From NCBI GenBank assembly GCA_013361095.1, contig JAATWA010000001.1:1962501-2026500 (forward strand): a DNA stretch of 64,000 nucleotides, in the 5' to 3' direction. This DNA is from Pseudanabaena biceps (GTDB lineage Bacteria; Cyanobacteriota; Cyanobacteriia; Pseudanabaenales; Pseudanabaenaceae). Of this stretch, positions 1 through 64,000 are shown in pieces. Position numbers and translations under genes: made by a program. Position 1 is the first letter of the stretch. Each line of letters opens with the position of its first letter. The notes under the pieces were generated by a model. The model saw only the letters and a program-made list of their open reading frames with translations, made no database searches and had not been told where the DNA came from.

Positions 1-1
1 G

Positions 2-676
2 TTCATTATCAAGGGCTTTGTAATGGATGATGAGCGCCTCAAGCAAGGTAAGCATTTTGGCAAAGACTATTTCAACGAGTTAATAGAGCGTGTTCGGGAG
101 ATTCGCGCCAGCGAAAGGCGTTTTTATCAAAAAATTACTGATATTTACGAGCAATGTAGCATTGACTATGACTCAAAATCTCCAACTACTCAGACCTTTT
201 TTAAGACAGTCCAAAATAAGTTGGAGTGGGCTATTACAGGGAAAACTGCGGCAGAGATTATCGCAAGTCGAGCCAGCGCTGATCAGCCTAAAATGGGGTT
301 GCAAACATGGAAAAATGCTCCTGAAGGGAAAATCATCAAATCGGATGTCACAGTAGCAAAAAACTATCTGATTGAAAAAGAAATTAAAGAGTTAGAGCGC
401 ATTGTCACCATGTATTTAGACTATGCAGAAAACCAAGCGGCTCGACAAATTCCTATAAAAATGCAGGACTGGATCGATAAATTGGATGCTTTTTTACGCT
501 TTAACGATTATGACGTTTTAACTAATGCTGGTTCAATATCTGCCGAAGTTGCTAAAAATCTAGCTGCATCTGAGTATGAAAAATATCGAGTGATTCAAGA
601 TCGAGAATATATATCTGACTTTGATAAGGTGGTTAAACAATCACTTAAAAGTGCTAAGAGAAAAGATAAGCCCTAA
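2..676 (+). CDS. RhuM-family protein, C-terminal part (5' end outside window)
   Basis: The frame is already open at base 2 and reads FIIKGFV before the first Met at base 23, so the gene starts upstream; about 225 residues are visible. The strings MDDERLKQG, FNELIERVREIRASERRFYQK, WAITGKTAAEII and KNYLIEKEIKELERIV are, from memory, the conserved C-terminal half of the RhuM (virulence RhuM) family, whose full members are about 330 residues. The biochemical role of RhuM proteins is not established. They are often found in accessory and mobile regions, which fits the neighbours here (a kinase and an ATPase/DUF4276 pair). The end is intact and followed by a 200-base AT-rich spacer. Confidence 0.8.
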   Translation, partial: FIIKGFVMDDERLKQGKHFGKDYFNELIERVREIRASERRFYQKITDIYEQCSIDYDSKSPTTQTFFKTVQNKLEWAITGKTAAEIIASRASADQPKMGLQTWKNAPEGKIIKSDVTVAKNYLIEKEIKELERIVTMYLDYAENQAARQIPIKMQDWIDKLDAFLRFNDYDVLTNAGSISAEVAKNLAASEYEKYRVIQDREYISDFDKVVKQSLKSAKRKDKP

Positions 677-883
677 GATCAAGACTAAATAAAATTACAA
701 TTTAATAATGGGAAATCAAGAGGTTTCTACAATTACTGGGACATAGGTTTGGCAGTAGTTTGAAAATTAAATGTTATCTGAGTATAGCATCGCCAATATA
801 GTTATCCAAATCCTGAAATATCTTGAAAAGCTAGCTTGAGGTATACTTTAAAGTAAATTTTACATATAAGCTCAAACTTGATT

Positions 884-2521
884 ATGACTTGGCAAAAAGG
901 ACATTTTATTAAAGATCGAAAATACAAAATTGAGTATGAACTAGATCGTGGGGGATGGGGTAATATCTACCTTGCTAGTAATGATCGTGGCGAATCTGTT
1001 GCCATCAAATTTCTTCATGAAAAACTAAAGCAAAGAGAAGATTACGATAAAATTGAACAAGATTTTATAAATGAAGCAAGACAGTTAGCAAAATTTAGTC
1101 ATCTCCCCCACATTGTCAAAATCTACGATGTGCTTACAGAAGGAGATAAATGGGGAATTGTAATGGAATATATTAATGGTGAGAGCCTGTCTTGGAAAGG
1201 GATTCTTTCTGAAAGGTTAGCCTTACTTTATATACAACAAGTGTCTTCTTCATTGGCAGAAATTCATGATAATGGACTATTACATAGAGATATAAATCCT
1301 AGTAATATATTGGTGCGAGAAGATGTTGACGAAGCGATTCTGATTGATTTTGGGATTGCGCGTGAATTTACTCCAGAAAAAATACAAACACATACAGTTG
1401 CTTTTACTGATTTCTATTCTGCTCCTGAACAGTATGAATCCAGAACAGTGCGCTCTCCCTCATCAGATATATATTCATTAGCGGCAACACTATATAAGGT
1501 TACTACTAATGAAGAGCCAGAAGGATCTAGATCTAGAAGACAAGGATGCGTATTAAGGACTCCCAAACAAATTAATCCAAACGTTAATGATGTAGTTGAA
1601 GCAGCAATTTTAAAGGGACTAGAGCTAAAGGCTTGCGATCGCCCTCAAACTGTTAAAGAATGGCTAGGGATGATGGGATTAGATCTTATTGCCTATTCTG
1701 AAGTTACACAGCCTACATTAAACACCAAAAGAGTTGAAGAGATTATTGCCGAAGAAAAGGAAAGACAGCGAATTGAAGCACGTATAAAATTTTACACATC
1801 AGAATTATTATCTACAGATCAGCAATCCCGCTATCGAGCGTTTGAAGAACTAGGAAAAATTGGCAAAAAAGCATTTCCAGCAATTCCAAATTTAATTCAA
1901 ATTATGGAAAAGGTAAATGATGAACTTAATTTAGCTACAGATACTTTAATTAAAATTGGCTCTGCTTCGGTTATTCCACTTTCTCAGTTACTTAATCATG
2001 AGGATATAAAAGTTCGGAGACGCGCATCTCATGCCTTAGAGTCAATAGGCTCAGAAGCAATAGATTCGATTGATTCCCTAATTCTGAGATTGGAAGATGA
2101 AGATGCAGAAGTTCGTTGGTACTGTACAATCACTCTTGGGAAAATAGGCATACCATCTCAGAGAGCAACTTCTAAACTAATCTCAAAGCTAAAAGATAGT
2201 AAGTTAGGTGTTAGAGCATTTGCTGCATATGCTTTAGGAAAGATGCGATCTAAAGAATCTGTTGCTTCACTTCTTGAAATAGTGAAGAATGAAAATGAAG
2301 ATCAACAAGTTTTTGTTGCTTCGTTAGAAGCATTAAGAGCTATTGGGTATGATATGCAAGAGTTGGAATTTACAGGAGATACAGAAACACTCTCAGTAGA
2401 TAAAGTAATTGAACTGTATAGAGATACTTGGAGTAAAGAAGAAAGTGAACAAAAAGCTAAACATACAGGTATGACAGGATATTTTAGGAGACCGCTACAC
2501 GCAAATACTCCTCCACAATAA
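884..2521 (+). CDS. Serine/threonine protein kinase with C-terminal HEAT-like repeats
   Basis: Start taken at ATG 884; a TTG six bases upstream is also possible. Residues 1-260 form a Hanks-type kinase domain: glycine loop RGGWGNIYLA, ATP-binding lysine in VAIKF (about residue 43), catalytic loop HRDINPSN (about 134), DFG in LIDFGIARE (about 155) and APE in SAPEQYE. The catalytic-loop lysine normally found two residues after HRD Asp is Asn here, an unusual substitution. Residues 300-480 contain alpha-helical HEAT/PBS-type repeats (IGKKAFPAIPNLI, EAIDSIDSLILRL, DAEVRWYCTITLGKIG). There is no transmembrane segment, so it is cytosolic. A kinase fused to HEAT repeats suggests docking on a protein partner, possibly the downstream ATPase 78 bases away. 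The gene is AT-rich with one HIP1-like site, unlike the core genes of the window. Confidence 0.85.
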   Translation: MTWQKGHFIKDRKYKIEYELDRGGWGNIYLASNDRGESVAIKFLHEKLKQREDYDKIEQDFINEARQLAKFSHLPHIVKIYDVLTEGDKWGIVMEYINGESLSWKGILSERLALLYIQQVSSSLAEIHDNGLLHRDINPSNILVREDVDEAILIDFGIAREFTPEKIQTHTVAFTDFYSAPEQYESRTVRSPSSDIYSLAATLYKVTTNEEPEGSRSRRQGCVLRTPKQINPNVNDVVEAAILKGLELKACDRPQTVKEWLGMMGLDLIAYSEVTQPTLNTKRVEEIIAEEKERQRIEARIKFYTSELLSTDQQSRYRAFEELGKIGKKAFPAIPNLIQIMEKVNDELNLATDTLIKIGSASVIPLSQLLNHEDIKVRRRASHALESIGSEAIDSIDSLILRLEDEDAEVRWYCTITLGKIGIPSQRATSKLISKLKDSKLGVRAFAAYALGKMRSKESVASLLEIVKNENEDQQVFVASLEALRAIGYDMQELEFTGDTETLSVDKVIELYRDTWSKEESEQKAKHTGMTGYFRRPLHANTPPQ

Positions 2522-2599
2522 TATGCTTTAATAAGTAAATTTTCGTGACAAACATTTAAATATTTGTCAACAAAAAAACTATAATTTAAAATCAAAATT

Positions 2600-3901
2600 A
2601 TGACAATAAAATATATCAGCGATGTTAATGCCCAAAGATACAAAAATCTTGACTTAGAGAAAGGACTATCTCTGTGTCAAGGATTGAATATTTTTATTGG
2701 CTCAAATGGGTCAGGCAAAAGTAACTTTATAGGACTACTTAATTTTTTAAGAGATAGCATTTCAGGTGATTTTTCATTAGAGACAAATAGCGTATCTAGT
2801 TTTACTAAAGCAATCTCATCTTTAGGTGATTCTAGAATTTTAAATACAATCTTTCCAACACCTGAAAAAGTAAATTTAAAATTTACTTTTTGTACGATTG
2901 AGAATAAAGATATAGAAGATATATGGGTCTTCAAGCATAACTTATACCTATCAATATTATGCTCAGACAAAAAATTCCCACAAATTGTTGAAGAATATTT
3001 GTCAGAATTCATTCCAGAGGAAGCCCATGATCCTGATTTTTACTATTACAAATTTCCTTATGAGTCTAATAAATATGGAGTCATCTTTCATGCTGACGAT
3101 ATCAAAAAGTATACGGAGATAACTAATATACAAAACAATGAAATTGGGTTATCTGTTATTCCAAAATTACTAGAATCTGTACAAGAATTGACAGAACATA
3201 CAACTCTATACCACATTCGCCGTCAAATAATCAATCTAGTATCTGATTGGCGATTTTATAGTGCTAATAATATGAATCTAAAAGAGATTCGTAACGCAGA
3301 ACCTGAAATCGGATCTCCAGAGAAATATCTCAATCCTGACTGTGAAAATTTAGCTCTAGTCCTAGACAACCTCATCCAAGAAAGCATCGACTTTGAAGAC
3401 CAACTCAACGTCATCATGCGCGACATCGTGCCACAAACAAAACGCATTCGCCCCATCAGAACAGGAAGAACTAGAATTAGCATTGAATGGCATTTGCAAA
3501 ATACCAAACGTCCCCTATACCTTGATGAAATGTCCGATGGCACAGTCAGAATGTTGTGTTGGGCAATCATCCTCAACTCCCCTAACTTACCCTCCCTCAT
3601 CGTCATTGACGAGCCAGAAGTTGGCTTACACGTTCAATGGTTGAGCTACCTCGCTGAATGGATTAAAAACGCCGCCGCTAGAACACAAGTGATCATCACC
3701 ACCCATAGCCCCGACCTATTGGATAAATTTACAGACCGACTAGAAAATGTCCATGTCTTTGAAGCCTCCAACCCAGAGCAAACCCTATTCCATGTCAAAA
3801 CCCTATCCAGAGAAAGACTCCAAGACCATCTAGATGAAGGATGGGAACTTGGCGATCTGTATCGAGTGGGTGAACCTGAAGTCGGAGGCTGGGCGCTGTG
3901 A
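2600..3901 (+). CDS. AAA ATPase of the RecF/OLD-like ABC class (defence-type)
   Basis: This 433-residue protein has Walker A GSNGSGKS at residues 34-41, an ABC-type signature region YLDEMSDGTVRML near 308-320, Walker B LIVIDEPEVGLH near 333 and the switch motif ITTHSPDLL near 366. That order is typical of stand-alone SMC/RecF/OLD-like ATPases that pair with nucleases or TOPRIM-like effectors in phage defence. There is no coiled coil or membrane segment. Its TGA stop overlaps the GTG start of the next gene (GTGA), so the two are translationally coupled and probably form one complex. Base composition changes inside the gene: the first ~750 bases are very AT-rich, while bases from about 3350 are C-rich. 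Confidence 0.85.
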   Translation: MTIKYISDVNAQRYKNLDLEKGLSLCQGLNIFIGSNGSGKSNFIGLLNFLRDSISGDFSLETNSVSSFTKAISSLGDSRILNTIFPTPEKVNLKFTFCTIENKDIEDIWVFKHNLYLSILCSDKKFPQIVEEYLSEFIPEEAHDPDFYYYKFPYESNKYGVIFHADDIKKYTEITNIQNNEIGLSVIPKLLESVQELTEHTTLYHIRRQIINLVSDWRFYSANNMNLKEIRNAEPEIGSPEKYLNPDCENLALVLDNLIQESIDFEDQLNVIMRDIVPQTKRIRPIRTGRTRISIEWHLQNTKRPLYLDEMSDGTVRMLCWAIILNSPNLPSLIVIDEPEVGLHVQWLSYLAEWIKNAAARTQVIITTHSPDLLDKFTDRLENVHVFEASNPEQTLFHVKTLSRERLQDHLDEGWELGDLYRVGEPEVGGWAL

Positions 3902-4668
3902 TCGTATGGGTATTTGCAGGAGGAGGACAATCGGAAATATCTGGACTACTTCCCTACTTACGCAGAGAATTTCCAAATTGTGACTTCCAAAGAGTGACAC
4001 CAGTTAGTAATAAGGAAGGCATAAAACCTAACAAACTAGGTGCAAAACCTAAGACTGATCGAGCATCTCAAGGCTTGACGGGTAAATCATTACTTAAAGA
4101 AATTGAAGAGAGATTAAATCATAAATTCAGATTAAATGATCCCATGTGCGATCTCATTTTGATTTTTGACGATCTCGACTATCCACCTCAAGGCATTAGC
4201 GAAACAGACGAGTTCTGTCAAATGAAAACTCAAGAATTTGTAGATCTCCTCGATCAAGTATGGAAAAACAACCCCAATATTCCGCCAGTTAATCACGTTA
4301 TCGGATTCGCCAAACCAGAATTAGAATCTTGGGTGATAGCCGATTGGGAGCAAACCTTAGCAAAAGATCCCGACTTTCGCGACAAATGTAAGGCAATGCA
4401 GCACTGGCTCAAAAGCGATCGCCAACTATCCTTTCGCAATCCCGAAAATTTTGGGCTAGATCCTGCATTTCCCCAGAGCTATCACCAAAAGCTCTCCAAC
4501 GCGATTATCCAAGCCTCAGAACAAAAAGAAGGAATGAGATATTCTAAACAACTACATACTGCTCGTTTTATTAGGCAACTTGACTCTGAGGTAGCTAAAC
4601 AAAAATGTCCAGAGTTCCGTAAGTTTTTTACCAGTCTGACACGACTCACTCAAAAAGCTAAAAGCTAA
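3898..4668 (+). CDS. DUF4276-type protein, partner of the upstream ATPase
   Basis: GTG start at 3898 overlaps the stop of the ATPase by four bases. The 256-residue protein begins IVWVFAGGGQSEISGLL and contains LILIFDDLDYPP and VIGFAKPELESWVIADW, recalled as conserved blocks of the DUF4276 family, which regularly sits directly behind AAA ATPases. The acidic FDDLD strand end and the ExExW block resemble a TOPRIM-like arrangement, so a nuclease-type effector is an inference, not something the sequence proves. No signal peptide or membrane segment is seen. The pair resembles two-gene ATPase/effector defence modules in general; I cannot assign it to a named system. Confidence 0.65.
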   Translation: MIVWVFAGGGQSEISGLLPYLRREFPNCDFQRVTPVSNKEGIKPNKLGAKPKTDRASQGLTGKSLLKEIEERLNHKFRLNDPMCDLILIFDDLDYPPQGISETDEFCQMKTQEFVDLLDQVWKNNPNIPPVNHVIGFAKPELESWVIADWEQTLAKDPDFRDKCKAMQHWLKSDRQLSFRNPENFGLDPAFPQSYHQKLSNAIIQASEQKEGMRYSKQLHTARFIRQLDSEVAKQKCPEFRKFFTSLTRLTQKAKS

Positions 4669-4757
4669 TCGCTATCCCCCCAATGACCCAAACAAGATTA
4701 CAATATGTTAAGCAAAATTTAATAATAAGGTAACGACAGTAAGGGTCGAGCATAAAC

Positions 4758-6161
4758 ATGAAAGCAGCGATTATTGGTGCGGGCTTAGCGGGTATGAGTG
4801 CGGCAGTTGAACTCAGCGAGCAGGGCTATGAAGTAGAGCTTTTTGAGTCGCGTCCTTTTGTGGGCGGTAAGGTCAGCAGTTGGATAGACAAGGACGGCAA
4901 CCATATCGAGATGGGGCTGCACGTATTTTTTGGCTGCTACTACAACCTGTTTGCGCTGATGCAAAAGACAGGCGGTTTTGATCATTTATTACTCAAAGAG
5001 CATACGCATATTTTTGTGAATCCCGGCGGTAGTCAGGCGGCACTCGATTTTCGTGATTTTGGTGGTGCGCCCTTTCATGGCTTAAAGGCATTTGTGACCA
5101 CAGGGCAATTACCTCTCAAGGACAAAATTCAAAATGCGATCGCCTTAGCCCGTAGCCCTTTGATTTTAGGATTGCTGAACCACGAAGCGGCAATGAAACA
5201 AATCCGCGCCCTTGATGATATTAGCTTCAAGGATTGGTTTACATCGATGGGCGGCTCTGAGAAGAGTCTAGAGATCATGTGGGATGCGATCGCCTATGGT
5301 TTGGGCTTCATCGACTGCGAAAATATCTCGGCACGATGTATGCTCACTATTTTTCAGTTTTTTGCATCCAGAACTGAAGCTTCGATTTTGAGAATGCTCG
5401 AAGGTTCTCCCAATGACTTCCTCCATGCACCAATCGTTAAATATATTGAAGAAAGGAGCGGCAAGTTCCATTTGCGCCGTGGTATCCGCGAAATTCTCTT
5501 TGAAGGGGAAGGCGAAGATACTCGCGTGACGGGCTTAATTGTTGGGAAAGAAGATGGCGAAGAAATTGTGACTGCTGATGTGTATATCTGCGCTGTCGAT
5601 ATCCCGGGGGTGAAGAGAATCATTCCTGAGAAATGGCGAGCATGGTCACAGTTTGACAATATCTACAAGCTTGACGCTGTACCTGTAATCACGGTGCAGT
5701 TACGCTTTGACGGATGGGTAACTGATATTGATAATCTGCTTTATGCAACTAGAGTGGACTTCTCCACCTTTGCGGATTTAGCAATTACCAGCCCGACTCA
5801 TTACTATAAGGAAGGAGAAGGTTCGCTCTTGCAAGTGGTGATTACGCCTGCGGATGACTATATCAAGATGAGCAATGAGCAAATTGTCGAAAAAATGATT
5901 GCTCAAGTCCATGAGATTTTCCCTTCCTCTAATAAGTTGAATGTCACTTGGTCAAGTGTGGTCAAACTCGCGCAATCCCTCTATCGTGAAGCCCCCGGCA
6001 AAGATCCTTTCCGTCCTGCTCAAGCGACTCCGATTCCCAACTTCTTTTTAGCAGGAAGTTACACCATGCAGGACTACATCGACAGCATGGAAGGCGCGAC
6101 ATTATCGGGCAAGATGTGCGCGGCAGAAGTGCTGAAGCACAAACAATTGGTGAAAGCTTAA
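4758..6161 (+). CDS. crtQ: Zeta-carotene desaturase (plant-type)
   Basis: This 467-residue flavoprotein starts with the FAD dinucleotide fold [11 protein letters not shown] and the cofactor loop [14 protein letters not shown]. It then has [15 protein letters not shown], the family hallmark, and ends with [21 protein letters not shown], the conserved C-terminal FAD block. It converts zeta-carotene through neurosporene to lycopene, using plastoquinone as acceptor, at the thylakoid membrane. Length matches cyanobacterial CrtQ/ZDS. It is the first core gene after the accessory block, transcribed alone, and followed immediately by a strong terminator hairpin. Phytoene desaturase is the nearest alternative, but the listed motifs favour the zeta-carotene enzyme. 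Confidence 0.93.
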
Positions 6162-6197
6162 AACAAGAACCGTGCTTAGCACGGTTCTTGTTTTTTT
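6161..6197 (+). terminator. Rho-independent terminator of crtQ
   Basis: A 16-base perfect stem (6161-6176 with 6178-6193, centre 6177) beginning in the crtQ stop codon runs into a T tract (6191-6197). Confidence 0.9.
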
Positions 6198-6206
6198 GTG
6201 AGAACT

Positions 6207-7124
6207 ATGGATTTACCACTCGTTTATCATCCCAACTACGTTGCACCGATCGCGAATACTAATCGCTTTCCAATGGAGAAATTTCGTTTGCTGCATGAGA
6301 TGCTGTTGATCGATAGAGTGGCAAGTCCAGAGCAGTTTTTTGCACCAGAGTTACCCGATCTAGAGGCGATCGCCTTAGTGCATGATCATGAATATGTAGA
6401 GGCTTATTGGACGGGAAATCTTGACCCAAAAGCTCAGCGTCGGATTGGTTTACCTTGGAGTCCAGAGTTAGCATACCGCACCCGTATTGCAGTGGGAGGA
6501 ACGATTTTGACGGCAAGGCTAGCGCTCCAGCAGGGGCTTGCTTGCAACACGGCGGGAGGTACTCACCATGCTTTTCCTAACTATGGTTCAGGGTTTTGTA
6601 TTTTTAATGATTTAGCGATCGCTTCTCAAGTTTTACGCAAAGAGGGTTTAGTCAAAAGGATTTTGATAGTTGATTTGGATGTGCATCAGGGGGATGGCAC
6701 AGCGCTGATTTTTCGAGATGAGCCTGAAGTATTTACTTTCTCAATGCACTGCCAGATCAACTTTCCTTCCATTAAGCAAATCAGCGACTTAGATGTTCCC
6801 TTAGCAGAAGGAATGGAAGATGAACAGTATCTACGCACCCTTGCAAATTATCTTCCTGATTTACTAACAGAGTTTAAGCCTGACCTAGTTCTCTATGATG
6901 CAGGAGTCGATCCGCATATTGGTGATCGCCTTGGCAAGATTGCCCTCACCGATGCGGGACTTTATCGCCGCGATATGCAGGTCTTGAGTACCTGTGTGTC
7001 CCAAGGTTTTCCCGTCGCCTGTGTGATTGGTGGTGGCTATTGCGAAGATATGCGATCGCTGGTTTATCGGCATTCTCTATTACATCGCGCCGCCAGTGAA
7101 GTTTATCGCCAATATAGATTATAA
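6207..7124 (+). CDS. Histone deacetylase-like / acetoin-utilisation family amidohydrolase
   Basis: Start taken at ATG 6207, because the GTG at 6198 lies in the crtQ terminator tail. The 305-residue protein carries the arginase/deacetylase fold motifs: AGGTHHAFPNYGSGFCIFND with the tandem active-site histidines, LIVDLDVHQGDGTA with the Zn-binding Asp and His, and YDAGVDPHIGDRLG with a further Zn-ligand Asp. Bacterial members remove acetyl groups from polyamines or protein lysines; the natural substrate here cannot be told. It is cytosolic, with no signal peptide. It stands alone between crtQ and a long palindrome. Confidence 0.85.
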   Translation: MDLPLVYHPNYVAPIANTNRFPMEKFRLLHEMLLIDRVASPEQFFAPELPDLEAIALVHDHEYVEAYWTGNLDPKAQRRIGLPWSPELAYRTRIAVGGTILTARLALQQGLACNTAGGTHHAFPNYGSGFCIFNDLAIASQVLRKEGLVKRILIVDLDVHQGDGTALIFRDEPEVFTFSMHCQINFPSIKQISDLDVPLAEGMEDEQYLRTLANYLPDLLTEFKPDLVLYDAGVDPHIGDRLGKIALTDAGLYRRDMQVLSTCVSQGFPVACVIGGGYCEDMRSLVYRHSLLHRAASEVYRQYRL

Positions 7125-7162
7125 AAAGCTCGAGATAGCTTTTATATCTGTAGCTAGCTAAT

Positions 7163-7221
7163 TCAAGAGCAAAAAGATGAGTGGCGGCGCTTTGCGCCGC
7201 CACTCATCTTTTTGCTCTTGA
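7163..7221. repeat. Long perfect palindrome, GTGGCGGCGC core
   Basis: Arms of 28 nt (7163-7190 and 7194-7221) are perfectly complementary around loop TTT. It lies between convergent genes and probably terminates both. Confidence 0.9.
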
Positions 7222-7252
7222 TGGTTGATGTAAAGTATCGCTTTTTTCTTAG

Positions 7253-8158
7253 TTATCGCTTAATAGGAACTAAATCTGGAACATCAGCAAATTTAGGCAA
7301 AATAGTTTCATCAATACTAAGACGATTAATAACTTTGGCAAACTCTTTACAGCATTCAGTTGAATTTTGTAAAATTTGTTCCTCAGAAAACTTAATAATT
7401 ACCCAACCTGAATCTACTAAAAATCTTTCTGCAAGATCATTTCGCATTAGAATAGCAGCATTATCCAATGGAGAACTCATTTCGATCGCTACATGACAAT
7501 TGAGCTCAGGATCGATATAAGTAAGCGCAGGCGACCAGTTATAGTCAATGCTGGGAATATATAGCTTCATCCCCTGATAAAGAGTTCCCACTAAATGTTG
7601 TTGAAGGGTAATTCCAAAATAATAAATTACTCCTTCAATAGTTTGCTCTTGCGTTAGTCTAATGTTTGCAAAAGGATTAGAACTTTCATTTAAGGGAATA
7701 CCGTTATCATTAAGTGGTAACTTCTCAAAGAAGGTCTTGAATTGTTGATGTCGAAACTCACGAATGTTTTCGGGAGAATGAATAACCGCTAGCTCTCGTT
7801 GATATTGAATTTCTCTATGGGAATATTCTTCGAGTTTTGATAAGTAGCGTTCAAAAATATCTTGGTGCTTTTTGTATCTTCTTTTGTAAGACTGAAATTG
7901 ATACCTCACCCGAAAGACTATTGCCACAGTCCCAACAATTAACAAGATTATTCCTAACTCTTTAGCTGCTAAGGTCACTAACGAAACTAATACGATCAGG
8001 CTAATAGTTAAGATTAAAGCTTCCTGAACATGAATTGGCTTGGGTTGGCGATAGGAAGGTACGCTAGGAACCTCAATATTAAACTCAGGCGCTTGGGGTT
8101 TGGACTGAGCAATTCGCTGTACTTCTGGCGGAATTAGGACAACAGGAAACTGGCGCAT
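7253..8158 (-). CDS. Membrane protein with a C-terminal PD-(D/E)XK-like domain
   Basis: This 301-residue protein has a proline-rich N-terminus, two adjacent hydrophobic segments at about residues 46-83 (LILTISLIVLVSLVTLAA and GIILLIVGTVAIVF), and a basic helical region RRYKKHQDIFERYLSKLEEY. The C-terminal half contains YIDPELNCHVAIEM followed by RNDLAERFLVDSGWVIIKFSEEQI. That pattern (beta hairpin, then R-x-L-x-x-GW-x-V-I-x-F-E-E-Q) resembles the Vsr/DUF559-type nuclease fold in cyanobacterial proteins, but the usual acidic residues are partly replaced (VAIEM instead of an IDIEID-like string). It may therefore be a non-catalytic derivative. Function unknown. It is single and convergent with the deacetylase-like gene. 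Confidence 0.7.
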   Translation of the reverse strand: MRQFPVVLIPPEVQRIAQSKPQAPEFNIEVPSVPSYRQPKPIHVQEALILTISLIVLVSLVTLAAKELGIILLIVGTVAIVFRVRYQFQSYKRRYKKHQDIFERYLSKLEEYSHREIQYQRELAVIHSPENIREFRHQQFKTFFEKLPLNDNGIPLNESSNPFANIRLTQEQTIEGVIYYFGITLQQHLVGTLYQGMKLYIPSIDYNWSPALTYIDPELNCHVAIEMSSPLDNAAILMRNDLAERFLVDSGWVIIKFSEEQILQNSTECCKEFAKVINRLSIDETILPKFADVPDLVPIKR

Positions 8159-8270
8159 TGATGAGTAGCCTTACGGGTCGATGGGATAAGATTTTTTGTT
8201 ATTTTACAAGTAATAATCTAGTGATCGCCTTGCAGGAATTTTAGTATAGCTGTTGGTAGCCTGATAAGTA

Positions 8271-8346
8271 TAGCTAGGCGCAATTATAAAAAACAACAAA
8301 AACCTGTGGCACACGCTGCGCGTGCGCCACAGGTTTTTGAGTTTTG
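8271..8346. repeat. MITE-like palindromic element, TAGCTAGGCGCAATTA end
   Basis: A left terminal motif TAGCTAGGCGCAATTA (8271-8286) is followed by a hairpin (8298-8310 with 8326-8338, CTGTGGC/GCCACAG) whose tip contains CACGC-TGC-GCGTG. The right terminal motif is missing, so this copy appears truncated. Related copies lie at 9837, 23589, 34026 and 56967. Confidence 0.65.
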
Positions 8347-8350
8347 CCAG

Positions 8351-8390
8351 AGAATTGAGAGGCGACGCTTCTTGCCGCATCTCAATTCTT
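8351..8390. terminator. Hairpin downstream of glgA
   Basis: Arms AGAATTGAGA/TCTCAATTCT (8351-8360, 8380-8389) enclose a partly paired GCGACGC/TGCCGC core ten bases beyond the glgA stop. It is a likely terminator. Confidence 0.6.
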
Positions 8391-8399
8391 TTAAATGAT

Positions 8400-9776
8400 T
8401 TAGGAGTTTTCTAGCCCAGGGATCGAACGATAGAGATTTACATATTTCTCCGCAGAAGATTGCCAACTAAAGTTACTGTTCATGCCGCGTTGTTGCAATA
8501 ATCGCCAAGCCTCGGTGTAGCGATAGCTCTCCCATGCGCGTACCATGCAGGTATACATATCCAATGGCTCATAGCGATCAAAGCTAAAGCCAGTACCTGT
8601 TTGCTCAATCGGATCATGAAATGACACCGTATCCACCAAACCACCAGTACGGCGGACAATCGGTACACAACCATAGCGCATCGCAATCAACTGACTAATG
8701 CCACAAGGCTCAAAACGGCTAGGCATCAAGAAAGCATCGGAGCCAGCATAAACTCGATGGGAAAGCGCTGAATTAAACAAGATCTGTGCCGACATCCGAC
8801 CGGGATAACGCGCCGCGATTTGCCATAGCTGTGACTCATAATAGCGATCGCCTGTACCCAACACCACAAACTGAACATCCGTGTAGGCTAAAAAACGCTC
8901 AAGGATCTGTAACAACAGATCAATACCTTTTTGTTCCACCAAGCGCCCTACCATGCCGATCAAAAATGTCGCAGGATTTAGCACTAAGCCTAATTCTTTT
9001 TGCAGCGCTAGTTTATTTGCCATGCGATCGTCAATTGTCGCTAGGGAATAATTCTGGGCGAGGGCAGGATCGGTTTCAGGATTTTCTAACTCCGTATCCA
9101 CGCCATTCAAAATTCCCCAAGGCTTCAGAAAGGATAGTATTCCCTCTAAACCTTCACCATAGGCGGGAGTACAAATTTGCTGAGCATAGGTTGGTGATAC
9201 CGTGTTGACGCGATCGGCATACTTGATCCCACCTGCCATTGTGTTATGGGCATCCATATACCAAGGTGTCCAAGTGATTTTGTCTAAATACCATTTCCAA
9301 GGTCCTTGATAGGCGAGGTTGTGGATGGTAAACACAGTGCCAATATCTGAAACTTGGTGCATCCATACAGGGATCATCCCTGCGTGCCAATCATGGCAAT
9401 GAATGATATTGGGTTTCCAATAGTTCCATGCAAATTCGGCGACAGCATTAGAAAACATCGTAAACCGCCAATCTTCATCCTCACCGCCATAGATTCGTGC
9501 AGGAATAAATGAGCCATGCCCTACTAAATACAAAGGTACATCCGTACCAGGTAAGACTGTCTCAAAAATATCAAATTCCTGAAACATCGCATAGCCTTTC
9601 CATTTCCATTCAGGATTTTCTTTGAGCTTGTCTGGAATCACACCGTAGTAAGGCATAATGATCCGCACATCATGCCCCATTTTGCGAAGAACGGGGGGTA
9701 ATGCACCCACTACATCTGCCATACCGCCAACTTTCGCTAAGGAAGCAACTTCAGCCGCCGCAAATAAAATTTTCAT
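8400..9776 (-). CDS. glgA: Glycogen synthase (ADP-glucose type, GT5)
   Basis: Start taken at ATG 9776 (MKILFAAAEVASLAKVGG), because the 14 residues upstream are not family-like; 458 residues. KVGGMADVVGALP is the ADP-glucose-binding KxGG motif of the GT5 family. CHDWHAGMIPVW and the C-terminal block PSRFEPCGISQLIAMRYG are also diagnostic. The enzyme transfers glucose from ADP-glucose to the non-reducing end of alpha-1,4-glucan in the cytosol. Cyanobacteria often have two isoforms; which one this is cannot be decided here. It is a single-gene unit followed by a hairpin. Confidence 0.95.
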   Translation of the reverse strand: MKILFAAAEVASLAKVGGMADVVGALPPVLRKMGHDVRIIMPYYGVIPDKLKENPEWKWKGYAMFQEFDIFETVLPGTDVPLYLVGHGSFIPARIYGGEDEDWRFTMFSNAVAEFAWNYWKPNIIHCHDWHAGMIPVWMHQVSDIGTVFTIHNLAYQGPWKWYLDKITWTPWYMDAHNTMAGGIKYADRVNTVSPTYAQQICTPAYGEGLEGILSFLKPWGILNGVDTELENPETDPALAQNYSLATIDDRMANKLALQKELGLVLNPATFLIGMVGRLVEQKGIDLLLQILERFLAYTDVQFVVLGTGDRYYESQLWQIAARYPGRMSAQILFNSALSHRVYAGSDAFLMPSRFEPCGISQLIAMRYGCVPIVRRTGGLVDTVSFHDPIEQTGTGFSFDRYEPLDMYTCMVRAWESYRYTEAWRLLQQRGMNSNFSWQSSAEKYVNLYRSIPGLENS

Positions 9777-9836
9777 TCGATACTCAGTTCTTATGTTTCG
9801 GGCTAAGTAGCTGGGCATAATTAAAAAAATAGATCT

Positions 9837-9905
9837 AAAAACTATGTTGCACGCTGCGCGTACGCCACAGTTTTTAGGGTTTTATATTTAATTGTGTCTA
9901 ACTGT
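9837..9905. repeat. MITE-like palindromic element
   Basis: An imperfect hairpin (AAAAACT...AGTTTTT around CGCTGCGCGTACGCC) is followed by GGGTTTTATATTTAATTGTGTCTA, the right-end version of the TAGCTAGGCGCAATTA terminus. It is the same family as 8271 and 23589. Confidence 0.6.
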
Positions 9906-9970
9906 TTGTAATTATTTTCAGGCATAGCGCGATCGCTACAGCAGTAATTTTTTGATTTTGAATTCTCCAA

Positions 9971-10008
9971 AGTAAAGAGGTGCTGAGCTAAGCTCAACAC
10001 CTCTTCTT
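9971..10008 (-). terminator. Terminator hairpin of rpaA
   Basis: Stem 9975-9989 with 9991-10005 (AAGAGGTG...CACCTCTT, one G-T pair) lies 14 bases past the rpaA stop. Confidence 0.7.
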
Positions 10009-10021
10009 TTATCTATTCTAT

Positions 10022-10762
10022 TTATTCAGCGATCGCTGAATTTTGACTACCTTCATCTTGGTGGGGAAGCTCTAAACAATAACCTGCACCATATACCGTC
10101 TTAATATATTTAGGATGGCGAGGATCAGGCTCTAGCTTGGTTCGCAAGTGACGAATATGTACCCTAATCGTTTCAATGTCGTCATCTGGTTCATATCCCC
10201 AAACTTCTTTAAGGATTTCACTAGGTGATACGGTCTGACCATGACGCTGTAACAGACAGTGTAGTAGCTCAAATTCTAAATGAGTCAGCTTGACAGTTTT
10301 GTTAAACCAAATGGCTTCAAATCGCTCAGGAACAAGGGTTAAAGAACCAAATATTAAAATTTCTCCATGTTTAGCCGTATCGATAATACGGTTGGTACGA
10401 CGCAATAAGGCGCGTACTCTGGCTAGCATTTCTTCCAGCTCAAAGGGTTTGGTTAGGTAATCATCGGCACCAGCATTAAATCCCTCAACTTTGTCTTGAG
10501 TTTGCCCCATCGCTGTGAGCATCATCACAGGGATTTCCTTGGTGCGCTCATCGCGCCGTAGTCTTTGACAAATCGTAAAGCCATCGACCCTTGGTAACAT
10601 CAAGTCGAGGATGATCATATCAGGAATCATCTGAATGGCGAGTGCCTGCCCTTTGATCCCATCACTCGCTTGACTGACTTGATATCCAGCATGTTCAAGG
10701 TTTAGCGTAACCATTTCAGAAATTATTGGATCGTCATCGATGAGGAGTAGCCTAGGCATCAT
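10022..10762 (-). CDS. rpaA: OmpR-type response regulator RpaA
   Basis: 246 residues: a receiver domain (DDD at 9-11, phospho-acceptor Asp 53 in ILDLMLP, conserved Lys in YLTKPFE) and a winged-helix DNA-binding domain ending [29 protein letters not shown]. The sequences [56 protein letters not shown] and [14 protein letters not shown] match my recollection of cyanobacterial RpaA rather than RpaB. RpaA is phosphorylated by SasA and conveys KaiC timing to clock-controlled promoters, including those for glycogen metabolism. Its position next to glgA may be chance. A second in-frame ATG (10759) could be the start. Confidence 0.85.
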
Positions 10763-11135
10763 TAGTCAAATTTCCAACTATATGAATAGATTACGATTTT
10801 CTAAATAATATATCACTCACAATAGCGCAGTTTGTATTAGGACAAACCCCAAAGAATAGAGGGGCAGAGCGAATAGTCGCCTCTTTATTCTTTAATATGC
10901 ATGGCGATCACTATGGTTGTGGTGGATTTAAAAGAAATTTTTGTGAACCAAATTTATATCGCTGGTTCGTTAGAAATTTCTGGCTAAAGGAATAGTAAGC
11001 ACAGAGTGACAGGTATCTTTAGCTATCTAAGTCACTTTTTTGAAGAAATCTAATCGAGGCGATCTTCAACTCTTACAACATTCTCATACAATATATGAAG
11101 ATATGTAAAAATTGATTTAATACTGGTTTATTCGC
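10763..11135. other. Intergenic region between divergent rpaA and sds
   Basis: This 373-base AT-rich spacer must hold both promoters. I see an imperfect inverted repeat at 10851-10892 (AAAGAATA...TATTCTTT flanks around GAGGGGCAGAGCG) and no open frame with coding character. No operator could be assigned. Confidence 0.6.
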
Positions 11136-12119
11136 ATGAGCCTTCCAACTACTTCTGTCACCGAACTTTTTGCACCAGTCAAAGATGACTTGCGTATGCT
11201 TACGGATAATTTGAAGCAGTTGGTAGGCGCAAGACACCCAATTTTATATGCGGCGGCTGAGCATTTATTTGAGGCAAAGGGCAAGAGTATGCGCCCTGCG
11301 CTAGTTTTATTGGTGTCTCGTGCCACGATGAGCGATCGCGATATTACGACTCGCCACCGTCGTCTCGCAGAAATTACCGAGATGATCCATACTGCTAGTT
11401 TGGTACATGATGATGTGATCGACTCGGCAGATTTGCGTCGTGGATTGCCCACGGTTAACAGTAGTTTTGGTAATCGTATTGCTGTATTGGCGGGTGACTT
11501 TCTATTTGCTCAAGCTTCTTGGTACTTGGCAAATTTAGATCACCTCGAAGTGGTTAAACTTTTGTCAAAGGTAATCACTGATTTTGCTGAAGGTGAGATT
11601 CGTCAAAACTTGACAGCCTTTGATAGCAGCCTAACTTTTGAAGATTATTTAGAAAAAAGCTTCTATAAAACTGCCTCTTTGATGGCTGGTAGTGCCAAGG
11701 CAGCAGGTGTTTTAAGCGGTGTCAGCCAAGTGCAAGCGGAGCAGCTATTTAATTTTGGTAAGCATTTTGGGATCGCCTTCCAAGTTGTTGACGATATTCT
11801 CGACTTTACTAGCTCTACCGAAACTCTGGGCAAGCCTGCGGGTTCCGATCTTAAGCAGGGTAATTTGACTGCGCCAGTGTTATTTGCGATGGAGCAATAT
11901 CCGCAGTTACGCGGTCTGATCGATCGCGAGTTGAGTGAAGTGGGCGATCTCGATAAGGCTCTAGAGTATGTCTACGGCAGTGATGGGATTGCGCGATCGC
12001 GTGAATTAGCCAAGGGTCATGTTAAATCAGCACTAACGGCGATCGAGTGGCTACCATCCTCACCACCTAAGCAATCTCTAATTGGTCTAACTAACTATGT
12101 TTTAGAGCGTCTGTATTAG
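11136..12119 (+). CDS. sds: Solanesyl (long-chain all-trans polyprenyl) diphosphate synthase
   Basis: This 327-residue trans-prenyltransferase has the first Asp-rich motif HDDVIDSADLRRG (about residues 90-102) and the second, VVDDILDFTSS (about 217). Small residues precede the first motif, as in long-chain enzymes. KGKSMRPALVLL near the N-terminus and GKPAGSDLKQGNLTAPVLFA near the C-terminus are family hallmarks. In cyanobacteria this enzyme makes the C45 side chain of plastoquinone-9. A shorter-chain product (geranylgeranyl) is possible but less likely, as CrtE-type enzymes have a different first motif. The stop codon is inside the terminator hairpin. Confidence 0.88.
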   Translation: MSLPTTSVTELFAPVKDDLRMLTDNLKQLVGARHPILYAAAEHLFEAKGKSMRPALVLLVSRATMSDRDITTRHRRLAEITEMIHTASLVHDDVIDSADLRRGLPTVNSSFGNRIAVLAGDFLFAQASWYLANLDHLEVVKLLSKVITDFAEGEIRQNLTAFDSSLTFEDYLEKSFYKTASLMAGSAKAAGVLSGVSQVQAEQLFNFGKHFGIAFQVVDDILDFTSSTETLGKPAGSDLKQGNLTAPVLFAMEQYPQLRGLIDRELSEVGDLDKALEYVYGSDGIARSRELAKGHVKSALTAIEWLPSSPPKQSLIGLTNYVLERLY

Positions 12120-12152
12120 AAAAAGGCGGCGCAATGCGCCGCCTTTTTCTTG
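12119..12152 (+). terminator. Terminator of sds, GGCGGCGCA palindrome
   Basis: Perfect 15-nt arms (12119-12133, 12135-12149) begin in the last base of the stop codon and end in a T tract. Confidence 0.85.
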
Positions 12153-12185
12153 GGGCTACAGGACGGCTACAGCGCTTTGCGCTTA

Positions 12186-12256
12186 AATCGAACCACAAGA
12201 GAAATTTTAAAAGCGTTGCTTCGCAACGCTTTTAAAATTTCTCTTATGGTTCGATT
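12186..12256. repeat. Palindrome of the CGAACCA-AGAAATTTT family
   Basis: 34-nt arms (12186-12219, 12223-12256) with one mismatch and loop TTC. The CGAACCACAAGA outer and GTTGC-TTC-GCAAC inner parts recur at 20464, 30955, 47399 and 57896. A short CAGCGCTTTGCG motif precedes it. Confidence 0.88.
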
Positions 12257-12318
12257 GAGCAATGCTCATTATAAAAATTAGTTTTGTGACGAGAATTGCT
12301 GTAAGTCAAGGACAATAT

Positions 12319-13284
12319 TTAGAATGGGAATCTAGGCAAGTTAGGGATTGGAATATTTGGTAAAGGAATGTTTGGTAGGGAAATCGGGAAATTTACACCA
12401 GGGAACAGTCCGTTAAATACATCTCTGACTTTATTGATCCCAGGAATTTGATTAGTAAATCCGTTAAACAAATTGCCAGTCAATAAACTCACAAACTCAT
12501 TCTCGGCAATCTGCTGAATAATACCTAAGTCTCCCTTCTCGGCGATCGCTACCTTTTCGCCAGCTTTTAGGACAACTTGATCAGGTGGTTTAGATTCGGA
12601 GTTAGGCTGAACTTGAAGAATTGGCTTGTCTTGGACTGGCTTAGTCTCCAATGGCTGTAAAGGTCTGGATTTTTGAGGATCACTCTGCGGCAAGTCTTGA
12701 GGCAGGGTGGGGAAGTTGGAAAATTGCTTAGGTTTAGAAGAATTATTGCTTGGCTTTTTTGGTGTCTGTATGGTGGCAGGAAGCTCATCCTCTTCATCTG
12801 GCAACGGTGTGGCATTGCGGGTGACTACGACTTCACCTTCCAAAACCTTAACTTGCTGATCGCCAGATTCATCAACCTCTAATAGATAGGTTGTGCCGCG
12901 TACTCCCGTGGTGATCGATGCAGAGCAAGCATTTACAGCCCCATTTATTAAAATCGTACCGCGTCGTAGTCGCGCACATTGCCCAATGCTTAATACAGAA
13001 TTTGCCGATAGTCGAGCCACAGCACCTGTATTAAATAACAAAGCTGTTCGCGATTGCCCCGTCCGAACTTGCTGCTTTTGATTGGCAACATCATTAACAG
13101 AAGCCCGTTTGTTTTGAATAAAAACTTGATCTCCATCCAAAATTTCTTGAACCGTGGCTTTGGTTGCTTGAGCGGATGCAGGTGCTAAGTTAGGAGTAGC
13201 AAGGGAAAAAGTACATATACTTACCAAAAAAACGGCACTGCGTTTTTGGGTTTGCGAAAACTTAAAGAAATTCCATAAAGACAT
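12319..13284 (-). CDS. Secreted FecR-domain protein
   Basis: Start taken at ATG 13284; an upstream GTG-type extension lacks support. Residues 1-38 are a signal peptide (basic start, hydrophobic SAVFLVSICTFSLA, then ASAQA). A FecR-type beta domain follows (VRTGQSRTALLFNTGAVARLSANSVLSIG, TTGVRGTTYLLEVDESGDQQVKVLEGEVVV). Next is a Pro/Lys/Gln-rich linker and a tail of PNIPLPNIPIPNLP repeats. FecR domains in iron signalling are inner-membrane sensors with a sigma factor. Here there is no transmembrane helix and no sigma gene nearby, so a cell-envelope or exported role is more likely. The exact function is unknown. Confidence 0.75.
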   Translation of the reverse strand: MSLWNFFKFSQTQKRSAVFLVSICTFSLATPNLAPASAQATKATVQEILDGDQVFIQNKRASVNDVANQKQQVRTGQSRTALLFNTGAVARLSANSVLSIGQCARLRRGTILINGAVNACSASITTGVRGTTYLLEVDESGDQQVKVLEGEVVVTRNATPLPDEEDELPATIQTPKKPSNNSSKPKQFSNFPTLPQDLPQSDPQKSRPLQPLETKPVQDKPILQVQPNSESKPPDQVVLKAGEKVAIAEKGDLGIIQQIAENEFVSLLTGNLFNGFTNQIPGINKVRDVFNGLFPGVNFPISLPNIPLPNIPIPNLPRFPF

Positions 13285-13377
13285 ATTGACTATTCTCCAT
13301 AATCCCAAAAGCGTTATAAATAACTCTGATCTTGTCTCGAAATTTATTGATTGCTAACCTCAAAGGACAGTTACATC

Positions 13378-14172
13378 ATGCAAAATGTTTCATTTATATC
13401 GAATGTAGCCGCTCCCACAAACGCGATCTCAACCAATCAGGTTAGTTACCAGACTAAATTTCGCACACTTTTGTCAAATATTTCAGTAGCGATCGCCCAA
13501 GGAAGCAAAACTGCGCTAATTGGCGCAACAGGTTCAGGCAAAACTACATTTGTGCGATTACTCAATCGCTTAATCGATCCATCGGTGGGGACAATTTATT
13601 TGAATGGTAAAAATATTCAAGAAATCTCCCCCCAGTCTCTGCGGCGGCGGGTGATGCTAGTGCCACAAGAGCCAAATTTATTGGGTATGACCGTGCATGA
13701 AGCACTCAAATATCCGTTAAGCCTCCAAAACTTTGCTCAGAGCGAAATAGAGGCGCGATCTCAAAAATGGATTGACAAGCTCCAAATAGATCGCCAGTTA
13801 TTAAATAGATCTGAATTAGAGTTGTCTCTTGGTCAGAGGCAATGGGTGGCGATCGCCAGAGCCTTAATCATGGAGCCAGAAATATTATTGCTTGATGAAC
13901 CAACATCAGCTTTAGATCGAGGCTTATCACATTTGCTCTTAGACACTTTAACCGAGCTAACCCAATCCCCTCAGCCCATTACTGCAATCATGATCAATCA
14001 TCAACTTGATTTAGTCCAAACATGGTGCGATCGCCTTATTTGTCTGCACAAAGGACAATTAGTTCAAGATACCGAAGCTAGTTTTATCAATTGGCAAGAG
14101 ATTGATGACTTGTTAAGACGCGATTCTAGTTTAGATAAAAGTGATGAAGGCTTAGAAGATGATTGGGCTTAA
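13378..14172 (+). CDS. ABC transporter ATP-binding protein, orphan (FetA/PstB-like)
   Basis: Start taken at ATG 13378 (MQNVSFISNV); a TTG 27 bases upstream is the alternative. The 264-residue single ABC domain has Walker A GATGSGKTT, Q-loop VPQEPNL, signature LSLGQRQWVAIARAL, Walker B ILLLDEPTSALD and a switch histidine (INHQLD). Its length and the LLGMTVHEALKYPL block resemble ATPases of the YbbL/FetA type, which pair with a YbbM-type permease in metal export or stress resistance. No permease gene is adjacent, so substrate and direction cannot be stated. Confidence 0.75.
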   Translation: MQNVSFISNVAAPTNAISTNQVSYQTKFRTLLSNISVAIAQGSKTALIGATGSGKTTFVRLLNRLIDPSVGTIYLNGKNIQEISPQSLRRRVMLVPQEPNLLGMTVHEALKYPLSLQNFAQSEIEARSQKWIDKLQIDRQLLNRSELELSLGQRQWVAIARALIMEPEILLLDEPTSALDRGLSHLLLDTLTELTQSPQPITAIMINHQLDLVQTWCDRLICLHKGQLVQDTEASFINWQEIDDLLRRDSSLDKSDEGLEDDWA

Positions 14173-14176
14173 AACC

Positions 14177-14219
14177 CAAGAAATATGAGGCGGCGCACCG
14201 CGCCGCCTCATATTTCTTG
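14177..14219. terminator. Bidirectional terminator palindrome, GAGGCGGCG core
   Basis: Perfect 19-nt arms (14177-14195, 14201-14219), loop CACCG. It lies between convergent stops at 14172 and 14220, fully filling the gap. Confidence 0.9.
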
Positions 14220-15227
14220 TTAACCAATGGTATAGGTCTGATTTCGACCTAGCTCCTTAGCTTGATAAAGTGCGTAGTCAGCAGACGTTAATAAGACTGA
14301 TGGCTGCGAATCTACTATAGGAATTATTGATGTTATACCCATACTTAAGGTCACAAACTCACTAACCTTAGAGTCGTCATGGGGTAATGCTAATTTTAGT
14401 AACTGCTCTCTAATAACTTCAGCGATCGCGATCGCGCCCTCAATATCAGTATTTGGTAATACAATCACAAACTCTTCACCCCCATATCGGGCGGTTAGAT
14501 CCGCAGGTCGGTGCACTGATTGTTTAATTAAAAAAGACACTTTTCGTAAACAATCATCCCCTGCAATATGCCCATAGGTATCGTTGTAATTTTTAAAGAA
14601 ATCGATATCACACATAATCAATGAAAGCGGCATTTGTTCTCGTGCCAATCTTTGCCACTCTTGCTCTAAATACTGATCAAAGCAGCGTCGATTGGCAAGT
14701 TGCGTCAAGCCATCTATATTAACTAGCCGCCCCAATTTTTCATTAGCTTCTTGCAGCATTGTCTCTGCAATGATGCGCTGATTGATTTCCTGTTTAAGCT
14801 GCTCATTTTGTTCTTGCAACTTTCTTTTGAGTCTTTGCAAGGTAAGTTGATTTTCGATGCGAGCTAATACTTCAGCAATTTGAAATGGCTTTGTAATATA
14901 GTCCACCCCACCCATCTCAAAAGCCTGTACTTTGTCAATTACCTCATCACGGGCGCTGATAAAAATTACAGGGATTTCGCGAGTTAGTTCATTTGCCTTT
15001 AACTGCTGACATACCTCAAAGCCGTCAATACTAGGCATATTGATATCCAGTAGGACTAGATCAGGTATGTTGGTTGGGATTTCAGACAACGCAACTAAAC
15101 CATCACTTACTCCGCGTGTCGCATAACCTCTGCGAGTAAGCATGGCAATCAATAAGTGTAAGTTGGGAGGAGTGTCGTCGATCACTAAGATGTATTCATC
15201 TTTAGGTCTGACTTCAAAAGGCTGCAT
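14220..15227 (-). CDS. Response regulator with GGDEF domain (diguanylate cyclase)
   Basis: 335 residues. An N-terminal receiver (acidic pair DD at 17-18, phospho-acceptor Asp 61 in LLDINMP, Lys in YITKPFQ) is joined through a coiled-coil linker (LQRLKRKLQEQNEQLKQEINQR) to a GGDEF domain. The active-site loop reads ARYGGEEFVIVLP, a functional variant. RPAD lies exactly five residues before it and fits the RxxD inhibitory site for c-di-GMP feedback. It should make c-di-GMP from two GTP when phosphorylated. No cognate kinase is adjacent. Confidence 0.9.
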   Translation of the reverse strand: MQPFEVRPKDEYILVIDDTPPNLHLLIAMLTRRGYATRGVSDGLVALSEIPTNIPDLVLLDINMPSIDGFEVCQQLKANELTREIPVIFISARDEVIDKVQAFEMGGVDYITKPFQIAEVLARIENQLTLQRLKRKLQEQNEQLKQEINQRIIAETMLQEANEKLGRLVNIDGLTQLANRRCFDQYLEQEWQRLAREQMPLSLIMCDIDFFKNYNDTYGHIAGDDCLRKVSFLIKQSVHRPADLTARYGGEEFVIVLPNTDIEGAIAIAEVIREQLLKLALPHDDSKVSEFVTLSMGITSIIPIVDSQPSVLLTSADYALYQAKELGRNQTYTIG

Positions 15228-15629
15228 ATTCCTATGGGTTAAAACATCTTAAAAGTCTTACTAGACTGTTACTAACAGACTCTGGTAATTAACTCACTCA
15301 TTTACTCTAAACTATTTTCTACAGAAGTTTTTGCCGCTTAATCTAATACAACGCTTTGCAGTTCCTTAAATTACAAGAAATTTTTAAAAGACTGGCTAAG
15401 CCACTCTTTCAAAATTCAGTGCAAAGCGCTATAACTCGGCTCAAGACAGCTATAGCTATCGCCAAGTGTACTAGGACATAAAACCCAATAATTAGCTAGC
15501 GGCGCAGAGAGCCGCTAGCTAATTATTGGGTTTTGATCTGCCCTAAAACAAATGACTATAGCTATATAAAATGAAATTCTGGACTTATCATGGAGTCTAA
15601 ACAAGTTTTTATTCTTTCAGTATTGGCTA
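15228..15629. other. Intergenic region upstream of ccmO with two palindromes
   Basis: Besides the perfect palindrome at 15480, a degraded one is visible at 15374-15410 (CAAGAAATTTTTAAAAG, AAGACTGGCTAAGCCACTCTT) followed by GTGCAAAGCGCT. The ccmO promoter should lie in the last 90 bases, but no box stands out. Confidence 0.6.
15480..15534. repeat. Long perfect palindrome, AAAACCCAATAATTAG arms
   Basis: 24-nt arms (15480-15503, 15511-15534), loop GCAGAGA. It is preceded by GCCAAGTGTA, a motif also found before the palindrome at 29250. Confidence 0.9.
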
Positions 15630-16376
15630 ATGGCTATTGACTCATCTCAAAGAATTGATCTATCAGGCAGCGCTTTGGGAATGGTTTCCACGATCAGCTT
15701 TCCCGCGATCGTCGGAACCGCAGACATGATGCTGAAATCGGCAACCGTAAGACTGGTGGGATATGAAAAAGTTGGTAATGGCTTCTGCACAGCAATTGTG
15801 CGGGGGCAAATTACCGATGTTCGTATGGCTGTAGAGGCAGGTGCAGAGACTGCCAAGGAGTTTGGGCAATTAGTTTCTACGATCGTGATTCCTCGACCTT
15901 ATCCTAATTTAGAAGCGATATTGCCAATTAGCAGCCGTCTCAGTCAGTTAACTGATGGTAGATATAGCCGTCTCAGCAATCAAGCGATCGGGCTACTAGA
16001 AACTCGTGGCTTTCCTGCCATGGTCGGAGCCGCCGATATGATGCTGAAATCCGCCGATGTCCACCTTGCTGGCTATGAAACTATCGGTGCAGGGTTGTGT
16101 ACGGCAATTATTAGGGGGAATGTCGCCGATGTAGCGATCGCGATCGAAGCAGGAATGTACGAAGCCGAGCGCATTGGTGAATTCCATACTTTGATGATTA
16201 TTCCCCGTCCCCTTGATGATTTGGAAGAAACTTTACCAACCTCAGAATATTGGATTGAGACTCCAGTACCTGTAAATATCCCCATGATGGCGTTAAAGGC
16301 TGAAGAGCGTGAATTAGTGCAACTACCTAATTTAGAAATCGCAGAAACAGAAACAATTTCCATTAATGAGCGGTAG
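15630..16376 (+). CDS. ccmO: Carboxysome shell protein CcmO (tandem BMC domains)
   Basis: 248 residues with two complete bacterial-microcompartment domains. Repeat one starts SALGMVSTISFPAIVGTADMMLKSA and repeat two starts QAIGLLETRGFPAMVGAADMMLKSA. Each has the pore-side strand and the RG(Q/N)(I/V)(T/A)DV block. The tandem forms a pseudohexameric trimer in the beta-carboxysome shell. A 35-residue acidic tail follows the second domain. In many beta-cyanobacteria ccmO follows ccmN or is elsewhere. Here it stands first, on the same strand and about 620 bases ahead of ccmK, so it may have its own transcript. Confidence 0.92.
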   Translation: MAIDSSQRIDLSGSALGMVSTISFPAIVGTADMMLKSATVRLVGYEKVGNGFCTAIVRGQITDVRMAVEAGAETAKEFGQLVSTIVIPRPYPNLEAILPISSRLSQLTDGRYSRLSNQAIGLLETRGFPAMVGAADMMLKSADVHLAGYETIGAGLCTAIIRGNVADVAIAIEAGMYEAERIGEFHTLMIIPRPLDDLEETLPTSEYWIETPVPVNIPMMALKAEERELVQLPNLEIAETETISINER

Positions 16377-16997
16377 CTAAGAAAAAGTGAATAATTTGCG
16401 ATGCATTGCAAAGTAGCGCATTACCAATTATTCACTGGGAAGGCAGTAAGTAGCGAGGCGTAAATAAGCCGATTTAAAAAATGGCATTATCATTAAAAAA
16501 TACTCAAATTGCTCAGTGACACCACTCTATATGGGTAAGACTCCGTGAATAAGCCGTGTTTATATAGGTTATTTAGATTTATCATCACGGCTTATATTGT
16601 CAAATGTACCGTCAGTAGCTATCGTGTATATAAAGATAGATTTGAATATATTTATACTATTCATTTTTTCTAATTATTCGGATTTATAATGAACTGCCTT
16701 GTAGTAATAAATACTTGTTTGATACCTTCTTAGGTAACGAATAAGCAACAAAACATTACAGATGGTCAAAAAAATTCCGTAAATTAGCTGCGAATAGCCT
16801 GACACCAAAAGTTAATGGCAAACGTGCGCCAAGCGTCATCTCATTTTTATTTTGCATTAAAAATTTAAAATTTGATGTTTTAAGCGAACCGATCGTAGCT
16901 AAGATCAATAGTTGCGCTCGTGCATCTACATATGATTGATAGATAAATCGCGAGAACCTCAGTTTTTTAGAGATTCGTAAGGATACTGGCTTAAATT
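16377..16997. other. 621-base gap between ccmO and ccmK
   Basis: It holds the AGTGAATAATT inverted repeat at 16386 and a second loose inverted repeat about 16551-16597 (AATAAGCCGTG / CACGGCTTAT). A long AT-rich stretch follows that probably includes the ccmKLMN promoter. No coding frame is credible. Confidence 0.6.
16386..16436. repeat. AGTGAATAATT-type inverted repeat
   Basis: 11-nt perfect outer arms (16386-16396, 16426-16436) enclose an imperfect core. The same outer arms occur at 34540, and a single arm at 36132. Confidence 0.7.
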
Positions 16998-17306
16998 ATG
17001 CCAATTGGTATTGGAATGATCGAGACCAGAGGGTTTCCCGCAGTTGTAGAAGCGGCGGATGCCATGGTCAAAGCAGCACGTGTAACCCTTGTGGGTTACG
17101 AAAAAATCGGTAGCGGACGGGTAACTGTCATCATCAGAGGTGATATCTCTGAGGTGAGAGCCTCCATTGACGCTGGCGTTGAGGCTGCGAAAAGAGTAAA
17201 TGGAGGCGAAGTCGTTTCGACTCACACTATTGCTCGTCCTCATGAAAACCTAGAGTACGTTCTACCTATTCGCTATACGCGAGAAGTAGAGCAATTTGCT
17301 TTTTAA
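16998..17306 (+). CDS. ccmK: Carboxysome shell hexamer protein CcmK
   Basis: A 102-residue single BMC domain: [45 protein letters not shown], then the C-terminal strand LEYVLPIRY. It forms the hexameric facets of the beta-carboxysome and its central pore. It differs from the next ccmK mostly at the C-terminus, which is shorter here, so the two paralogues arose by tandem duplication. It is the first gene of the ccmKKLMN run. Confidence 0.93.
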
Positions 17307-17420
17307 TATTGCCTCATTGATATTGTGTTGCGATTATCTCAAAAAGATTTTTGTAAAAAAGTATCAAAAGACTAAATTTTCATTATTTTCATTACTTGTT
17401 TTTATAGGAGAAAATTAATT

Positions 17421-17762
17421 ATGGCGATCGCAGTTGGAATGATTGAAACCCTTGGTTTCCCTGCCGTTGTAGAAGCAGCAGATGCCATGGTCAAGGCAGC
17501 TCGCGTAACCTTAGTTGGATACGAAAAGATTGGTAGTGGTCGTGTGACTGTTATCGTCCGTGGTGATGTATCCGAAGTACAAGCTTCTGTTGCTGCTGGT
17601 ACTGATTCCGTAAAGCGTGTAAATGGCGGACAAGTACTTTCCACTCACATCATTGCTCGTCCTCACGAAAACCTCGAATATGTACTACCTATTCGTTACA
17701 CCGAAGAAGTAGAGCAGTTCCGTGACAATGTTAACTCTATTCGTCCTATGAATCGTCCATAG
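17421..17762 (+). CDS. ccmK: Carboxysome shell hexamer protein CcmK (CcmK2-like)
   Basis: 113 residues: a BMC domain very close to the preceding gene plus a C-terminal extension [13 protein letters not shown], like the tail of CcmK2, the main shell protein. The ribosome site TAGGAG lies 11 bases before the ATG. HIP1 at the start (GCGATCGC) encodes part of the N-terminus. Confidence 0.93.
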
Positions 17763-17888
17763 TTGACAATCGGCTAGCGCGGTGATGATCTCTTACTTGA
17801 GGTTGCGATCGCGCTTTAGGGTTACTGGATCAATCGATCAATTTAAAACACCTGATGCTTCACTCCCAATTCACGTACTTATAACAAC

Positions 17889-18197
17889 ATGCAAATTGCT
17901 AAGGTTTGCGGTACGGTCGTCAGTACCTACAAAGAATCCAACTTGTCTGGCACTAAATTTTTGCTTTTGCAACTAGTTGATGTGCAGGGTCAGATGCTCT
18001 CAGAATATGAAGTTGCTGCTGATACAGTTGGCGCTGGTGTAGATGAATGGGTACTTTTTACCCGAGGGAGTGGTGCTAGAAAGGTGTCAAATAGCGAAGA
18101 TCGTCCCATTGATGCGGCGGTAATCGCGATTATTGATACAGTGAGTCTCAGCGATCGCACTCTCTACAGCAAGAAATACAGTGAGAGAATGCTATAG
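17889..18197 (+). CDS. ccmL: Carboxysome vertex protein CcmL
   Basis: 102-residue EutN/CcmL-type pentamer: MQIAKVCGTVVSTYKESNLSGTKFLLLQLVD, then GAGVDEWVLFTRGSGAR and PIDAAVIAIIDTV. The pentamers close the twelve vertices of the icosahedral shell. Spacing to ccmK (126 bases) and ccmM (194 bases) fits one transcript. Confidence 0.93.
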   Translation: MQIAKVCGTVVSTYKESNLSGTKFLLLQLVDVQGQMLSEYEVAADTVGAGVDEWVLFTRGSGARKVSNSEDRPIDAAVIAIIDTVSLSDRTLYSKKYSERML

Positions 18198-18391
18198 AAA
18201 TTTAGCAATAAATATTTTGATTTTTCTTACTTTTTTGAATAGATCTTCAGCAACTCGCTAGTAAATAAGATTTCTCCGATGTTGTAGCTTAAGTTGTTAT
18301 TTGGAGGAGCGCTTTTAGGATTTTACATTCTTGATTTCATGCATTTTGAAAGTCTCGATATGTAAATAAAGCTTAAAAGTGCGAGTTTACT

Positions 18392-20407
18392 ATGGTAGTC
18401 CGTAGCTTTGCTGCCCCCCCTACGCCTTGGTCTAGGAATCTGGCAGAACCCAAAATAGATCCATCTGCCTACGTTCATTCTTTTTCTAATTTAATTGGCG
18501 ATGTTTACATCGGTGCAAATGTTTTGATTGCCCCTGGCACTTCAATTCGTGCTGATGAAGGCAGTCCTTTTTATATTGGTGATAGCACCAATGTACAAGA
18601 TGGCGTTGTCATTCATGGTTTAGAAAAAGGTCGCGTGGTTGGCGATGACGGCAAAGAATATTCCGTCTGGATAGGTGCTAGCACCTCAATCACCCATATG
18701 GCGCTAATCCATGGACCAGCTTATATTGGCAATAATTGCTTTGTTGGGTTCCGCTCTACAGTATTTAATGCCAGAGTCGGTGATGGATGCGTTATTTCGC
18801 TACATGCGCTTGTCCAAGACGTAGAAATTCCTGCGGGTAAATATATTCCTTCTGGTGCAGTGATTACGACGCAACAACAAGCTGATCTGCTACCAAACGT
18901 AAGGGAGTCAGAGCAAAACTTTGCTAGTCATGTTGTTGGTATTAACGATTCCTTGAGACAAGGTTATCACTGTGCTGCTGATATTGCCTGTATTACACCA
19001 ATTCGCCAACAACATAATTCACCCCCCCCGATTAGTAGTTTTGATGCTACTGATACATCAGTTAATAAGCAAGATTTTAATCAAATTAATCAAAATTTTA
19101 CAAGTAAAAACGCACAGAGGAATGAACCTATGAATGGGGATTTAGCGCAGCAAATAAGACAACTTTTAGCTCAGGGCTACCATGTTGCGGCAGAATATGC
19201 CGATGAACGCCGATTTCGCACTGGCTCATGGCAGTCTTGTGCCATTCCACATACATCTGAAGCTCAGACCGTAATTACTGCTGTTCAAAATGCTCTAGTT
19301 GAAAACCAAGGCCAATATGTGCGTTTGTTTGGAGTTGATCCAAAGGCAAAGCGTCGTCTTACAGAAACAATTATTCAACGTCCCAGCGATAAGCCTGTGG
19401 TAGTTAGCACTTCTAATAGCAATGGCTACAGTGCGCCTAAAGCTGCATCCAATGGAAATGGGACTGTGGTTGCTGTCGATGTTTCTGGTCAAGTACGTCA
19501 GCTTCTAGCTCAAGGTTTCCGTATTAGTACTGAATTTGCTGATGCAAGACGCTTTCGGTCTGGCTCTTGGCAAACTGGAGCGGCGATTGCAGCAACTAGT
19601 GAATCTGCCGTTGTAGCAGCGCTAAATGCGATTCTTGCTGAACATGAAGGCGAGTATGTCCGTTTAGTGGGAGTTGATACTAAGGCAAAGCGCCGTGTTG
19701 TCGAGACTATCATTCAACGTGCCGACGGCAAGGCTGTGTCTGGTGGTAATACTACTAGCGCTAAGTCTACTGCTGCTGCTAGCAATGTAGCTCCTCGTGG
19801 TAACACATCAGACTTGAGCGTCACTGTCGGACAGCTTCTAGCTCAAGGACATCGCATCAGTGTAGAGCATGCCGATGAGCGTCATTTCCGTACTACGTCT
19901 TGGCAAACTCTACCTGCAATTACTTCTAGCAATGCAGGAGATGCGATCGCAGCCTTAGAAAATTATATTGCTGAGTATAGTGATGAGTATGTACGCCTAG
20001 TCGGTGTGGATACCAAGGTGAAACGCCGCGTTTTGGAACTGTTAGTACATCGCCCCGATGGTCAGCCTGTAGTTACTCGTACTGCCGTTAAGGTTAGCAG
20101 TCCTAGCAATGGGTCTGGTTCCTATGGTGGCGGTGCTGGCAAACTTAGTGCTGATATGCTCGCTAGAATTCGTCAACTTTTAGCTCAAGGCTATCGGATT
20201 GGCACTGAACATGCTGATGAACGTCATTTTCGTACTAGTTCATGGCACAGTTGCTCACCGATCGCGGCGGCTAATGAGTCAGAAGTAATCCGTGCTTTAG
20301 AAGCTTGTTTGGCTGAGCATGGTGACGAGTATGTGCGCTTGCTGGGTATTGATACCAAGGCAAAGCGCCGCGTGTTTGAAGGCATTATCCAACGTCCTGC
20401 CAAGTAA
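18392..20407 (+). CDS. ccmM: Carboxysome assembly protein CcmM (gamma-CA domain plus four SSU-like repeats)
   Basis: 671 residues. Residues 1-200 are a left-handed beta-helix of the gamma-carbonic-anhydrase type with candidate Zn histidines in VVIHGLEKG and [11 protein letters not shown]. Four Rubisco-small-subunit-like domains follow, starting near residues 247, 362, 475 and 585, each with RQLLAQG (GQLLAQG in the third) and an (R/H)FR(T/S)xSW block and joined by Ser/Gly/Asn-rich linkers. CcmM condenses Rubisco and links it to CcmN and the shell. An internal ATG with its own Shine-Dalgarno site precedes the first repeat (separate entry), as for the short M35 form of Synechococcus PCC 7942. 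Whether the gamma-CA part is catalytic cannot be seen. Confidence 0.95.
19116..19132 (+). promoter_or_regulatory. Internal ribosome binding site and start for short CcmM
   Basis: AGAGGA at 19116-19121 lies 8 bases before an in-frame ATG at 19130 (codon 247), exactly before the first SSU-like domain. This would give a product of about 425 residues made only of the four repeats, as known for the short CcmM isoform. Confidence 0.75.
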
Positions 20408-20410
20408 GAT

Positions 20411-20447
20411 TTACTAGAGAACCTCGCTTGGCGAGGTTCTCTAGTAA
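20411..20447 (+). terminator. Hairpin after ccmM
   Basis: Perfect 17-nt arms (20411-20427, 20431-20447) four bases after the stop, with no T tract. It may attenuate or stabilise rather than fully terminate, since ccmN lies downstream. Confidence 0.7.
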
Positions 20448-20463
20448 TCCCTATAGTCATTTT

Positions 20464-20540
20464 CGATCAAACGAACCACAAGAATTTTTTGAAAGTGTTG
20501 CTTTGCAACACTTTCAAAAAATTCTTGGTTCGGGTTTGAA
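20464..20540. repeat. Palindrome of the CGAACCA-AGAATTTT family
   Basis: Inner arms of 22 nt are perfect (20480-20501, 20505-20526; loop TTT). Outer GAACC/GGTTC and TTCGATCAAA/GGGTTTGAA parts extend it, and AACGCAAAGCCCTGTA follows. Confidence 0.88.
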
Positions 20541-20614
20541 CGCAAAGCCCTGTATGAAATGATTTGGCTTGATTTTATTTACTCAAGTCAGTGAATTAGA
20601 GAATTTACAAAGTA

Positions 20615-21289
20615 ATGCAATCCAACTACTTACCACCTTTAGAACCGATCGGAGATTTTCGCTCCTACGTTTGTGGGGATGTAGTTATCGATCAAACAGC
20701 TGCGATCGCTTCGGGGGTATTAATCCAAGCCGATCAAGGCGGCAAAATTCTGATTGCTGCGGGAGTATGTATTGGCATGGGAGTCGTGCTTCATGCTCAA
20801 GATGGCGTTTTGGAAATTTGTGCTGGAGCAAATTTAGGAGCTGGAGTTTTGGTATATGGAAGTAGCAAGATTGGGGAAGGTGCTTGCATCGGCGCTTCTA
20901 GTTCTATAGTCCGTTCTGTCATTGCCAAAGGTGCGATCGTGCCACCATGTTCTTTGATTAGTAACTTGGATGCGGAGCCATTTCAAAAAGGCGACCAGTC
21001 AAATCCAGAGGTGGATCATCCAAGCGTTGAAACCAGTAATTTTGAGAACGTGGTCAACGAAATTAAGGTTGATGTTTTTTCTGAGTCTATGACAGATACA
21101 GTTCTTGATAATCTTGATGCTAATAATGCAGGTCTGGATATTCAAGTTCAAGAACAACAAGAAATTGAAGTTGTAGATCCTCCAAATAGTAGTGATATGT
21201 CATTAGTGGGTGCTAACTCTGCACAGGCAAAAGCCCACGCTCAAGCCCAAATCAATAGATTCATTAAAAGACTTTATCCACAAAACTAA
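20615..21289 (+). CDS. ccmN: Carboxysome assembly protein CcmN
   Basis: 224 residues. The N-terminal half is a left-handed beta-helix with hexapeptide turns (IASGVLIQADQGGKILIAAGVCIGMGVVLHA). A long acidic linker of low complexity follows, then a short C-terminal amphipathic helix (QAQINRFIKRLYPQN), the position of the encapsulation peptide that binds CcmK. CcmN bridges CcmM to the shell. A palindrome interrupts the spacer from ccmM. Confidence 0.85.
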   Translation: MQSNYLPPLEPIGDFRSYVCGDVVIDQTAAIASGVLIQADQGGKILIAAGVCIGMGVVLHAQDGVLEICAGANLGAGVLVYGSSKIGEGACIGASSSIVRSVIAKGAIVPPCSLISNLDAEPFQKGDQSNPEVDHPSVETSNFENVVNEIKVDVFSESMTDTVLDNLDANNAGLDIQVQEQQEIEVVDPPNSSDMSLVGANSAQAKAHAQAQINRFIKRLYPQN

Positions 21290-21311
21290 TCAAGTAAATT
21301 ATTTACTTTTA

Positions 21312-21369
21312 GTGAGCAAAAAAAAGAGATTCGGTGCAAAGCACCGAATCTCTTTTTTTTTGCTTACTC
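21312..21369. terminator. Bidirectional terminator between ccmN and the permease gene
   Basis: Stem GATTCGGTGC/GCACCGAATC with flanking A8/T9 runs (21318-21337 and 21341-21361) gives a T-tail on both strands between convergent genes. Confidence 0.92.
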
Positions 21370-22290
21370 ATTAGTGCCTAATGCACCAGGAGAACCACTC
21401 AATGTTCGACGTGGCGAACAGGTGGCGATCGTAATAATTAAGGTCAATATATAGGGAGCAGCATTAAACAGGTAATAGTAAGAAGTTACCCCTACAGCCT
21501 GTAATGCAGGGCCGATCGCCTGCGCTCCTCCAAATAACAAAGCCGCCCATAAACATTGAACTGGTTGCCATCTGGCAAAAATCACTAGGGCTACTGCCAT
21601 CAAACCTTGACCGCTAGAAATTCTTTCTGACCATAGCCCAGGGTAGTACAGAGATAGGCTAGCGCCACCAATGCCTGCCAAGAAGCTACCAGCTACGACT
21701 GCACAGGTACGCACGCCAACGACAGAAATTCCCATTGCTCTAGCGGCACTTGGGCTGTCACCAACTGCACGGACATACAGACCCCAACGGGTCGAACTAA
21801 AAAACCATTGCATCAAAGGCGCGATCGCAATACCAATTAGTAATAAGGGGCTAACCTTGAGGGCGGACTGTACTTGCGAGTAGCTACTCCAGTTTCCCAA
21901 TTCCAATACAGGTAAAGGAATTGCTTTAGGCTGAATAAAAGCTTTGCCAAAAAAGAAAGCGATTCCGCTGCCAAAGATAATCATCGCAATGCCAACCGCG
22001 ACATCACTTACCCTCGGACGTTGAGATAGCCAAGCATGAATTAGCCCTAAGCATACACCAGCCATTCCTGCGGCTAAAACTCCCAACCAAGGAGATTTAG
22101 TCAAGTAGGAAACTGCATAGGCGGTCATTGCACCTGTAAGCAATGTTCCTTCTAGACCAAGATTTATTTTGCCAGCCTTTTCGGTCAGACACTCACCTAA
22201 GCTCACAAATAGAAATGGAGCGCTACCTCGCAATGTGCCTGCGACGATCGCTAGAGGTACACTCATCCAACCTAATGTTTCATCTGGCAT
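21364..22290 (-). CDS. ABC transporter permease, nucleoside (BMP-linked, NupQ-like)
   Basis: 308 residues, strongly hydrophobic with about eight membrane segments. GECLTEKAGKINLGLEGTLLTGA is the family signature of inner-membrane permeases that work with BMP lipoproteins. It follows the other permease in the order binding protein - permease - permease. It probably forms the heterodimeric channel for purine nucleosides. The gene ends in a bidirectional terminator. Confidence 0.82.
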   Translation of the reverse strand: MPDETLGWMSVPLAIVAGTLRGSAPFLFVSLGECLTEKAGKINLGLEGTLLTGAMTAYAVSYLTKSPWLGVLAAGMAGVCLGLIHAWLSQRPRVSDVAVGIAMIIFGSGIAFFFGKAFIQPKAIPLPVLELGNWSSYSQVQSALKVSPLLLIGIAIAPLMQWFFSSTRWGLYVRAVGDSPSAARAMGISVVGVRTCAVVAGSFLAGIGGASLSLYYPGLWSERISSGQGLMAVALVIFARWQPVQCLWAALLFGGAQAIGPALQAVGVTSYYYLFNAAPYILTLIITIATCSPRRTLSGSPGALGTNE

Positions 22291-22347
22291 GGTAATTCTT
22301 AACTCTTAATTGGTAATTCTTAATTGACTACAGCAATTCTCAGTATA

Positions 22348-22400
22348 AAAATTGATTTTTTGAAAGCCAGCCTACGGCTGGCTTTCAAAAAATCAATTTT
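22348..22400. repeat. Long perfect palindrome, GCCAGCC core (overlaps next)
   Basis: 25-nt arms (22348-22372, 22376-22400), loop TAC. Its last seven bases CAATTTT also form the start of the next palindrome. Confidence 0.9.
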
Positions 22401-22440
22401 GGGGTTTGCACCGCCTTCGGCGGTGCAAACCCCAAAATTG
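22394..22440. repeat. Second perfect palindrome sharing an arm segment
   Basis: 22-nt arms (22394-22415, 22419-22440), loop TTC. It shares 22394-22400 with the palindrome at 22348, so both stems cannot be complete at once. Confidence 0.9.
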
Positions 22441-22467
22441 GTTTCATAATAAGAATTGATGAATTGA

Positions 22468-23562
22468 CTAAACCACAGTTGCTGATGCGTCTATCTTCAC
22501 TTCAGGCTCACGATCTTTAAAAAAGTCCAAACGACCATATAGAGATTCACTAAAGAGAATCGCTAAGAAAACGATGCCCTGAAACAGTAAAACCGTCGCG
22601 TCTGGCAAACCAAAGGAACGTTGAAGGGCGCTGCCACTTGCCAAAATCCCTCCCATTAGTACGGCTACTAGCACAGCAACTAAAGGATTTTGCCGAGCAA
22701 TAAAAGCAACAAGAATACCGCTATAACCATAGTCAGAGTTTAGAGAGGCATTAGCACTACCATGTACCGCTGCAATTTCTACCATGCCCGCTAACCCTGC
22801 ACAAGAACCGCCCAAGAAGGTAACGATTAAGGTAAGTTTCCCAACTGGTAATCCTGCAATTTTGGCAGCGCGAATATTGCCACCGACTGTGCGAACGGCA
22901 AAACCAAACGTAGTTCGATGAATTAAGAAATAGGCGATCGCGCAAGCAATCAACCCATATATCAATCCATAATGTATGCGCGTGCTAGGAATACTTTTGA
23001 GCATATTCACAGCGTCAATGGGAAAGCTAGAAGGCTTATTTAAGCTGGCGGGATCACGCATCGGCCCCTCGACTAGGGTGTTTAGCAAGGCGATCGCGAT
23101 ATAGTTCATTAACAAACTGCTGATCGTCTCATTAACGCCGCGATAGTATTTGATCGCGCCCACAAACATCACCCATAGCCCACCTGCAATCAAGCCTGCG
23201 ATCGCCATAGATATCTGAACCATCAAAGGTGGTAGAGAAGACAAAGCCAATCCCGCTATTACTGCCCCCAAACCACCAACAATTAAAGCGCCTTCATTGC
23301 CAATAATTGTTAATCCCAGCATCGCGGGCAGTGCTGTACATAGAGAGGTCAGCATCAAGGGAGCCGACCGAACTAGAGTTCCTTGCCAAGAGAAACTATT
23401 GCCAAATGCGGATTGGTATATAGTTCCGTAAATAGCGATCGGATTTTTTCCTTGAATTGCACAAAAAATTCCAAAAACCACCAAAGAAGCAAGTAAAGCT
23501 CCTATAGGTATCACAATATTTTCAGATGCCGAGCGCCAGCGATCGCGTAAGCTCATAGTCAT
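22468..23562 (-). CDS. ABC transporter permease, nucleoside (BMP-linked, NupP-like)
   Basis: 364 residues with about nine hydrophobic segments. It contains YRGVNETISSLLMNYIA and NIRAAKIAGLPVGKLTL, recalled as conserved in the larger BMP-system permease. ATG GTC-type alternatives exist: a second in-frame ATG at 23556 could be the true start. No ATP-binding gene of the NupO type occurs between or next to the three genes of this importer, although one is needed to power it. Confidence 0.82.
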   Translation of the reverse strand: MTMSLRDRWRSASENIVIPIGALLASLVVFGIFCAIQGKNPIAIYGTIYQSAFGNSFSWQGTLVRSAPLMLTSLCTALPAMLGLTIIGNEGALIVGGLGAVIAGLALSSLPPLMVQISMAIAGLIAGGLWVMFVGAIKYYRGVNETISSLLMNYIAIALLNTLVEGPMRDPASLNKPSSFPIDAVNMLKSIPSTRIHYGLIYGLIACAIAYFLIHRTTFGFAVRTVGGNIRAAKIAGLPVGKLTLIVTFLGGSCAGLAGMVEIAAVHGSANASLNSDYGYSGILVAFIARQNPLVAVLVAVLMGGILASGSALQRSFGLPDATVLLFQGIVFLAILFSESLYGRLDFFKDREPEVKIDASATVV

Positions 23563-23588
23563 ACTCCAAGTTTTTGGATGTTAATTAA

Positions 23589-23658
23589 AAAAGCTGTGAT
23601 ATACGCAGCGCGATCGCCACAGCTTTTAGGATTCTATATTTATTGCGCCTAGCTACTT
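23589..23658. repeat. MITE-like palindromic element, right end TTGCGCCTAGCTA
   Basis: AAAAGCTGTG/CACAGCTTTT (23589-23598, 23618-23627) encloses CGCAGCGCGATCG. ATTGCGCCTAGCTACTTA then ends the element, the mirror of the left terminus at 8271 and 56967. Confidence 0.7.
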
Positions 23659-23684
23659 ATAGCGTTTCACAGTCTGGTGAAGTA

Positions 23685-23723
23685 GAGAATTGTTTCCCCG
23701 CCTGCGGCGGGGAAACAATTCTC
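23685..23723 (-). terminator. Perfect hairpin after the BMP lipoprotein gene
   Basis: 18-nt arms (23685-23702, 23706-23723), loop TGC, between the binding-protein stop and the first permease. Confidence 0.75.
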
Positions 23724-23739
23724 CGTAACTCGATAAAGG

Positions 23740-24933
23740 CTACTTAATACTACCGATTACACCCTCAACCAACCAATCCATCTTCTCTAGCTCAATATCC
23801 TGTTGCTTAAGCTGCTTCTCTTTGGCGATTACCACCTTGCCAGTGTTGTCCTTAATCTCACCTGCATAGATCACCATCGATCCATCCATAAACTTGGCAA
23901 CAATCTTGTCAGCTTCCTTCTTAGTTGCCGCACTCACGGCACTACCATAATCAGAAATCTTACAGAATCCTTCTTTCAATCCACCGCGTAACAAGTGAGG
24001 AATACCACCATCAACAACGGATTTGCCAGCCTTAAAGTTTTCCACATACTTGGTGTAAACATTACTCCAATTCCACTCAGCACCAGTTAAATATCCGTTG
24101 GGAGCAAGCTTCGATTGATTAGTGTGATAGCCAGTACAGAAAACTTTCCGTTTTTCGGCAGTTTCCATAACTACTTTAGGACTGTCAACGTGGCAGGTCA
24201 ATACATCTACACCTTGATCGATCATACTGTTAGAAGCTTCTGCTTCTTTAACAGGAATAGACCAATCACCCGTGAAGATAACTTGAACAGTTGCCTTAGG
24301 ATTAACGCTACGCGCACCTAAAGTATAGCTATTGATATTCCGAATTACCTGTGGAATTGGTTTGGCTGCTACAAATCCCAACTTTCCAGATTTAGTAGTT
24401 AGACCAGCAACAATGCCTGCAATATATTGTGCTTCATCAATGTATCCGTAATAGCTACCGACATTCTTAGGATGTTTTTTCTCGTCATAGAGTCCACCGC
24501 AATGGAAGAACTGCACCTTGGGATTATCCGCCGCAACCTTGAGAATATGGGGATCGAAATAGCCAAAGGACGTGGGGAAGAGAACTGATACTCCATTTTG
24601 ATTAATCATACTGAGCATCGTTTCTTGAACTGTCGCCGTTTCTGCAACACTAGCTTCACTTACAGTCTTAATATTAGGAAGCTTGCTAATTGTGGTTTCA
24701 CCTTCAAAATGTGACTGGCTATAGCCAAAGTCATCCTTGGGACCAACATAAATAAAACCAATACTGAGTAAAGCTGCGGCAGGGCTGCCAGATGCCGCAG
24801 GGGAGCCTGAAGTAGAAGTAGCTTGAGGTGCTTGTTCAGAACATCCAACCCAAAGTTGAGAAGTTGCACCGAAAGCGGCTGTAGCGATCGCACCTCTAAG
24901 AAACTTGCGACGAGGAATATAAATTGGACTCAT
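23740..24933 (-). CDS. BMP-family ABC substrate-binding lipoprotein
   Basis: 397 residues. The N-terminus has a twin-arginine-like RRKFLRG start and a lipobox LWVGC (Cys about residue 31), followed by a Ser/Thr/Pro/Ala-rich tether. The body has the BMP/Med fold: GFIYVGPKDDFGYSQSHFEG, FPTSFGYFDPHILKVA, PQVIRNINSYTLGARSVNP and VHV-type DVLTCHVDSPKVV. Such proteins capture purine nucleosides in the periplasm and deliver them to the two downstream permeases. The Tat-like motif suggests export of the folded lipoprotein. Confidence 0.85.
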   Translation of the reverse strand: MSPIYIPRRKFLRGAIATAAFGATSQLWVGCSEQAPQATSTSGSPAASGSPAAALLSIGFIYVGPKDDFGYSQSHFEGETTISKLPNIKTVSEASVAETATVQETMLSMINQNGVSVLFPTSFGYFDPHILKVAADNPKVQFFHCGGLYDEKKHPKNVGSYYGYIDEAQYIAGIVAGLTTKSGKLGFVAAKPIPQVIRNINSYTLGARSVNPKATVQVIFTGDWSIPVKEAEASNSMIDQGVDVLTCHVDSPKVVMETAEKRKVFCTGYHTNQSKLAPNGYLTGAEWNWSNVYTKYVENFKAGKSVVDGGIPHLLRGGLKEGFCKISDYGSAVSAATKKEADKIVAKFMDGSMVIYAGEIKDNTGKVVIAKEKQLKQQDIELEKMDWLVEGVIGSIK

Positions 24934-25079
24934 GCCTTCACACCTAAAAAGATTGAATGTAATGCGATTTGTATGGAGAGAGCTAATACAAAAGATCTAC
25001 AGTGTTTAAACGCTAGCAAACATCACTCATAACAAATGTATTAGTGACTACTTGGCATTTTATGGCAAATCTCCAAATA

Positions 25080-25108
25080 CAAAAGGGCGTGCTTGGCACA
25101 CCCTTTTG
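25080..25108 (-). terminator. Terminator of the SLH porin gene
   Basis: CAAAAGGG...CCCTTTTG stem (25080-25092, 25096-25108; one G-T pair) 21 bases beyond the stop. Confidence 0.8.
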
Positions 25109-25128
25109 TGGTCAGAAATTAGGCAATA

Positions 25129-26844
25129 TTAGAAGCTGAACACTGCTTGCAAGTTACCAACATAAATAGTAGGGTTACTGCTGAAATTGTTGGCATTAAA
25201 GATGGTGTAGAAAGAAGGAACCAGAGAGATATTCTTTGTTACGGGCAAGATATAAGAAAACTCTAGATCGTACTGTGTACCACCATCACCAGCACCTGAG
25301 CTTAGAGAACTCTTGCCACTGGTGAAGTTAAAGGGCATTCCGAAGGAAATCATACCCTGAGCGCCTTCTTTAAAGAGATCTGGGAATGCAGCGCCGACTT
25401 GGAATGTTTGCGTAACGACATTGGTAGAACCACCAGCAGTCAAGTTGACGTTGGTAGTACTATAGCCATAGCGACCAAACAAGCCGAATCCTTTAGAAAC
25501 TAACCAATCAAAGTTAGCCGCGAAAACATCCGACTGTCCATTGTTTGCATTAGACACAGTACCAGGAAGAGATGGAGTAAATCCAACACCACCAACACCT
25601 CCAAAAGCACTAGCGATATTGGTACGGCTGTATAGTAAGCGGAGTTTAAAAGCATCACTTGGCTTAAATCCTAACTCAGCCGTCAAGGCATTGTTACCAC
25701 CGAAGAGACCTTGGTTTGGATTGGCTGCTGAACCGCCAATACCAGGACCGCTAAACTCATTACTTTCAGCCAAGTAACCAACCTTAAAATCAAATTTATC
25801 ACCTAAGGGAGTTAAGAATACTGCACCTGCACCACGCTTTGCATTACTCAACAATGTGCTGTTGATCGAGTTAAAGGTGGTATTCCAAGGATAGATAAAG
25901 CGAATACCATCAAAGTACTTATAGAAGTTGATGCGAGGACCAACAACTAAGCTAGCTTTATCAAACACTGGGAAGGTGTAAGACAATTCACGTAATATGA
26001 AAGTATTGGCTGCTGCTCCAGAAGTTTGATCGGTGAATGGTACACCCGTGGAGTTAAAGAAACTACCAGGGGTGTATGCGTTGAAAGGAGAAGTACCGTT
26101 ACCAACGGCTAGCTGAGTGACCAAAGAATCCTTACCAGTAAAGGATGTATTTAGAGTCAACCAAACCAGCCCACTGAAGGTTGTATTTGGTGTCTTTGCA
26201 ATCGCACCATTTTCAGTTTTAACAGCATTGTTCCCAGAAGCAGCCGTCACATTAAAGAAGGCGAGACCGCTGAGTTTGGTTGTGGTGGAGAACTGTTGAG
26301 CTTCTAGTTTCTCGACTTTGGCATCGAGGGCATCAACACGACCACGGAGGGTTGCTAGCTCAGCAGCAAACTCTTCTTGAAGCTTTTGCAAAGTGGCGAG
26401 GTCTTCTTTGCCAACTTTGTCAGCCAAACCTGCGGAGATGATTTCGTTGATCTTGTCTAAGCAAGCATTCAAACCAGCAGCGAATTCATAACGGGTGGTA
26501 GCTTGTTTGCCACGGAAGGTGCTGTCAGGATAGCCAGCGATACAACCATAACGCTCGACTAGGGATTGCAAAGCGGTGAAAGCCCAATCGGTAGGACGAA
26601 CGTCACTCAACTGTGAGACTGAAGTTACATTTTGCGCTACGGCTTTAGGACGGATAAACTCGTTATTAATTGCCCTGATAGTTTCGGACTCACTGGGCTG
26701 GACTTGCGTAGCGGGTAGGGAAGATTGGAAGGCTGGGTTAGTCGCAGCTTGAGATTGGACAGTTTGTGTCTCAGCATTTACACCAGTAGCTGTAGCTAGA
26801 ACGCTCAAGCCTAGTAAAACAGACAAATTCTTAATTTTTTTCAT
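25129..26844 (-). CDS. SLH-domain OprB-type outer-membrane porin
   Basis: Start taken at ATG 26844 (MKKIKNLSVLLGLS). 571 residues: signal peptide, then one SLH domain (VSQLSDVRPTDWAFTALQSLVERYGCIAGYP to NACLDKI), a coiled-coil stalk (LATLQKLQEEFAAELATLRGRVDALDAKVEKLEAQ), and a C-terminal beta-barrel of alternating strands ending in aromatic GNLQAVFSF. The SLH domain anchors to the peptidoglycan layer. In cyanobacteria such Som-like porins are the main general pores for small solutes and ions. Its SLH-stalk is almost identical to that of the porin at 41331, but the barrel differs. Confidence 0.92.
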   Translation of the reverse strand: MKKIKNLSVLLGLSVLATATGVNAETQTVQSQAATNPAFQSSLPATQVQPSESETIRAINNEFIRPKAVAQNVTSVSQLSDVRPTDWAFTALQSLVERYGCIAGYPDSTFRGKQATTRYEFAAGLNACLDKINEIISAGLADKVGKEDLATLQKLQEEFAAELATLRGRVDALDAKVEKLEAQQFSTTTKLSGLAFFNVTAASGNNAVKTENGAIAKTPNTTFSGLVWLTLNTSFTGKDSLVTQLAVGNGTSPFNAYTPGSFFNSTGVPFTDQTSGAAANTFILRELSYTFPVFDKASLVVGPRINFYKYFDGIRFIYPWNTTFNSINSTLLSNAKRGAGAVFLTPLGDKFDFKVGYLAESNEFSGPGIGGSAANPNQGLFGGNNALTAELGFKPSDAFKLRLLYSRTNIASAFGGVGGVGFTPSLPGTVSNANNGQSDVFAANFDWLVSKGFGLFGRYGYSTTNVNLTAGGSTNVVTQTFQVGAAFPDLFKEGAQGMISFGMPFNFTSGKSSLSSGAGDGGTQYDLEFSYILPVTKNISLVPSFYTIFNANNFSSNPTIYVGNLQAVFSF

Positions 26845-27007
26845 ACCATCACACCATTTCACACCTTTTAAAATGCTAAGTATTTACTTGAAACTCAGAG
26901 TGTGATTTTGATGATTTTGCAAATCCAAAATCTACTCACTAAGCCAACACTTCAGCTTTTAAAAGTTAACAAAGCTGTAATTCTAGAATTGTATTTGAGA
27001 ACACATT

Positions 27008-27376
27008 CTATTCCCAGTCATCATTCCACTCGTCATCAAAGCTATCTTGGGAATTCCTTTTTTTCTCAGGTACTTCTGTTCTAGCAGAGGTCTGCTTATT
27101 TTTATTATTGAAAAAATTTGTTGTAGAAGATTTTGAGGATTGATTTTGTGAAGATTTGGTGACCTGAGGAAATGATATTTTTTTCAGGGATGTTTGCATT
27201 AGAGTAGCAATCAAAGCACCTAGTCCTAGACTAAATGTCAATACTAAGCCTAGAGGAAGTCTTATCGATTCCCAATACATAAACTTGATATTGACACGAT
27301 CAATATTTTGGCTAGCCAAAATATTGATCGCGATCGCACCAATCCATAGCAAAAAGTAGAGTGATAAGCGAATCAT
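27008..27376 (-). CDS. LapA-like (DUF1049) membrane protein
   Basis: Start taken at ATG 27376 (MIRLSLYFLLW), four bases after the tgt stop, so co-transcribed and probably coupled. 122 residues: two transmembrane helices (about 4-20 and 44-65), with FMYWESIRLPLGLVLTFSLGLGALIA typical of the LapA domain. A basic Lys/Ser/Asn-rich region and an acidic tail (DSFDDEWNDDWE) follow. LapA proteins help assemble envelope components; the role in cyanobacteria is not established. Confidence 0.7.
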   Translation of the reverse strand: MIRLSLYFLLWIGAIAINILASQNIDRVNIKFMYWESIRLPLGLVLTFSLGLGALIATLMQTSLKKISFPQVTKSSQNQSSKSSTTNFFNNKNKQTSARTEVPEKKRNSQDSFDDEWNDDWE

Positions 27377-27380
27377 GGGT

Positions 27381-28520
<1,140 letters not shown>

Positions 28521-28587
28521 TTACATTGTGCTGAGCGCGAAATTTTTGAGCCGCGATAGAGACAGCGCTTTGCTCTGTCTCTTAAAT

Positions 28588-29214
28588 CTAGCCCTGATGC
28601 TCTAGGATAAACTTCTGAATGCGATCGCAGGTCTCAGGACGAATCTCATGGGACATTTCGTATTCTTCGTATTCTACAGTTATGCCTAAATTTTGAAATA
28701 TATTTAGAGTGTTACGCGCCATATCAATGGGAACAACTTGATCGAGTGTGCCGTGGGCGATCAAAATTGGTGGTAATTGCATATTCGATAGTTCTTGGAG
28801 TTCATCTTCGCTAATGTGCAAGTATCCACTGAGGGCAATTAATCCTGCAAATGGAAATACTAAACCGACATCAAGGGTCATTGCTGCACCTTGGGAAAAT
28901 CCTAATAAAAAAGTTTTTTCTAAGGGAATTCCTGTCAGGGCAGGTAGATCTTCAAGGAATTGGGTGAGCAGTTCGCAGCTTTTTGCCAATCCTGCTTCAT
29001 CGAGGCTCTGCAAGTCGTACCACATTTTGCCGTTGGGCATTTGGTGATCAAAGGGAGCTTCGGGGCAGATCCATTGATAATTGTGAAGTCCCACGAGAGG
29101 CGCTAGGGAAATTAAGTCATCACAATTTGCACCCCAACCATGCAGGGCAACGATCGCGCCAAGGGCATTGGGATTAGGTAATGTTTCGGGAAAAGAGCAA
29201 TATTTTAGTGTCAT
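28588..29214 (-). CDS. Carboxylesterase / phospholipase family alpha/beta hydrolase
   Basis: Start taken at ATG 29214. 208 residues: oxyanion block ALHGWGANCDD, nucleophile elbow GFSQGAAM (Ser), acid GTLDQVVP (Asp) and catalytic His in YEMSHEI. Length and order fit the YpfH/acyl-protein-thioesterase-like carboxylesterases. It acts in the cytosol on short esters or lysophospholipids; the substrate is unknown. It is 91 bases from tgt, same strand. Confidence 0.82.
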   Translation of the reverse strand: MTLKYCSFPETLPNPNALGAIVALHGWGANCDDLISLAPLVGLHNYQWICPEAPFDHQMPNGKMWYDLQSLDEAGLAKSCELLTQFLEDLPALTGIPLEKTFLLGFSQGAAMTLDVGLVFPFAGLIALSGYLHISEDELQELSNMQLPPILIAHGTLDQVVPIDMARNTLNIFQNLGITVEYEEYEMSHEIRPETCDRIQKFILEHQG

Positions 29215-29249
29215 AAACCAAATTATAACTGTCGCCAAGTGTAAAAGCC

Positions 29250-29290
29250 AAGAGATGATGTTCGGCGCAGAGCGCCGAACATCATCTCTT
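29250..29290. repeat. Perfect palindrome, TTCGGCGC core
   Basis: 19-nt arms (29250-29268, 29272-29290), loop AGA. The flank CGCCAAGTGTAAAAGCCA resembles that at 15466. Confidence 0.88.
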
Positions 29291-29299
29291 CTTTGGAGA

Positions 29300-29324
29300 T
29301 TTGCAGCGCCGAAGGCGCTGCAAA
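29300..29324. repeat. Short palindrome TTTGCAGCGCC-GAA-GGCGCTGCAAA
   Basis: 11-nt perfect arms (29300-29310, 29314-29324). It is a core-only member next to the previous palindrome. Confidence 0.8.
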
Positions 29325-29426
29325 AACCTGAGAGTCTCTGGACTCACCCGATTGGTATAGCAACAAAAGTAACTTACTGCTAGTCTACTAATCTAAGTTC
29401 GCCAGATAGCTTGAGAGTATCTCAGT

Positions 29427-30923
29427 ATGAATAAGTTTCCCTGTTTCACTTACGTTGTGTTTGCCCTCTCCCTTACGACTCCTTCTATCGCAGGAGCGCA
29501 AAATACTCAGCAAAAAATTGTTTATATCTCTCCGCAAGGCTCTGATGCAGCAGCCATAGCTAATCAAAATCAGCCTTTTCGGACAATCACTGCTGCGATC
29601 GCGGCAAATCCTCAGGCAGGAACGATCTTCCAATTAAGTAATGGAACTTATGGTAATGATACTGGCGAAAGCTTCCCAATTAGATTGCCTCAAGGAGCAA
29701 CCTTGCGCGGTAATCCTAGTGCTAATGGAAGTGTCGTTATTAATGGTGGTGGTCGATTTGTGAGTGTGACCTTTGCCAGTCAAAATATTGCGATCGTCGC
29801 CGCCAATGACTCTCGAATTGAAGGAGTTACCATCACTAATTCCAATCCACGAGGCTATGGACTATGGCTAGAGTCGAGTCGCAGCGTCACTGTCACCAGC
29901 AGTAGCTTTACTGGAAATACCCACGATGGCATCTTTTTGACGGGTCGCAGTAACGCCTACATTAGTAACAATGTATTTACTGGCAATAGAGGAAGTGGCA
30001 TCTCAGCAGTTGGCTCTAGTACGGGCGAGATTCGGGACAATCGATTTGAGGACACTGGGTTTGGACTTTCAATTGGACAAAATTCGCAAGTTGTTTTGGT
30101 CAACAATAATATTATTCGGAATGTTGATGGTGTGATTATTTCCAACACTGCACAGCCAACTTTACGCGGTAATGCGATCGCGGACAATCGACGCAATGGA
30201 CTTGTGGTTCTCAGCAGTGCCAGTGGTTCTCCTAGACCAGACTTAGGGACTACGATTTCCCTAGGAAATAATACCTTTAGGAATAATCGTGAATTTGATA
30301 TTAACAACGCCACCACTATTCCTCTGGCGGCTGTTGGCAATCAAATTACAACTTCCCGCGTTAAGGGGCTTCTCGACCTCAAAGCTTCGCGATCGCCGAT
30401 TACTAATGCGATCGCTGCCATGCCCCCAACTCCTCCCTCTACTTCTATTCCCTTAACTTCCGTTCCCACGGTTTCCCCCTCTCCTATCTATACAGGAACA
30501 GCTATTCCCATTGAATCTAAGCCTATGCCTGCGCCAACTGTATTTAAACCAGCTCAACCTCCTATTCAACCATTACCCAGCCCAGTTATTTCTACCAATC
30601 CCAACGCCAATCCTAATAGCCCAGTCAGCATCATCATTGAACGAGAATATACAACCCCTGCCAATCCTCGGACGATCGCGGCTCTACCTAACGCTCTCGA
30701 TCCCGCCACAGGTAAAGTAATGCAATATCGTGTGATTGTACCGACAACATCAACGGTGGTTACGCAGAAGGTGAAAACCTTTGTGCCAGATGCTTTTCGG
30801 CTAGTCAGAAGCGGCAAAGTTGTGTTGCAAGTTGGAGCCTATAGCGATCGTCCTGCTGCCGATCAATTAGTTCAAAAACTTGCCCAGTCAGGTGTTCGCG
30901 CTGAAGTTATTCCTTTTCGCTAA
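29427..30923 (+). CDS. Secreted beta-helix protein (DUF1565) with C-terminal SPOR-like domain
   Basis: 498 residues. Signal peptide (MNKFPCFTYVVFALSLTTPSIAGA), then DUF1565 (YISPQGSDAAAIANQNQPFRTI, FQLSNGTYG, FPIRLPQGATLRGN). A right-handed parallel beta-helix with repeated short turns (NDSRIEGVTITNSN, NNVFTGNRGSGISAV, RNVDGVIISNT) follows, then a Pro/Thr/Ser-rich linker. The tail KVVLQVGAYSDRPAADQLVQKLAQSGVRAEVI resembles a SPOR (peptidoglycan-binding) domain. A periplasmic or surface polysaccharide-binding protein is inferred; no catalytic residues can be named. Confidence 0.8.
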   Translation: MNKFPCFTYVVFALSLTTPSIAGAQNTQQKIVYISPQGSDAAAIANQNQPFRTITAAIAANPQAGTIFQLSNGTYGNDTGESFPIRLPQGATLRGNPSANGSVVINGGGRFVSVTFASQNIAIVAANDSRIEGVTITNSNPRGYGLWLESSRSVTVTSSSFTGNTHDGIFLTGRSNAYISNNVFTGNRGSGISAVGSSTGEIRDNRFEDTGFGLSIGQNSQVVLVNNNIIRNVDGVIISNTAQPTLRGNAIADNRRNGLVVLSSASGSPRPDLGTTISLGNNTFRNNREFDINNATTIPLAAVGNQITTSRVKGLLDLKASRSPITNAIAAMPPTPPSTSIPLTSVPTVSPSPIYTGTAIPIESKPMPAPTVFKPAQPPIQPLPSPVISTNPNANPNSPVSIIIEREYTTPANPRTIAALPNALDPATGKVMQYRVIVPTTSTVVTQKVKTFVPDAFRLVRSGKVVLQVGAYSDRPAADQLVQKLAQSGVRAEVIPFR

Positions 30924-30954
30924 TTTGTAGCACTTTGCGCTCAAATCCGAACCA

Positions 30955-30991
30955 AAAAACAAAGGTGTTGCTTCGCAACACCTTTGTTTTT
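30955..30991. repeat. Perfect palindrome, AAAACAAAGGTGTTGC arms
   Basis: 17-nt arms (30955-30971, 30975-30991), loop TTC. GTAGCACTTTGCGCTCAAATCCGAACC precedes it, the flank of the CGAACCA family. Confidence 0.88.
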
Positions 30992-30999
30992 ATCAAAGC

Positions 31000-31052
31000 C
31001 CAAGAATTTGTTTAAAAGGCTGGCAAAGCCAGCCTTTTAAACAAATTCTTGG
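31000..31052. repeat. Long perfect palindrome holding the stop of the IMPase gene
   Basis: 25-nt arms (31000-31024, 31028-31052), loop AAA. The right arm contains the stop codon (31037-31039) and last four codons of the gene at 31037-31873. Confidence 0.92.
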
Positions 31053-31873
31053 ACTTTGATGATGTCTTGAGTAATGGATAGAAGATCAGCGTGACTAACC
31101 ACAAGTGTCGGAAAATTGCGATCGCTGTAATCTCGTCCTGTTTGTAAAGGAAAGATAGCCTTTTGGCTTTCAAGGGGAATCCAGACTGCCCCGATCGCGT
31201 TAAGGATCGCCCAAGCTGCCGCAATATCCCAAATTTTTGGAGTTGCTTCTACTGCGCCAATGGTCGAACCGATTGCCACAGTTAAAATGTTGTAGCTTGC
31301 CACTCCCAACATTCTCAATTTAAAAGGAAACTTTGAGCGACCCATCTTTTCTAAACTGCGGGAACAGGCATTAAAAAAGTAATTATTCAACGCCTGAGGA
31401 TCGGGCGCAACTTCCGTCAAGTAAATCTGCTTTCCATTCAAAAAAGCAGAAGCTTTGCCATGATTACCTAGAGGATCGTTACCCTCTAGCCAGCCATAAA
31501 TATTTTGACGTAACGGTGGAATCGCCACATATCCAAATACTGGTGTCCCGCGATGCAATAGTCCTATCGAGATTCCCCAAATGGGAATACCTCGCGCAAA
31601 GTTAGTTGTGCCATCAAGGGGATCGACGACCCATGACCATTCGCGATCGGACAAGATTTGGTTCGACTCTTCGGTTAAAACCCCAAACTCAGGAAATTCT
31701 TGTTCTAAAGCCGCCTTGATATAAGCATCTGCCCAGCGATCGCTTTGAGTGACCAGACTGCCATCATCTTTGGCGATCGCCACTATTACTTGCTCAAAAT
31801 CCGCAAGTAAGCGATCGCCCACCTGTTTAGTCAAGTCTTCGATGAAAGGAAGAACCGTTTGCCAACTATGCAT
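31037..31873 (-). CDS. Inositol monophosphatase-family phosphatase
   Basis: 278 residues. The metal-binding motifs of the superfamily are present: LTEESNQ (Glu), WVVDPLDGTTNFARGIPIWG (Asp-Pro-Leu-Asp-Gly-Thr-Thr) and WDIAAAWAILNAIGA (third Asp). It hydrolyses inositol phosphate, histidinol phosphate or 3'-phosphoadenosine phosphate in a Mg-dependent way; which one is not evident. It lies 15 bases downstream of trpS, probably in one transcript. The last codons are part of a long palindrome. Confidence 0.85.
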   Translation of the reverse strand: MHSWQTVLPFIEDLTKQVGDRLLADFEQVIVAIAKDDGSLVTQSDRWADAYIKAALEQEFPEFGVLTEESNQILSDREWSWVVDPLDGTTNFARGIPIWGISIGLLHRGTPVFGYVAIPPLRQNIYGWLEGNDPLGNHGKASAFLNGKQIYLTEVAPDPQALNNYFFNACSRSLEKMGRSKFPFKLRMLGVASYNILTVAIGSTIGAVEATPKIWDIAAAWAILNAIGAVWIPLESQKAIFPLQTGRDYSDRNFPTLVVSHADLLSITQDIIKVQEFV

Positions 31874-31888
31874 TTTTTTGTTTCGCGC

Positions 31889-32887
31889 TTATCTTGCAGG
31901 TAAATAACCCATCGCATCTTTGACCGCGTTTAAAGTCTTAAAAGCAGTCTCAGCAGCTTTTTCGCGCCCTTCCTGTAGTACGCGATCGAGATAACTAGTC
32001 TCCGCCACTACTTCATTATATTTAGTTTGAATTGGCTCAAGATGCGCGATCGCTGCATCAGTGATGACTGTTTTAAAATCACCCCAACCGCGCCATGTGG
32101 CGGCTTCCGCTTGCACCTGTTCCTTAGTCTTATTAGCAAAAATGGCATATAAACCCAACAAGTTATTCGCTTCAGGGCGATCGCTTTGATCAAATGCTAA
32201 TTCTCGAATTGCGTCAGTCTTACACTTTTTAATTTTTTTAGTAATTTCATCGGGCTTATCGAGCAGATGAATGCGACTCATTTCGGATGGGTCAGACTTA
32301 GACATTTTTTTAGTGCCATCAGTGAGGCTCATCACCCTTGCACCCTCTTTGCGAATCAAAGGCTCAGGCACTTTCAACACTGGCTGAAACTGATCATTAA
32401 ATCTCCCTGCAATATCTCGCGTTAGCTCTAAATGCTGTTTTTGATCTTCGCCAACTGGTACTAAATCTGCTTGATACAACAAAATATCCGCCGCCATCAG
32501 CACAGGATAGTCCAACAGTCCCACGCCTACATTTTCCCCTTGCTTGACCGCTTTCTCTTTAAATTGGATCATGCGCTCTAGCCAATTTAGGGGTGTGATG
32601 CAATTGAGCAGCCAAGTTAGCTCAGCATGGGCGGAGACATGGGACTGCACAAAAATAGTGGAGACTTGGGGATCAATGCCACAAGCAATATACAACGCCG
32701 CAATGTCGCGGGTATTGGCGGCGAGGGTCTTCGGATCATGGGGAACGGTAATCGCGTGGAGATCGACTACGCAAAAAAAGTTTTCATAGTCAGCTTGGGT
32801 TTCTACCCAGTTGCGGATTGCCCCTAAATAATTGCCGATATGTAAGTTGCCCGTTGGTTGTACGCCAGATAGAACTCGTTTTTGCAT
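31889..32887 (-). CDS. trpS: Tryptophanyl-tRNA synthetase
   Basis: 332 residues, class I: GVQPTGNLHIGNYLGAIRN carries the HIGH motif, and MSLTDGTKKMSKSDPSEMSRI the KMSKS loop. LDYPVLMAADILLYQADLVPVGEDQKQHLEL is typical of bacterial TrpRS. It charges tRNA-Trp. It is followed by the inositol-phosphatase-like gene at 15 bases and preceded by a secreted protein on the same strand. Confidence 0.96.
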   Translation of the reverse strand: MQKRVLSGVQPTGNLHIGNYLGAIRNWVETQADYENFFCVVDLHAITVPHDPKTLAANTRDIAALYIACGIDPQVSTIFVQSHVSAHAELTWLLNCITPLNWLERMIQFKEKAVKQGENVGVGLLDYPVLMAADILLYQADLVPVGEDQKQHLELTRDIAGRFNDQFQPVLKVPEPLIRKEGARVMSLTDGTKKMSKSDPSEMSRIHLLDKPDEITKKIKKCKTDAIRELAFDQSDRPEANNLLGLYAIFANKTKEQVQAEAATWRGWGDFKTVITDAAIAHLEPIQTKYNEVVAETSYLDRVLQEGREKAAETAFKTLNAVKDAMGYLPAR

Positions 32888-32908
32888 GAAAATAATGTAT
32901 TCAGTCTT

Positions 32909-33577
32909 TTAAATGCTGGGATTGCAGGTAGACAAAGTGTTTAGAGGCACTGGAGAAGGAAAGACGATCGCTCGACAAAAAGGTAAGCTAACTTTTCCTA
33001 AATCCTGTCCAAAAGCTTCAGGTATTGTACCAATTAGTGTTTCGACTATGCTCTTTCGCGCATCAGATGGGGCAACTTGATAGATGACGCTGAGCATATC
33101 GTCAGGAAACCAAGCCCTGACTAATTGCAGTAGCTCTTTGCTGGTCAGTGGGCGATCGCGATTATCGGTGGTTAGTCGCATTCCCACTAGGCGATCGCTA
33201 TCAAAATAAACATTTGCCGTAAAGCCGCGTACATAAACTAAGGTGCGATCGGGCATTGCGTATAAACCTTCACCTCCTGGTTGTAATTTATACATCGTAT
33301 AGTTGCCGCGTTGGACTGTGGCGATCGCTGCCCAATTATTTTCCTTAGCATATTCAAAAAACTGGGTTGCCAGCATCCCCAAATGTAGAGTTTCGGGTTG
33401 TAATGGTGGACGCGCCCTTGTTTGTAGGGTCGGTAAGTTGCGGACTGTTCCCATCTTTTGGTTGGGGCGATCCTTGGTATTGTCAGCAGCCGCCGCCGAT
33501 GTATAGGCGATCACGCTCAAGAAAATAGCGGCGAGGACTACATCTCTTTGTATTTGAAAATAAATTTTACTCGCCAT
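32909..33577 (-). CDS. Hypothetical secreted protein
   Basis: Start taken at ATG 33577, with AGGTGA a few bases upstream, rather than the GTG at 33586. 222 residues with a signal peptide (IYFQIQRDVVLAAIFLSVIAYTSAAAA). The mature part has alternating beta strands (YTMYKLQPGGEGLYAMPDRTLVYVRGFTANVYFDSDRLVGMRL) and a conserved-looking LTSKELLQLVRAWFPDDML. No family recognised. It lies 22 bases ahead of trpS but in the same direction, so it may share a transcript. Confidence 0.65.
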   Translation of the reverse strand: MASKIYFQIQRDVVLAAIFLSVIAYTSAAAADNTKDRPNQKMGTVRNLPTLQTRARPPLQPETLHLGMLATQFFEYAKENNWAAIATVQRGNYTMYKLQPGGEGLYAMPDRTLVYVRGFTANVYFDSDRLVGMRLTTDNRDRPLTSKELLQLVRAWFPDDMLSVIYQVAPSDARKSIVETLIGTIPEAFGQDLGKVSLPFCRAIVFPSPVPLNTLSTCNPSI

Positions 33578-33622
33578 ATACTTCACCTAAATTCAGTGCT
33601 GTGCGACTTTTTAAAACCTAAT

Positions 33623-33665
33623 AAATTTTATAAAAAGCTTACTTCGCAAGCTTTTTATAAAATTT
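33623..33665. repeat. Perfect palindrome AAATTTTATAAAAAGCTT
   Basis: 18-nt arms (33623-33640, 33648-33665), loop ACTTCGC. Confidence 0.88.
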
Positions 33666-33836
33666 GTTGAGATATGCATATTCCAATAGACTGCCTAGTG
33701 TTACTGACTAAATAATGCTCCATTAAGATTCCATATTAGCAAAAATTCTTATTTGTCCACACAAAATCAGGCATTTCTAGTCTTGCCAAAACTACATAAA
33801 GCTAGTAATCACGTCCCTCATATAGCAATGCAAAAG

Positions 33837-33893
33837 CCAAAACCCAAGAGAGAGTGGCGGCGCTTAGCGCCGCCACTCTCTCTTGGGTTTTGG
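33837..33893. repeat. Long perfect palindrome, CCCAAGAGAGAGTGGCGGCGC
   Basis: 28-nt arms (33837-33864, 33866-33893) around a single base. The CCCAAGAGAGAG outer arm is shared with the palindrome at 45767. Confidence 0.93.
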
Positions 33894-34025
33894 GGATGAC
33901 TACTAATGGTGAGCAAAGCAAGGTTGAGGCGGTATAACCTCAATATCTAAGAATTACAATTAATCTTCAGTCGCGTGGTGACGATAAAAATATTAGAATA
34001 AGCATAATTTATTAACTTTTTAGAT

Positions 34026-34124
34026 GGCTAGGTGTAATTAAATATAAAACTAAGAAGCCTATGATGTGCGTACAGAGAGCGTTACAGGTTTTAGCTATAT
34101 TTTTTAGTTATGCCCAGCTACTTA
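34026..34124. repeat. MITE-like element, GGCTAGGTGTAATTA / TTATGCCCAGCTACTTA ends
   Basis: Left end 34026-34040 and right end 34108-34124 are inverted relatives of TAGCTAGGCGCAATTA. The interior has AAAACTAAGAAGCC and GGTTTTAGC, a decayed hairpin. It is closest to the copy at 56967. Confidence 0.7.
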
Positions 34125-34170
34125 AACTTTTTAATTGTTCTACACAAAATTTTAATTTAAGGATTTAACA

Positions 34171-34512
34171 ATGGCAGCCAAAATACAGTTAGCACGCGGA
34201 ATTGACGAGGAAGCTACGGATGTAAAAATTACAAGGTCAAAGGACGGAGATACCAGCGTTGCTGTGTTTATCTTTGCAGCACCTAACTGTATGACTGGTG
34301 AAAATGCAGGTAACAATGAGATTTTAGGAATGTATATGATTGATGAAGAAGGCGAAATGGTGACCCGCAATGTCAATGCCAAATTTGTCAATGGTAAGTC
34401 TTCGGGCATCGAAGCCATCCACAAACTCAATGGCGAAGTCGAATGGGAACGTTTTTTGCGGTTTATGAATCGTTATGCCGAATCTAATGGCATGAGCTTG
34501 AATAAGGCATAA
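34171..34512 (+). CDS. psb28: Photosystem II assembly protein Psb28
   Basis: 113 residues: IQLARGIDEE, KDGDTSVAVFIF, YMIDEEGEMVTRNVNAKFVNG, EWERFLRFMNRYAESNGM. These are the family blocks and the length is right. Psb28 binds the CP47 side of PSII assembly intermediates on the cytosolic face and shields the acceptor side. It is soluble, with no membrane helix. It stands alone, followed by a 20-nt-armed palindrome. Confidence 0.95.
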   Translation: MAAKIQLARGIDEEATDVKITRSKDGDTSVAVFIFAAPNCMTGENAGNNEILGMYMIDEEGEMVTRNVNAKFVNGKSSGIEAIHKLNGEVEWERFLRFMNRYAESNGMSLNKA

Positions 34513-34539
34513 AAAGAAAAGCTAGGCATAATTATTCTT

Positions 34540-34600
34540 CTCTCAGTGAATAATTAGCGGTACGCGGAGAAGCTGCACATCGCTAATTATTCACTGAGAG
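34540..34600. repeat. AGTGAATAATT-type palindrome
   Basis: 20-nt perfect arms (34540-34559, 34581-34600) around a 21-base loop. GCTAGGCATAATTATT (34521-34536) just before it resembles the MITE terminus. Confidence 0.85.
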
Positions 34601-34640
34601 GAGAGTCGTCACTGAATAAATCCAAAACATTCCAAAAATC

Positions 34641-35156
34641 ATGAAACCCACTCAAAATCCTTGTCCCGATCCGCCGTCTTATCAAGTGCATTGCGCGGTA
34701 ATTACGGTAAGCGATACGCGCAATCCTGACACCGATAAAAGTGGCAACTTTATTAAGCAGTCAATGTCTAATGCGGGGCATTTAATTGATTATTACGACT
34801 TAGTTAAGGATGAACCCGACCAAATTCGTGAGCAGATGTTTAAGCTAGCCGCGATCGCGGAGATTGATGCGATTATTCTCAATGGTGGTACTGGGATTGC
34901 GCCGCGAGATACTACTTACGATGCGATCGCCTCTTTGCTAGAAAAGACCCTCCCCGGATTTGGGGAAATGTTTCGTTATTTAAGTTGGCAAGAGGTCGGA
35001 TCTAGGGCGATCGCTTCGAGATCAGAGGCTGGTATTTATAAAGGTAAGCTAGTTTTCTCTCTCCCTGGTTCAAGTAATGCTGTGAAGTTAGCGATCGAGC
35101 AGTTGATTTTGCCAGAAATTATTCATCTTGTTAGGCAGTTAAAGGGATTGCACTAG
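34641..35156 (+). CDS. moaB: Molybdenum cofactor biosynthesis protein MoaB/Mog family
   Basis: 171 residues: ITVSDTRNPDTDKSG, IILNGGTGIAPRDTTYDAI (molybdopterin-binding GGTG loop), VGSRAIASRSEAGIYKGKLVFSLPGSSNAVKLA. It matches the MoaB/MogA-type single-domain protein that adenylates molybdopterin. The cofactor is needed by assimilatory nitrate reductase. Its closeness to the nrt operon and the MOSC gene fits that use, though it is transcribed in the opposite direction. Confidence 0.9.
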   Translation: MKPTQNPCPDPPSYQVHCAVITVSDTRNPDTDKSGNFIKQSMSNAGHLIDYYDLVKDEPDQIREQMFKLAAIAEIDAIILNGGTGIAPRDTTYDAIASLLEKTLPGFGEMFRYLSWQEVGSRAIASRSEAGIYKGKLVFSLPGSSNAVKLAIEQLILPEIIHLVRQLKGLH

Positions 35157-35166
35157 AGCAAGGCTC

Positions 35167-35235
35167 TGCAACCAAATCCAAAAATAGAATTGCGGCGCGA
35201 AGCGCCGCAATTCTATTTTTGGATTTGGTTGCAGT
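35167..35235. terminator. Very long perfect palindrome after moaB
   Basis: 33-nt arms (35167-35199, 35203-35235), loop GAA, with TTGCGGCGC core. It begins ten bases beyond the moaB stop. Confidence 0.93.
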
Positions 35236-35297
35236 TGTTGATTAAACCCGCCATAAAGAGGGGCGCAGCCCCGCAATGGATTTATATTTTTATTTGT

Positions 35298-35354
35298 GGC
35301 GATTTTGTAAGACTAGGTGCTGTCACTTACAGCACCTAGTCTCACAAAATCGCC
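35298..35354. repeat. Palindrome holding the MOSC gene stop
   Basis: 24-nt arms (35298-35321, 35331-35354) with one mismatch. The last codons and stop of the MOSC gene (35313-35315) lie inside. Confidence 0.88.
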
Positions 35355-36122
35355 AACCTTGAGAGTTTTACCCGCTTCAGTTAAGGGAATGCGCGTATTT
35401 AAAGCAAGGCGATAGAAATGATTAAACCGCGATCGCTCGATATTTGTGGGTAAAGTTTGTTCTCTTTGTTTTACAAAAATCTTTTGGAATTCTGGATATA
35501 CCTGCCCCGTGTAAGGATCGCGGGTAGGCACAGGGCAGCGCTGACAGGGATTAGTTCCTAAAAATTCTACTTTTCCAATTTGAAAGGGAACAGTTTCACC
35601 ATTTTTAGTAAATAGGCGATCTTCCCAGAATGCCTCTGTATCAGCAACTTCTAAATTAGTCCGAAACCGACGACGAATTTGCTCGATATCAAGCTTACCC
35701 GTAGCGGTATACCAGCTTTGTACTAACTCCAAACTTGCTAAAGATATGATCGTCGCACCCCAAGCTTCAGGATCATCAGGAAATCCATTGTCAATATTTT
35801 GCTGAATCGTTAGGGATTGCTCAAAAAATTGACTTAACCAATTGGCTAAGTTAGCTCGATCTTGATCTAAATGGAAAGTTACTGAGGTACTACCATCATC
35901 TAAGCAAATTAGGCGATCGCCTAATTCATAATTTGGATAATTACTGCGAAGACTATGGATTTTGGAGCTACGTTTGGCATTAAGATATCTTCCCTGTTGA
36001 TCGAATAGGGCAAACTCGCGATCTCCTTGCAATGCACCTCCAGCAGAAATTTTCACTTCATTAAGAGCGATTGCATCAAGGGACTTGAGCGGAAAAATCA
36101 AAATTTTATCTAGTTTTGCCAT
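35313..36122 (-). CDS. MOSC-domain protein (MOSC_N plus MOSC)
   Basis: Start taken at ATG 36122 (MAKLDKILIFPLKSLDA). 269 residues: N-terminal MOSC_N beta barrel (IFPLKSLDAIALNEVKI, LQGDREFALFDQQGRYLNAKRS) and a MOSC domain with RRFRTNLEV, LGTNPCQRCPVPTRDPYTG (the conserved Cys) and LALNTRIPLTEAG. MOSC proteins handle molybdopterin or sulfur transfer; YcbX/mARC-like reduction of N-hydroxylated compounds is possible. It lies in the same direction as the nrt operon and the neighbouring moaB supports a molybdenum link. Confidence 0.85.
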   Translation of the reverse strand: MAKLDKILIFPLKSLDAIALNEVKISAGGALQGDREFALFDQQGRYLNAKRSSKIHSLRSNYPNYELGDRLICLDDGSTSVTFHLDQDRANLANWLSQFFEQSLTIQQNIDNGFPDDPEAWGATIISLASLELVQSWYTATGKLDIEQIRRRFRTNLEVADTEAFWEDRLFTKNGETVPFQIGKVEFLGTNPCQRCPVPTRDPYTGQVYPEFQKIFVKQREQTLPTNIERSRFNHFYRLALNTRIPLTEAGKTLKVGDFVRLGAVSDST

Positions 36123-36178
36123 ACTCCCTTCCAGTGAATAATTAGATATGTATAGCAATAAAAGGATTGCTTAGGAAT

Positions 36179-36233
36179 AAACCCCAAAAGACGAGTGGCG
36201 ACGCGAAGCGTCGCCACTCGTCTTTTGGGGTTT
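36179..36233. repeat. Long perfect palindrome, AAACCCCAAAAGACGAGTGGCGACGC
   Basis: 26-nt arms (36179-36204, 36208-36233), loop GAA. A single AGTGAATAATTAG arm sits just upstream at 36133. Confidence 0.93.
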
Positions 36234-36299
36234 GATCGGAATTTATCTAAGGAGATACTCAGCTTCACTTTGCCATCTCGGATTATCTGTGAGTGCGTT

Positions 36300-37205
36300 C
36301 TATGGATTACAATAATTGCAGTACATGGGATCAACAGTTTTAATTCCATTAGGAAATAACTCTTCCTGTTGAAACTGACAGCGATCGCATTGATACAAAT
36401 GAGCGCGAATAGATGGCGTTGGTAAGCCACAAAGCTGACAGGGTAAACCCTTTGTTTTTTTCACGACATCGAAATTCACAAAATTACAATTGGGACAGAG
36501 TTGTTGTAACTTCCGTACTAAATCTTCTGTAGCTTTAGCAATATTGTTCATGCGAGTCGGATTGAAAAGCGATCGCATATCTGTCTCAATGTGAATTTGT
36601 GGCTCTTGTTTTAGTAACGAATGGACAGCTTCTTTGAGCATATCTTCTGAAGTAATTCCTTTATAAATTGCCTCCTTTGCTGAAGTTGTGGCATTTGGCA
36701 TCAGCACGATCGCATGACTGGGAAAGCCAACTTTGAGCGCAAAATTGTAGGCTTGCTCGTAGCTAGAAATTTCTTGATGGCGAAAATTTGTATCAGTGGA
36801 GAGAAATTCGCCATAAACACTGAAGTTATGTTTTTGATCCAGCAAAAAGACAATTTCGCGATTGTAGGGAATACCTAGCATGGGATGCGGAAAAAAACTG
36901 CCTTCACTAGCGATCGCTAAATCCGCATCAATTATCTCTAAAGCTTTCTCAGCCTTGATTTTTGCAGTTTCAATTTGATTTGTAGGGCGATCAATATCGC
37001 GGGTAAATGTACCCAATAAGTCGCTATCAAAATTTTGAGGAACTGTGACTCGCGTTCCTAATGATGCTTGTAAAATAGGTGCGATCGCTAATTCCTTGCG
37101 ATGCATTGTCGCGATTACGGCAAGGCGATCGGCAAACTCGATCCGATGATTTTGTTCCCCTCTCCCACTGGGAGAGGGGCTAGGGGTGAGGGCATCACTC
37201 GTCAT
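36300..37205 (-). CDS. DUF6671-like zinc-ribbon protein
   Basis: Start taken at ATG 37205, 11 bases inside the nrtD end; 301 residues. The core ADRLAVIATMHRKELAIAPIL, GTFTRDIDRP and ADLAIASEGSFFPHPMLGIPYNREIVFLLD resembles the DUF6671 family from memory. The C-terminus has four CxxC pairs (CPNC, CQLC, CDRC, CNYC), two zinc ribbons. Function unknown. The first 18 residues (MTSDALTPSPSPSGRGEQ) are read through a copy of a G/C-rich repeat and are probably not functional. An ATG further inside (MHRKELAIAP) is the alternative start. It overlaps the nrt operon, so is probably co-expressed with it. Confidence 0.65.
   Translation of the reverse strand: MTSDALTPSPSPSGRGEQNHRIEFADRLAVIATMHRKELAIAPILQASLGTRVTVPQNFDSDLLGTFTRDIDRPTNQIETAKIKAEKALEIIDADLAIASEGSFFPHPMLGIPYNREIVFLLDQKHNFSVYGEFLSTDTNFRHQEISSYEQAYNFALKVGFPSHAIVLMPNATTSAKEAIYKGITSEDMLKEAVHSLLKQEPQIHIETDMRSLFNPTRMNNIAKATEDLVRKLQQLCPNCNFVNFDVVKKTKGLPCQLCGLPTPSIRAHLYQCDRCQFQQEELFPNGIKTVDPMYCNYCNP
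37156..37194. repeat. CCCCTCTCCC...GGGAGAGGGG dispersed repeat
   Basis: CCCCTCTCCC-ACT-GGGAGAGGGG followed by CTAGGGGTGAGGGC. The same repeat type occurs at 38078-38177 and 44953-45041, and it has entered the 5' part of the DUF6671-like gene. Confidence 0.85.
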
Positions 37206-38034
37206 GGGCAAAACGATTATAAAGAAAGTCTAGAGCCGTATTTCTCAAATCGTAGTATAGAGGATCTTCCATAATTTGAGCGCGATCGCGAGGACGAGGA
37301 AAAGGAATTCGCATAATTTCACCAATACTAGCGGCGGGTCCATTGGTCATCATCACTAGGCGATCGGCTAGGAATAAAGCCTCATCGATATCATGGGTAA
37401 TCATTAATACCGTGCAACGATGCTCTGTCCAGATTTGTAATAGTTCCTCTTGCAGTTCCTCTTTGGTAATTGCATCCAATGCGCCAAAGGGTTCATCGAG
37501 AATTAGTACTTCGGGTCGAATGGCTAAAGCTCTTGCAATGGAGACACGCTGTTTCATTCCACCTGAAATCTGAGTTGGCTTCTTCTCGGCAGCTTCGCTT
37601 AAACCGACCATCGCAAGGTGATGGCGGACGATATCATTTTTCTCGCTTTTCGAGAGGTTGGGATTAACTGAGTCCACGGCAAGCATGACATTTTCATAAA
37701 CCGTTAGCCACGGTAACAGGGCATAGCCTTGGAATACAACCATGCGATCGGGACCTGGTTTGGTAATCAGTTTGCCATTAACTAAAACTTCGCCGATAGA
37801 GGGCTTTGAGAAGCCGCCGACCATGTTTAAGAGCGTCGATTTGCCACAGCCAGAGTGACCGATCAGGCAAATAAATTCTCCTTCTTTGATATTAAGGTTT
37901 ACATCCTGAAGAACGACATATTCGCCGTTATTTGGTGTGGGATAGATTTTAGAAACATTTTCAATGCGAAGGAAAGATTCTTGAGGTGGAATTGTGGCGA
38001 TCTCGCTTTTGTAGTTAAGAGTTGTTTGGGTCAT
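37195..38034 (-). CDS. nrtD: Nitrate ABC transporter ATPase NrtD
   Basis: 279 residues: Walker A GHSGCGKST, Q-loop FQGYALLPW, signature ISGGMKQRVSIARAL, Walker B VLILDEPFGALD, switch THDIDEA. The C-terminal FPRPRDRAQIMEDPLYYDLR is typical of the NrtC/NrtD/CmpD group. It pairs with the ATPase half of NrtC to drive nitrate and nitrite import through NrtB. Last of the four core genes. Its end overlaps the DUF6671-like gene by 11 bases. Confidence 0.92.
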   Translation of the reverse strand: MTQTTLNYKSEIATIPPQESFLRIENVSKIYPTPNNGEYVVLQDVNLNIKEGEFICLIGHSGCGKSTLLNMVGGFSKPSIGEVLVNGKLITKPGPDRMVVFQGYALLPWLTVYENVMLAVDSVNPNLSKSEKNDIVRHHLAMVGLSEAAEKKPTQISGGMKQRVSIARALAIRPEVLILDEPFGALDAITKEELQEELLQIWTEHRCTVLMITHDIDEALFLADRLVMMTNGPAASIGEIMRIPFPRPRDRAQIMEDPLYYDLRNTALDFLYNRFAHDE

Positions 38035-38077
38035 GGTTTTCTGTAATGAATTTCTATGATTTGTGGAAGTAATCAGA

Positions 38078-38177
38078 CCCTCACCCCTAGCCCCTCTCCC
38101 AAAAGGGGAGAGGGGAACAAGATTAGATGTTTTCTAATTCCCCCTCTCCCTTAATGGGAGAGGGGGCTGGGGGGGTA
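38078..38177. repeat. Tandem CCCTCTCCC/GGGAGAGGG repeat units
   Basis: Two hairpin units, ACCCTCACCCCTAGCCCCTCTCCC/GGGGAGAGGGG and CCCTCTCCC-TTAAT-GGGAGAGGG, in the nrtC-nrtD spacer. Confidence 0.85.
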
Positions 38178-38183
38178 GGGAAA

Positions 38184-40181
38184 TTAAGCAACCATTCGCA
38201 TTGATTCCATCGCAATTTCTGCCATCGTGATATTGCGCTTGATTTCTAGCTGGTTGAGATAGGCGATTGGATCTTCAGCGTTAAAGGGAATGTCATCAAA
38301 TAGTTGAATCGCATTACGGCTATAGGTGATGTCAGTCAGACCTAGTTCACGCGCCGCCGTACTGAATACGCCCACACGACAGGTTTTCTCTAATACTTCT
38401 ACCCAGTTGCGAGGGAAGGGAAGATCACCCCAGCGTGCCATCTGGGTAATGTGCCAGAGATGTTCAGAACGGCTAGGACGATTGACACCAGAGCCATAAA
38501 ACTGATGGTGAGCAGGTTCGCGCATAGGGGAATCGATCGCACAGGTGACATCATCAGGGTTACCCAAGTGGATATAATTAACATTGGTGCTGACATAGGC
38601 GCGATGGGAGAGGATCTGGCGAATCTCTTCAGCATTATTGGGATCAGCACAATACATACAAGCTTCTAGAAGTGCCTTGACGAGAGCAATGTGCGTATTA
38701 GGATAGGCGTTTGCCCAATCTTCGCGAACGCCGAGAACCTTCCCAGGGTGACCATTCCAGATTTCTAAATCAGTTGCTACAGTGAAGCCGATATTTTCCA
38801 TCGCAGCGCGGAAGTTCCAAGGTTCACCAACACAGAATCCATCGATGCTGCCTGCTTTGAGGTCAACTACCATTTGGGCGGGAGGAATATTTTTTAATTC
38901 CACATCGCGATCGGGGTCGATGCCTCCAGCCGCTAGCCAGTAACGGAGCAGGAGATTGTGCATCGATGAGGGATGAACTACACCCATACGGTGCTGGCGA
39001 TCGCGGGTATTTTGCAACATCGCTTTAAAATCAGCGAGAGTATGCACACCATGATCATAAAAGCGGCGATCGAGGCTAATTGCATTACCATTACGGGTCA
39101 TGGTCAATGCTGTGACGATGGGCTTGCAAGCACCATTACCACCAAGCGTCATCCACATTGGTAAACCTGAAGGCATTTGCGCTGCATCGAGATAGCCACC
39201 CGAAATACCGTCAACAATACCGCGCCAACTGGTTTCACGCACAAGAGAAACTTCATCCAGTCCATGCTTCTCAAAAAAGCCTTTTTCCTTAGCCACAGCG
39301 ATCGGCGCACAGGCAGTTAAAGGAACAAAGCCAATCTCTAAATTGACCTTTTCCAAACCATGCCGAGCAACGGTGGCAACCTTACGCGCATTTAGTTTCT
39401 TAACGCGCTTTTGTTGATTTAAGAAATAGATAATTTCGCTACGAAGACTATAGTAACTAGGATGATTTACCGCTTCCATTCGTTGGCGAGGGCGAGGAAT
39501 ATCCACTTCCAAAATGCCGCCAATTTTCGAGGCGGGGCCATTGGTCAACATGACAATGCGATCGCTTAACAACACAGCCTCATCAACATCATGCGTGACC
39601 ATCACCGCCGTAATTTGATCTTCGTTACAAATCTGCATTAGTTTTTCTTGCAAATTGCCACGGGTCAGAGCATCTAAGGCTCCAAAAGGTTCATCCAACA
39701 ACAAGAGTTTAGGACGGACGGCTAAGGCACGCGCGATCGCAACTCTCTGACGCATTCCGCCTGATAACTGGGTGGGTGGTTTATTGATCGCATGGGCAAG
39801 CCCGACCATATTCACATAGCGCTCTACTAATTCATGGCGATCGCTTTTTGGCAAATGGGAAAGCACTTCATCAACGGCAAGCGCCACATTTTCGCGTACC
39901 GATAGCCAAGGCAAGAGCGAATAGTTTTGAAATACCACCATGCGATCGGGGCCGGGGCGAGATACACGCTCATCTTCGAGCATCACCACGCCGCCAGTGG
40001 GTAAGTCCAGCCCTGCGATCATATTCAGCAAAGTAGATTTGCCACAGCCAGAGTGACCAATGAGAGAGATAAATTCTCCTTTCTTTATTTGGAGGTCAAT
40101 TCCTTTAAGAGCAATGTATTCTTTACCTCCACCTAATGGGAAAGTTCTCTCTACTTGATCAACTAAAACAAAATCCTGCAT
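38184..40181 (-). CDS. nrtC: Nitrate ABC transporter NrtC (ATPase fused to NrtA-like domain)
   Basis: 665 residues. Residues 1-255 are an ABC ATPase (Walker A GHSGCGKST, signature LSGGMRQRVAIARAL, Walker B LLLLDEPFGALD). After a short linker, residues 280-650 form an NrtA-like solute-binding domain on the cytosolic side (GFVPLTACAPIAVAKEKGFFEKHGL, IDGFCVGEPWNF). In characterised NrtC this extra domain imposes inhibition of uptake by ammonium. No membrane helix. It is followed by nrtD after 149 bases containing the G/C-rich repeats. Confidence 0.93.
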   Translation of the reverse strand: MQDFVLVDQVERTFPLGGGKEYIALKGIDLQIKKGEFISLIGHSGCGKSTLLNMIAGLDLPTGGVVMLEDERVSRPGPDRMVVFQNYSLLPWLSVRENVALAVDEVLSHLPKSDRHELVERYVNMVGLAHAINKPPTQLSGGMRQRVAIARALAVRPKLLLLDEPFGALDALTRGNLQEKLMQICNEDQITAVMVTHDVDEAVLLSDRIVMLTNGPASKIGGILEVDIPRPRQRMEAVNHPSYYSLRSEIIYFLNQQKRVKKLNARKVATVARHGLEKVNLEIGFVPLTACAPIAVAKEKGFFEKHGLDEVSLVRETSWRGIVDGISGGYLDAAQMPSGLPMWMTLGGNGACKPIVTALTMTRNGNAISLDRRFYDHGVHTLADFKAMLQNTRDRQHRMGVVHPSSMHNLLLRYWLAAGGIDPDRDVELKNIPPAQMVVDLKAGSIDGFCVGEPWNFRAAMENIGFTVATDLEIWNGHPGKVLGVREDWANAYPNTHIALVKALLEACMYCADPNNAEEIRQILSHRAYVSTNVNYIHLGNPDDVTCAIDSPMREPAHHQFYGSGVNRPSRSEHLWHITQMARWGDLPFPRNWVEVLEKTCRVGVFSTAARELGLTDITYSRNAIQLFDDIPFNAEDPIAYLNQLEIKRNITMAEIAMESMRMVA

Positions 40182-40231
40182 TTTAAAATTCTCCTTTTAT
40201 GACCATCAAAATTTATAAAAAATTCGTAGGA

Positions 40232-40292
40232 GCAAAGCATTCCTGCCAGTATTCAAAATGTTTTCTAGGGTTTGAGAACAGGAATGCTTTGC
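40232..40292. repeat. Inverted repeat GCAAAGCATTCCTG
   Basis: 14-nt perfect arms (40232-40245, 40279-40292) around a 33-base loop, between nrtB and nrtC. Confidence 0.75.
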
Positions 40293-40335
40293 CCTTAACC
40301 TGCCGCAATCATAGGTTTCTGTAAACCAAAGCGAG

Positions 40336-40400
40336 GGTTGAGCATTTGCGAGACGATGTTTTGTAGTGCATTTGTTTAATTGGGGCGCAAATGCTCAACC
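40336..40400. repeat. Inverted repeat GGTTGAGCATTTGCG
   Basis: 15-nt perfect arms (40336-40350, 40386-40400) around a 35-base loop. The outer edge abuts the nrtB stop at 40402. Confidence 0.75.
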
Positions 40401-40401
40401 T

Positions 40402-41238
40402 CTACTTCTGTTCTTCAGGCAAAATCACGTTCTGAAGCCAGCTGATCGCACGGTCGAGTATCAAGCCCACAGCACCGATATAAACTAGAGCCAGAATAAC
40501 TTCGCCAACCTTATCGTTAGTGTAAGAATTCCAAATAAAGAAGCCGATACCGACAATACCAGACATGATGATTTCGGCGGCGATAATTGCGAGCCAAGCC
40601 AGCCCGATGGAAATGCGTAGTCCAGTAAAGATATAGGGAAGCGCAGAAGGAATCAAAATCTTAAAGAAATACTTTTGGCGTGAGAGTTGTAATACTCGTG
40701 AAACGTTGCGATAGTCTTGAGGGATTTGCTTAACGCCCACTGCGGTATTTAACAAGATTGGCCAAACTGAGGTGATGAAGATAACAAACAAGGCGGCTGG
40801 TTCATTTTGTCGGAGTGCGGCTAATGCGATCGGAACCCACGCTAGAGGTGGAACTGTGCGCAAAAATTGGAATAATGGATCGAGTGCCTTATCAATAACT
40901 GCATTAGTCCCAACTAAAATCCCCAAGCCAATACCGACAATGGCGGCGGCGGAATATCCCTTAGCCACGCGCTCAAAACTAGCAAGGGTTTGCCAGAAGA
41001 GTCCTTTGTCAGTGCCACCGCGATCGAAGAATGGATAGAGTAGTAAGTCACGAGTCGATTTTTCAGAAATAATATTTAAAGGGCTTGGTAGCTTCAATAA
41101 TCCGACACTAGAGAGCATTTGCCAGATGAGCAGAAATCCCACAATTCCCATGATTGGAAGTAGCCAATTTTGAGAATTTTTCTGCCATAACTGGGCGAAA
41201 AAATTTGATGAATTACGTTTACCAATACTTGCTGCCAT
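40402..41238 (-). CDS. nrtB: Nitrate ABC transporter permease NrtB
   Basis: 278 residues with about six membrane segments (LLPIMGIVGFLLIWQML, YSAAAIVGIGLGILVG, AALFVIFITSVWPILLNTAVG, LAWLAIIAAEIIMSGIVGIGFFIW). The EAA loop has GLAWLAIIAAE and YIFTGLRISIG. It forms the homodimeric inner-membrane channel for nitrate/nitrite. It follows the porin gene by 92 bases. Confidence 0.93.
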   Translation of the reverse strand: MAASIGKRNSSNFFAQLWQKNSQNWLLPIMGIVGFLLIWQMLSSVGLLKLPSPLNIISEKSTRDLLLYPFFDRGGTDKGLFWQTLASFERVAKGYSAAAIVGIGLGILVGTNAVIDKALDPLFQFLRTVPPLAWVPIALAALRQNEPAALFVIFITSVWPILLNTAVGVKQIPQDYRNVSRVLQLSRQKYFFKILIPSALPYIFTGLRISIGLAWLAIIAAEIIMSGIVGIGFFIWNSYTNDKVGEVILALVYIGAVGLILDRAISWLQNVILPEEQK

Positions 41239-41330
41239 AAACTTGTTACTCCTGAATGAATGAACTGGGATATTTGGATTAGAGCTATTAGCTAAAAACT
41301 AATAGCTCTTGTGGATGTATCAATTACTTT

Positions 41331-43118
41331 TTAGAATGTGAACGTGGTGCGAACTACACCAACAGTTGCCGTGGGCGCATTATTGATGCCTTCTGGATTA
41401 AATACAAAGAACACACCTGGGGTAACACTAATATTCTTGGAAACTTTAAAATTGAAGTAACCTTCCAAATGGTATGGAGTTGCCGTAAATCCAGTAGGAA
41501 TTGTGGCAAGCCCACCTACTGAACTCCGTGCCAGAGGTTGCCCAAAAATAAGCCCAGCCGTGTTGCCTTCTTTAAAGACATCGCTAAAATGGAATCCTGT
41601 CATCCAGCTAGTAAATGTAGTTGAAGCATTAACACCAGTGAGATTGGCAAAAATCCAAGCACCTAATACATTAAAGGCAACCTTGGGAGCAACTCGCCAC
41701 GTCAAAGTTGCACCTACAGAATTTAGCTTGATCGGGTCAGTTAATGATGTCCCTGCTCCAGCAATTGCACCAATATCGGCAGCAGCTAATCCAGTTCCTA
41801 AAATGTTGATCTGGTGATAGCTGTTGGCATAGTTGAGTCCAATATCAAGAGTTGATGTTGGCTTGAGAGTCAGTTGTGCTGAGGCAATTGTGCTGCCACC
41901 AAAGAAACCTGCACCAAGCAAAGTACTAGGGCTGTTAGCCGCGATCGCAGGGTTAACACTTCCATATAAAGCTCGAAGGTCAACTTTATCGGAAATAGTC
42001 CAGATGAAACCAACGGCAGCAGCTAGCCCCGTACCAGATGTACCTCCAGATACACGGGTTGCAGCATTTAACCCTTGACCAAAACGGGAGATAGAGCCTT
42101 GACCTTCACTGGCAAAAGGACTGATCGCTGGGAAAGCATCGGAAACTTCCGCACTAGAACCTGCAAACAGCGTCAGCTTATCAGCAACAGGGAAAATGTA
42201 GAGTAACTTGTAAAGGTTGACCGAGTTTGCGGCTGCCGTATTGGAGTTAGATGGATTGAAATTGAGGAATTGATTCTCAAATCCCAATCGCACATTACTA
42301 GAACTGCCAAGAGGATCGGCATAACCTAAAGGTGCAGCTAGACTATTGATATTTGTAGCTTGCAATCCCGTAATCAATAAGTCCTTACCAGAAAAACTGG
42401 TCAATAAATTCAGTCGTACACGGTTATTAAAAACAATGTTAGTGTTTGTGCCACCGTTGTTAGGATTTGCTCCTGTTGCGCCCGACACGCTGAAAATTGC
42501 TTCGCCACTCAGTTTGGTTGTCGTGGAGAATTGTTGCGCTTCCAACTTGGTAGTTTTCGCATCAAGGGCATCAACTCGACCGCGCAGGGTTGCAAGTTCG
42601 GCGGCAAATTCCTCCTGTAGCTTTTGTAAAGTGGCAAGATCTTCTTTGCCAACTTTGTCTGCAAGTCCTGCGGAGATAATTTCATTGATCTTGTCAAGAC
42701 AAGCATTTAAGCCAGCCGCAAACTCATAGCGCGAGGTAGCCTGTTTGCCACGAAATGTGCTATCAGGATATCCTGCAATACAACCGTAGCGCTCAACGAG
42801 AGACTGCAAAGCTGTAAAAGCCCAATCAGTGGGGCGAACATCAGATAACTGTGAAACAGAAGTAACATTCTGAGCAGTTGTTCTAGTATCAATCGTGTCA
42901 CGTCTAATTTCGGCACTCAATTGAGAAACTTCAGAATTAGCAGGTTTATTGCTACTAGAAGATGATGGAATTGAACTTTCTGTGAGGACAAGATTTTTTG
43001 AATCAACAAGAATTTTTGGTTCTGATTTTGGTTCGGCAGAAGCAGCGATCGCACCATAAGATAGTTGCAACCCCAACACAATTAAGCCTAACTTGGCAAT
43101 AGGATAAATTTCTTTCAT
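41331..43118 (-). CDS. SLH-domain OprB-type porin inside the nrt operon
   Basis: 595 residues: signal peptide (MKEIYPIAKLGLIVLGLQLSYGAIAASA), a low-complexity Ser/Asn segment, one SLH domain and coiled-coil stalk almost identical in protein to those of the porin at 25129, and a different C-terminal beta-barrel ending TVGVVRTTFTF. It sits between nrtA and nrtB on the same strand, so it is very probably expressed with them. It may be the outer-membrane channel that brings nitrate into the periplasm. The ion preference cannot be read from the sequence. Confidence 0.9.
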   Translation of the reverse strand: MKEIYPIAKLGLIVLGLQLSYGAIAASAEPKSEPKILVDSKNLVLTESSIPSSSSSNKPANSEVSQLSAEIRRDTIDTRTTAQNVTSVSQLSDVRPTDWAFTALQSLVERYGCIAGYPDSTFRGKQATSRYEFAAGLNACLDKINEIISAGLADKVGKEDLATLQKLQEEFAAELATLRGRVDALDAKTTKLEAQQFSTTTKLSGEAIFSVSGATGANPNNGGTNTNIVFNNRVRLNLLTSFSGKDLLITGLQATNINSLAAPLGYADPLGSSSNVRLGFENQFLNFNPSNSNTAAANSVNLYKLLYIFPVADKLTLFAGSSAEVSDAFPAISPFASEGQGSISRFGQGLNAATRVSGGTSGTGLAAAVGFIWTISDKVDLRALYGSVNPAIAANSPSTLLGAGFFGGSTIASAQLTLKPTSTLDIGLNYANSYHQINILGTGLAAADIGAIAGAGTSLTDPIKLNSVGATLTWRVAPKVAFNVLGAWIFANLTGVNASTTFTSWMTGFHFSDVFKEGNTAGLIFGQPLARSSVGGLATIPTGFTATPYHLEGYFNFKVSKNISVTPGVFFVFNPEGINNAPTATVGVVRTTFTF

Positions 43119-43186
43119 TTAATATTCCTCACACATTATTCTTATAGATTGTTTTGTTGTTTGGGCTTACGAAAAAGAACATTATG

Positions 43187-43212
43187 TAGGGGCAATTCAT
43201 GAATTGCCCCTA
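43187..43212. repeat. Fully self-complementary TAGGGGCAATTC palindrome
   Basis: 26-bp perfect palindrome without loop in the nrtA-porin spacer. On the minus strand it could act as an mRNA stem between the two cistrons. Confidence 0.75.
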
Positions 43213-43254
43213 AGGTGAAATAAGGATTTCAAGTTGATTTTGTGTAAATCTTAA

Positions 43255-44604
43255 TTACGCTTTCTTGATCTTCAAACTATCTAGATAAGCCTGTGGATTT
43301 TCAGGATCGAACTTAATCCCATCGAAGAATTCTTCAATACCGCGAGAGGTGCTAGTGGGGATATCAGAGGCTGGGATACCTGCTTCTTTAGCCGCTTCAC
43401 GCCAGAGATCTTCGCGATTGACTTTTTTGATCAAGTCCTTAGCTGTGGCTAAAGAAGATTTGGGTAAGAATCCCCAACGGACACTCTCAGTCAAGAACCA
43501 GAGATCATGGCTTTGATAGGGGTAGGAAACACTTCCCTTGGCATCTTTCCAATATAGGGATGCAAGGCTCTTGTCATCAATGACCCGACCATCACCCATG
43601 TCATATTTGCCCATCATTGGCGCTTCAAGAACATCAACAGGCACATCAAAATAATTTCTACTCGATACAATCTGCACCATTTCCTTACGATTCTCGAAGT
43701 TGTCGCACCATTGTTGGGCTTCCATAATCGCTTTCAGCATTGCCTTAGTTGCCTTGGGATTTTTGTCTACCCAATCCGATCGCATGGCAAGATATTCCTC
43801 AGGATGTGCTTTCCACATTTCGGCAGTCAGCATAGAAAGGAAACCAACCTTCTCTTTGACGATACGGTACGGCCAAGGGTCGCCAGTACTAAAGGCATCC
43901 ATTGTGCCAGTTTTCATGTTGGCAACGGTTTGGGCGCTTGGCACTGTCAACAACTCTGTGTCAACATCTGGATCGATGCCATTAGCGGCCAGCCAGTAGC
44001 GAATCCAAAATTCTTGATTGGCTTTAGGGAAGGTATAGGCAGCTTTAAATTTACTTCCTTCGGACTTCATTTTGTCAAATGCAGCCTTAGCATTGTCAAT
44101 TTTTAGACCCATACCAGTGCCTTTATGCTTGCCAGAAATCGCGATCGCATTGCCTTGAGTATTCAATTGCAAAAGCACATACATGGGAATTTTCTGATTG
44201 TCAGTAATGATTCCTTCAGAAATTAAATAGGGCATGGGCATTTGCCACTGACCACCATCGATACCACCTGCCGATGAGCCAATTTTGACGTTATCTCTAG
44301 CGGCTCCCCAGTTGGCTTGTTTGGAAATATCGACATCAGTCATGCCATATTTCGCAAAAAATCCCTTCTCTTTAGCAATAACTAATGGAGCAGCCTCGAC
44401 AATTGGTAAGTAACCGAGCTTCACTTTTGTCGTTTCAGGAACTTGTTCAGGTGAAATATTTGCTTTTGCAGCCGTTGCTGTAGTAGTAGTTGGCTTGTCT
44501 TCAGGTGGATTACCACATGCTTTAAGCAGTAATGAGCCTAGAGCTGTTGCCCCTGCTGTAGCAATAAAGCGCCGCCGTGAAATATTGTTATCGAAATTAG
44601 ACAT
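43255..44604 (-). CDS. nrtA: Nitrate/nitrite-binding lipoprotein NrtA
   Basis: 449 residues. Twin-arginine-like RRRFIATAG start and lipobox LLLKAC (Cys about residue 30), then a Thr/Ala tether. The body carries [40 protein letters not shown] and [12 protein letters not shown]. The last two distinguish NrtA from bicarbonate-binding CmpA (which has different residues at these points from memory). [22 protein letters not shown] closes the domain. It captures nitrate in the periplasm. First gene of the operon. Confidence 0.92.
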
Positions 44605-44760
44605 AATTTTTCTCCTTATTTTGTTCCTTTAATGGAAGTTAGAAAAAGTGATTAATTTTTTAAGGGGTTATAAATTCAGCGCAAAGCGAAGCTGCGATCG
44701 CCCTTAGTTAAATTGCAGATTGCAAATTCAAAGAGAATCTCAACTCATCCAGATTAAAAA

Positions 44761-44783
44761 GCTAAGTCATCTCATGACTTAGC
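44761..44783 (-). promoter_or_regulatory. Leader hairpin upstream of nrtA
   Basis: GCTAAGTCAT-CTC-ATGACTTAGC (10-nt arms 44761-44770, 44774-44783). Reading towards nrtA the stem is followed by TTTTTAAT, so a leader attenuator or intrinsic terminator is possible. Confidence 0.5.
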
Positions 44784-44952
44784 GAAAAAAACTTGAGAAC
44801 TATTGATTTGTTACTATTGGTATCTTAGAGTTAAACTTTAATAGAGTAAAGTCTATTATTCTTATATATTGTATAGAAAAAAGTCTATGTATTTAATTGC
44901 AGTATTTATACAGCGATCGCTAAGTGTTAGGACTTACGCAGAAATTGATTAA

Positions 44953-45041
44953 GCCCTCACCCCTAGCCCCTCTCCCGCAGGCGAGGGGAATAAGAAAAAG
45001 TTAGTTAGAATCTTGCGCCCCTTCTCCCGCGGGAGAAGGGG
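44953..45041. repeat. CCCTCACCCCTAGCCCC / CCCCTTCTCCC repeats
   Basis: Two units of the dispersed G/C-rich repeat, the second being a 24-bp loop-free palindrome (45018-45041). Confidence 0.85.
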
Positions 45042-45086
45042 TTGGGGGATGAGGGGAGATTTCACTTCGCGATCGCTAAGTGTATT

Positions 45087-45139
45087 AAAACAAAGAACCG
45101 AGGGGTGGCGCACTGCGCCACCCCTCGGTTCTTTGTTTT
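45087..45139. repeat. Long perfect palindrome, AACCGAGGGGTGGCGCA
   Basis: 26-nt arms (45087-45112, 45114-45139) around one base, 14 bases beyond the GST stop. TCGCTAAGTGTA precedes it. Confidence 0.93.
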
Positions 45140-45152
45140 TGATCCTACTTGC

Positions 45153-45707
45153 TTAGGAGATTCCTAAAATTGCTTTTTTGTAAGCGGGGCGATCGCTGAT
45201 TCGTTTTACATACGCATCAATCGCAGGGTAGTCGGCATAGGACATCTGCAACATCATAATTGCGTAACCCAAAATAGTGCCAATAGCCACATCTGACACT
45301 GTAAAAAGATCACCTGTAATATAGAGCTGATTTTCGAGAACCTTATTTAGTCCAGAAAGCAATCTTGGAGATTCTTTGTCGCGAATTTCAGCCAGAAACA
45401 GCCCATTAGCAAGGGTGGAATTAGCAAATAGAATCCATTGAGAAGCGATCGCCTTTTCTGGTAAAGTTTTTAACTGATCATATTTCTCAGCGAGGTACAG
45501 AATAATCGCGCCCGACTCCCAAACGATCAGGCCATCATCGTCTATGGCAGGAACTTTGCCAAAGGGATTAATTGCTAGAAATTCAGGCTGTAAATGTTCA
45601 CCAACCTTCATGTCTAGTAATTGAAATGTATAGGGTACTTGCAATTCTTCCAAATACAATTGCACAATTGAGGCTCGACTTCTCGCGCCGCCGTAGAGCT
45701 TGATCAT
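45153..45707 (-). CDS. Glutathione S-transferase family protein
   Basis: 184 residues: an N-terminal thioredoxin-like domain (LYGGARSRASIVQLYLEELQVPY, INPFGKVPAIDDDGLIVWESGAIILYLAEKY with the cis-Pro and glutathione-binding ES pair). A somewhat short helical domain follows (usual GSTs are 200 or more residues), with ITGDLFTVSDVAIGTILGY containing the capping Asp. It is likely to conjugate or reduce electrophiles with glutathione. It is a single gene. Confidence 0.88.
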   Translation of the reverse strand: MIKLYGGARSRASIVQLYLEELQVPYTFQLLDMKVGEHLQPEFLAINPFGKVPAIDDDGLIVWESGAIILYLAEKYDQLKTLPEKAIASQWILFANSTLANGLFLAEIRDKESPRLLSGLNKVLENQLYITGDLFTVSDVAIGTILGYAIMMLQMSYADYPAIDAYVKRISDRPAYKKAILGIS

Positions 45708-45766
45708 AGATTTCTCCTAATAGATTTAATACAACTCGTTGCGCTTTTTTACAGCGCTTTGCACTC

Positions 45767-45817
45767 AAACCCAAGAGAGAGTTGCGGCGCGAAGCGCCGC
45801 AACTCTCTCTTGGGTTT
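45767..45817. repeat. Long perfect palindrome, CCCAAGAGAGAGTTGCGGCGC
   Basis: 24-nt arms (45767-45790, 45794-45817), loop GAA. Outer arm AAACCCAAGAGAGAG matches 33839. ACAGCGCTTTGCACTC precedes it. Confidence 0.93.
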
Positions 45818-45835
45818 TGACTGTAGCTACATCTT

Positions 45836-46348
45836 TTATTCTTCCAATAAACTTCTGAGCATCCAAGCCGTTTTTTCATGAACTTGGAGACGCTGAGTTA
45901 GTAAGTCAGCAGTTGGTTCATCACTGGCTTTTTCCGCGATCGGAAAGATAGAACGTGCAGTTCTGGTGACGGCCTCTTGTCCTTCCACAAGTAATCTAAT
46001 CATCTCTGCGGCTTTAGGAACGCCTTCAGTTTCAGGAATGGAAGTGAGCTTGGCATAAGCAGAATATGTTGCTGGTGCATAGACTCCAAGGGAGCGAATT
46101 CGCTCAGCGATGAGATCGACAGCTAAGGAGAGTTCGGTGTACTGAGCTTCAAACATTAGGTGTAATGTATTAAACATTGAACCCGTTACGTTCCAATGAA
46201 AGTTATGGGTTTTGAGATATAGAGTGTAAGTGTCAGCTAACAATCTGGATAAACCCTCAGCGATCGCAATGCGATCTTCTTCAGAAATACCAATATTGAT
46301 GGAGTTGGACAACTCTTTGTCAACTGCTTTATCTTTGTTTTTGCCCAT
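45836..46348 (-). CDS. dps: Dps-family ferritin-like protein
   Basis: Start taken at ATG 46348 ([10 protein letters not shown]). 170 residues, a four-helix bundle: [43 protein letters not shown] contains the His-x-x-x-Trp and HxxFExxY ferroxidase residues. [29 protein letters not shown] follows. Dps dodecamers oxidise and store iron and protect DNA from hydrogen peroxide. A single gene with palindromes on both sides. Confidence 0.93.
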
Positions 46349-46447
46349 TATTGATATTGTTTTGATTATGTTGTGGTTGTTACTATGGTATTGTAGCTGA
46401 CCAAAGAAAAACAAAAAAGCACCTGTAGCGCCTTGCGCTTTCTTAAG

Positions 46448-46504
46448 ACACCAAAAAACTTTAAAGAGGATGGCTTCGCCATCCTCTTTAAAGTTTTTTG
46501 GTGT
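46448..46504. repeat. Long perfect palindrome, ACACCAAAAAACTTTAAAGAGGATGGC
   Basis: 27-nt arms (46448-46474, 46478-46504), loop TTC, directly followed by the next palindrome. Confidence 0.93.
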
Positions 46505-46571
46505 TACGTACAGTCTAAAGGAATGTTTTCCCGCCGAAGGCGGGAAAACATTCCTTTAGACTGTACGTAAC
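46503..46571. repeat. Very long perfect palindrome abutting a stop codon
   Basis: 33-nt arms (46503-46535, 46539-46571), loop GAA. It ends exactly at the stop of the next gene (46572). It overlaps the previous one by two bases. Confidence 0.93.
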
Positions 46572-46907
46572 TTAATATTCGATAGTCATGCTTTCGTAGG
46601 TTTTATGCTGGACTGTTTTCACTCTCTCAATCGGCTTCGCCTTGATTTTATTTAAAAACTGCGCTTCTGACATATCGGCACTAACCGCATTATTCTCTAC
46701 ATCTGAATCTAGTTGCGCTAGGTTTCGGTCTAACTCGGCAAGGCGATTCATGATTTGCTGCTGGCGATCGCATACACGGACTAGCTCTTCCTGTAGTCTT
46801 TCTTTTTCATTAGCTAGCTGGTGCATTTGGATATAGATTGCCGAAGGGGTCTTCCGCAGAGGCATGGAACGCAATTTAGGTTGAATAGGGCGGCGAGATA
46901 TGGTCAT
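46572..46907 (-). CDS. Small coiled-coil protein, hypothetical
   Basis: 111 residues: a basic, Pro/Arg-rich start (MTISRRPIQPKLRSMPLRKTP), then a long coiled coil (MHQLANEKERLQEELVRVCDRQQQIMNRLAELDRNLAQLDSDVE) and a variable tail. The layout recalls small gas-vesicle accessory proteins, but no gvp gene is near and I cannot assign it. Frame and RBS are ordinary. Confidence 0.55.
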   Translation of the reverse strand: MTISRRPIQPKLRSMPLRKTPSAIYIQMHQLANEKERLQEELVRVCDRQQQIMNRLAELDRNLAQLDSDVENNAVSADMSEAQFLNKIKAKPIERVKTVQHKTYESMTIEY

Positions 46908-46977
46908 GGCAGTTAGTCCTAATTAGTCCTGATAGGCTGGAAATTGGGATCAAGTTTTTTGCAAAATTTTTGATCAC

Positions 46978-47328
46978 TTATTTACTGGGACTTGGCTCAA
47001 GGAATACTTTATATAAAATAAATCCGATTAGAGCCATAATGCCGATGGAGATGGCGGCTGTTACTAATTTAAACACAAAATTTAGGATTGTAAAGGCGAC
47101 TAGTCCAGTTACAACGATCGCGGCAACTTTGGTTGCTCCAGTGAGACTATTGATCCATGCAACCAGACTGCCTAAGCTGTTTTTGGCAGCATCTACGCTC
47201 TGCTCAACCGCCACATATTCTGGCTCAGCGCGTTTGTTGGGGTTTTGAGGCTGGCTGTTTGCCTGTGTGTTCATGACTTCGCGCTCTAGCTCACGAAAGC
47301 GTTCTTCAATATTATCAGTTTGACTCAT
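46978..47328 (-). CDS. Small membrane protein, hypothetical
   Basis: 116 residues: a soluble acidic N-terminal half with a helical segment (NIEERFRELEREVMNTQ), and two transmembrane helices near the C-terminus (VAAIVVTGLVAFTILNFVF and AAISIGIMALIGFILYKVF). No family recognised. It lies 70 bases upstream of the coiled-coil gene on the same strand, so the two may be co-transcribed. Confidence 0.6.
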   Translation of the reverse strand: MSQTDNIEERFRELEREVMNTQANSQPQNPNKRAEPEYVAVEQSVDAAKNSLGSLVAWINSLTGATKVAAIVVTGLVAFTILNFVFKLVTAAISIGIMALIGFILYKVFLEPSPSK

Positions 47329-47398
47329 AGCAGCAACAATTAAAAAAACTTATGGCTTATTCTACTCCATTCATTCCTTACAGCGCATTGCCCTCAAA

Positions 47399-47463
47399 CC
47401 CAAACCAAGAAAAGTTTTAAAAGCATTGCTTCGCAATGCTTTTAAAACTTTTCTTGGTTTGGG
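47399..47463. repeat. Long perfect palindrome, AACCAAGAAAAGTTTTAAAAGCATTGC
   Basis: 31-nt arms (47399-47429, 47433-47463), loop TTC. Preceded by ACAGCGCATTGCCCTCAAA. It mixes the CCCAAA and ACCAAGAA family arms. Confidence 0.93.
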
Positions 47464-47504
47464 GCGCTCAAAATCATGCCTATAGCGGTTTCGTCGGCAA
47501 ATCC

Positions 47505-49214
47505 TTAATCAAAGCAGTTAGCTAGTTCTGTGGGCGTGATTAGAGAATATGAGCGATCGCATAGTTCACTTAGCTTTTGCGATAACATCACTGACTGCGG
47601 TGGTGTGAGATAGGTGGATTCCAGCAAATCGACTTGATGATAAGCTTGGCGAAGGGGAGCATCTAATAGAATTTTGCTTTTACCCATCACGATCGCGCGA
47701 TCGGCATAGTCAGGCATTAAATATAAATGGTGAGTAATCACAATTACAGTTTTGCCCATTTGGTGCAATTGCCGACTAACTTCTAAAATTGCGGAAGCCC
47801 CTTGATAGTCTTGTCCTGTGGTCGGCTCATCGAAAATCATGATCTCAGGATTCATGGCTAATAGTGCCGCAATCACAATGCGACTGCGTTCTCCTTTGGG
47901 CAGAGATAATGGATGTTGGTCGCGTTGTTCCCATAGGCGCATGGCTTTGAGACTGCGTTCGGTTTCTTGCTTGACTTGACTAGGTTTGTAACCAAGAAAA
48001 GGTAAAGCAAAAGCAACTTCTTTTTCAACGGAAGTATTAAATATTTGGTTGTCAGGATTTTGGGCGAGATAGCCAATGGATTGAGCGAGATCACTCACTG
48101 ATAAATCCTTAGTGTTGCGATCGCCGACAAAAACTTTTCCTGATGTGGGTTTGAGCAGATTGAGAAAATGCTTTACGAGGGTACTTTTGCCCGCACCATT
48201 TTGTCCGACGATGACGACATATTCACCTTGATGGATATCTAAGGAAACATCATTAAGGGCTTCTGTGCCATTGCTATAGGTGTATTTGAGGTTTCGTACC
48301 GAAAGAACTGGAGTTTGTTTATTACTAAGGGAATTAGTAAATACTGGCGGCTCCTGAGGTGGGACTTGCGATCGCAGTTGGATTAAAGATGAGATTCCCG
48401 ATGAGAGAGTTACAGGGATTTTGGGAATATCAATCCCTTTTTGGCTAATCTGGCTAAAGGTTTGGGCAACTTCAGGGGGACGTAATTGATTGCATTGTAA
48501 TAAATCCACTTGAGCATAAATTTCGCTGGGACTGCCGATCTCTAATAACTTCCCTTCTGAAAGTAAAGCAATGCGATCGCAAAATTCCGCCATTTCTTCC
48601 GCAGCATGGGAAACCATTACGACTGCAATTCCCAATTCTTCTTTGAGTCTCTTGACCGTAGCAAAAACTTCTTGAGAGCCGATAGGATCAAGTTGAGAAG
48701 TTGGTTCATCAAGAATTAATAAATCAGGTTGGAGGGCAAGCGCCGCCGCGATCGCTAGTCGTTGCTTTTGACCGCCAGAAAGTTCTTGTGGATTCTTTTT
48801 CTCAAACCCTTCGAGGCGCACTGATTTTAAAACCATAGGAATCCGCCTCAAAATCTCTTCTCTTGGTACACAGAGATTTTCGAGGGCAAAGGCGATTTCA
48901 TTCTCGACAGAAGTAGCGGTGATTTGGATTTCAGGATCTTCAAAAACAATGCCCACATGACGTGCCAATACACTAACGGGATGATCTAGGCTATCTAATC
49001 CCGCGATCGCAATTTTGCCAAAAAAACGACCGCCATAAAATTGGGGGACAATACCAGTTAAAGCCAAGCATAGTGTAGTTTTTCCTGCACCTGTTGCGCC
49101 AATGATGCCAAGAAATTCTCCCTTATTGATCGTTAGAGAAATATCTTTTAAAACCGTTTCCTTGGAGTTGGGATAAATATAAGAAACCTTCTCTAAAACT
49201 GCGATCGCTTCCAT
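47505..49214 (-). CDS. Fused ECF-type ABC ATPase (two ABC domains)
   Basis: 569 residues with two ABC domains. The first has Walker A GATGAGKTT, signature LSGGQKQRLAIAAAL and LLILDEPTSQLD. The second has GQNGAGKST, a weak signature LSLPKGERSR and MIFDEPTTGQD. A linker of about 50 residues joins them. This equals the EcfA1-EcfA2 pair of energy-coupling-factor vitamin or metal transporters (YkoD-like). No EcfT or S component is adjacent, so the substrate is unknown; the partner genes must lie elsewhere. Confidence 0.85.
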   Translation of the reverse strand: MEAIAVLEKVSYIYPNSKETVLKDISLTINKGEFLGIIGATGAGKTTLCLALTGIVPQFYGGRFFGKIAIAGLDSLDHPVSVLARHVGIVFEDPEIQITATSVENEIAFALENLCVPREEILRRIPMVLKSVRLEGFEKKNPQELSGGQKQRLAIAAALALQPDLLILDEPTSQLDPIGSQEVFATVKRLKEELGIAVVMVSHAAEEMAEFCDRIALLSEGKLLEIGSPSEIYAQVDLLQCNQLRPPEVAQTFSQISQKGIDIPKIPVTLSSGISSLIQLRSQVPPQEPPVFTNSLSNKQTPVLSVRNLKYTYSNGTEALNDVSLDIHQGEYVVIVGQNGAGKSTLVKHFLNLLKPTSGKVFVGDRNTKDLSVSDLAQSIGYLAQNPDNQIFNTSVEKEVAFALPFLGYKPSQVKQETERSLKAMRLWEQRDQHPLSLPKGERSRIVIAALLAMNPEIMIFDEPTTGQDYQGASAILEVSRQLHQMGKTVIVITHHLYLMPDYADRAIVMGKSKILLDAPLRQAYHQVDLLESTYLTPPQSVMLSQKLSELCDRSYSLITPTELANCFD

Positions 49215-49245
49215 ATTTGTGCTTCTGAATGTGAAAATATCTAAA

Positions 49246-49294
49246 AAGGAAGATTGTGAAAACTTTGCAAAGCAAAGTTTTCACAATCTTCCTT
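49246..49294. repeat. Long perfect palindrome holding the lnt stop
   Basis: 23-nt arms (49246-49268, 49272-49294), loop AAA. The lnt stop (49281-49283) and last codons are in the right arm. Confidence 0.9.
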
Positions 49295-50834
49295 GATTAA
49301 GGTTTAAGCGCGAAGCGCTGTAGATTGCGATACTAGCAAGGCATAACAAAGGCGTGAGCCAATCATTCCACATCACATAAAGAGTTTTTGTGTCCCGTAA
49401 ATAGACCGTTTCTAGATGTGTCTCGTAGGTATTCACGTCCGATAGCCAGACAGTGCGCCCATTGGGATCAACAAACCCCGAATAGCCCGTATTAGTAGCT
49501 CTCACCGCCCAGCGATCGCTTTCGATCGCCCTTGCCACATCCTGAGCATGGTGCTGGGCGGACATATAAGAAGCGAAGTGAGCATTATTAGAAGCAGAAA
49601 GAATTAAGCGCCCTCCTGCGGCGGTTTGAAAGCGGAAGGTGGCGGGATAGGCAGACTCGTAGCAAATACCGACAATAAAGCGTCCCCAAGGTGTATCTAC
49701 AAGTTGCTCACTAGAGCCAGCTTCGACTTCCCCTCGTAATGGCGATAAGCGTTTAATCAAACTACCTAAGATTGGTTTAAAGGGAATATATTCACCCACA
49801 GGAACGAGACGTACTTTGTCATATTGACCAAGAATTTTGTCAGAACCATCAATCAAAAACAGGCTATTGGTGTAATTATTGGGATCTTCCGTATTAGGAT
49901 TGCGAGTTCTGCCAAAGCCACCTAACCAGACAGGAACGCGATATTTCTCCACAGCCAAATCAAAGGGTTCGCGGCGAGGGTTGTAATCAGGATAGAGAAA
50001 GGAAATTGCCGTCTCAGGAGTCACAATCATATCTGCTCCTGATTGCGCCAATTTCTCATAACCTTTAGTGTAATTACTAACTGCGATATCCCAGTTTTTA
50101 GGATTAACGGTCATCGGATTAGAAAAATTACCTTGAATAATGCCTGCCTTGATCGCTTGACCGTTGCTGCTTGCCATGCGATCGCTATTCATTGACCATG
50201 CGCCATAGATTGCCATTGCTGACAGCAGTGAGAGTGCAGCGATCGCATAGCGTCTTCGTTCCCGCCAAGTTCGATGCAATAAAATTTCCGCAAATAGTCC
50301 ATTGACCGCCACGATCGCCGCAGTCATCGTTTGCTGTCCAGAGATACGACTAATCTGCAACAACAGTAAGTCATGGGGACTCTGCGTATAACCTAAGGCT
50401 GTCCAATATAAAGGTCCCCAACTCCAAATAATTTCTAAGCCACTAAACATCGCACAAGCAATAACTATACGGCTGGGGACATTTAGTTTTTGAGTCAGCA
50501 ACGACATTCCCCCCGCCCATAGTCCTGACAAGACTGCGCCCCAACCCGTAATTAATAGCCAAACGAGAGTAGCAATCCAAAAGCTCGTCCACCAAGGCAC
50601 GCCCATCCACTCCATCGGATGCACGGTGGTAATCCAAAATAGAGCGATACCATGATAACCAAATCCCCATATTGCCCCCATCGCGATCGCTTCTTTGACC
50701 TTTAGCTTTTGGGTCAGCATCCATAAAGGGATTAGAGCAATCCAAGCCAACCACCATTGACTGAAAGGATCGGGCGTTAGTCCCATTAGGATGCCACCGA
50801 GGGCAGCAAATAGGAGATTTCGCAGATTTTGCAT
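49281..50834 (-). CDS. lnt: Apolipoprotein N-acyltransferase
   Basis: 517 residues. The N-terminal half has about six membrane helices. The C-terminal half is a nitrilase domain with candidate catalytic residues Glu in MIVTPETAISF, Lys in YDKVRLVPVGEYIPF and Cys in VGICYESAYP. It acylates the N-terminal cysteine of lipoproteins in the inner membrane; NrtA, PstS and the BMP protein are likely substrates. The last codons are part of a palindrome. Confidence 0.93.
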   Translation of the reverse strand: MQNLRNLLFAALGGILMGLTPDPFSQWWLAWIALIPLWMLTQKLKVKEAIAMGAIWGFGYHGIALFWITTVHPMEWMGVPWWTSFWIATLVWLLITGWGAVLSGLWAGGMSLLTQKLNVPSRIVIACAMFSGLEIIWSWGPLYWTALGYTQSPHDLLLLQISRISGQQTMTAAIVAVNGLFAEILLHRTWRERRRYAIAALSLLSAMAIYGAWSMNSDRMASSNGQAIKAGIIQGNFSNPMTVNPKNWDIAVSNYTKGYEKLAQSGADMIVTPETAISFLYPDYNPRREPFDLAVEKYRVPVWLGGFGRTRNPNTEDPNNYTNSLFLIDGSDKILGQYDKVRLVPVGEYIPFKPILGSLIKRLSPLRGEVEAGSSEQLVDTPWGRFIVGICYESAYPATFRFQTAAGGRLILSASNNAHFASYMSAQHHAQDVARAIESDRWAVRATNTGYSGFVDPNGRTVWLSDVNTYETHLETVYLRDTKTLYVMWNDWLTPLLCLASIAIYSASRLNLNQGRL

Positions 50835-50867
50835 AGCTAATTAGAGCTTACTGAATATTACGTACAA

Positions 50868-50908
50868 AAAATAAGAGAGGTGGCGCAAAGCACCACCTCT
50901 CTTATTTT
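50868..50908. terminator. Hairpin after pstB, GAGAGGTGGCGC core
   Basis: 19-nt arms (50868-50886, 50890-50908) with one G-T pair, loop AAA, 12 bases after the pstB stop. Confidence 0.8.
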
Positions 50909-50920
50909 AATTCGCGATCT

Positions 50921-51730
50921 CTAACCGAATCGACCGCTAATATATTCTTCAGTAGCAGTTTGCTTAGGGCTACTGAAAATAGTTGAAGTACGATCAATTT
51001 CCACTAATTTACCAGTGCGCTTACCAGAAGCATCGATTTCGGTATTAAAAAAGGCTGTCATATCCGCAGTACGTGAGGCTTGCTGCATATTATGAGTAAC
51101 GATTACGAGAGTAAAATTTTGCTTTAACTCTTGCATCAGCTCTTCAATACTTAGAGTAGAAATAGGGTCAAGAGCAGAGCATGGCTCATCCATTAAAATT
51201 ACTTCAGGTTCAGTAGCGATCGCTCTAGCAATACATAATCTTTGTTGCTGTCCACCTGAAAGGGCTAAGCCACTCTCTTTAAGCTTATCTTTAACCTCAT
51301 TCCAAATAGCAGCTGAACGTAGAGAGCGTTCAACCAAGTCATCCATGTCTCCTTTAGTACCTTTAAAGCCATTAATTCGAGGGCCAAAAGCAATATTTTC
51401 GTAGATAGATTTTGGGAAAGGGTTTGGTCGCTGAAAAACCATGCCAATGCGTCGGCGGACAGCTACAGGATCCATCTTAGGATCGTAAAGATCGTGACTG
51501 CCAAATGTGATCTTGCCCTTGACTCTTGCACCAGCAATGAGATCGTTCAAACGGTTAAAGCACCTTAGAATTGTACTCTTTCCACATCCAGAGGGACCAA
51601 TGAATGCAGTAATTTGATTTGTATTAATTGCAAGGTTAACCCCAGAAACAGCTAAGCTTGATCCGTAATATACGGAAACGTTATCAGCATTAATTATTGC
51701 ATTTTGCATAGAATTTGAGTTGCTGTTCAT
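50921..51730 (-). CDS. pstB: Phosphate ABC transporter ATPase PstB
   Basis: Start taken at ATG 51730 ([12 protein letters not shown]); ATG 51709 is an alternative. 269 residues: Walker [26 protein letters not shown], signature [16 protein letters not shown], Walker [17 protein letters not shown] and [14 protein letters not shown], all PstB hallmarks. It powers the PstC-PstA channel. It faces away from pstS-pstC-pstA, across a 795-base divergent gap, rather than closing their operon. Confidence 0.95.
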
Positions 51731-52304
51731 CTTAATAAGAAATTTAACAGTTAACGAGGTTGACGTAAATACACATGAAGACACTTAAAATTTTTTTGTA
51801 TCGCTTCTAACGTAGGCGGGAAAATAACTTCATGCCTTACTAGACTTGGGAACGCTATAAATTAGAAATGATATACTTAATACTTCACTATTTTAGCATG
51901 CAAACAATCCATTAAATTTTTACACATATCAATAAGTTAGTCTCACCATTAAAATAAAATTAATGTGCTTGATGTGCTAAAAAAAATGAATATAAATCGT
52001 TTGAACTTATATTATTAATAGTTACATTAAGTATAATGAGATTGAACAAGAAACATACAAAGAAATTCGTCTAAATTCGTTATTAAGGCTCCCGAATATA
52101 CTATTTAATTGCACATTTCAAAAAAATATAATTTAAGTGATAAAAGGAATATCTATAAGTAATTGCTTCTAAATCCTAATAGCCTTAGATTACCCGCCGC
52201 TATTCGCTTTGACATTAACTAAAAGTTTGAACTTATATGCACTTTCACTGATAACAAAAATACATATAAATGCCTCTTCTGTCAATCAAAAGACGATTTC
52301 ATAC

Positions 52305-52323
52305 CTTAACCTTGTCTTTACCT
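52305..52323 (+). promoter_or_regulatory. Pho box upstream of pstS
   Basis: Two 8-bp direct repeats CTTAACCT (52305-52312) and CTTTACCT (52316-52323) separated by TGT. This is the cyanobacterial PhoB/SphR operator layout, lying 8 bases upstream of a TATAAT box. It predicts induction by phosphate starvation. Confidence 0.8.
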
Positions 52324-52331
52324 TGATGTTA

Positions 52332-52337
52332 TATAAT
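52332..52337 (+). promoter_or_regulatory. -10 box of the pstS promoter
   Basis: TATAAT right behind the Pho box. A start near 52344 would give a leader of about 180 bases. Confidence 0.65.
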
Positions 52338-52525
52338 CTCAATGCGTTGCTTATTAAAAACTAAATGCTTGGATTAAGGTAGTCAAATTGTAATTTGTCA
52401 AGTGCATTACTACCAAATAAATCAGTAGCTTTTTAGTCTTAACAACGCTATGTACATGACAAATATGTCAAGTACCTAAACTTGCTTTGAAAGAACACTT
52501 AAATCGTTTCACAACTTCTTAAATT

Positions 52526-53641
52526 ATGCGTCCTAGCTTTAAACTATCTCGCCGTAAGGCTATTCATCTATCATTAGGTGGAATCGGTTTTGCCTTAGCA
52601 TCTTGTACTTCATCAGCTCCAACTCCTGCGCCAACATCTCCTGCCGCAGTCAAACCCACCGCGACTACAGAGGCAGTTTCAAAAATCGCAGGTGGAAAAA
52701 CTGTTTCCTTGAGTGGCGCTGGAGCTTCATTCCCAGCTCCTCTTTACCAGCGCTGGTTTGCTGATTTTAATAAAATAAACTCTAATGTGCAAATCAGTTA
52801 TCAATCTGTCGGTAGTGGTGCAGGCGTAAAGCAGTTTATCGGCGGTACTGTTGACTTTGGCGCTAGCGACACAGCTATGAAAGAGGAAGAGATTGCTAAA
52901 GTTGCTAAGGGAGCACTACTCATCCCCGTTGCTGCTGGTAGTATTGTGATTGCTTTCAATCTACCTGAAATCAAAGACTTGAAACTTAGTCGTGAAGATT
53001 ACGTAAATATCTTTTTGGGCAAAATCACTAAATGGAATGATCCTGCGATCGCTAAAGCAAATCCAGGCGTTAAGCTTCCAGACCTTGCTATCACAGTTGT
53101 TTCGCGATCTGATGGAAGTGGAACTAATGAGGTATTCACAAAGCATTTGAGCGCAATTAGTGCTGATTGGAAAGCAGGTCCTGGCACAGGTAAGTCTATT
53201 CAATGGCCAGTAGGTACTGGAGCAAAGGGTAACGAAGGCGTATCTGCTCAGCTTCAACAAACCTCAGGTGCAATTGGATATGTTGAGTATGGCTATGCTG
53301 TCAACAACAAGATTTCCTTTGCGACCATTGAAAACAAAGCTGGCAAGTATATCAAAGCAGATCCTGAAAGTGGTTCTAAGTCCTTAGCTTCTATTGAGCT
53401 ACCTGCTAACTTCATCGCTTTTGAACCCGATCCTAAGGGTGAAGCAGCTTATCCAATCGTTTCTTACACTTGGTTGTTGCTTTACAAGAAGTACGATGAT
53501 CCTGCCAAAGCCGAAGCAATCAAAGCTATGTTGAATTGGGCATTAACAGATGGTCAAAAACTTAGCGGTGAACTAGGCTATATCCCTTTACCTGCTGAAG
53601 TTGTAGCGAAGCTAACTCCAGCGATCTCCACTATTTCTTAG
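52526..53641 (+). CDS. pstS: Phosphate-binding lipoprotein PstS
   Basis: 371 residues: signal peptide with lipobox ALASC (Cys about residue 28), Pro/Thr/Ala tether, then the phosphate-binding fold with LSGAGASFPAPLYQRWF, YQSVGSGAGVKQFIGGTVDFGASDT and VVSRSDGSGTNEVFTKHL, the SGAG/SDGSGT binding motifs. It captures phosphate in the periplasm for PstCA-PstB. First gene of pstSCA, under a Pho box. Confidence 0.96.
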   Translation: MRPSFKLSRRKAIHLSLGGIGFALASCTSSAPTPAPTSPAAVKPTATTEAVSKIAGGKTVSLSGAGASFPAPLYQRWFADFNKINSNVQISYQSVGSGAGVKQFIGGTVDFGASDTAMKEEEIAKVAKGALLIPVAAGSIVIAFNLPEIKDLKLSREDYVNIFLGKITKWNDPAIAKANPGVKLPDLAITVVSRSDGSGTNEVFTKHLSAISADWKAGPGTGKSIQWPVGTGAKGNEGVSAQLQQTSGAIGYVEYGYAVNNKISFATIENKAGKYIKADPESGSKSLASIELPANFIAFEPDPKGEAAYPIVSYTWLLLYKKYDDPAKAEAIKAMLNWALTDGQKLSGELGYIPLPAEVVAKLTPAISTIS

Positions 53642-53671
53642 TCATAGCCATTTGCAATCAAAGGAACTACA

Positions 53672-53690
53672 AGAAATTTTTAAAATTTCT
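53672..53690. repeat. Short AGAAATTTT inverted repeat
   Basis: AGAAATTTT-T-AAAATTTCT (centre 53681) flanked by GGAACTACA and GGTTTGAGAGCAAAGCGCTGTA. It looks like a palindrome of the CGAACCA family that has lost its core. Confidence 0.55.
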
Positions 53691-53836
53691 CGTTAGGGTT
53701 TGAGAGCAAAGCGCTGTAAGCATCAAGGTAAGTTATCTTATCTGAAATAAATACTGCTAAAGGGCAATGTTCAGTAGTACCTGAGCTTGCCCATTGGCAG
53801 TATTTGAATTATTTATTTCTTTTAAATATTTGCACA

Positions 53837-54796
53837 ATGAATTCTGAAATTTCACCTCAAGAGATTAAGCTACCTCAACGCTCTAGAATCGCCCAGAATC
53901 TTGATCGAGGTTTTGTTTTATTAACCAAGATTTTTGGTATCGGAGTTGCAGTAATCTTAATATCCATGGTTATTAAGGTAGGTATTGATGCATCACCTGC
54001 TATCTCAGAATATGGTTTAGGATTTCTATTTTCTAGTACTTGGGATCCGACAAGAGATATATACGGAGTTCTACCACAGATCTATGGAACGCTAGTAAGT
54101 TCTTTTATAGCCCTGTTGATATCGGTTCCTGTAGGTGTTGGTGTTGCTGTTTTTTTGAGTGAAGAATTTGAGTTTTTACCGTCAAAAGTTCAAAGTATTT
54201 TAGTCTTCTTGGTGGAGTTACTTGCGGCAATTCCCAGTGTTGTCTATGGTCTATGGGGAATTTTTGTGTTAATCCCTTTCCTAAAACCCATAGGTGATTT
54301 CTTGTATGGCAATTTTAAGTGGATACCCTTATTTAGTACACCGTTAAGTGGTACAGGAATGCTTCCCGCAGCGATGATTTTGGCAATTATGATTTTGCCA
54401 ACGATCGCTGCTATCTCTCGTGAAGCATTAACTTCAGTCCCCAAAGATATGCGTCAAGCTTCGATGGGTTTAGGAGCAACGAGATGGGAAACGATTATTC
54501 AGATATTGATACCTGCATCTTTCTCAGGAATTGTGGGTGCAATCATGTTGGCTCTCGGTCGTGCGATGGGAGAAACCATGGCTGTGACAATGTTAATAGG
54601 TAATTCCTCAAAAATTGATTTTTCGCTGTTAGCTCCTTCTAATTCTATCGCTGCGAAATTAGCTAATGAATTTGCTGAGGCGGGTGGGTTACAGATTTCG
54701 GCACTTATGTATGCAGCCTTTGTTTTGTTTGGTCTAACTCTTTTGGTGAATATATTGGCTGAACTGCTAATTTTGCGAGTTCAAAAGCTCAAGTAA
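53837..54796 (+). CDS. pstC: Phosphate ABC transporter permease PstC
   Basis: Start taken at ATG 53837 (MNSEISPQEIK); a TTG 33 bases upstream is less likely. 319 residues, about six membrane segments, with the PstC strings GVLPQIYGTLVSSFIALLISVPVGVGVAVFLSE, EALTSVPKDMRQASMGLGATRWETI and ALGRAMGETMAVTMLIG. It forms the channel with PstA. Confidence 0.94.
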   Translation: MNSEISPQEIKLPQRSRIAQNLDRGFVLLTKIFGIGVAVILISMVIKVGIDASPAISEYGLGFLFSSTWDPTRDIYGVLPQIYGTLVSSFIALLISVPVGVGVAVFLSEEFEFLPSKVQSILVFLVELLAAIPSVVYGLWGIFVLIPFLKPIGDFLYGNFKWIPLFSTPLSGTGMLPAAMILAIMILPTIAAISREALTSVPKDMRQASMGLGATRWETIIQILIPASFSGIVGAIMLALGRAMGETMAVTMLIGNSSKIDFSLLAPSNSIAAKLANEFAEAGGLQISALMYAAFVLFGLTLLVNILAELLILRVQKLK

Positions 54797-54825
54797 TTTC
54801 AGCACTTTGCGCTGACTTAAAACCC

Positions 54826-54874
54826 AGAGAAATATGTAAAAGTGCTGCGAAGCGGCACTTTTACATATTTCTCT
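54826..54874. repeat. Palindrome, AGAGAAATATGTAAAAGTGC arms
   Basis: 23-nt arms (54826-54848, 54852-54874) with one G-T pair, in the pstC-pstA spacer. CAGCACTTTGCGCTGA precedes it. Confidence 0.88.
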
Positions 54875-54934
54875 CTTAAAGCCTTAATCGGCTGCAAATA
54901 GGCACAATCAAATATAAAAAAGCCAAAACTTATT

Positions 54935-55861
54935 ATGCAACCTGAATATCAAAATTTAACTTCACCTAACAAAGTGCCTATGGGGAGTTTATTAAAAGAC
55001 TCTTCTTCCCCACGTTTGCTCTTTGGCAACTTGATGACTGGTCTAACCATTGCGGCGGCGGTAGCCGCTTTAATTCCTTTAGTAGCGGTTTTAACCTATG
55101 TCATATTTAAAGGCGCTAGCCGTATTAATTTAGATGTATTTACCAAACTTCCACCTGCACCAGGGATTTCTGGAGGAGGATTTGGCAATGCTATTTTAGG
55201 TACATTAATTATGGTAGGTATTGCTGCGGCAATTAGTATTCCATTTGGAATTATGGCAGCAATATTCGTATCAGAATTTGGCGGTGTTAACCCTATTGTT
55301 TTTTGGATTCGCTTCTCTACTAACGTGCTAAGTGGAGTTCCTTCGATTGTTGTTGGTGTATTTACCTACGGAATTATTGTAGCTAAGGGTAAGTTTGCTC
55401 TGGGATTAGGATTTTCGGCTCTGGCTGGGGGGATAGCTTTATCTGTTCTGATGCTGCCGATTATTGTTCGGACTAGTGAAGAGAGTTTAAAGTTAGTCCC
55501 TCAAGAAATTAGGCAAGCTTCTTTTGGTGTTGGGGCTACCAATTTTCAAACAGTATTTTTTGTGGTTTTGCCTGCGGCTCTTCCTGCAATTGTGACTGGA
55601 GCTATGCTTGCTGTGGCTAGAGCTGCTGGAGAAACGGCTCCTCTCATATTTACAGCGCTATTTAGTCAGTTTTGGTCAACAGGAATCTTAGATGAGACGA
55701 CTTCTTTAGGCGTATTGGTATATAACTTTTCAATTGTGCCTGGCGGCTCCCAATTTATAAATCAGCAAGAACTTGCTTGGGCAGGAGCCTTAGTGCTGGT
55801 AGTGATGATTTTGATTACTAGTATTTTGTCCCGCCTAGCAATTGGCAAAAGAAACTATTAA
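54935..55861 (+). CDS. pstA: Phosphate ABC transporter permease PstA
   Basis: 308 residues, about six membrane segments, with GFGNAILGTLIMVGIAAAISIPFGIMAAIFVSE, LSGVPSIVVGVFTYG, LKLVPQEIRQASFGVGATNFQTV and ARAAGETAPLIFTALFSQFW typical of PstA. Last gene of pstSCA; a long palindrome follows. Confidence 0.94.
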   Translation: MQPEYQNLTSPNKVPMGSLLKDSSSPRLLFGNLMTGLTIAAAVAALIPLVAVLTYVIFKGASRINLDVFTKLPPAPGISGGGFGNAILGTLIMVGIAAAISIPFGIMAAIFVSEFGGVNPIVFWIRFSTNVLSGVPSIVVGVFTYGIIVAKGKFALGLGFSALAGGIALSVLMLPIIVRTSEESLKLVPQEIRQASFGVGATNFQTVFFVVLPAALPAIVTGAMLAVARAAGETAPLIFTALFSQFWSTGILDETTSLGVLVYNFSIVPGGSQFINQQELAWAGALVLVVMILITSILSRLAIGKRNY

Positions 55862-55871
55862 TTTTTACATT

Positions 55872-55922
55872 ACCCAAAAAGATAAGTTGCAGCGCGAAGC
55901 GCTGCAACTTATCTTTTTGGGT
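55872..55922. repeat. Long perfect palindrome, ACCCAAAAAGATAAGTTGCAGCGC
   Basis: 24-nt arms (55872-55895, 55899-55922), loop GAA, between convergent pstA and the hydrolase gene. It is a likely bidirectional terminator. Confidence 0.93.
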
Positions 55923-55952
55923 TTGACTTTGTTCTGACACAAGCAGCAATAG

Positions 55953-56855
55953 CTATACGTTATCGATTATTTTTGCCAGAATTGAATTTACTAATTCTGG
56001 AGCTTCGTCTTGAGGACAATGACCTGCGTTGGCGATCGCGATAAACTCTTTGACACAAGCAAATTTAGTAAAAGACTCTCTTCCTAATGCAATAGGTTCC
56101 CAAGGATCGCGATCGCCCCACAACACGATCGCTTCACAGGGCAAAATTGCTAGTAAATCTTCAGGTCTTGGCCCCTGTGAGTAGCGCACAAACGCCATAA
56201 ACACATCAACAGCATTAGCGTTTTGGGCTGGCTTTAGCAATATGTCAATTAGCTCATCGGTGATGGCACTGCGATCGCTATAGGCTTGAGACAAAATATT
56301 CCTGACTGCTCGCCGATTACGCACTTGGTTAAAAAATATCTGCGCGATCGCCCGCACCCCTAAAATATTTTGGACTGCCTTCACTCCAACACGCTTATAC
56401 CAAGGCATATTCAGTTGATTTTGTTCTTGCAAAAGCCGCAATGAACAATTAATTAATACAGTTTTAGTGACTAACTCTGGAGCATAAATCGCTGCTTGCA
56501 TCGCCACAACTGCACCGATAGAGTTGCCAATTAAAATTGCGCGATCGCCGACTACTTCGCGCACAAAATCCGCCACTTGCTGCCCCCAAGTCTCAAAGGT
56601 ATAGGGGAGTTCTGTGGGGAGAGGCTGCGCTGATGAGCCAAACCCAATTAAATCGATCGCGTAGACTCTCGTTTTTTGCGCCAAAACAGGAATATTTTTG
56701 CGCCAATGTCCTACTGACGCACCAAAGCCGTGGATTAGGACGATTGCGGGTTGATCGGAATTTTGTTCTAATCCTTCCGCACAATAGCCAATCTCATAGC
56801 CTCGCCATGTCCAAAAGCGATCGGCAAATTTGCGATATTCAACAGTAGTAACCAT
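55953..56855 (-). CDS. Alpha/beta-fold hydrolase
   Basis: 300 residues: oxyanion block LIHGFGASVGHWRKN, nucleophile elbow IGNSIGAVVAM (Ser), Asp in LWGDRDPWEP and His in NAGHCPQDEAPE. FAWRGY-like FWTWRGYEIGYCAEG start is like cyanobacterial and chloroplast hydrolases near pheophytinase, but substrate cannot be told. No signal peptide. Confidence 0.85.
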   Translation of the reverse strand: MVTTVEYRKFADRFWTWRGYEIGYCAEGLEQNSDQPAIVLIHGFGASVGHWRKNIPVLAQKTRVYAIDLIGFGSSAQPLPTELPYTFETWGQQVADFVREVVGDRAILIGNSIGAVVAMQAAIYAPELVTKTVLINCSLRLLQEQNQLNMPWYKRVGVKAVQNILGVRAIAQIFFNQVRNRRAVRNILSQAYSDRSAITDELIDILLKPAQNANAVDVFMAFVRYSQGPRPEDLLAILPCEAIVLWGDRDPWEPIALGRESFTKFACVKEFIAIANAGHCPQDEAPELVNSILAKIIDNV

Positions 56856-56966
56856 GAAAAAAGTAAACTTATATGAAGCAACTAGGCCTAGCTATTTTCG
56901 CCTATCCTATCATTGACTAGAGATTAGCCTCTCGCAATTATATTTAGCTTATTTAGCCTCAAGGTT

Positions 56967-57066
56967 TAGCTAGGCGCAATTAGATATGAAACCCAGAAGC
57001 TGTGGCGATCGCTGCGCGTTAGTTACAATTTCTGACTCTGGTTTTTTAATTATGCCCAGTTACTTA
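56967..57066. repeat. MITE-like element upstream of cpcG, full ends
   Basis: Left TAGCTAGGCGCAATTA (56967-56982), right TTATGCCCAGTTACTTA. The interior has GAAACCCAGAAGCTGTGGCGATCGCTGCGCG and CTGGTTTTTTAA, partly complementary. It is the most complete copy of the family. Confidence 0.75.
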
Positions 57067-57119
57067 TTTGAGAATAAGTATTTTTATAAATTTTCGTTAA
57101 TATTTTTGGAGACTCAAAC

Positions 57120-57869
57120 GTGGCGCTTCCTTTGTTGAATTACGCTCCAGCATCGCAAAATAATCGTGTTGCTGGCTTTGCGGTAGGTAACGATGATACT
57201 CCTCGTGTCTACAGCACTGCGAATTTGCTTTCATCCACAGAGATGGATGAGCTAATTTCTGCGGCTTACCGTCAAATTTTCTTCCATGCCTTTGCTAGCG
57301 ATCGCGAAGTTACCCTAGAGTCACAATTGCGCTCTGGCAATATTTCGGTCAGACAGTTTGTGCGTGGACTAGTTTTGTCTCAAACCTATAGAAGCAGTTT
57401 TTATGACAAAAACAGCAACTATCGCTTTGTCGAACAAACCGTGCAACGTGTCCTCGGTCGCGATGTTTACAGCGAAAAGGAAAAGATTGCTTGGTCAATT
57501 GTGGTCGCAACTAAGGGTATTGTCGGCTTCATCGACGCATTGCTCGATAGTGATGAGTACTTAGAAGCCTTTGGCGATGATGTATTGCCTTACCAACGTC
57601 GTCGTATTTTGCCTAGCCAAAGAATTGGCGAGATGCCCTTTAATCTCAAATCGCCTCGCTACGATGCTTACCATCGCGCACAGTTGGGCTTCCCTCAACT
57701 AATTTGGCAAAATACGGTTCGCAGCTATGTGGCAACCGATAGACAGCCCAAGAATGGCGATCCATCTATATTCTTGAACATGGCTCGTAGCATCAATGCT
57801 AGCCCTGTTAGCTTGCCTACAGTATCGGCTCAAAATCTCGATTATGAGCGTTTAGTGCCTCGCCGCTAA
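57120..57869 (+). CDS. cpcG: Phycobilisome rod-core linker CpcG
   Basis: 249 residues starting at GTG 57120 ([20 protein letters not shown]) with GGAGA 7 bases upstream. The linker domain ([96 protein letters not shown]) is the CpcG type. It attaches phycocyanin rods to the allophycocyanin core. The GTG start is supported by the family N-terminus. Confidence 0.95.
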
Positions 57870-57895
57870 ACACATGGCGCTTTGTGCGCCAACTT

Positions 57896-57956
57896 GAACC
57901 AAGAATTTTTTTAAAAGTATTGCTTTGCAATACTTTTAAAAAAATTCTTGTGGTTC
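57896..57956. repeat. Palindrome of the GAACCA-AGAATTTTTTT family
   Basis: Inner 24-nt arms (57900-57923, 57927-57950) are perfect, loop TTT; GAACC/GGTTC extend it. GGCGCTTTGTGCGCC precedes it. Confidence 0.9.
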
Positions 57957-57971
57957 GCTTGATCATAAACA

Positions 57972-58000
57972 GTAAAGGCGGCGCGAAGCGCCGCTTTTAC
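57972..58000. repeat. Palindrome GTAAAGGCGGCGC-GAA-GCGCCGCTTTTAC
   Basis: 13-nt arms with one G-T pair (57972-57984, 57988-58000), the same core as the long palindromes. Confidence 0.85.
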
Positions 58001-58010
58001 TTATAGGTAA

Positions 58011-58049
58011 AGACAGGAGAGCCGACGTTATGCGTCATCTCTCCTGTCT
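58011..58049. repeat. Inverted repeat AGACAGGAGAG
   Basis: 11-nt perfect outer arms (58011-58021, 58039-58049) plus an inner GACG/CGTC. Confidence 0.8.
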
Positions 58050-58084
58050 AAAGCAAAGGGGGCGCATTGCGCCCCCTTTGCTTT
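58050..58084. repeat. Perfect palindrome AAAGCAAAGGGGGCGCA
   Basis: 17-nt arms (58050-58066, 58068-58084). It completes a run of four different hairpins after cpcG. Confidence 0.88.
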
Positions 58085-58141
58085 GTCTGCAAAATTGCTA
58101 TAGGATTTTATTAACTTCTATTACTTTTTAATTGCTTACTA

Positions 58142-58675
58142 ATGGACATTCAGCAGTTTCTTGAACTTTTTGTCGGTCGTTGGCGATCGCAACGCAGCGA
58201 TCATCAATTTGGGCAAGGAAACGGTAGTGATACTCGTTCAGTAATCGAAATTACGACTTTAGAGATTGACGCTCCCGATGTGGTGGCGATTTGCGAGAAA
58301 TATAGCATTGATCCACAAACAGCATCGCATCCAATGAGATTGACATGGGAAGAAGAATCTCTGAGCAGCAACAAACCTAAAGGTAAGGCTCTGCTGGTTC
58401 CAGTCCCTAACCTTGACAATGCTAATAAAGGCTTGATCTTGGGAGATCAGGGAAAAGGAGAATATCAGTTTGCGTCTGATGAATCGCTGACCATTAATAC
58501 AGTCATCGATCAAGGCATTATCGAAGAACGGGTTTGGTATGGTAATCCCAATTTACGGTTTCGGGTAGCTACATTAATTCAAAATTCGAGCAATTCTGCG
58601 GATCAGTGTTCAGTGCGATCATCTAAGTTCTATTCAGAAATTCGCGTTGCTATCCCCAAAGATGCCCCAACCTAA
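58142..58675 (+). CDS. cpcS: CpcS/CpeS-type phycobiliprotein lyase
   Basis: 177 residues with the lipocalin-like lyase pattern: FLELFVGRWRSQRSDHQF near the start, PMRLTWEEES, ALLVPVPNLDNANKGLIL, and EERVWYGNPNLRFRVATLI followed by FYSEIR. These match the CpcS/CpeS family that attaches phycocyanobilin to beta-Cys-84-type sites. It could be the CpcU partner of a CpcS/CpcU pair; the subtype is not certain. Its place next to cpcG fits phycobilisome assembly. Confidence 0.82.
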   Translation: MDIQQFLELFVGRWRSQRSDHQFGQGNGSDTRSVIEITTLEIDAPDVVAICEKYSIDPQTASHPMRLTWEEESLSSNKPKGKALLVPVPNLDNANKGLILGDQGKGEYQFASDESLTINTVIDQGIIEERVWYGNPNLRFRVATLIQNSSNSADQCSVRSSKFYSEIRVAIPKDAPT

Positions 58676-58834
58676 TTCTCTATAAGAGCGTGAACTGTTG
58701 ACGATTAAGACTGGTGAGTTTTTTGGTGAGATGTTGCTGTTTTCTGGTGAACCGAGTCCGATTTCGTTAACGTAGAAACATGCCGTCGTCTGGTGACGTT
58801 GGCGAGATAGGCAGCGCTTCTTGTCGCTAATTAA

Positions 58835-58859
58835 TGTAGCGGCGCTTTGCGCCGCTACA
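58835..58859. repeat. Short palindrome TGTAGCGGCGC
   Basis: 11-nt perfect arms (58835-58845, 58849-58859), loop TTT. Confidence 0.75.
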
Positions 58860-58880
58860 AATTGGGTTTGGAAGCGATTA

Positions 58881-60935
58881 TCACTGGGGCATTTCTAAGG
58901 CAACTGCCACAAACTCTAGTTGCACGGTGGTTTGCTTGACCTTTGCAGCAAAGGCAAGAGGGTCAAGGTCGAATTGTTCAAATAGTTCGCGTCCACGCAA
59001 ACAGCGCAATTCAGGATTTTCGGCAGAGCCACTTACCACCCACAACACAAAGTCTTTATTGGTACGCGCATTTTCGATCTCGATCGCTGAAATCGCAAAG
59101 GACTCGCGATCGCTGGTTAGACTTTTGATAACTACGGCTTCGCGCAAATCATCTTTATGGCACTCAAGGTCGTAGCCAACTTGCGACTTGTCCACCGATC
59201 GCACCATCCAGCCATCACGCATATACTGCGCCATTACTGAGATCATTGCTAACTTTTCGGCAGTGCTAGGATCTTCGATGGAGAAGGGAACAGGCTTTTC
59301 AATTACCTTTTCGACCACGCGATCAACGACTTTCTCAACTACGCGATCGACAACTTTTTCAACTTCGACCAGTTTCTCGATTTCAACTAATTTCTCGACC
59401 TCAACGATTTTCTCGACTTCAACAATTTTTTCTATTTCAACGATTTTCTCGACTTCGATAATTTTCTCAACTTCGACAATTTTCTCAACCTCGACAATCT
59501 TTTCGATAGTTTCGGCGATCGCGTTATTGTCCTCAGCATTGGTTATAGCTTCTTGAGAAGCCGCGATCACCCCGTCTGTAGAGATTGTGTCGGTGGTAAT
59601 GATGAGCGGGCTAGTTTCCTCATCAACATCATCACTACTCATCGGTGTGGCTATGGGTGTCGCGATCGCCTCTTTAGTGGTAGCAGTCGCAATGTCTTCA
59701 GAAGCAGCGATCGCGTGAATACTCTTGGGTGTGGTTTTGGGTAAAGAATCGATCGCTAAAGTTGCTAGAAATTCCTTAGCGCGTTTGGCTTTGTCGGGTT
59801 TGCCTTGGGTCTGAAACAGGATAATCGATTTTCGGAGATCGTCCCCTGCTAGCGTTTCATCAGCAACACTAGGCTGAGCGTAGGTCAAGCCACGATAGTA
59901 ATAAGCCTCAACGTTACTAGGTTGTAACTCGATCGCATGGCTAAAATCGCGGATTGCTTCAGGATATTCCTTGAGAATGTAATGCGATCGCCCCCGCCGA
60001 AATGCTGCCAAATCGCGATCAGGACTAAGCTCTAAAACGCGACTATAACAAGCGATCGCCTGTTCATAGCTTTTAAGTTTGAAGTAAGCATTGCCCAGCG
60101 CAAAATGAGCATCGACATAATTAGGGTCAATCTCAATCACTGCCTGAAAATCTGCCATCGCTTGCTGATACTGCCCAAGCAATAGATTGATCTCACCCCG
60201 TTTGTAATAGGCTAGCCGCGCCTTGTCTGGACGCATGGCGATCGCCTTGCCATAGTCGCCCACGGCTTTGCCATATTCGCGTAAGCTGACATGGGCATCA
60301 CCTAAGCCTAAATATGCCTTGATAAATTCAGGATTGAGCTTCAGGGCTTGGCGAAATGACTCTAAGGCATCTTGCGGAAATCCTTGCTGAATATCCTCTA
60401 AACCCCATCGGTAATAAACCTCAATCAAACTAATTCCCTTCCCCGCTCGAATTGCTTTCTGGGTATGGCGCTCCCATTCGCGATCGAGCATTTGCACATA
60501 TTCTTCGCGAAATACGCCAGCATCGGACTGTGGCTCAAGAGGCATCCCTTGAAAGCTCGGCAACTGCCGCAAATAGTCATTTCTTAGGGTTTCATCAAAG
60601 CTAGTGCAAGCACTCCAAGCCACCCATACTCTAAAGTTATTTGCCTGTGAGTCAATGTCATAGGCTTCGCTGAGTTCGCGATATCGCGCCGATCGCAATT
60701 TGAGTTGATATTCACGGTCAGCAGGAACCACCACCCCCGATGCAAAATAGCCCTGATTGGCGCTACCAATCCGCTTGAAGTAGGCGCGATCGCCAACTTT
60801 CAGTGTTTGGATATTGCCGCAGTTCCACGTAACGATATACTGCTCGCCCTCAGAGATATCGGCGATCGCTTCACGAATAAAATCGCGAATCTCTGGTTCG
60901 GTCTGCTCGTTACACAGAAAAATTCTTGTGACCAT
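58881..60935 (-). CDS. EVE-like / TPR / coiled-repeat / DUF3883-like fusion protein
   Basis: 684 residues with four regions. Residues 1-110 (EQYIVTWNCGNIQTLKVGDRAYFKRIGSANQGYFASGVVV) resemble an EVE/PUA-like domain, a fold that reads modified bases. Residues 165-390 are TPR repeats (DALESFRQALKLNPEFIKAYLGLGDAHV and following). About residues 477-548 are a run of (EKIVEV)-type hexapeptides, probably a coiled coil or rigid rod. Residues 560-684 (MAQYMRDGWMVRSVDKSQVGYDLECHKDDLREAVVIKSL, FAISAIEIENARTNKDFVLWVV) resemble the DUF3883 nuclease-like fold, with the expected Glu of the E-x-K motif replaced (VVIK). Single gene, cytosolic. Confidence 0.75.
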   Translation of the reverse strand: MVTRIFLCNEQTEPEIRDFIREAIADISEGEQYIVTWNCGNIQTLKVGDRAYFKRIGSANQGYFASGVVVPADREYQLKLRSARYRELSEAYDIDSQANNFRVWVAWSACTSFDETLRNDYLRQLPSFQGMPLEPQSDAGVFREEYVQMLDREWERHTQKAIRAGKGISLIEVYYRWGLEDIQQGFPQDALESFRQALKLNPEFIKAYLGLGDAHVSLREYGKAVGDYGKAIAMRPDKARLAYYKRGEINLLLGQYQQAMADFQAVIEIDPNYVDAHFALGNAYFKLKSYEQAIACYSRVLELSPDRDLAAFRRGRSHYILKEYPEAIRDFSHAIELQPSNVEAYYYRGLTYAQPSVADETLAGDDLRKSIILFQTQGKPDKAKRAKEFLATLAIDSLPKTTPKSIHAIAASEDIATATTKEAIATPIATPMSSDDVDEETSPLIITTDTISTDGVIAASQEAITNAEDNNAIAETIEKIVEVEKIVEVEKIIEVEKIVEIEKIVEVEKIVEVEKLVEIEKLVEVEKVVDRVVEKVVDRVVEKVIEKPVPFSIEDPSTAEKLAMISVMAQYMRDGWMVRSVDKSQVGYDLECHKDDLREAVVIKSLTSDRESFAISAIEIENARTNKDFVLWVVSGSAENPELRCLRGRELFEQFDLDPLAFAAKVKQTTVQLEFVAVALEMPQ

Positions 60936-61003
60936 AGGGCTATTATCTTAGGTTTGAACTGATTTTATCGAGAAATAGAGAGAGACGGGGATGTTCTCAA
61001 TCT

Positions 61004-61381
61004 TTAGGGAGCGCAGACAAGATCGGGGCGAAGATTTCGCGCTCCATTTAAGTAAATATGCTTGATTTGGTGCTGCTCTAGGGGAGTATTTACATGAATC
61101 AAGACCCTAATACACCGATCTAAACTACCCTTAACCGCCATTTGCTGCACATCTAAAAGCGGCACATTCTCCCAATGCGATCGCGATCGGGCGATTTTGG
61201 CAGGGAAGACCACATCAATATCAGTTGTTGCCGAAAAAGTGGCACTGACTATTTCACGGGGATCAATATCATTTTGGGCTTCGATCTCCTCCATAAGCTC
61301 TAAGACAGCTCGCTCTAGAGCCTCGTATGTATTTGCCTCAACTGTAGTTGCACCACGAACGCCACGTACACGCCAACCCAC
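61004..61381 (-). CDS. aroH: Chorismate mutase, AroH type
   Basis: 125 residues, start GTG 61381: an in-frame TAA two codons upstream leaves no other start. WRVRGVRGATTVEANTYEALERAVLELM, SATFSATTDIDVVFPAKIARS and LIHVNTPLEQHQIKHIYLNGARNLRPDL are the AroH hallmarks, with Arg residues that bind chorismate. It converts chorismate to prephenate for Phe and Tyr. It lies 68 bases upstream of the EVE/TPR gene, same strand. Confidence 0.93.
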   Translation of the reverse strand: MGWRVRGVRGATTVEANTYEALERAVLELMEEIEAQNDIDPREIVSATFSATTDIDVVFPAKIARSRSHWENVPLLDVQQMAVKGSLDRCIRVLIHVNTPLEQHQIKHIYLNGARNLRPDLVCAP

Positions 61382-61493
61382 GTTTTACACCATCCGTATT
61401 GTATGTATGTGTTTTTGATTGTTAATGATAACTATGATCTATTAACGTAAGCCCAAAAAGCAATATTAAAGTAATTGCTGCTGTAATTCTCAT

Positions 61494-61556
61494 TATGAAA
61501 ACAAATTTGGTATTTACCTCGCCTCTGGCGAGGTAAATACCAAATTTGTTTTCATA
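61494..61556. repeat. Long perfect palindrome, AAACAAATTTGGTATTTACCTCGCC
   Basis: 30-nt arms (61494-61523, 61527-61556), loop TCT, upstream of both divergent aroH and the PH-like gene, so not in a terminator position. Confidence 0.93.
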
Positions 61557-61581
61557 GCTAAAATCCTAATTTAAAAACGCC

Positions 61582-62133
61582 ATGACAGATATTTTTAAGG
61601 TTTCTCCATTAATTCGTATTACTCTGCTACTGCTATACATCGCCCTGACCGCACCTTTGCCATTTCTGAGCAACTTTACCCATTCCTCAGTTCCTGCATC
61701 TTGGTTAAGTGTTGGCTTGGTGGTCGGATTCATTTTTTTATATGGAGCGCTCAGCGATCGCGTCATTCTGGATGAGCAAGGAATTACGCTGACTTATCCG
61801 CAATGGTTTCCCAAATTTATTCGTAAGGGTTGGTCATTGGCTTGGGCGGATATCAAAGCTCTGAAACCAAGAACTACGGGGCAAGGAGGAATTGTTTATT
61901 ATTTTGTGAGCAAAAGCTCAGACCAAGCCTATTTGTTGCCGATGCGGGTGGTGGGTTTTGCGCGATTGGTGCAGCAGGTGGAAGCCAAAACGGGTATTGA
62001 CACAAGAGATGTGCGTCCTCTAGCGCAACCTTGGATGTATTTGATTTTGTTGGTATTTACGCTGTTATTGCTGCTTATGGATAGCTGGACGATTTACACA
62101 GCGCAGACCTTGATACAAATCGGCAATCACTAA
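61582..62133 (+). CDS. Membrane protein with PH-like domain, hypothetical
   Basis: 183 residues: two transmembrane helices near the N-terminus (LIRITLLLLYIALTAPL, LSVGLVVGFIFLYGALS). A soluble segment (VILDEQGITLTYPQWF, RKGWSLAWADIKALKPRT, RVVGFARLVQQVEAKTG) has the strand-and-helix order of a bacterial PH domain. A third helix follows (YLILLVFTLLLLLMDSW). Function unknown. It is 11 bases from the next gene, so the two form an operon. Confidence 0.65.
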   Translation: MTDIFKVSPLIRITLLLLYIALTAPLPFLSNFTHSSVPASWLSVGLVVGFIFLYGALSDRVILDEQGITLTYPQWFPKFIRKGWSLAWADIKALKPRTTGQGGIVYYFVSKSSDQAYLLPMRVVGFARLVQQVEAKTGIDTRDVRPLAQPWMYLILLVFTLLLLLMDSWTIYTAQTLIQIGNH

Positions 62134-62144
62134 AGGAAAAAATC

Positions 62145-62537
62145 ATGCAACGGATCACGAACAACATCAAATGGGTCATGCTCATATCTGGGTTACTGAC
62201 TTGCACGCTATTTTATGCAGCGATCGCACCGCAAGCCGCGTTACGTTCAACATTTGGCGATTCTTTAGATGGAGCGCTTGCGGAAATTATTGTCCGCAAT
62301 TGGGGAGCATTGATTACATTGGTGGGAGCCATGCAAATTTATGGCGCTTTTAAGTCAGCAAGTCGTTCATTGATATTAGTCGTCGCTTCTGTGAGTAAGT
62401 TAACTTTTATCACTTTAGTTTTGACCTACGGCAGGGCTTATTTAGGGCAACAAGCAGGCGTGGCGATCATGATCGATGCGATTGCTTTGCTACTGTTTCT
62501 GATTTATTTAATCGATAAAACGAGATCTGTTCAGTAA
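62145..62537 (+). CDS. Small four-helix membrane protein, hypothetical
   Basis: 130 residues with four hydrophobic segments (VMLISGLLTCTLFYAAI, ALITLVGAMQIYGAF, SLILVVASVSKLTFITLVLTY, VAIMIDAIALLLFLIYLI). AGGAAAA precedes the ATG by few bases. No family could be assigned. It probably works with the upstream PH-like protein. Confidence 0.6.
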   Translation: MQRITNNIKWVMLISGLLTCTLFYAAIAPQAALRSTFGDSLDGALAEIIVRNWGALITLVGAMQIYGAFKSASRSLILVVASVSKLTFITLVLTYGRAYLGQQAGVAIMIDAIALLLFLIYLIDKTRSVQ

Positions 62538-62633
62538 TTGGCAGTCCTCAAAAGGAAAGGATTTATGAGGGTTAAAGATGGACAACTAATTGGTTGGCTT
62601 CTCTATTTTCTTGAGACTACAGATTCTTTAGGT

Positions 62634-63263
62634 TTAGCTGCTCAAAGGATAGTATTCAGAATGGATACGCGCATTGACAATAATTGCGGTGATTGCTTCC
62701 ATGGTGTACTGGATCATTGAGGCGATCGCCTCATCAAAATGATTGGTTTGGGAATGCGTAAGCGTAATTATCCCGATCGCATCAATGCCATAGATTAAAG
62801 GTATCGCCAGAGCTGATCGCCCAGTGTAAGGTTGATTGGGCAAATTCACCCAGCGATCGTCGATTAATGCGTCATGGATAATGCCAATTTGACGGTGGCG
62901 CAAAGCCCAACCCGCTAAACCATCATCTAGCACCTTAGAAATTACCGAGTCCTTAAGATCGCGAGTCACTGGGCCTCTTGCCAAGATGCTTTCCATGATT
63001 ATTCCGTCTTCGTCAATCAAAAAAATACTACCTTCATCGGCATTGGTGGCGTTGATCAGGGTTTCGATCGTATTTTTGAGGGTGGTTTTGAGAATGAGGC
63101 TACCACTTACGGACTGTGCGTAGGAAATAGAATTTTTGAGTAGGGTAGTTTGTAATTGGATCGCGGCATGGGCAACCATCAGCAATGCATGATCTTCGAT
63201 ACTTGCTTCAAATGGAATTCCATCTAATTGATTAGAAATCAACGGATTCTTTGCATTGGTCAT
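62634..63263 (-). CDS. GAF-domain protein
   Basis: Start taken at ATG 63263 (MTNAKNPLISNQLDG); an upstream TTG is less likely. 209 residues: a helical N-terminal stretch (HALLMVAHAAIQLQTTLLKNSISYAQSVS), then a GAF domain (LINATNADEGSIFLIDEDGIIMESILARG, LDDGLAGWALRHRQIGIIHDAL, SALAIPLIYGIDAIGIITLTH). No effector domain or bilin-binding Cys is seen. A small-molecule sensor; ligand unknown. Its neighbour at 63590 is divergent. Confidence 0.8.
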   Translation of the reverse strand: MTNAKNPLISNQLDGIPFEASIEDHALLMVAHAAIQLQTTLLKNSISYAQSVSGSLILKTTLKNTIETLINATNADEGSIFLIDEDGIIMESILARGPVTRDLKDSVISKVLDDGLAGWALRHRQIGIIHDALIDDRWVNLPNQPYTGRSALAIPLIYGIDAIGIITLTHSQTNHFDEAIASMIQYTMEAITAIIVNARIHSEYYPLSS

Positions 63264-63370
63264 GTTGGGTTTCCAGCAAGATTTAAATTTGCTGACTGCC
63301 AAAAGTGTAAACTGATTTTTGCATTTTCCCTCAAAATCGCCATATATAGCAAAGCAAGTTTTGCTTACTC

Positions 63371-63417
63371 CCTACCCAAGGATTAGAGTCGCGCCGCGAC
63401 TCTAATCCTTGGGTAGG
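63371..63417. repeat. Long perfect palindrome, CCTACCCAAGGATTAGAGTCGCG
   Basis: 23-nt arms (63371-63393, 63395-63417) around one base. Confidence 0.92.
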
Positions 63418-63453
63418 CAAGTGACTACAGCTATAGCATGGCTTTGCAAAAGC

Positions 63454-63498
63454 AGTTTTAGGGTTGTCAGCGCCGTAGGCGCTGACAACCCTAAAACT
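63454..63498. repeat. Perfect palindrome AGTTTTAGGGTTGTCAGCGCC
   Basis: 21-nt arms (63454-63474, 63478-63498), loop GTA; a shorter flank CAAAAGC/GTTTTG extends it. Confidence 0.9.
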
Positions 63499-63589
63499 AG
63501 TTTTGTGCTGATTTTTTGTTTGGATAATTGCCAATCGATTACTTGTGTGATATACATCTAATCCTAAATTCCCTAAACGAATTGCACCT

Positions 63590-64000
63590 ATGAATGCCAC
63601 CGCAACTGCCCTAGCTAATCCCTCAGAAAACATGACAGCCAACCTTCAGCAAGAAATCAACTTACTTAAGGTCGAGCTAGAACAAAAAGATCTGCTAGTG
63701 CAGCAGCTTTCTGAAGAACTTTTTCGCTTGGTTAAAGGAAATACAGCTTTTTTGCCAAATCCTGAGGAGCATGAACAGCATTCAGAAGAGATGCGCCTGC
63801 TAGCTGAAAAGCTTGCCCTAGTAGAAAATAAGTTAATGGCAACCCAAGAGATAATCCAAGAACGCGATCGCGAAGCGGTGGAATTGCGCCAAACGATCCA
63901 AGAAATGAGCGATCGCAATCGGATGTTGGAGCAAGTGGTGCAGGAGTTACCCAATATCTATCGCGCCAAGTTTGCGGAGCGCATCGTGCCAATCAAGCAA
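63590..64000 (+). CDS. Coiled-coil protein, N-terminal part (continues past window)
   Basis: ATG at 63590 opens a frame of 137 codons without stop to the window end. The residues form one long heptad-type coiled coil (LQQEINLLKVELEQKDLLVQQLSEELFRLVKG, EMRLLAEKLALVENKLMATQEI, RDREAVELRQTIQEMSDRNRMLEQVVQELP), followed by IYRAKFAERIVPIKQ at the edge. HIP1 sites encode ERDRE and SDRN. Function unknown. The gene was found by direct translation; frames on the other strand here are its shadow. Confidence 0.75.
   Translation, partial: MNATATALANPSENMTANLQQEINLLKVELEQKDLLVQQLSEELFRLVKGNTAFLPNPEEHEQHSEEMRLLAEKLALVENKLMATQEIIQERDREAVELRQTIQEMSDRNRMLEQVVQELPNIYRAKFAERIVPIKQ

Follow-up and report, generated by a model that had tools for sequence, protein, structure and literature searches.

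Two long palindromes that overlap at their ends in the 64-kb window (the whole stretch of Pseudanabaena DNA analysed here), P1 and P2, are probably the cores of two MITE-like elements, F3 and F4, in which template switching re-perfects the arms and inverts the loops. We infer this mechanism from three footprints found in the compared sequences, namely compensated changes in the two arms, extension of the arms into their flanks and inversion of the loop. The mechanism is already known, and what is unusual here is its scale. Inter-strand template switching has so far been known from rare events, and the near-perfect palindromes, extrapolated to roughly 3,000 per genome, would amount to thousands of natural reporters with loop direction as the read-out, which would make the rate of template switching and its enzymes measurable. 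Together, the hairpins would form a natural record of DNA hairpin rewriting during replication.

The locus and its two element families

The sequence agrees base for base with the preliminary description in coordinates, arm lengths, the 2-bp overlap and the junction with a stop codon (Table 1): P2 starts at the first base past the stop codon that ends the 111-aa ORF on the minus strand. Feet of ACACC/GGTGT and GTTAC/GTAAC were recognised by eye at the two palindromes. Folded as single-stranded DNA, the double palindrome reaches -68.8 kcal/mol versus -14.1 (sd 3.0) in 200 shuffles (z -18). A Rfam search of the window gave no match, nor did plasmid records searched with the locus. From the look of its sequence, we take the product of the downstream gene to be a Dps-like protein.

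Table 1 Coordinates of the palindromes, their neighbours and related features. Positions are those of the window unless a locus, genome or contig is given.
Feature	Position	Strand	Details
P1, perfect palindrome	46448..46504	.	arms 46448-46474/46478-46504, 27 nt, 100% complementary
P1 loop	46475-46477		TTC, 3 nt
P2, perfect palindrome	46503..46571	.	arms 46503-46535/46539-46571, 33 nt, 100% complementary
P2 loop	46536-46538		GAA, 3 nt
F4-family core within P2	46526-46548		TTTTCCCGCC-GAA-GGCGGGAAAA
P1/P2 overlap, 2 bp	46503..46504	.	GT
F3 outer end flanking P1	46424..46449	+	22/26 bases equal to F3 outer sequence
Terminator remnant	46412..46423	-	GGTGCTTTTTTG on mRNA strand; right arm and T-run
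Weak terminator-like hairpin, predicted	46434-46416	-	8 pairs
Upstream gene	46572..46907	-	111-aa protein, genus-conserved; stop codon 46572-46574
Downstream gene	45836..46414	-	codirectional with 111-aa ORF
F2 copies	22348-22440 (window); L039 4270-4362; L047 13590-13686 and 19788-19884
SbcD	G000:C17:116665-117426 and 3870539-3871315
SbcC	C17:97086-100082 and 3236654-3239653
Split recJ-like frames	L231 690-1832 and 2629-4647; L232 1601-2740 and L233 2003-3346

In a Blast comparison of 150 hairpins of this class with 100-bp flanks, 140 fell into one cluster, so that most hairpins belong as copies to a small number of related families. P1 resembles 18 further places (both-strand matches to one place counted once). 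The F3 element of ~100 bp consists of one outer end, TACAGTCTGTTGCGGCTTTGTGTAGT, the palindromic core and the other outer end, which reads inward TACAGCGCTTTGCGCTTTCTTAAAAC; TACAG is common to both ends and their interiors differ. Judged by sequence, P1 is the core of a truncated F3 copy: it keeps the second F3 end, and P2 occupies the place of the missing first end. P2 itself contains the core of the F4 family (TTTCCCCGCC-GAA; match at E 6.7e-6). The bases ACAGTCTA of its outer arm are found in both the F4 left side and the F3 end, and which of these two was their source is ambiguous.

F3 has at least 61 matches at E ≤ 0.01 (40 of 237 candidates scored), and F4 at least 53 (40 of 50 candidates scored). 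The elements are short and non-coding, with many dispersed copies and recognisable outer ends. Some elements found at a locus in one genome are absent from a sister genome, and one locus appears by eye to be duplicated around the insert, synteny breaks and nested changes having left few clear empty sites. The best reading is that F3 and F4 are MITE-like by their size and their non-coding dispersed copies. As far as described in the portion of that source available to us, prokaryotic MITEs such as Nezha in cyanobacteria are likewise short, non-coding, dispersed, intergenic, foldable and of high copy number (PMC10969869), whereas the core here is one or two perfect palindromes with 3-nt loops.

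The many dispersed extragenic palindromes might also suggest REP-type elements mobilised by a RAYT (Y1 tyrosine transposase), which are known in other cyanobacteria and, in the available text on REP/GTAG elements, are likewise extragenic palindromes with short loops (PMC3733652). However, stems of 6-13 bp are given there versus often 24-33 bp here, the GTAG/CGTC foot is absent by eye from P1 and P2, and F3 is ~100 bp long with asymmetric flanks of its own. PF01797 had no match in G000, G022, G007 and G018, while controls such as E. coli were positive; with no Y1 transposase match in the genome, we rejected a RAYT/REP identity as extremely improbable.

The two families differ in how intact their copies are. 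The F3 loci were taken as the top Blast matches to a single perfect copy, a sampling that favours intact ones, and the hairpin finder accepts a mismatch-free hairpin at 26 of 30 of them, the remaining four being mismatched in or near the tip. For F4, mismatches were counted without the finder over 16 arm positions in 24 copies: 9 show none, a tenth shows a single one and the other 14 show 2-7, several best centres not being the F4 core, which is gone or truncated there. The finder found no hairpin at 12 of these 24 loci. With nine perfect copies, the evidence from F4 comes from a small number of loci and points to decay. Among the copies sampled, those with long arms stay paired and those with short arms often decay.

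Relatives that share the neighbour gene have a terminator, AAGCACCC..GGGTGCTTTTTT, ahead of the downstream gene (by eye, of 19 informative congeners six have the AAGCACC form and one has a variant). Here the F3 end has taken the place of the left arm and directly abuts the right arm, which suggests that the older terminator was reshaped when F3 arrived; the two elements would have been inserted between the stop codon and this older terminator. On the minus strand, no canonical intrinsic terminator was called at P1 or P2, and only the weak site in Table 1 is predicted. The terminator prediction lists P1 on the plus strand, and no T-run follows the GC stem of P2.

Abundance of the hairpins and their place between genes

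The rarity proposed in the preliminary description is contradicted by the surrounding genome. Hairpins of this class number 35 in the window versus none in three Markov-simulated sequences, which excludes a chance origin, and ten further 20-kb stretches of the genome hold another 115, giving a total of 150 in 264 kb. Among these are nine pairs that overlap or lie ≤10 nt apart, and the double palindrome is therefore a recurrent form. The loop has 3 nt in 131 of the 150 (a 1-nt loop plus its closing pair being scored as a 3-nt loop), and a C-G pair closes it in 126 of these 131. Because the finder penalises mismatches, the perfection of the hairpins is partly selected for; zero mismatches were found in 139 of the 150 with the strict finder, and in 369 of the 437 intergenic hairpins that a laxer setting gave in 1.5 Mb of Pseudanabaena DNA.

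The density of ~0.57 per kb in this genome extrapolates to ~3,100 hairpins for 5.57 Mb. Across eight sampled congeners it ranges from 0.11 to 0.58 per kb (G002 104 and G022 89, in 260 kb each; G021 9 in 20 kb; G017 25 in 60 kb; G005 37 in 94 kb; G012 30 in 52 kb; G008 16 in 79 kb; G020 6 in 55 kb), and the view of such DNA as exceptional and unstable in its host is not supported at these densities. The same class occurs in independent Pseudanabaena assemblies, one of which is a single contig. Five genomes of other cyanobacterial families, sampled at 20 kb each, gave 0, 1, 1, 0 and 0 hairpins, or 2 in 100 kb.

Two further kinds of palindrome were observed. Family F2 is a double palindrome with a shared overlap of 7-11 bp, set between ends CAGCAATTCTCATTAT and ATAATGAGAATTGCTG, and is a ready-made relative of the P1/P2 double. 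A loop-less palindrome, TAGGGGCAATTCA/TGAATTGCCCCTA (window 43187-43212; L029 1411-1488), looks like a different dispersed element; in G019 it sits within a palindrome with 39-bp arms behind the same gene. The small dispersed repeats of Nostoc, reportedly described by Elhai in 2008, are also cyanobacterial mobile repeats of very small size. In the open-access literature we found no paper on these palindromic elements in Pseudanabaena, and the main text of a study that surveyed 118,019 genomes for perfect inverted repeats contains neither 'cyanobacteri' nor 'Pseudanabaena' (PMC13155455).

The hairpins are unevenly placed between genes, with gene positions taken from a simple longest-ORF caller and not from annotation. 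There are 4.60 hairpins per kb in convergent gaps, 2.16 in codirectional and 1.33 in divergent ones, and out of 276 in codirectional gaps 108 lie ≤20 nt from the upstream stop and 23 ≤20 nt from the downstream start. With the strict finder, a hairpin lies ≤80 nt from the stop codon of the 111-aa gene in 10 of 19 informative congeners, with differing sequences, and none does so in the other nine. From their position, the hairpins probably have a role at mRNA 3' ends, although insertion bias or tolerance would produce a like distribution; 79 of the 437 intergenic hairpins lie in divergent gaps, where such a role makes no sense. Transcribed hairpins at gene ends would probably protect mRNA 3' ends or help to stop RNA polymerase. 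They bear on gene-end formation in Rho-less cyanobacteria, in one model species of which most 3' ends are without canonical terminators, according to the part of the report available (PMC13289151).

The marked preference of the hairpins for stop codons and convergent gaps, together with the recurrence of hairpins of different sequence at the same stop codon, also favours an explanation by selection on RNA structure alone, according to which the hairpins serve as terminators or 3'-end stabilisers and mutations are compensated one by one. The changes in arms and loops bear directly on this explanation.

Paired changes in the arms and direction of the loops

The F3 alignment comprises 28 cores, from 27 of the 30 fetched loci and P1 (left out were L206 and L213, which are centred on another hairpin, and L229, in which the loop is shifted). 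Within it, 98.8% of cells are paired, as against 37-64% in slid control structures, and both sides have changed in 16 of 24 pairs. Cells with both-sided changes number 46 versus 6.5 (sd 2.1) in shuffles, and any of the five measures taken was reached by 0 of 500 shuffles. Such an excess of both-sided changes, the mark of a palindrome maintained by template switching, was found less clearly in F4. At column 10/44, UA, AU, CG and GC all occur, and these cannot all go via G-U.

Among 23 F3 copies from one genome (arm ≥23, 3-nt loop), the arms have diverged by 9.8% versus 11.8% in the outer flank, and pairwise comparison of the copies gives 598 pair differences, of which 576 are compensated. An alternative in which a transposon has spread young perfect copies, so that perfection reflects recent transposition and not arm copying, would be in line with elements that one genome has at a locus and a sister genome lacks, and with the decay of many F4 copies. 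It is very unlikely, however, as F3 arms are ~10% diverged yet still paired, and at orthologous loci the two arms of a copy have changed in situ.

These changes in place were followed in three same-locus sets of genomes (G002/G022/G021, G008/G020/G017 and G005/G012; flank divergence ~8%), which gave 103 directed comparisons with most loci counted twice. In the 84 comparisons with ≥80% of pairs the same or compensated, 1431 pairs are the same, 64 compensated, 24 G-T, 31 A-C, 32 other and 17 gap. The compensated share of changed pairs is thus 64/151 (0.42) versus 0.014 expected with independent arms, and it is 0.30 versus 0.015 expected over all 103 comparisons. Transitions make up 28 of the 64 compensated changes, if anything a smaller share than in the flanks, where they account for 317 of 561 (p 0.06). 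Without transition enrichment the compensated changes need not go via G-U, and a stepwise route of that kind is disfavoured. Among mismatches read on the gene sense strand, G-U outnumbers A-C by 29 to 16 (p 0.07), a hint that RNA pairing is under some selection.

The loops at these loci were compared in the same way. In 47 comparisons, which are partly redundant (three-way), 9 loops are identical, 12 nearer the same, 13 the reverse complement and 13 nearer the reverse complement, so that 26 of the 47 are flipped; a cleaner set, one direction of three genome pairs, contains 10 flipped and 11 not (n = 21). Within the 23 F3 copies, whose asymmetric flanks are fixed, the loops read AAA in 8, GAA in 5, TTT in 5 and TTC in 5. 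Loop direction thus appears near random, with directions taken as assembled, where an assembler k-mer shorter than the arm could mis-set them. In the available text of two reports, an inverted spacer counts among the recognised traces of inter-strand template switching (PMC8604942, PMC8794818), and inversion of the loop at a fixed position was found here in assembled sequences.

By the same reasoning, a de Bruijn graph with k below the arm length permits either reading of a loop, and short-read assembly might be supposed to create the palindromes or their loop directions. Arm co-variation cannot arise so, the class is present in many independent assemblies, and flips also separate G002 (one contig) from G022 (8 contigs), at 5 of 14 loops; we therefore regard an assembly artefact as highly improbable. 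The near-even division of loop directions weighs as well against RNA selection alone, since selection on pairing does not invert loops and about half of them are flipped. The slight excess of G-U on the sense strand speaks for such selection, but the compensated changes show no transition bias, mismatch-free arms of 25-33 bp go beyond the needs of a terminator, and P2 is without a T-run. Taken alone, RNA selection is an unlikely explanation.

Arms also appear to grow into their flanks. One F3 copy (L215) carries TTCCTAAAACCC on its left side, where other copies carry CTTTGTGTAGT-type sequence; the left side exactly mirrors this copy's right flank GGGTTTTAGGAA, down to a private G that the F3 consensus TTTTAAGAAA does not have. 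In two F4 copies (L171, arm 20; L187, arm 25) the left-side sequence is found in both arms. The length of the P2 arms, 33 versus the usual ~16 of F4, fits arm growth by copying.

In the template-switch mechanism that we favour, the palindrome would become single-stranded or the fork would stall, and the nascent strand would switch to the opposite arm or strand, copy across the dyad and then return. A single event of this kind would convert a one-arm substitution into a matched pair, may extend the arms into the flanks and would invert the 3-nt loop; repeated copying of one arm from the other during replication would account for the perfect arms. More tentative, and possible rather than probable, is the wider proposition that arm copying and loop inversion at short palindromes outpace point mutation in Pseudanabaena, with thousands of loci being re-perfected all the time and their loops turning to and fro, a genus with a second SbcCD tolerating or driving the process, and the elements persisting because they are rebuilt by it.

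So far as described in the accessible parts of the two reports, template-switch RNA hairpins (PMC8794818) and yeast inverted repeats (PMC8604942) share with the present set the homogenisation of arms, with compensatory pairs arising in one step, and the inversion of loop or spacer, also from GAA to TTC. Those are rare events, with 69 loop-only inversions and ten spacer inversions, and lie in rRNA, microRNA or coding sequence, whereas here a very large bacterial intergenic set has loop directions that seem near random at ~8% divergence. The mitochondrial coding palindromes of Nematomorpha (PMC6649704) share near-binary arm perfection, many gains and losses and a proposed repeat conversion. They differ in being mitochondrial and coding, with repeats of up to 284 bp, and the portion of that paper available to us describes no dispersed element family.

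Hairpin-processing nucleases in the genus

SbcCD, whose status the preliminary description had put forward as a point to check, has not been lost: two SbcD over the cut-off and two full-length SbcC-like reading frames are present (Table 1), although the SbcC matches do not reach the curated cut-off of the family, which also holds for most cyanobacteria searched. Loss of SbcCD was accordingly rejected as a cause of the hairpin abundance, as was loss of ExoVII (XseA) or of RecJ, both of which are present, and no cause was found among SbcCD, XseA and RecJ. The RecJ with the top score of all is an additional one on contig C31 (G000:C31:6515-8158), which may be foreign because the assembly is marked 5.14% contaminated.

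Pseudanabaena genomes carry two types of SbcD, with two matches over the cut-off in 22 of 23 genomes, while most other cyanobacterial families searched have one. The second SbcC adjoins the second SbcD in G002, G021 and G022. A recJ-like gene that is a single frame in G000 (C17:700086-701852) is split in many congeners (Table 1), and in G001 its halves lie on different contigs. The N half ends in ...VQDTLYPE and the C half starts after a ...LTPSPSP..EGSKKKKSK stretch; the gene was possibly broken by a dispersed repeat.
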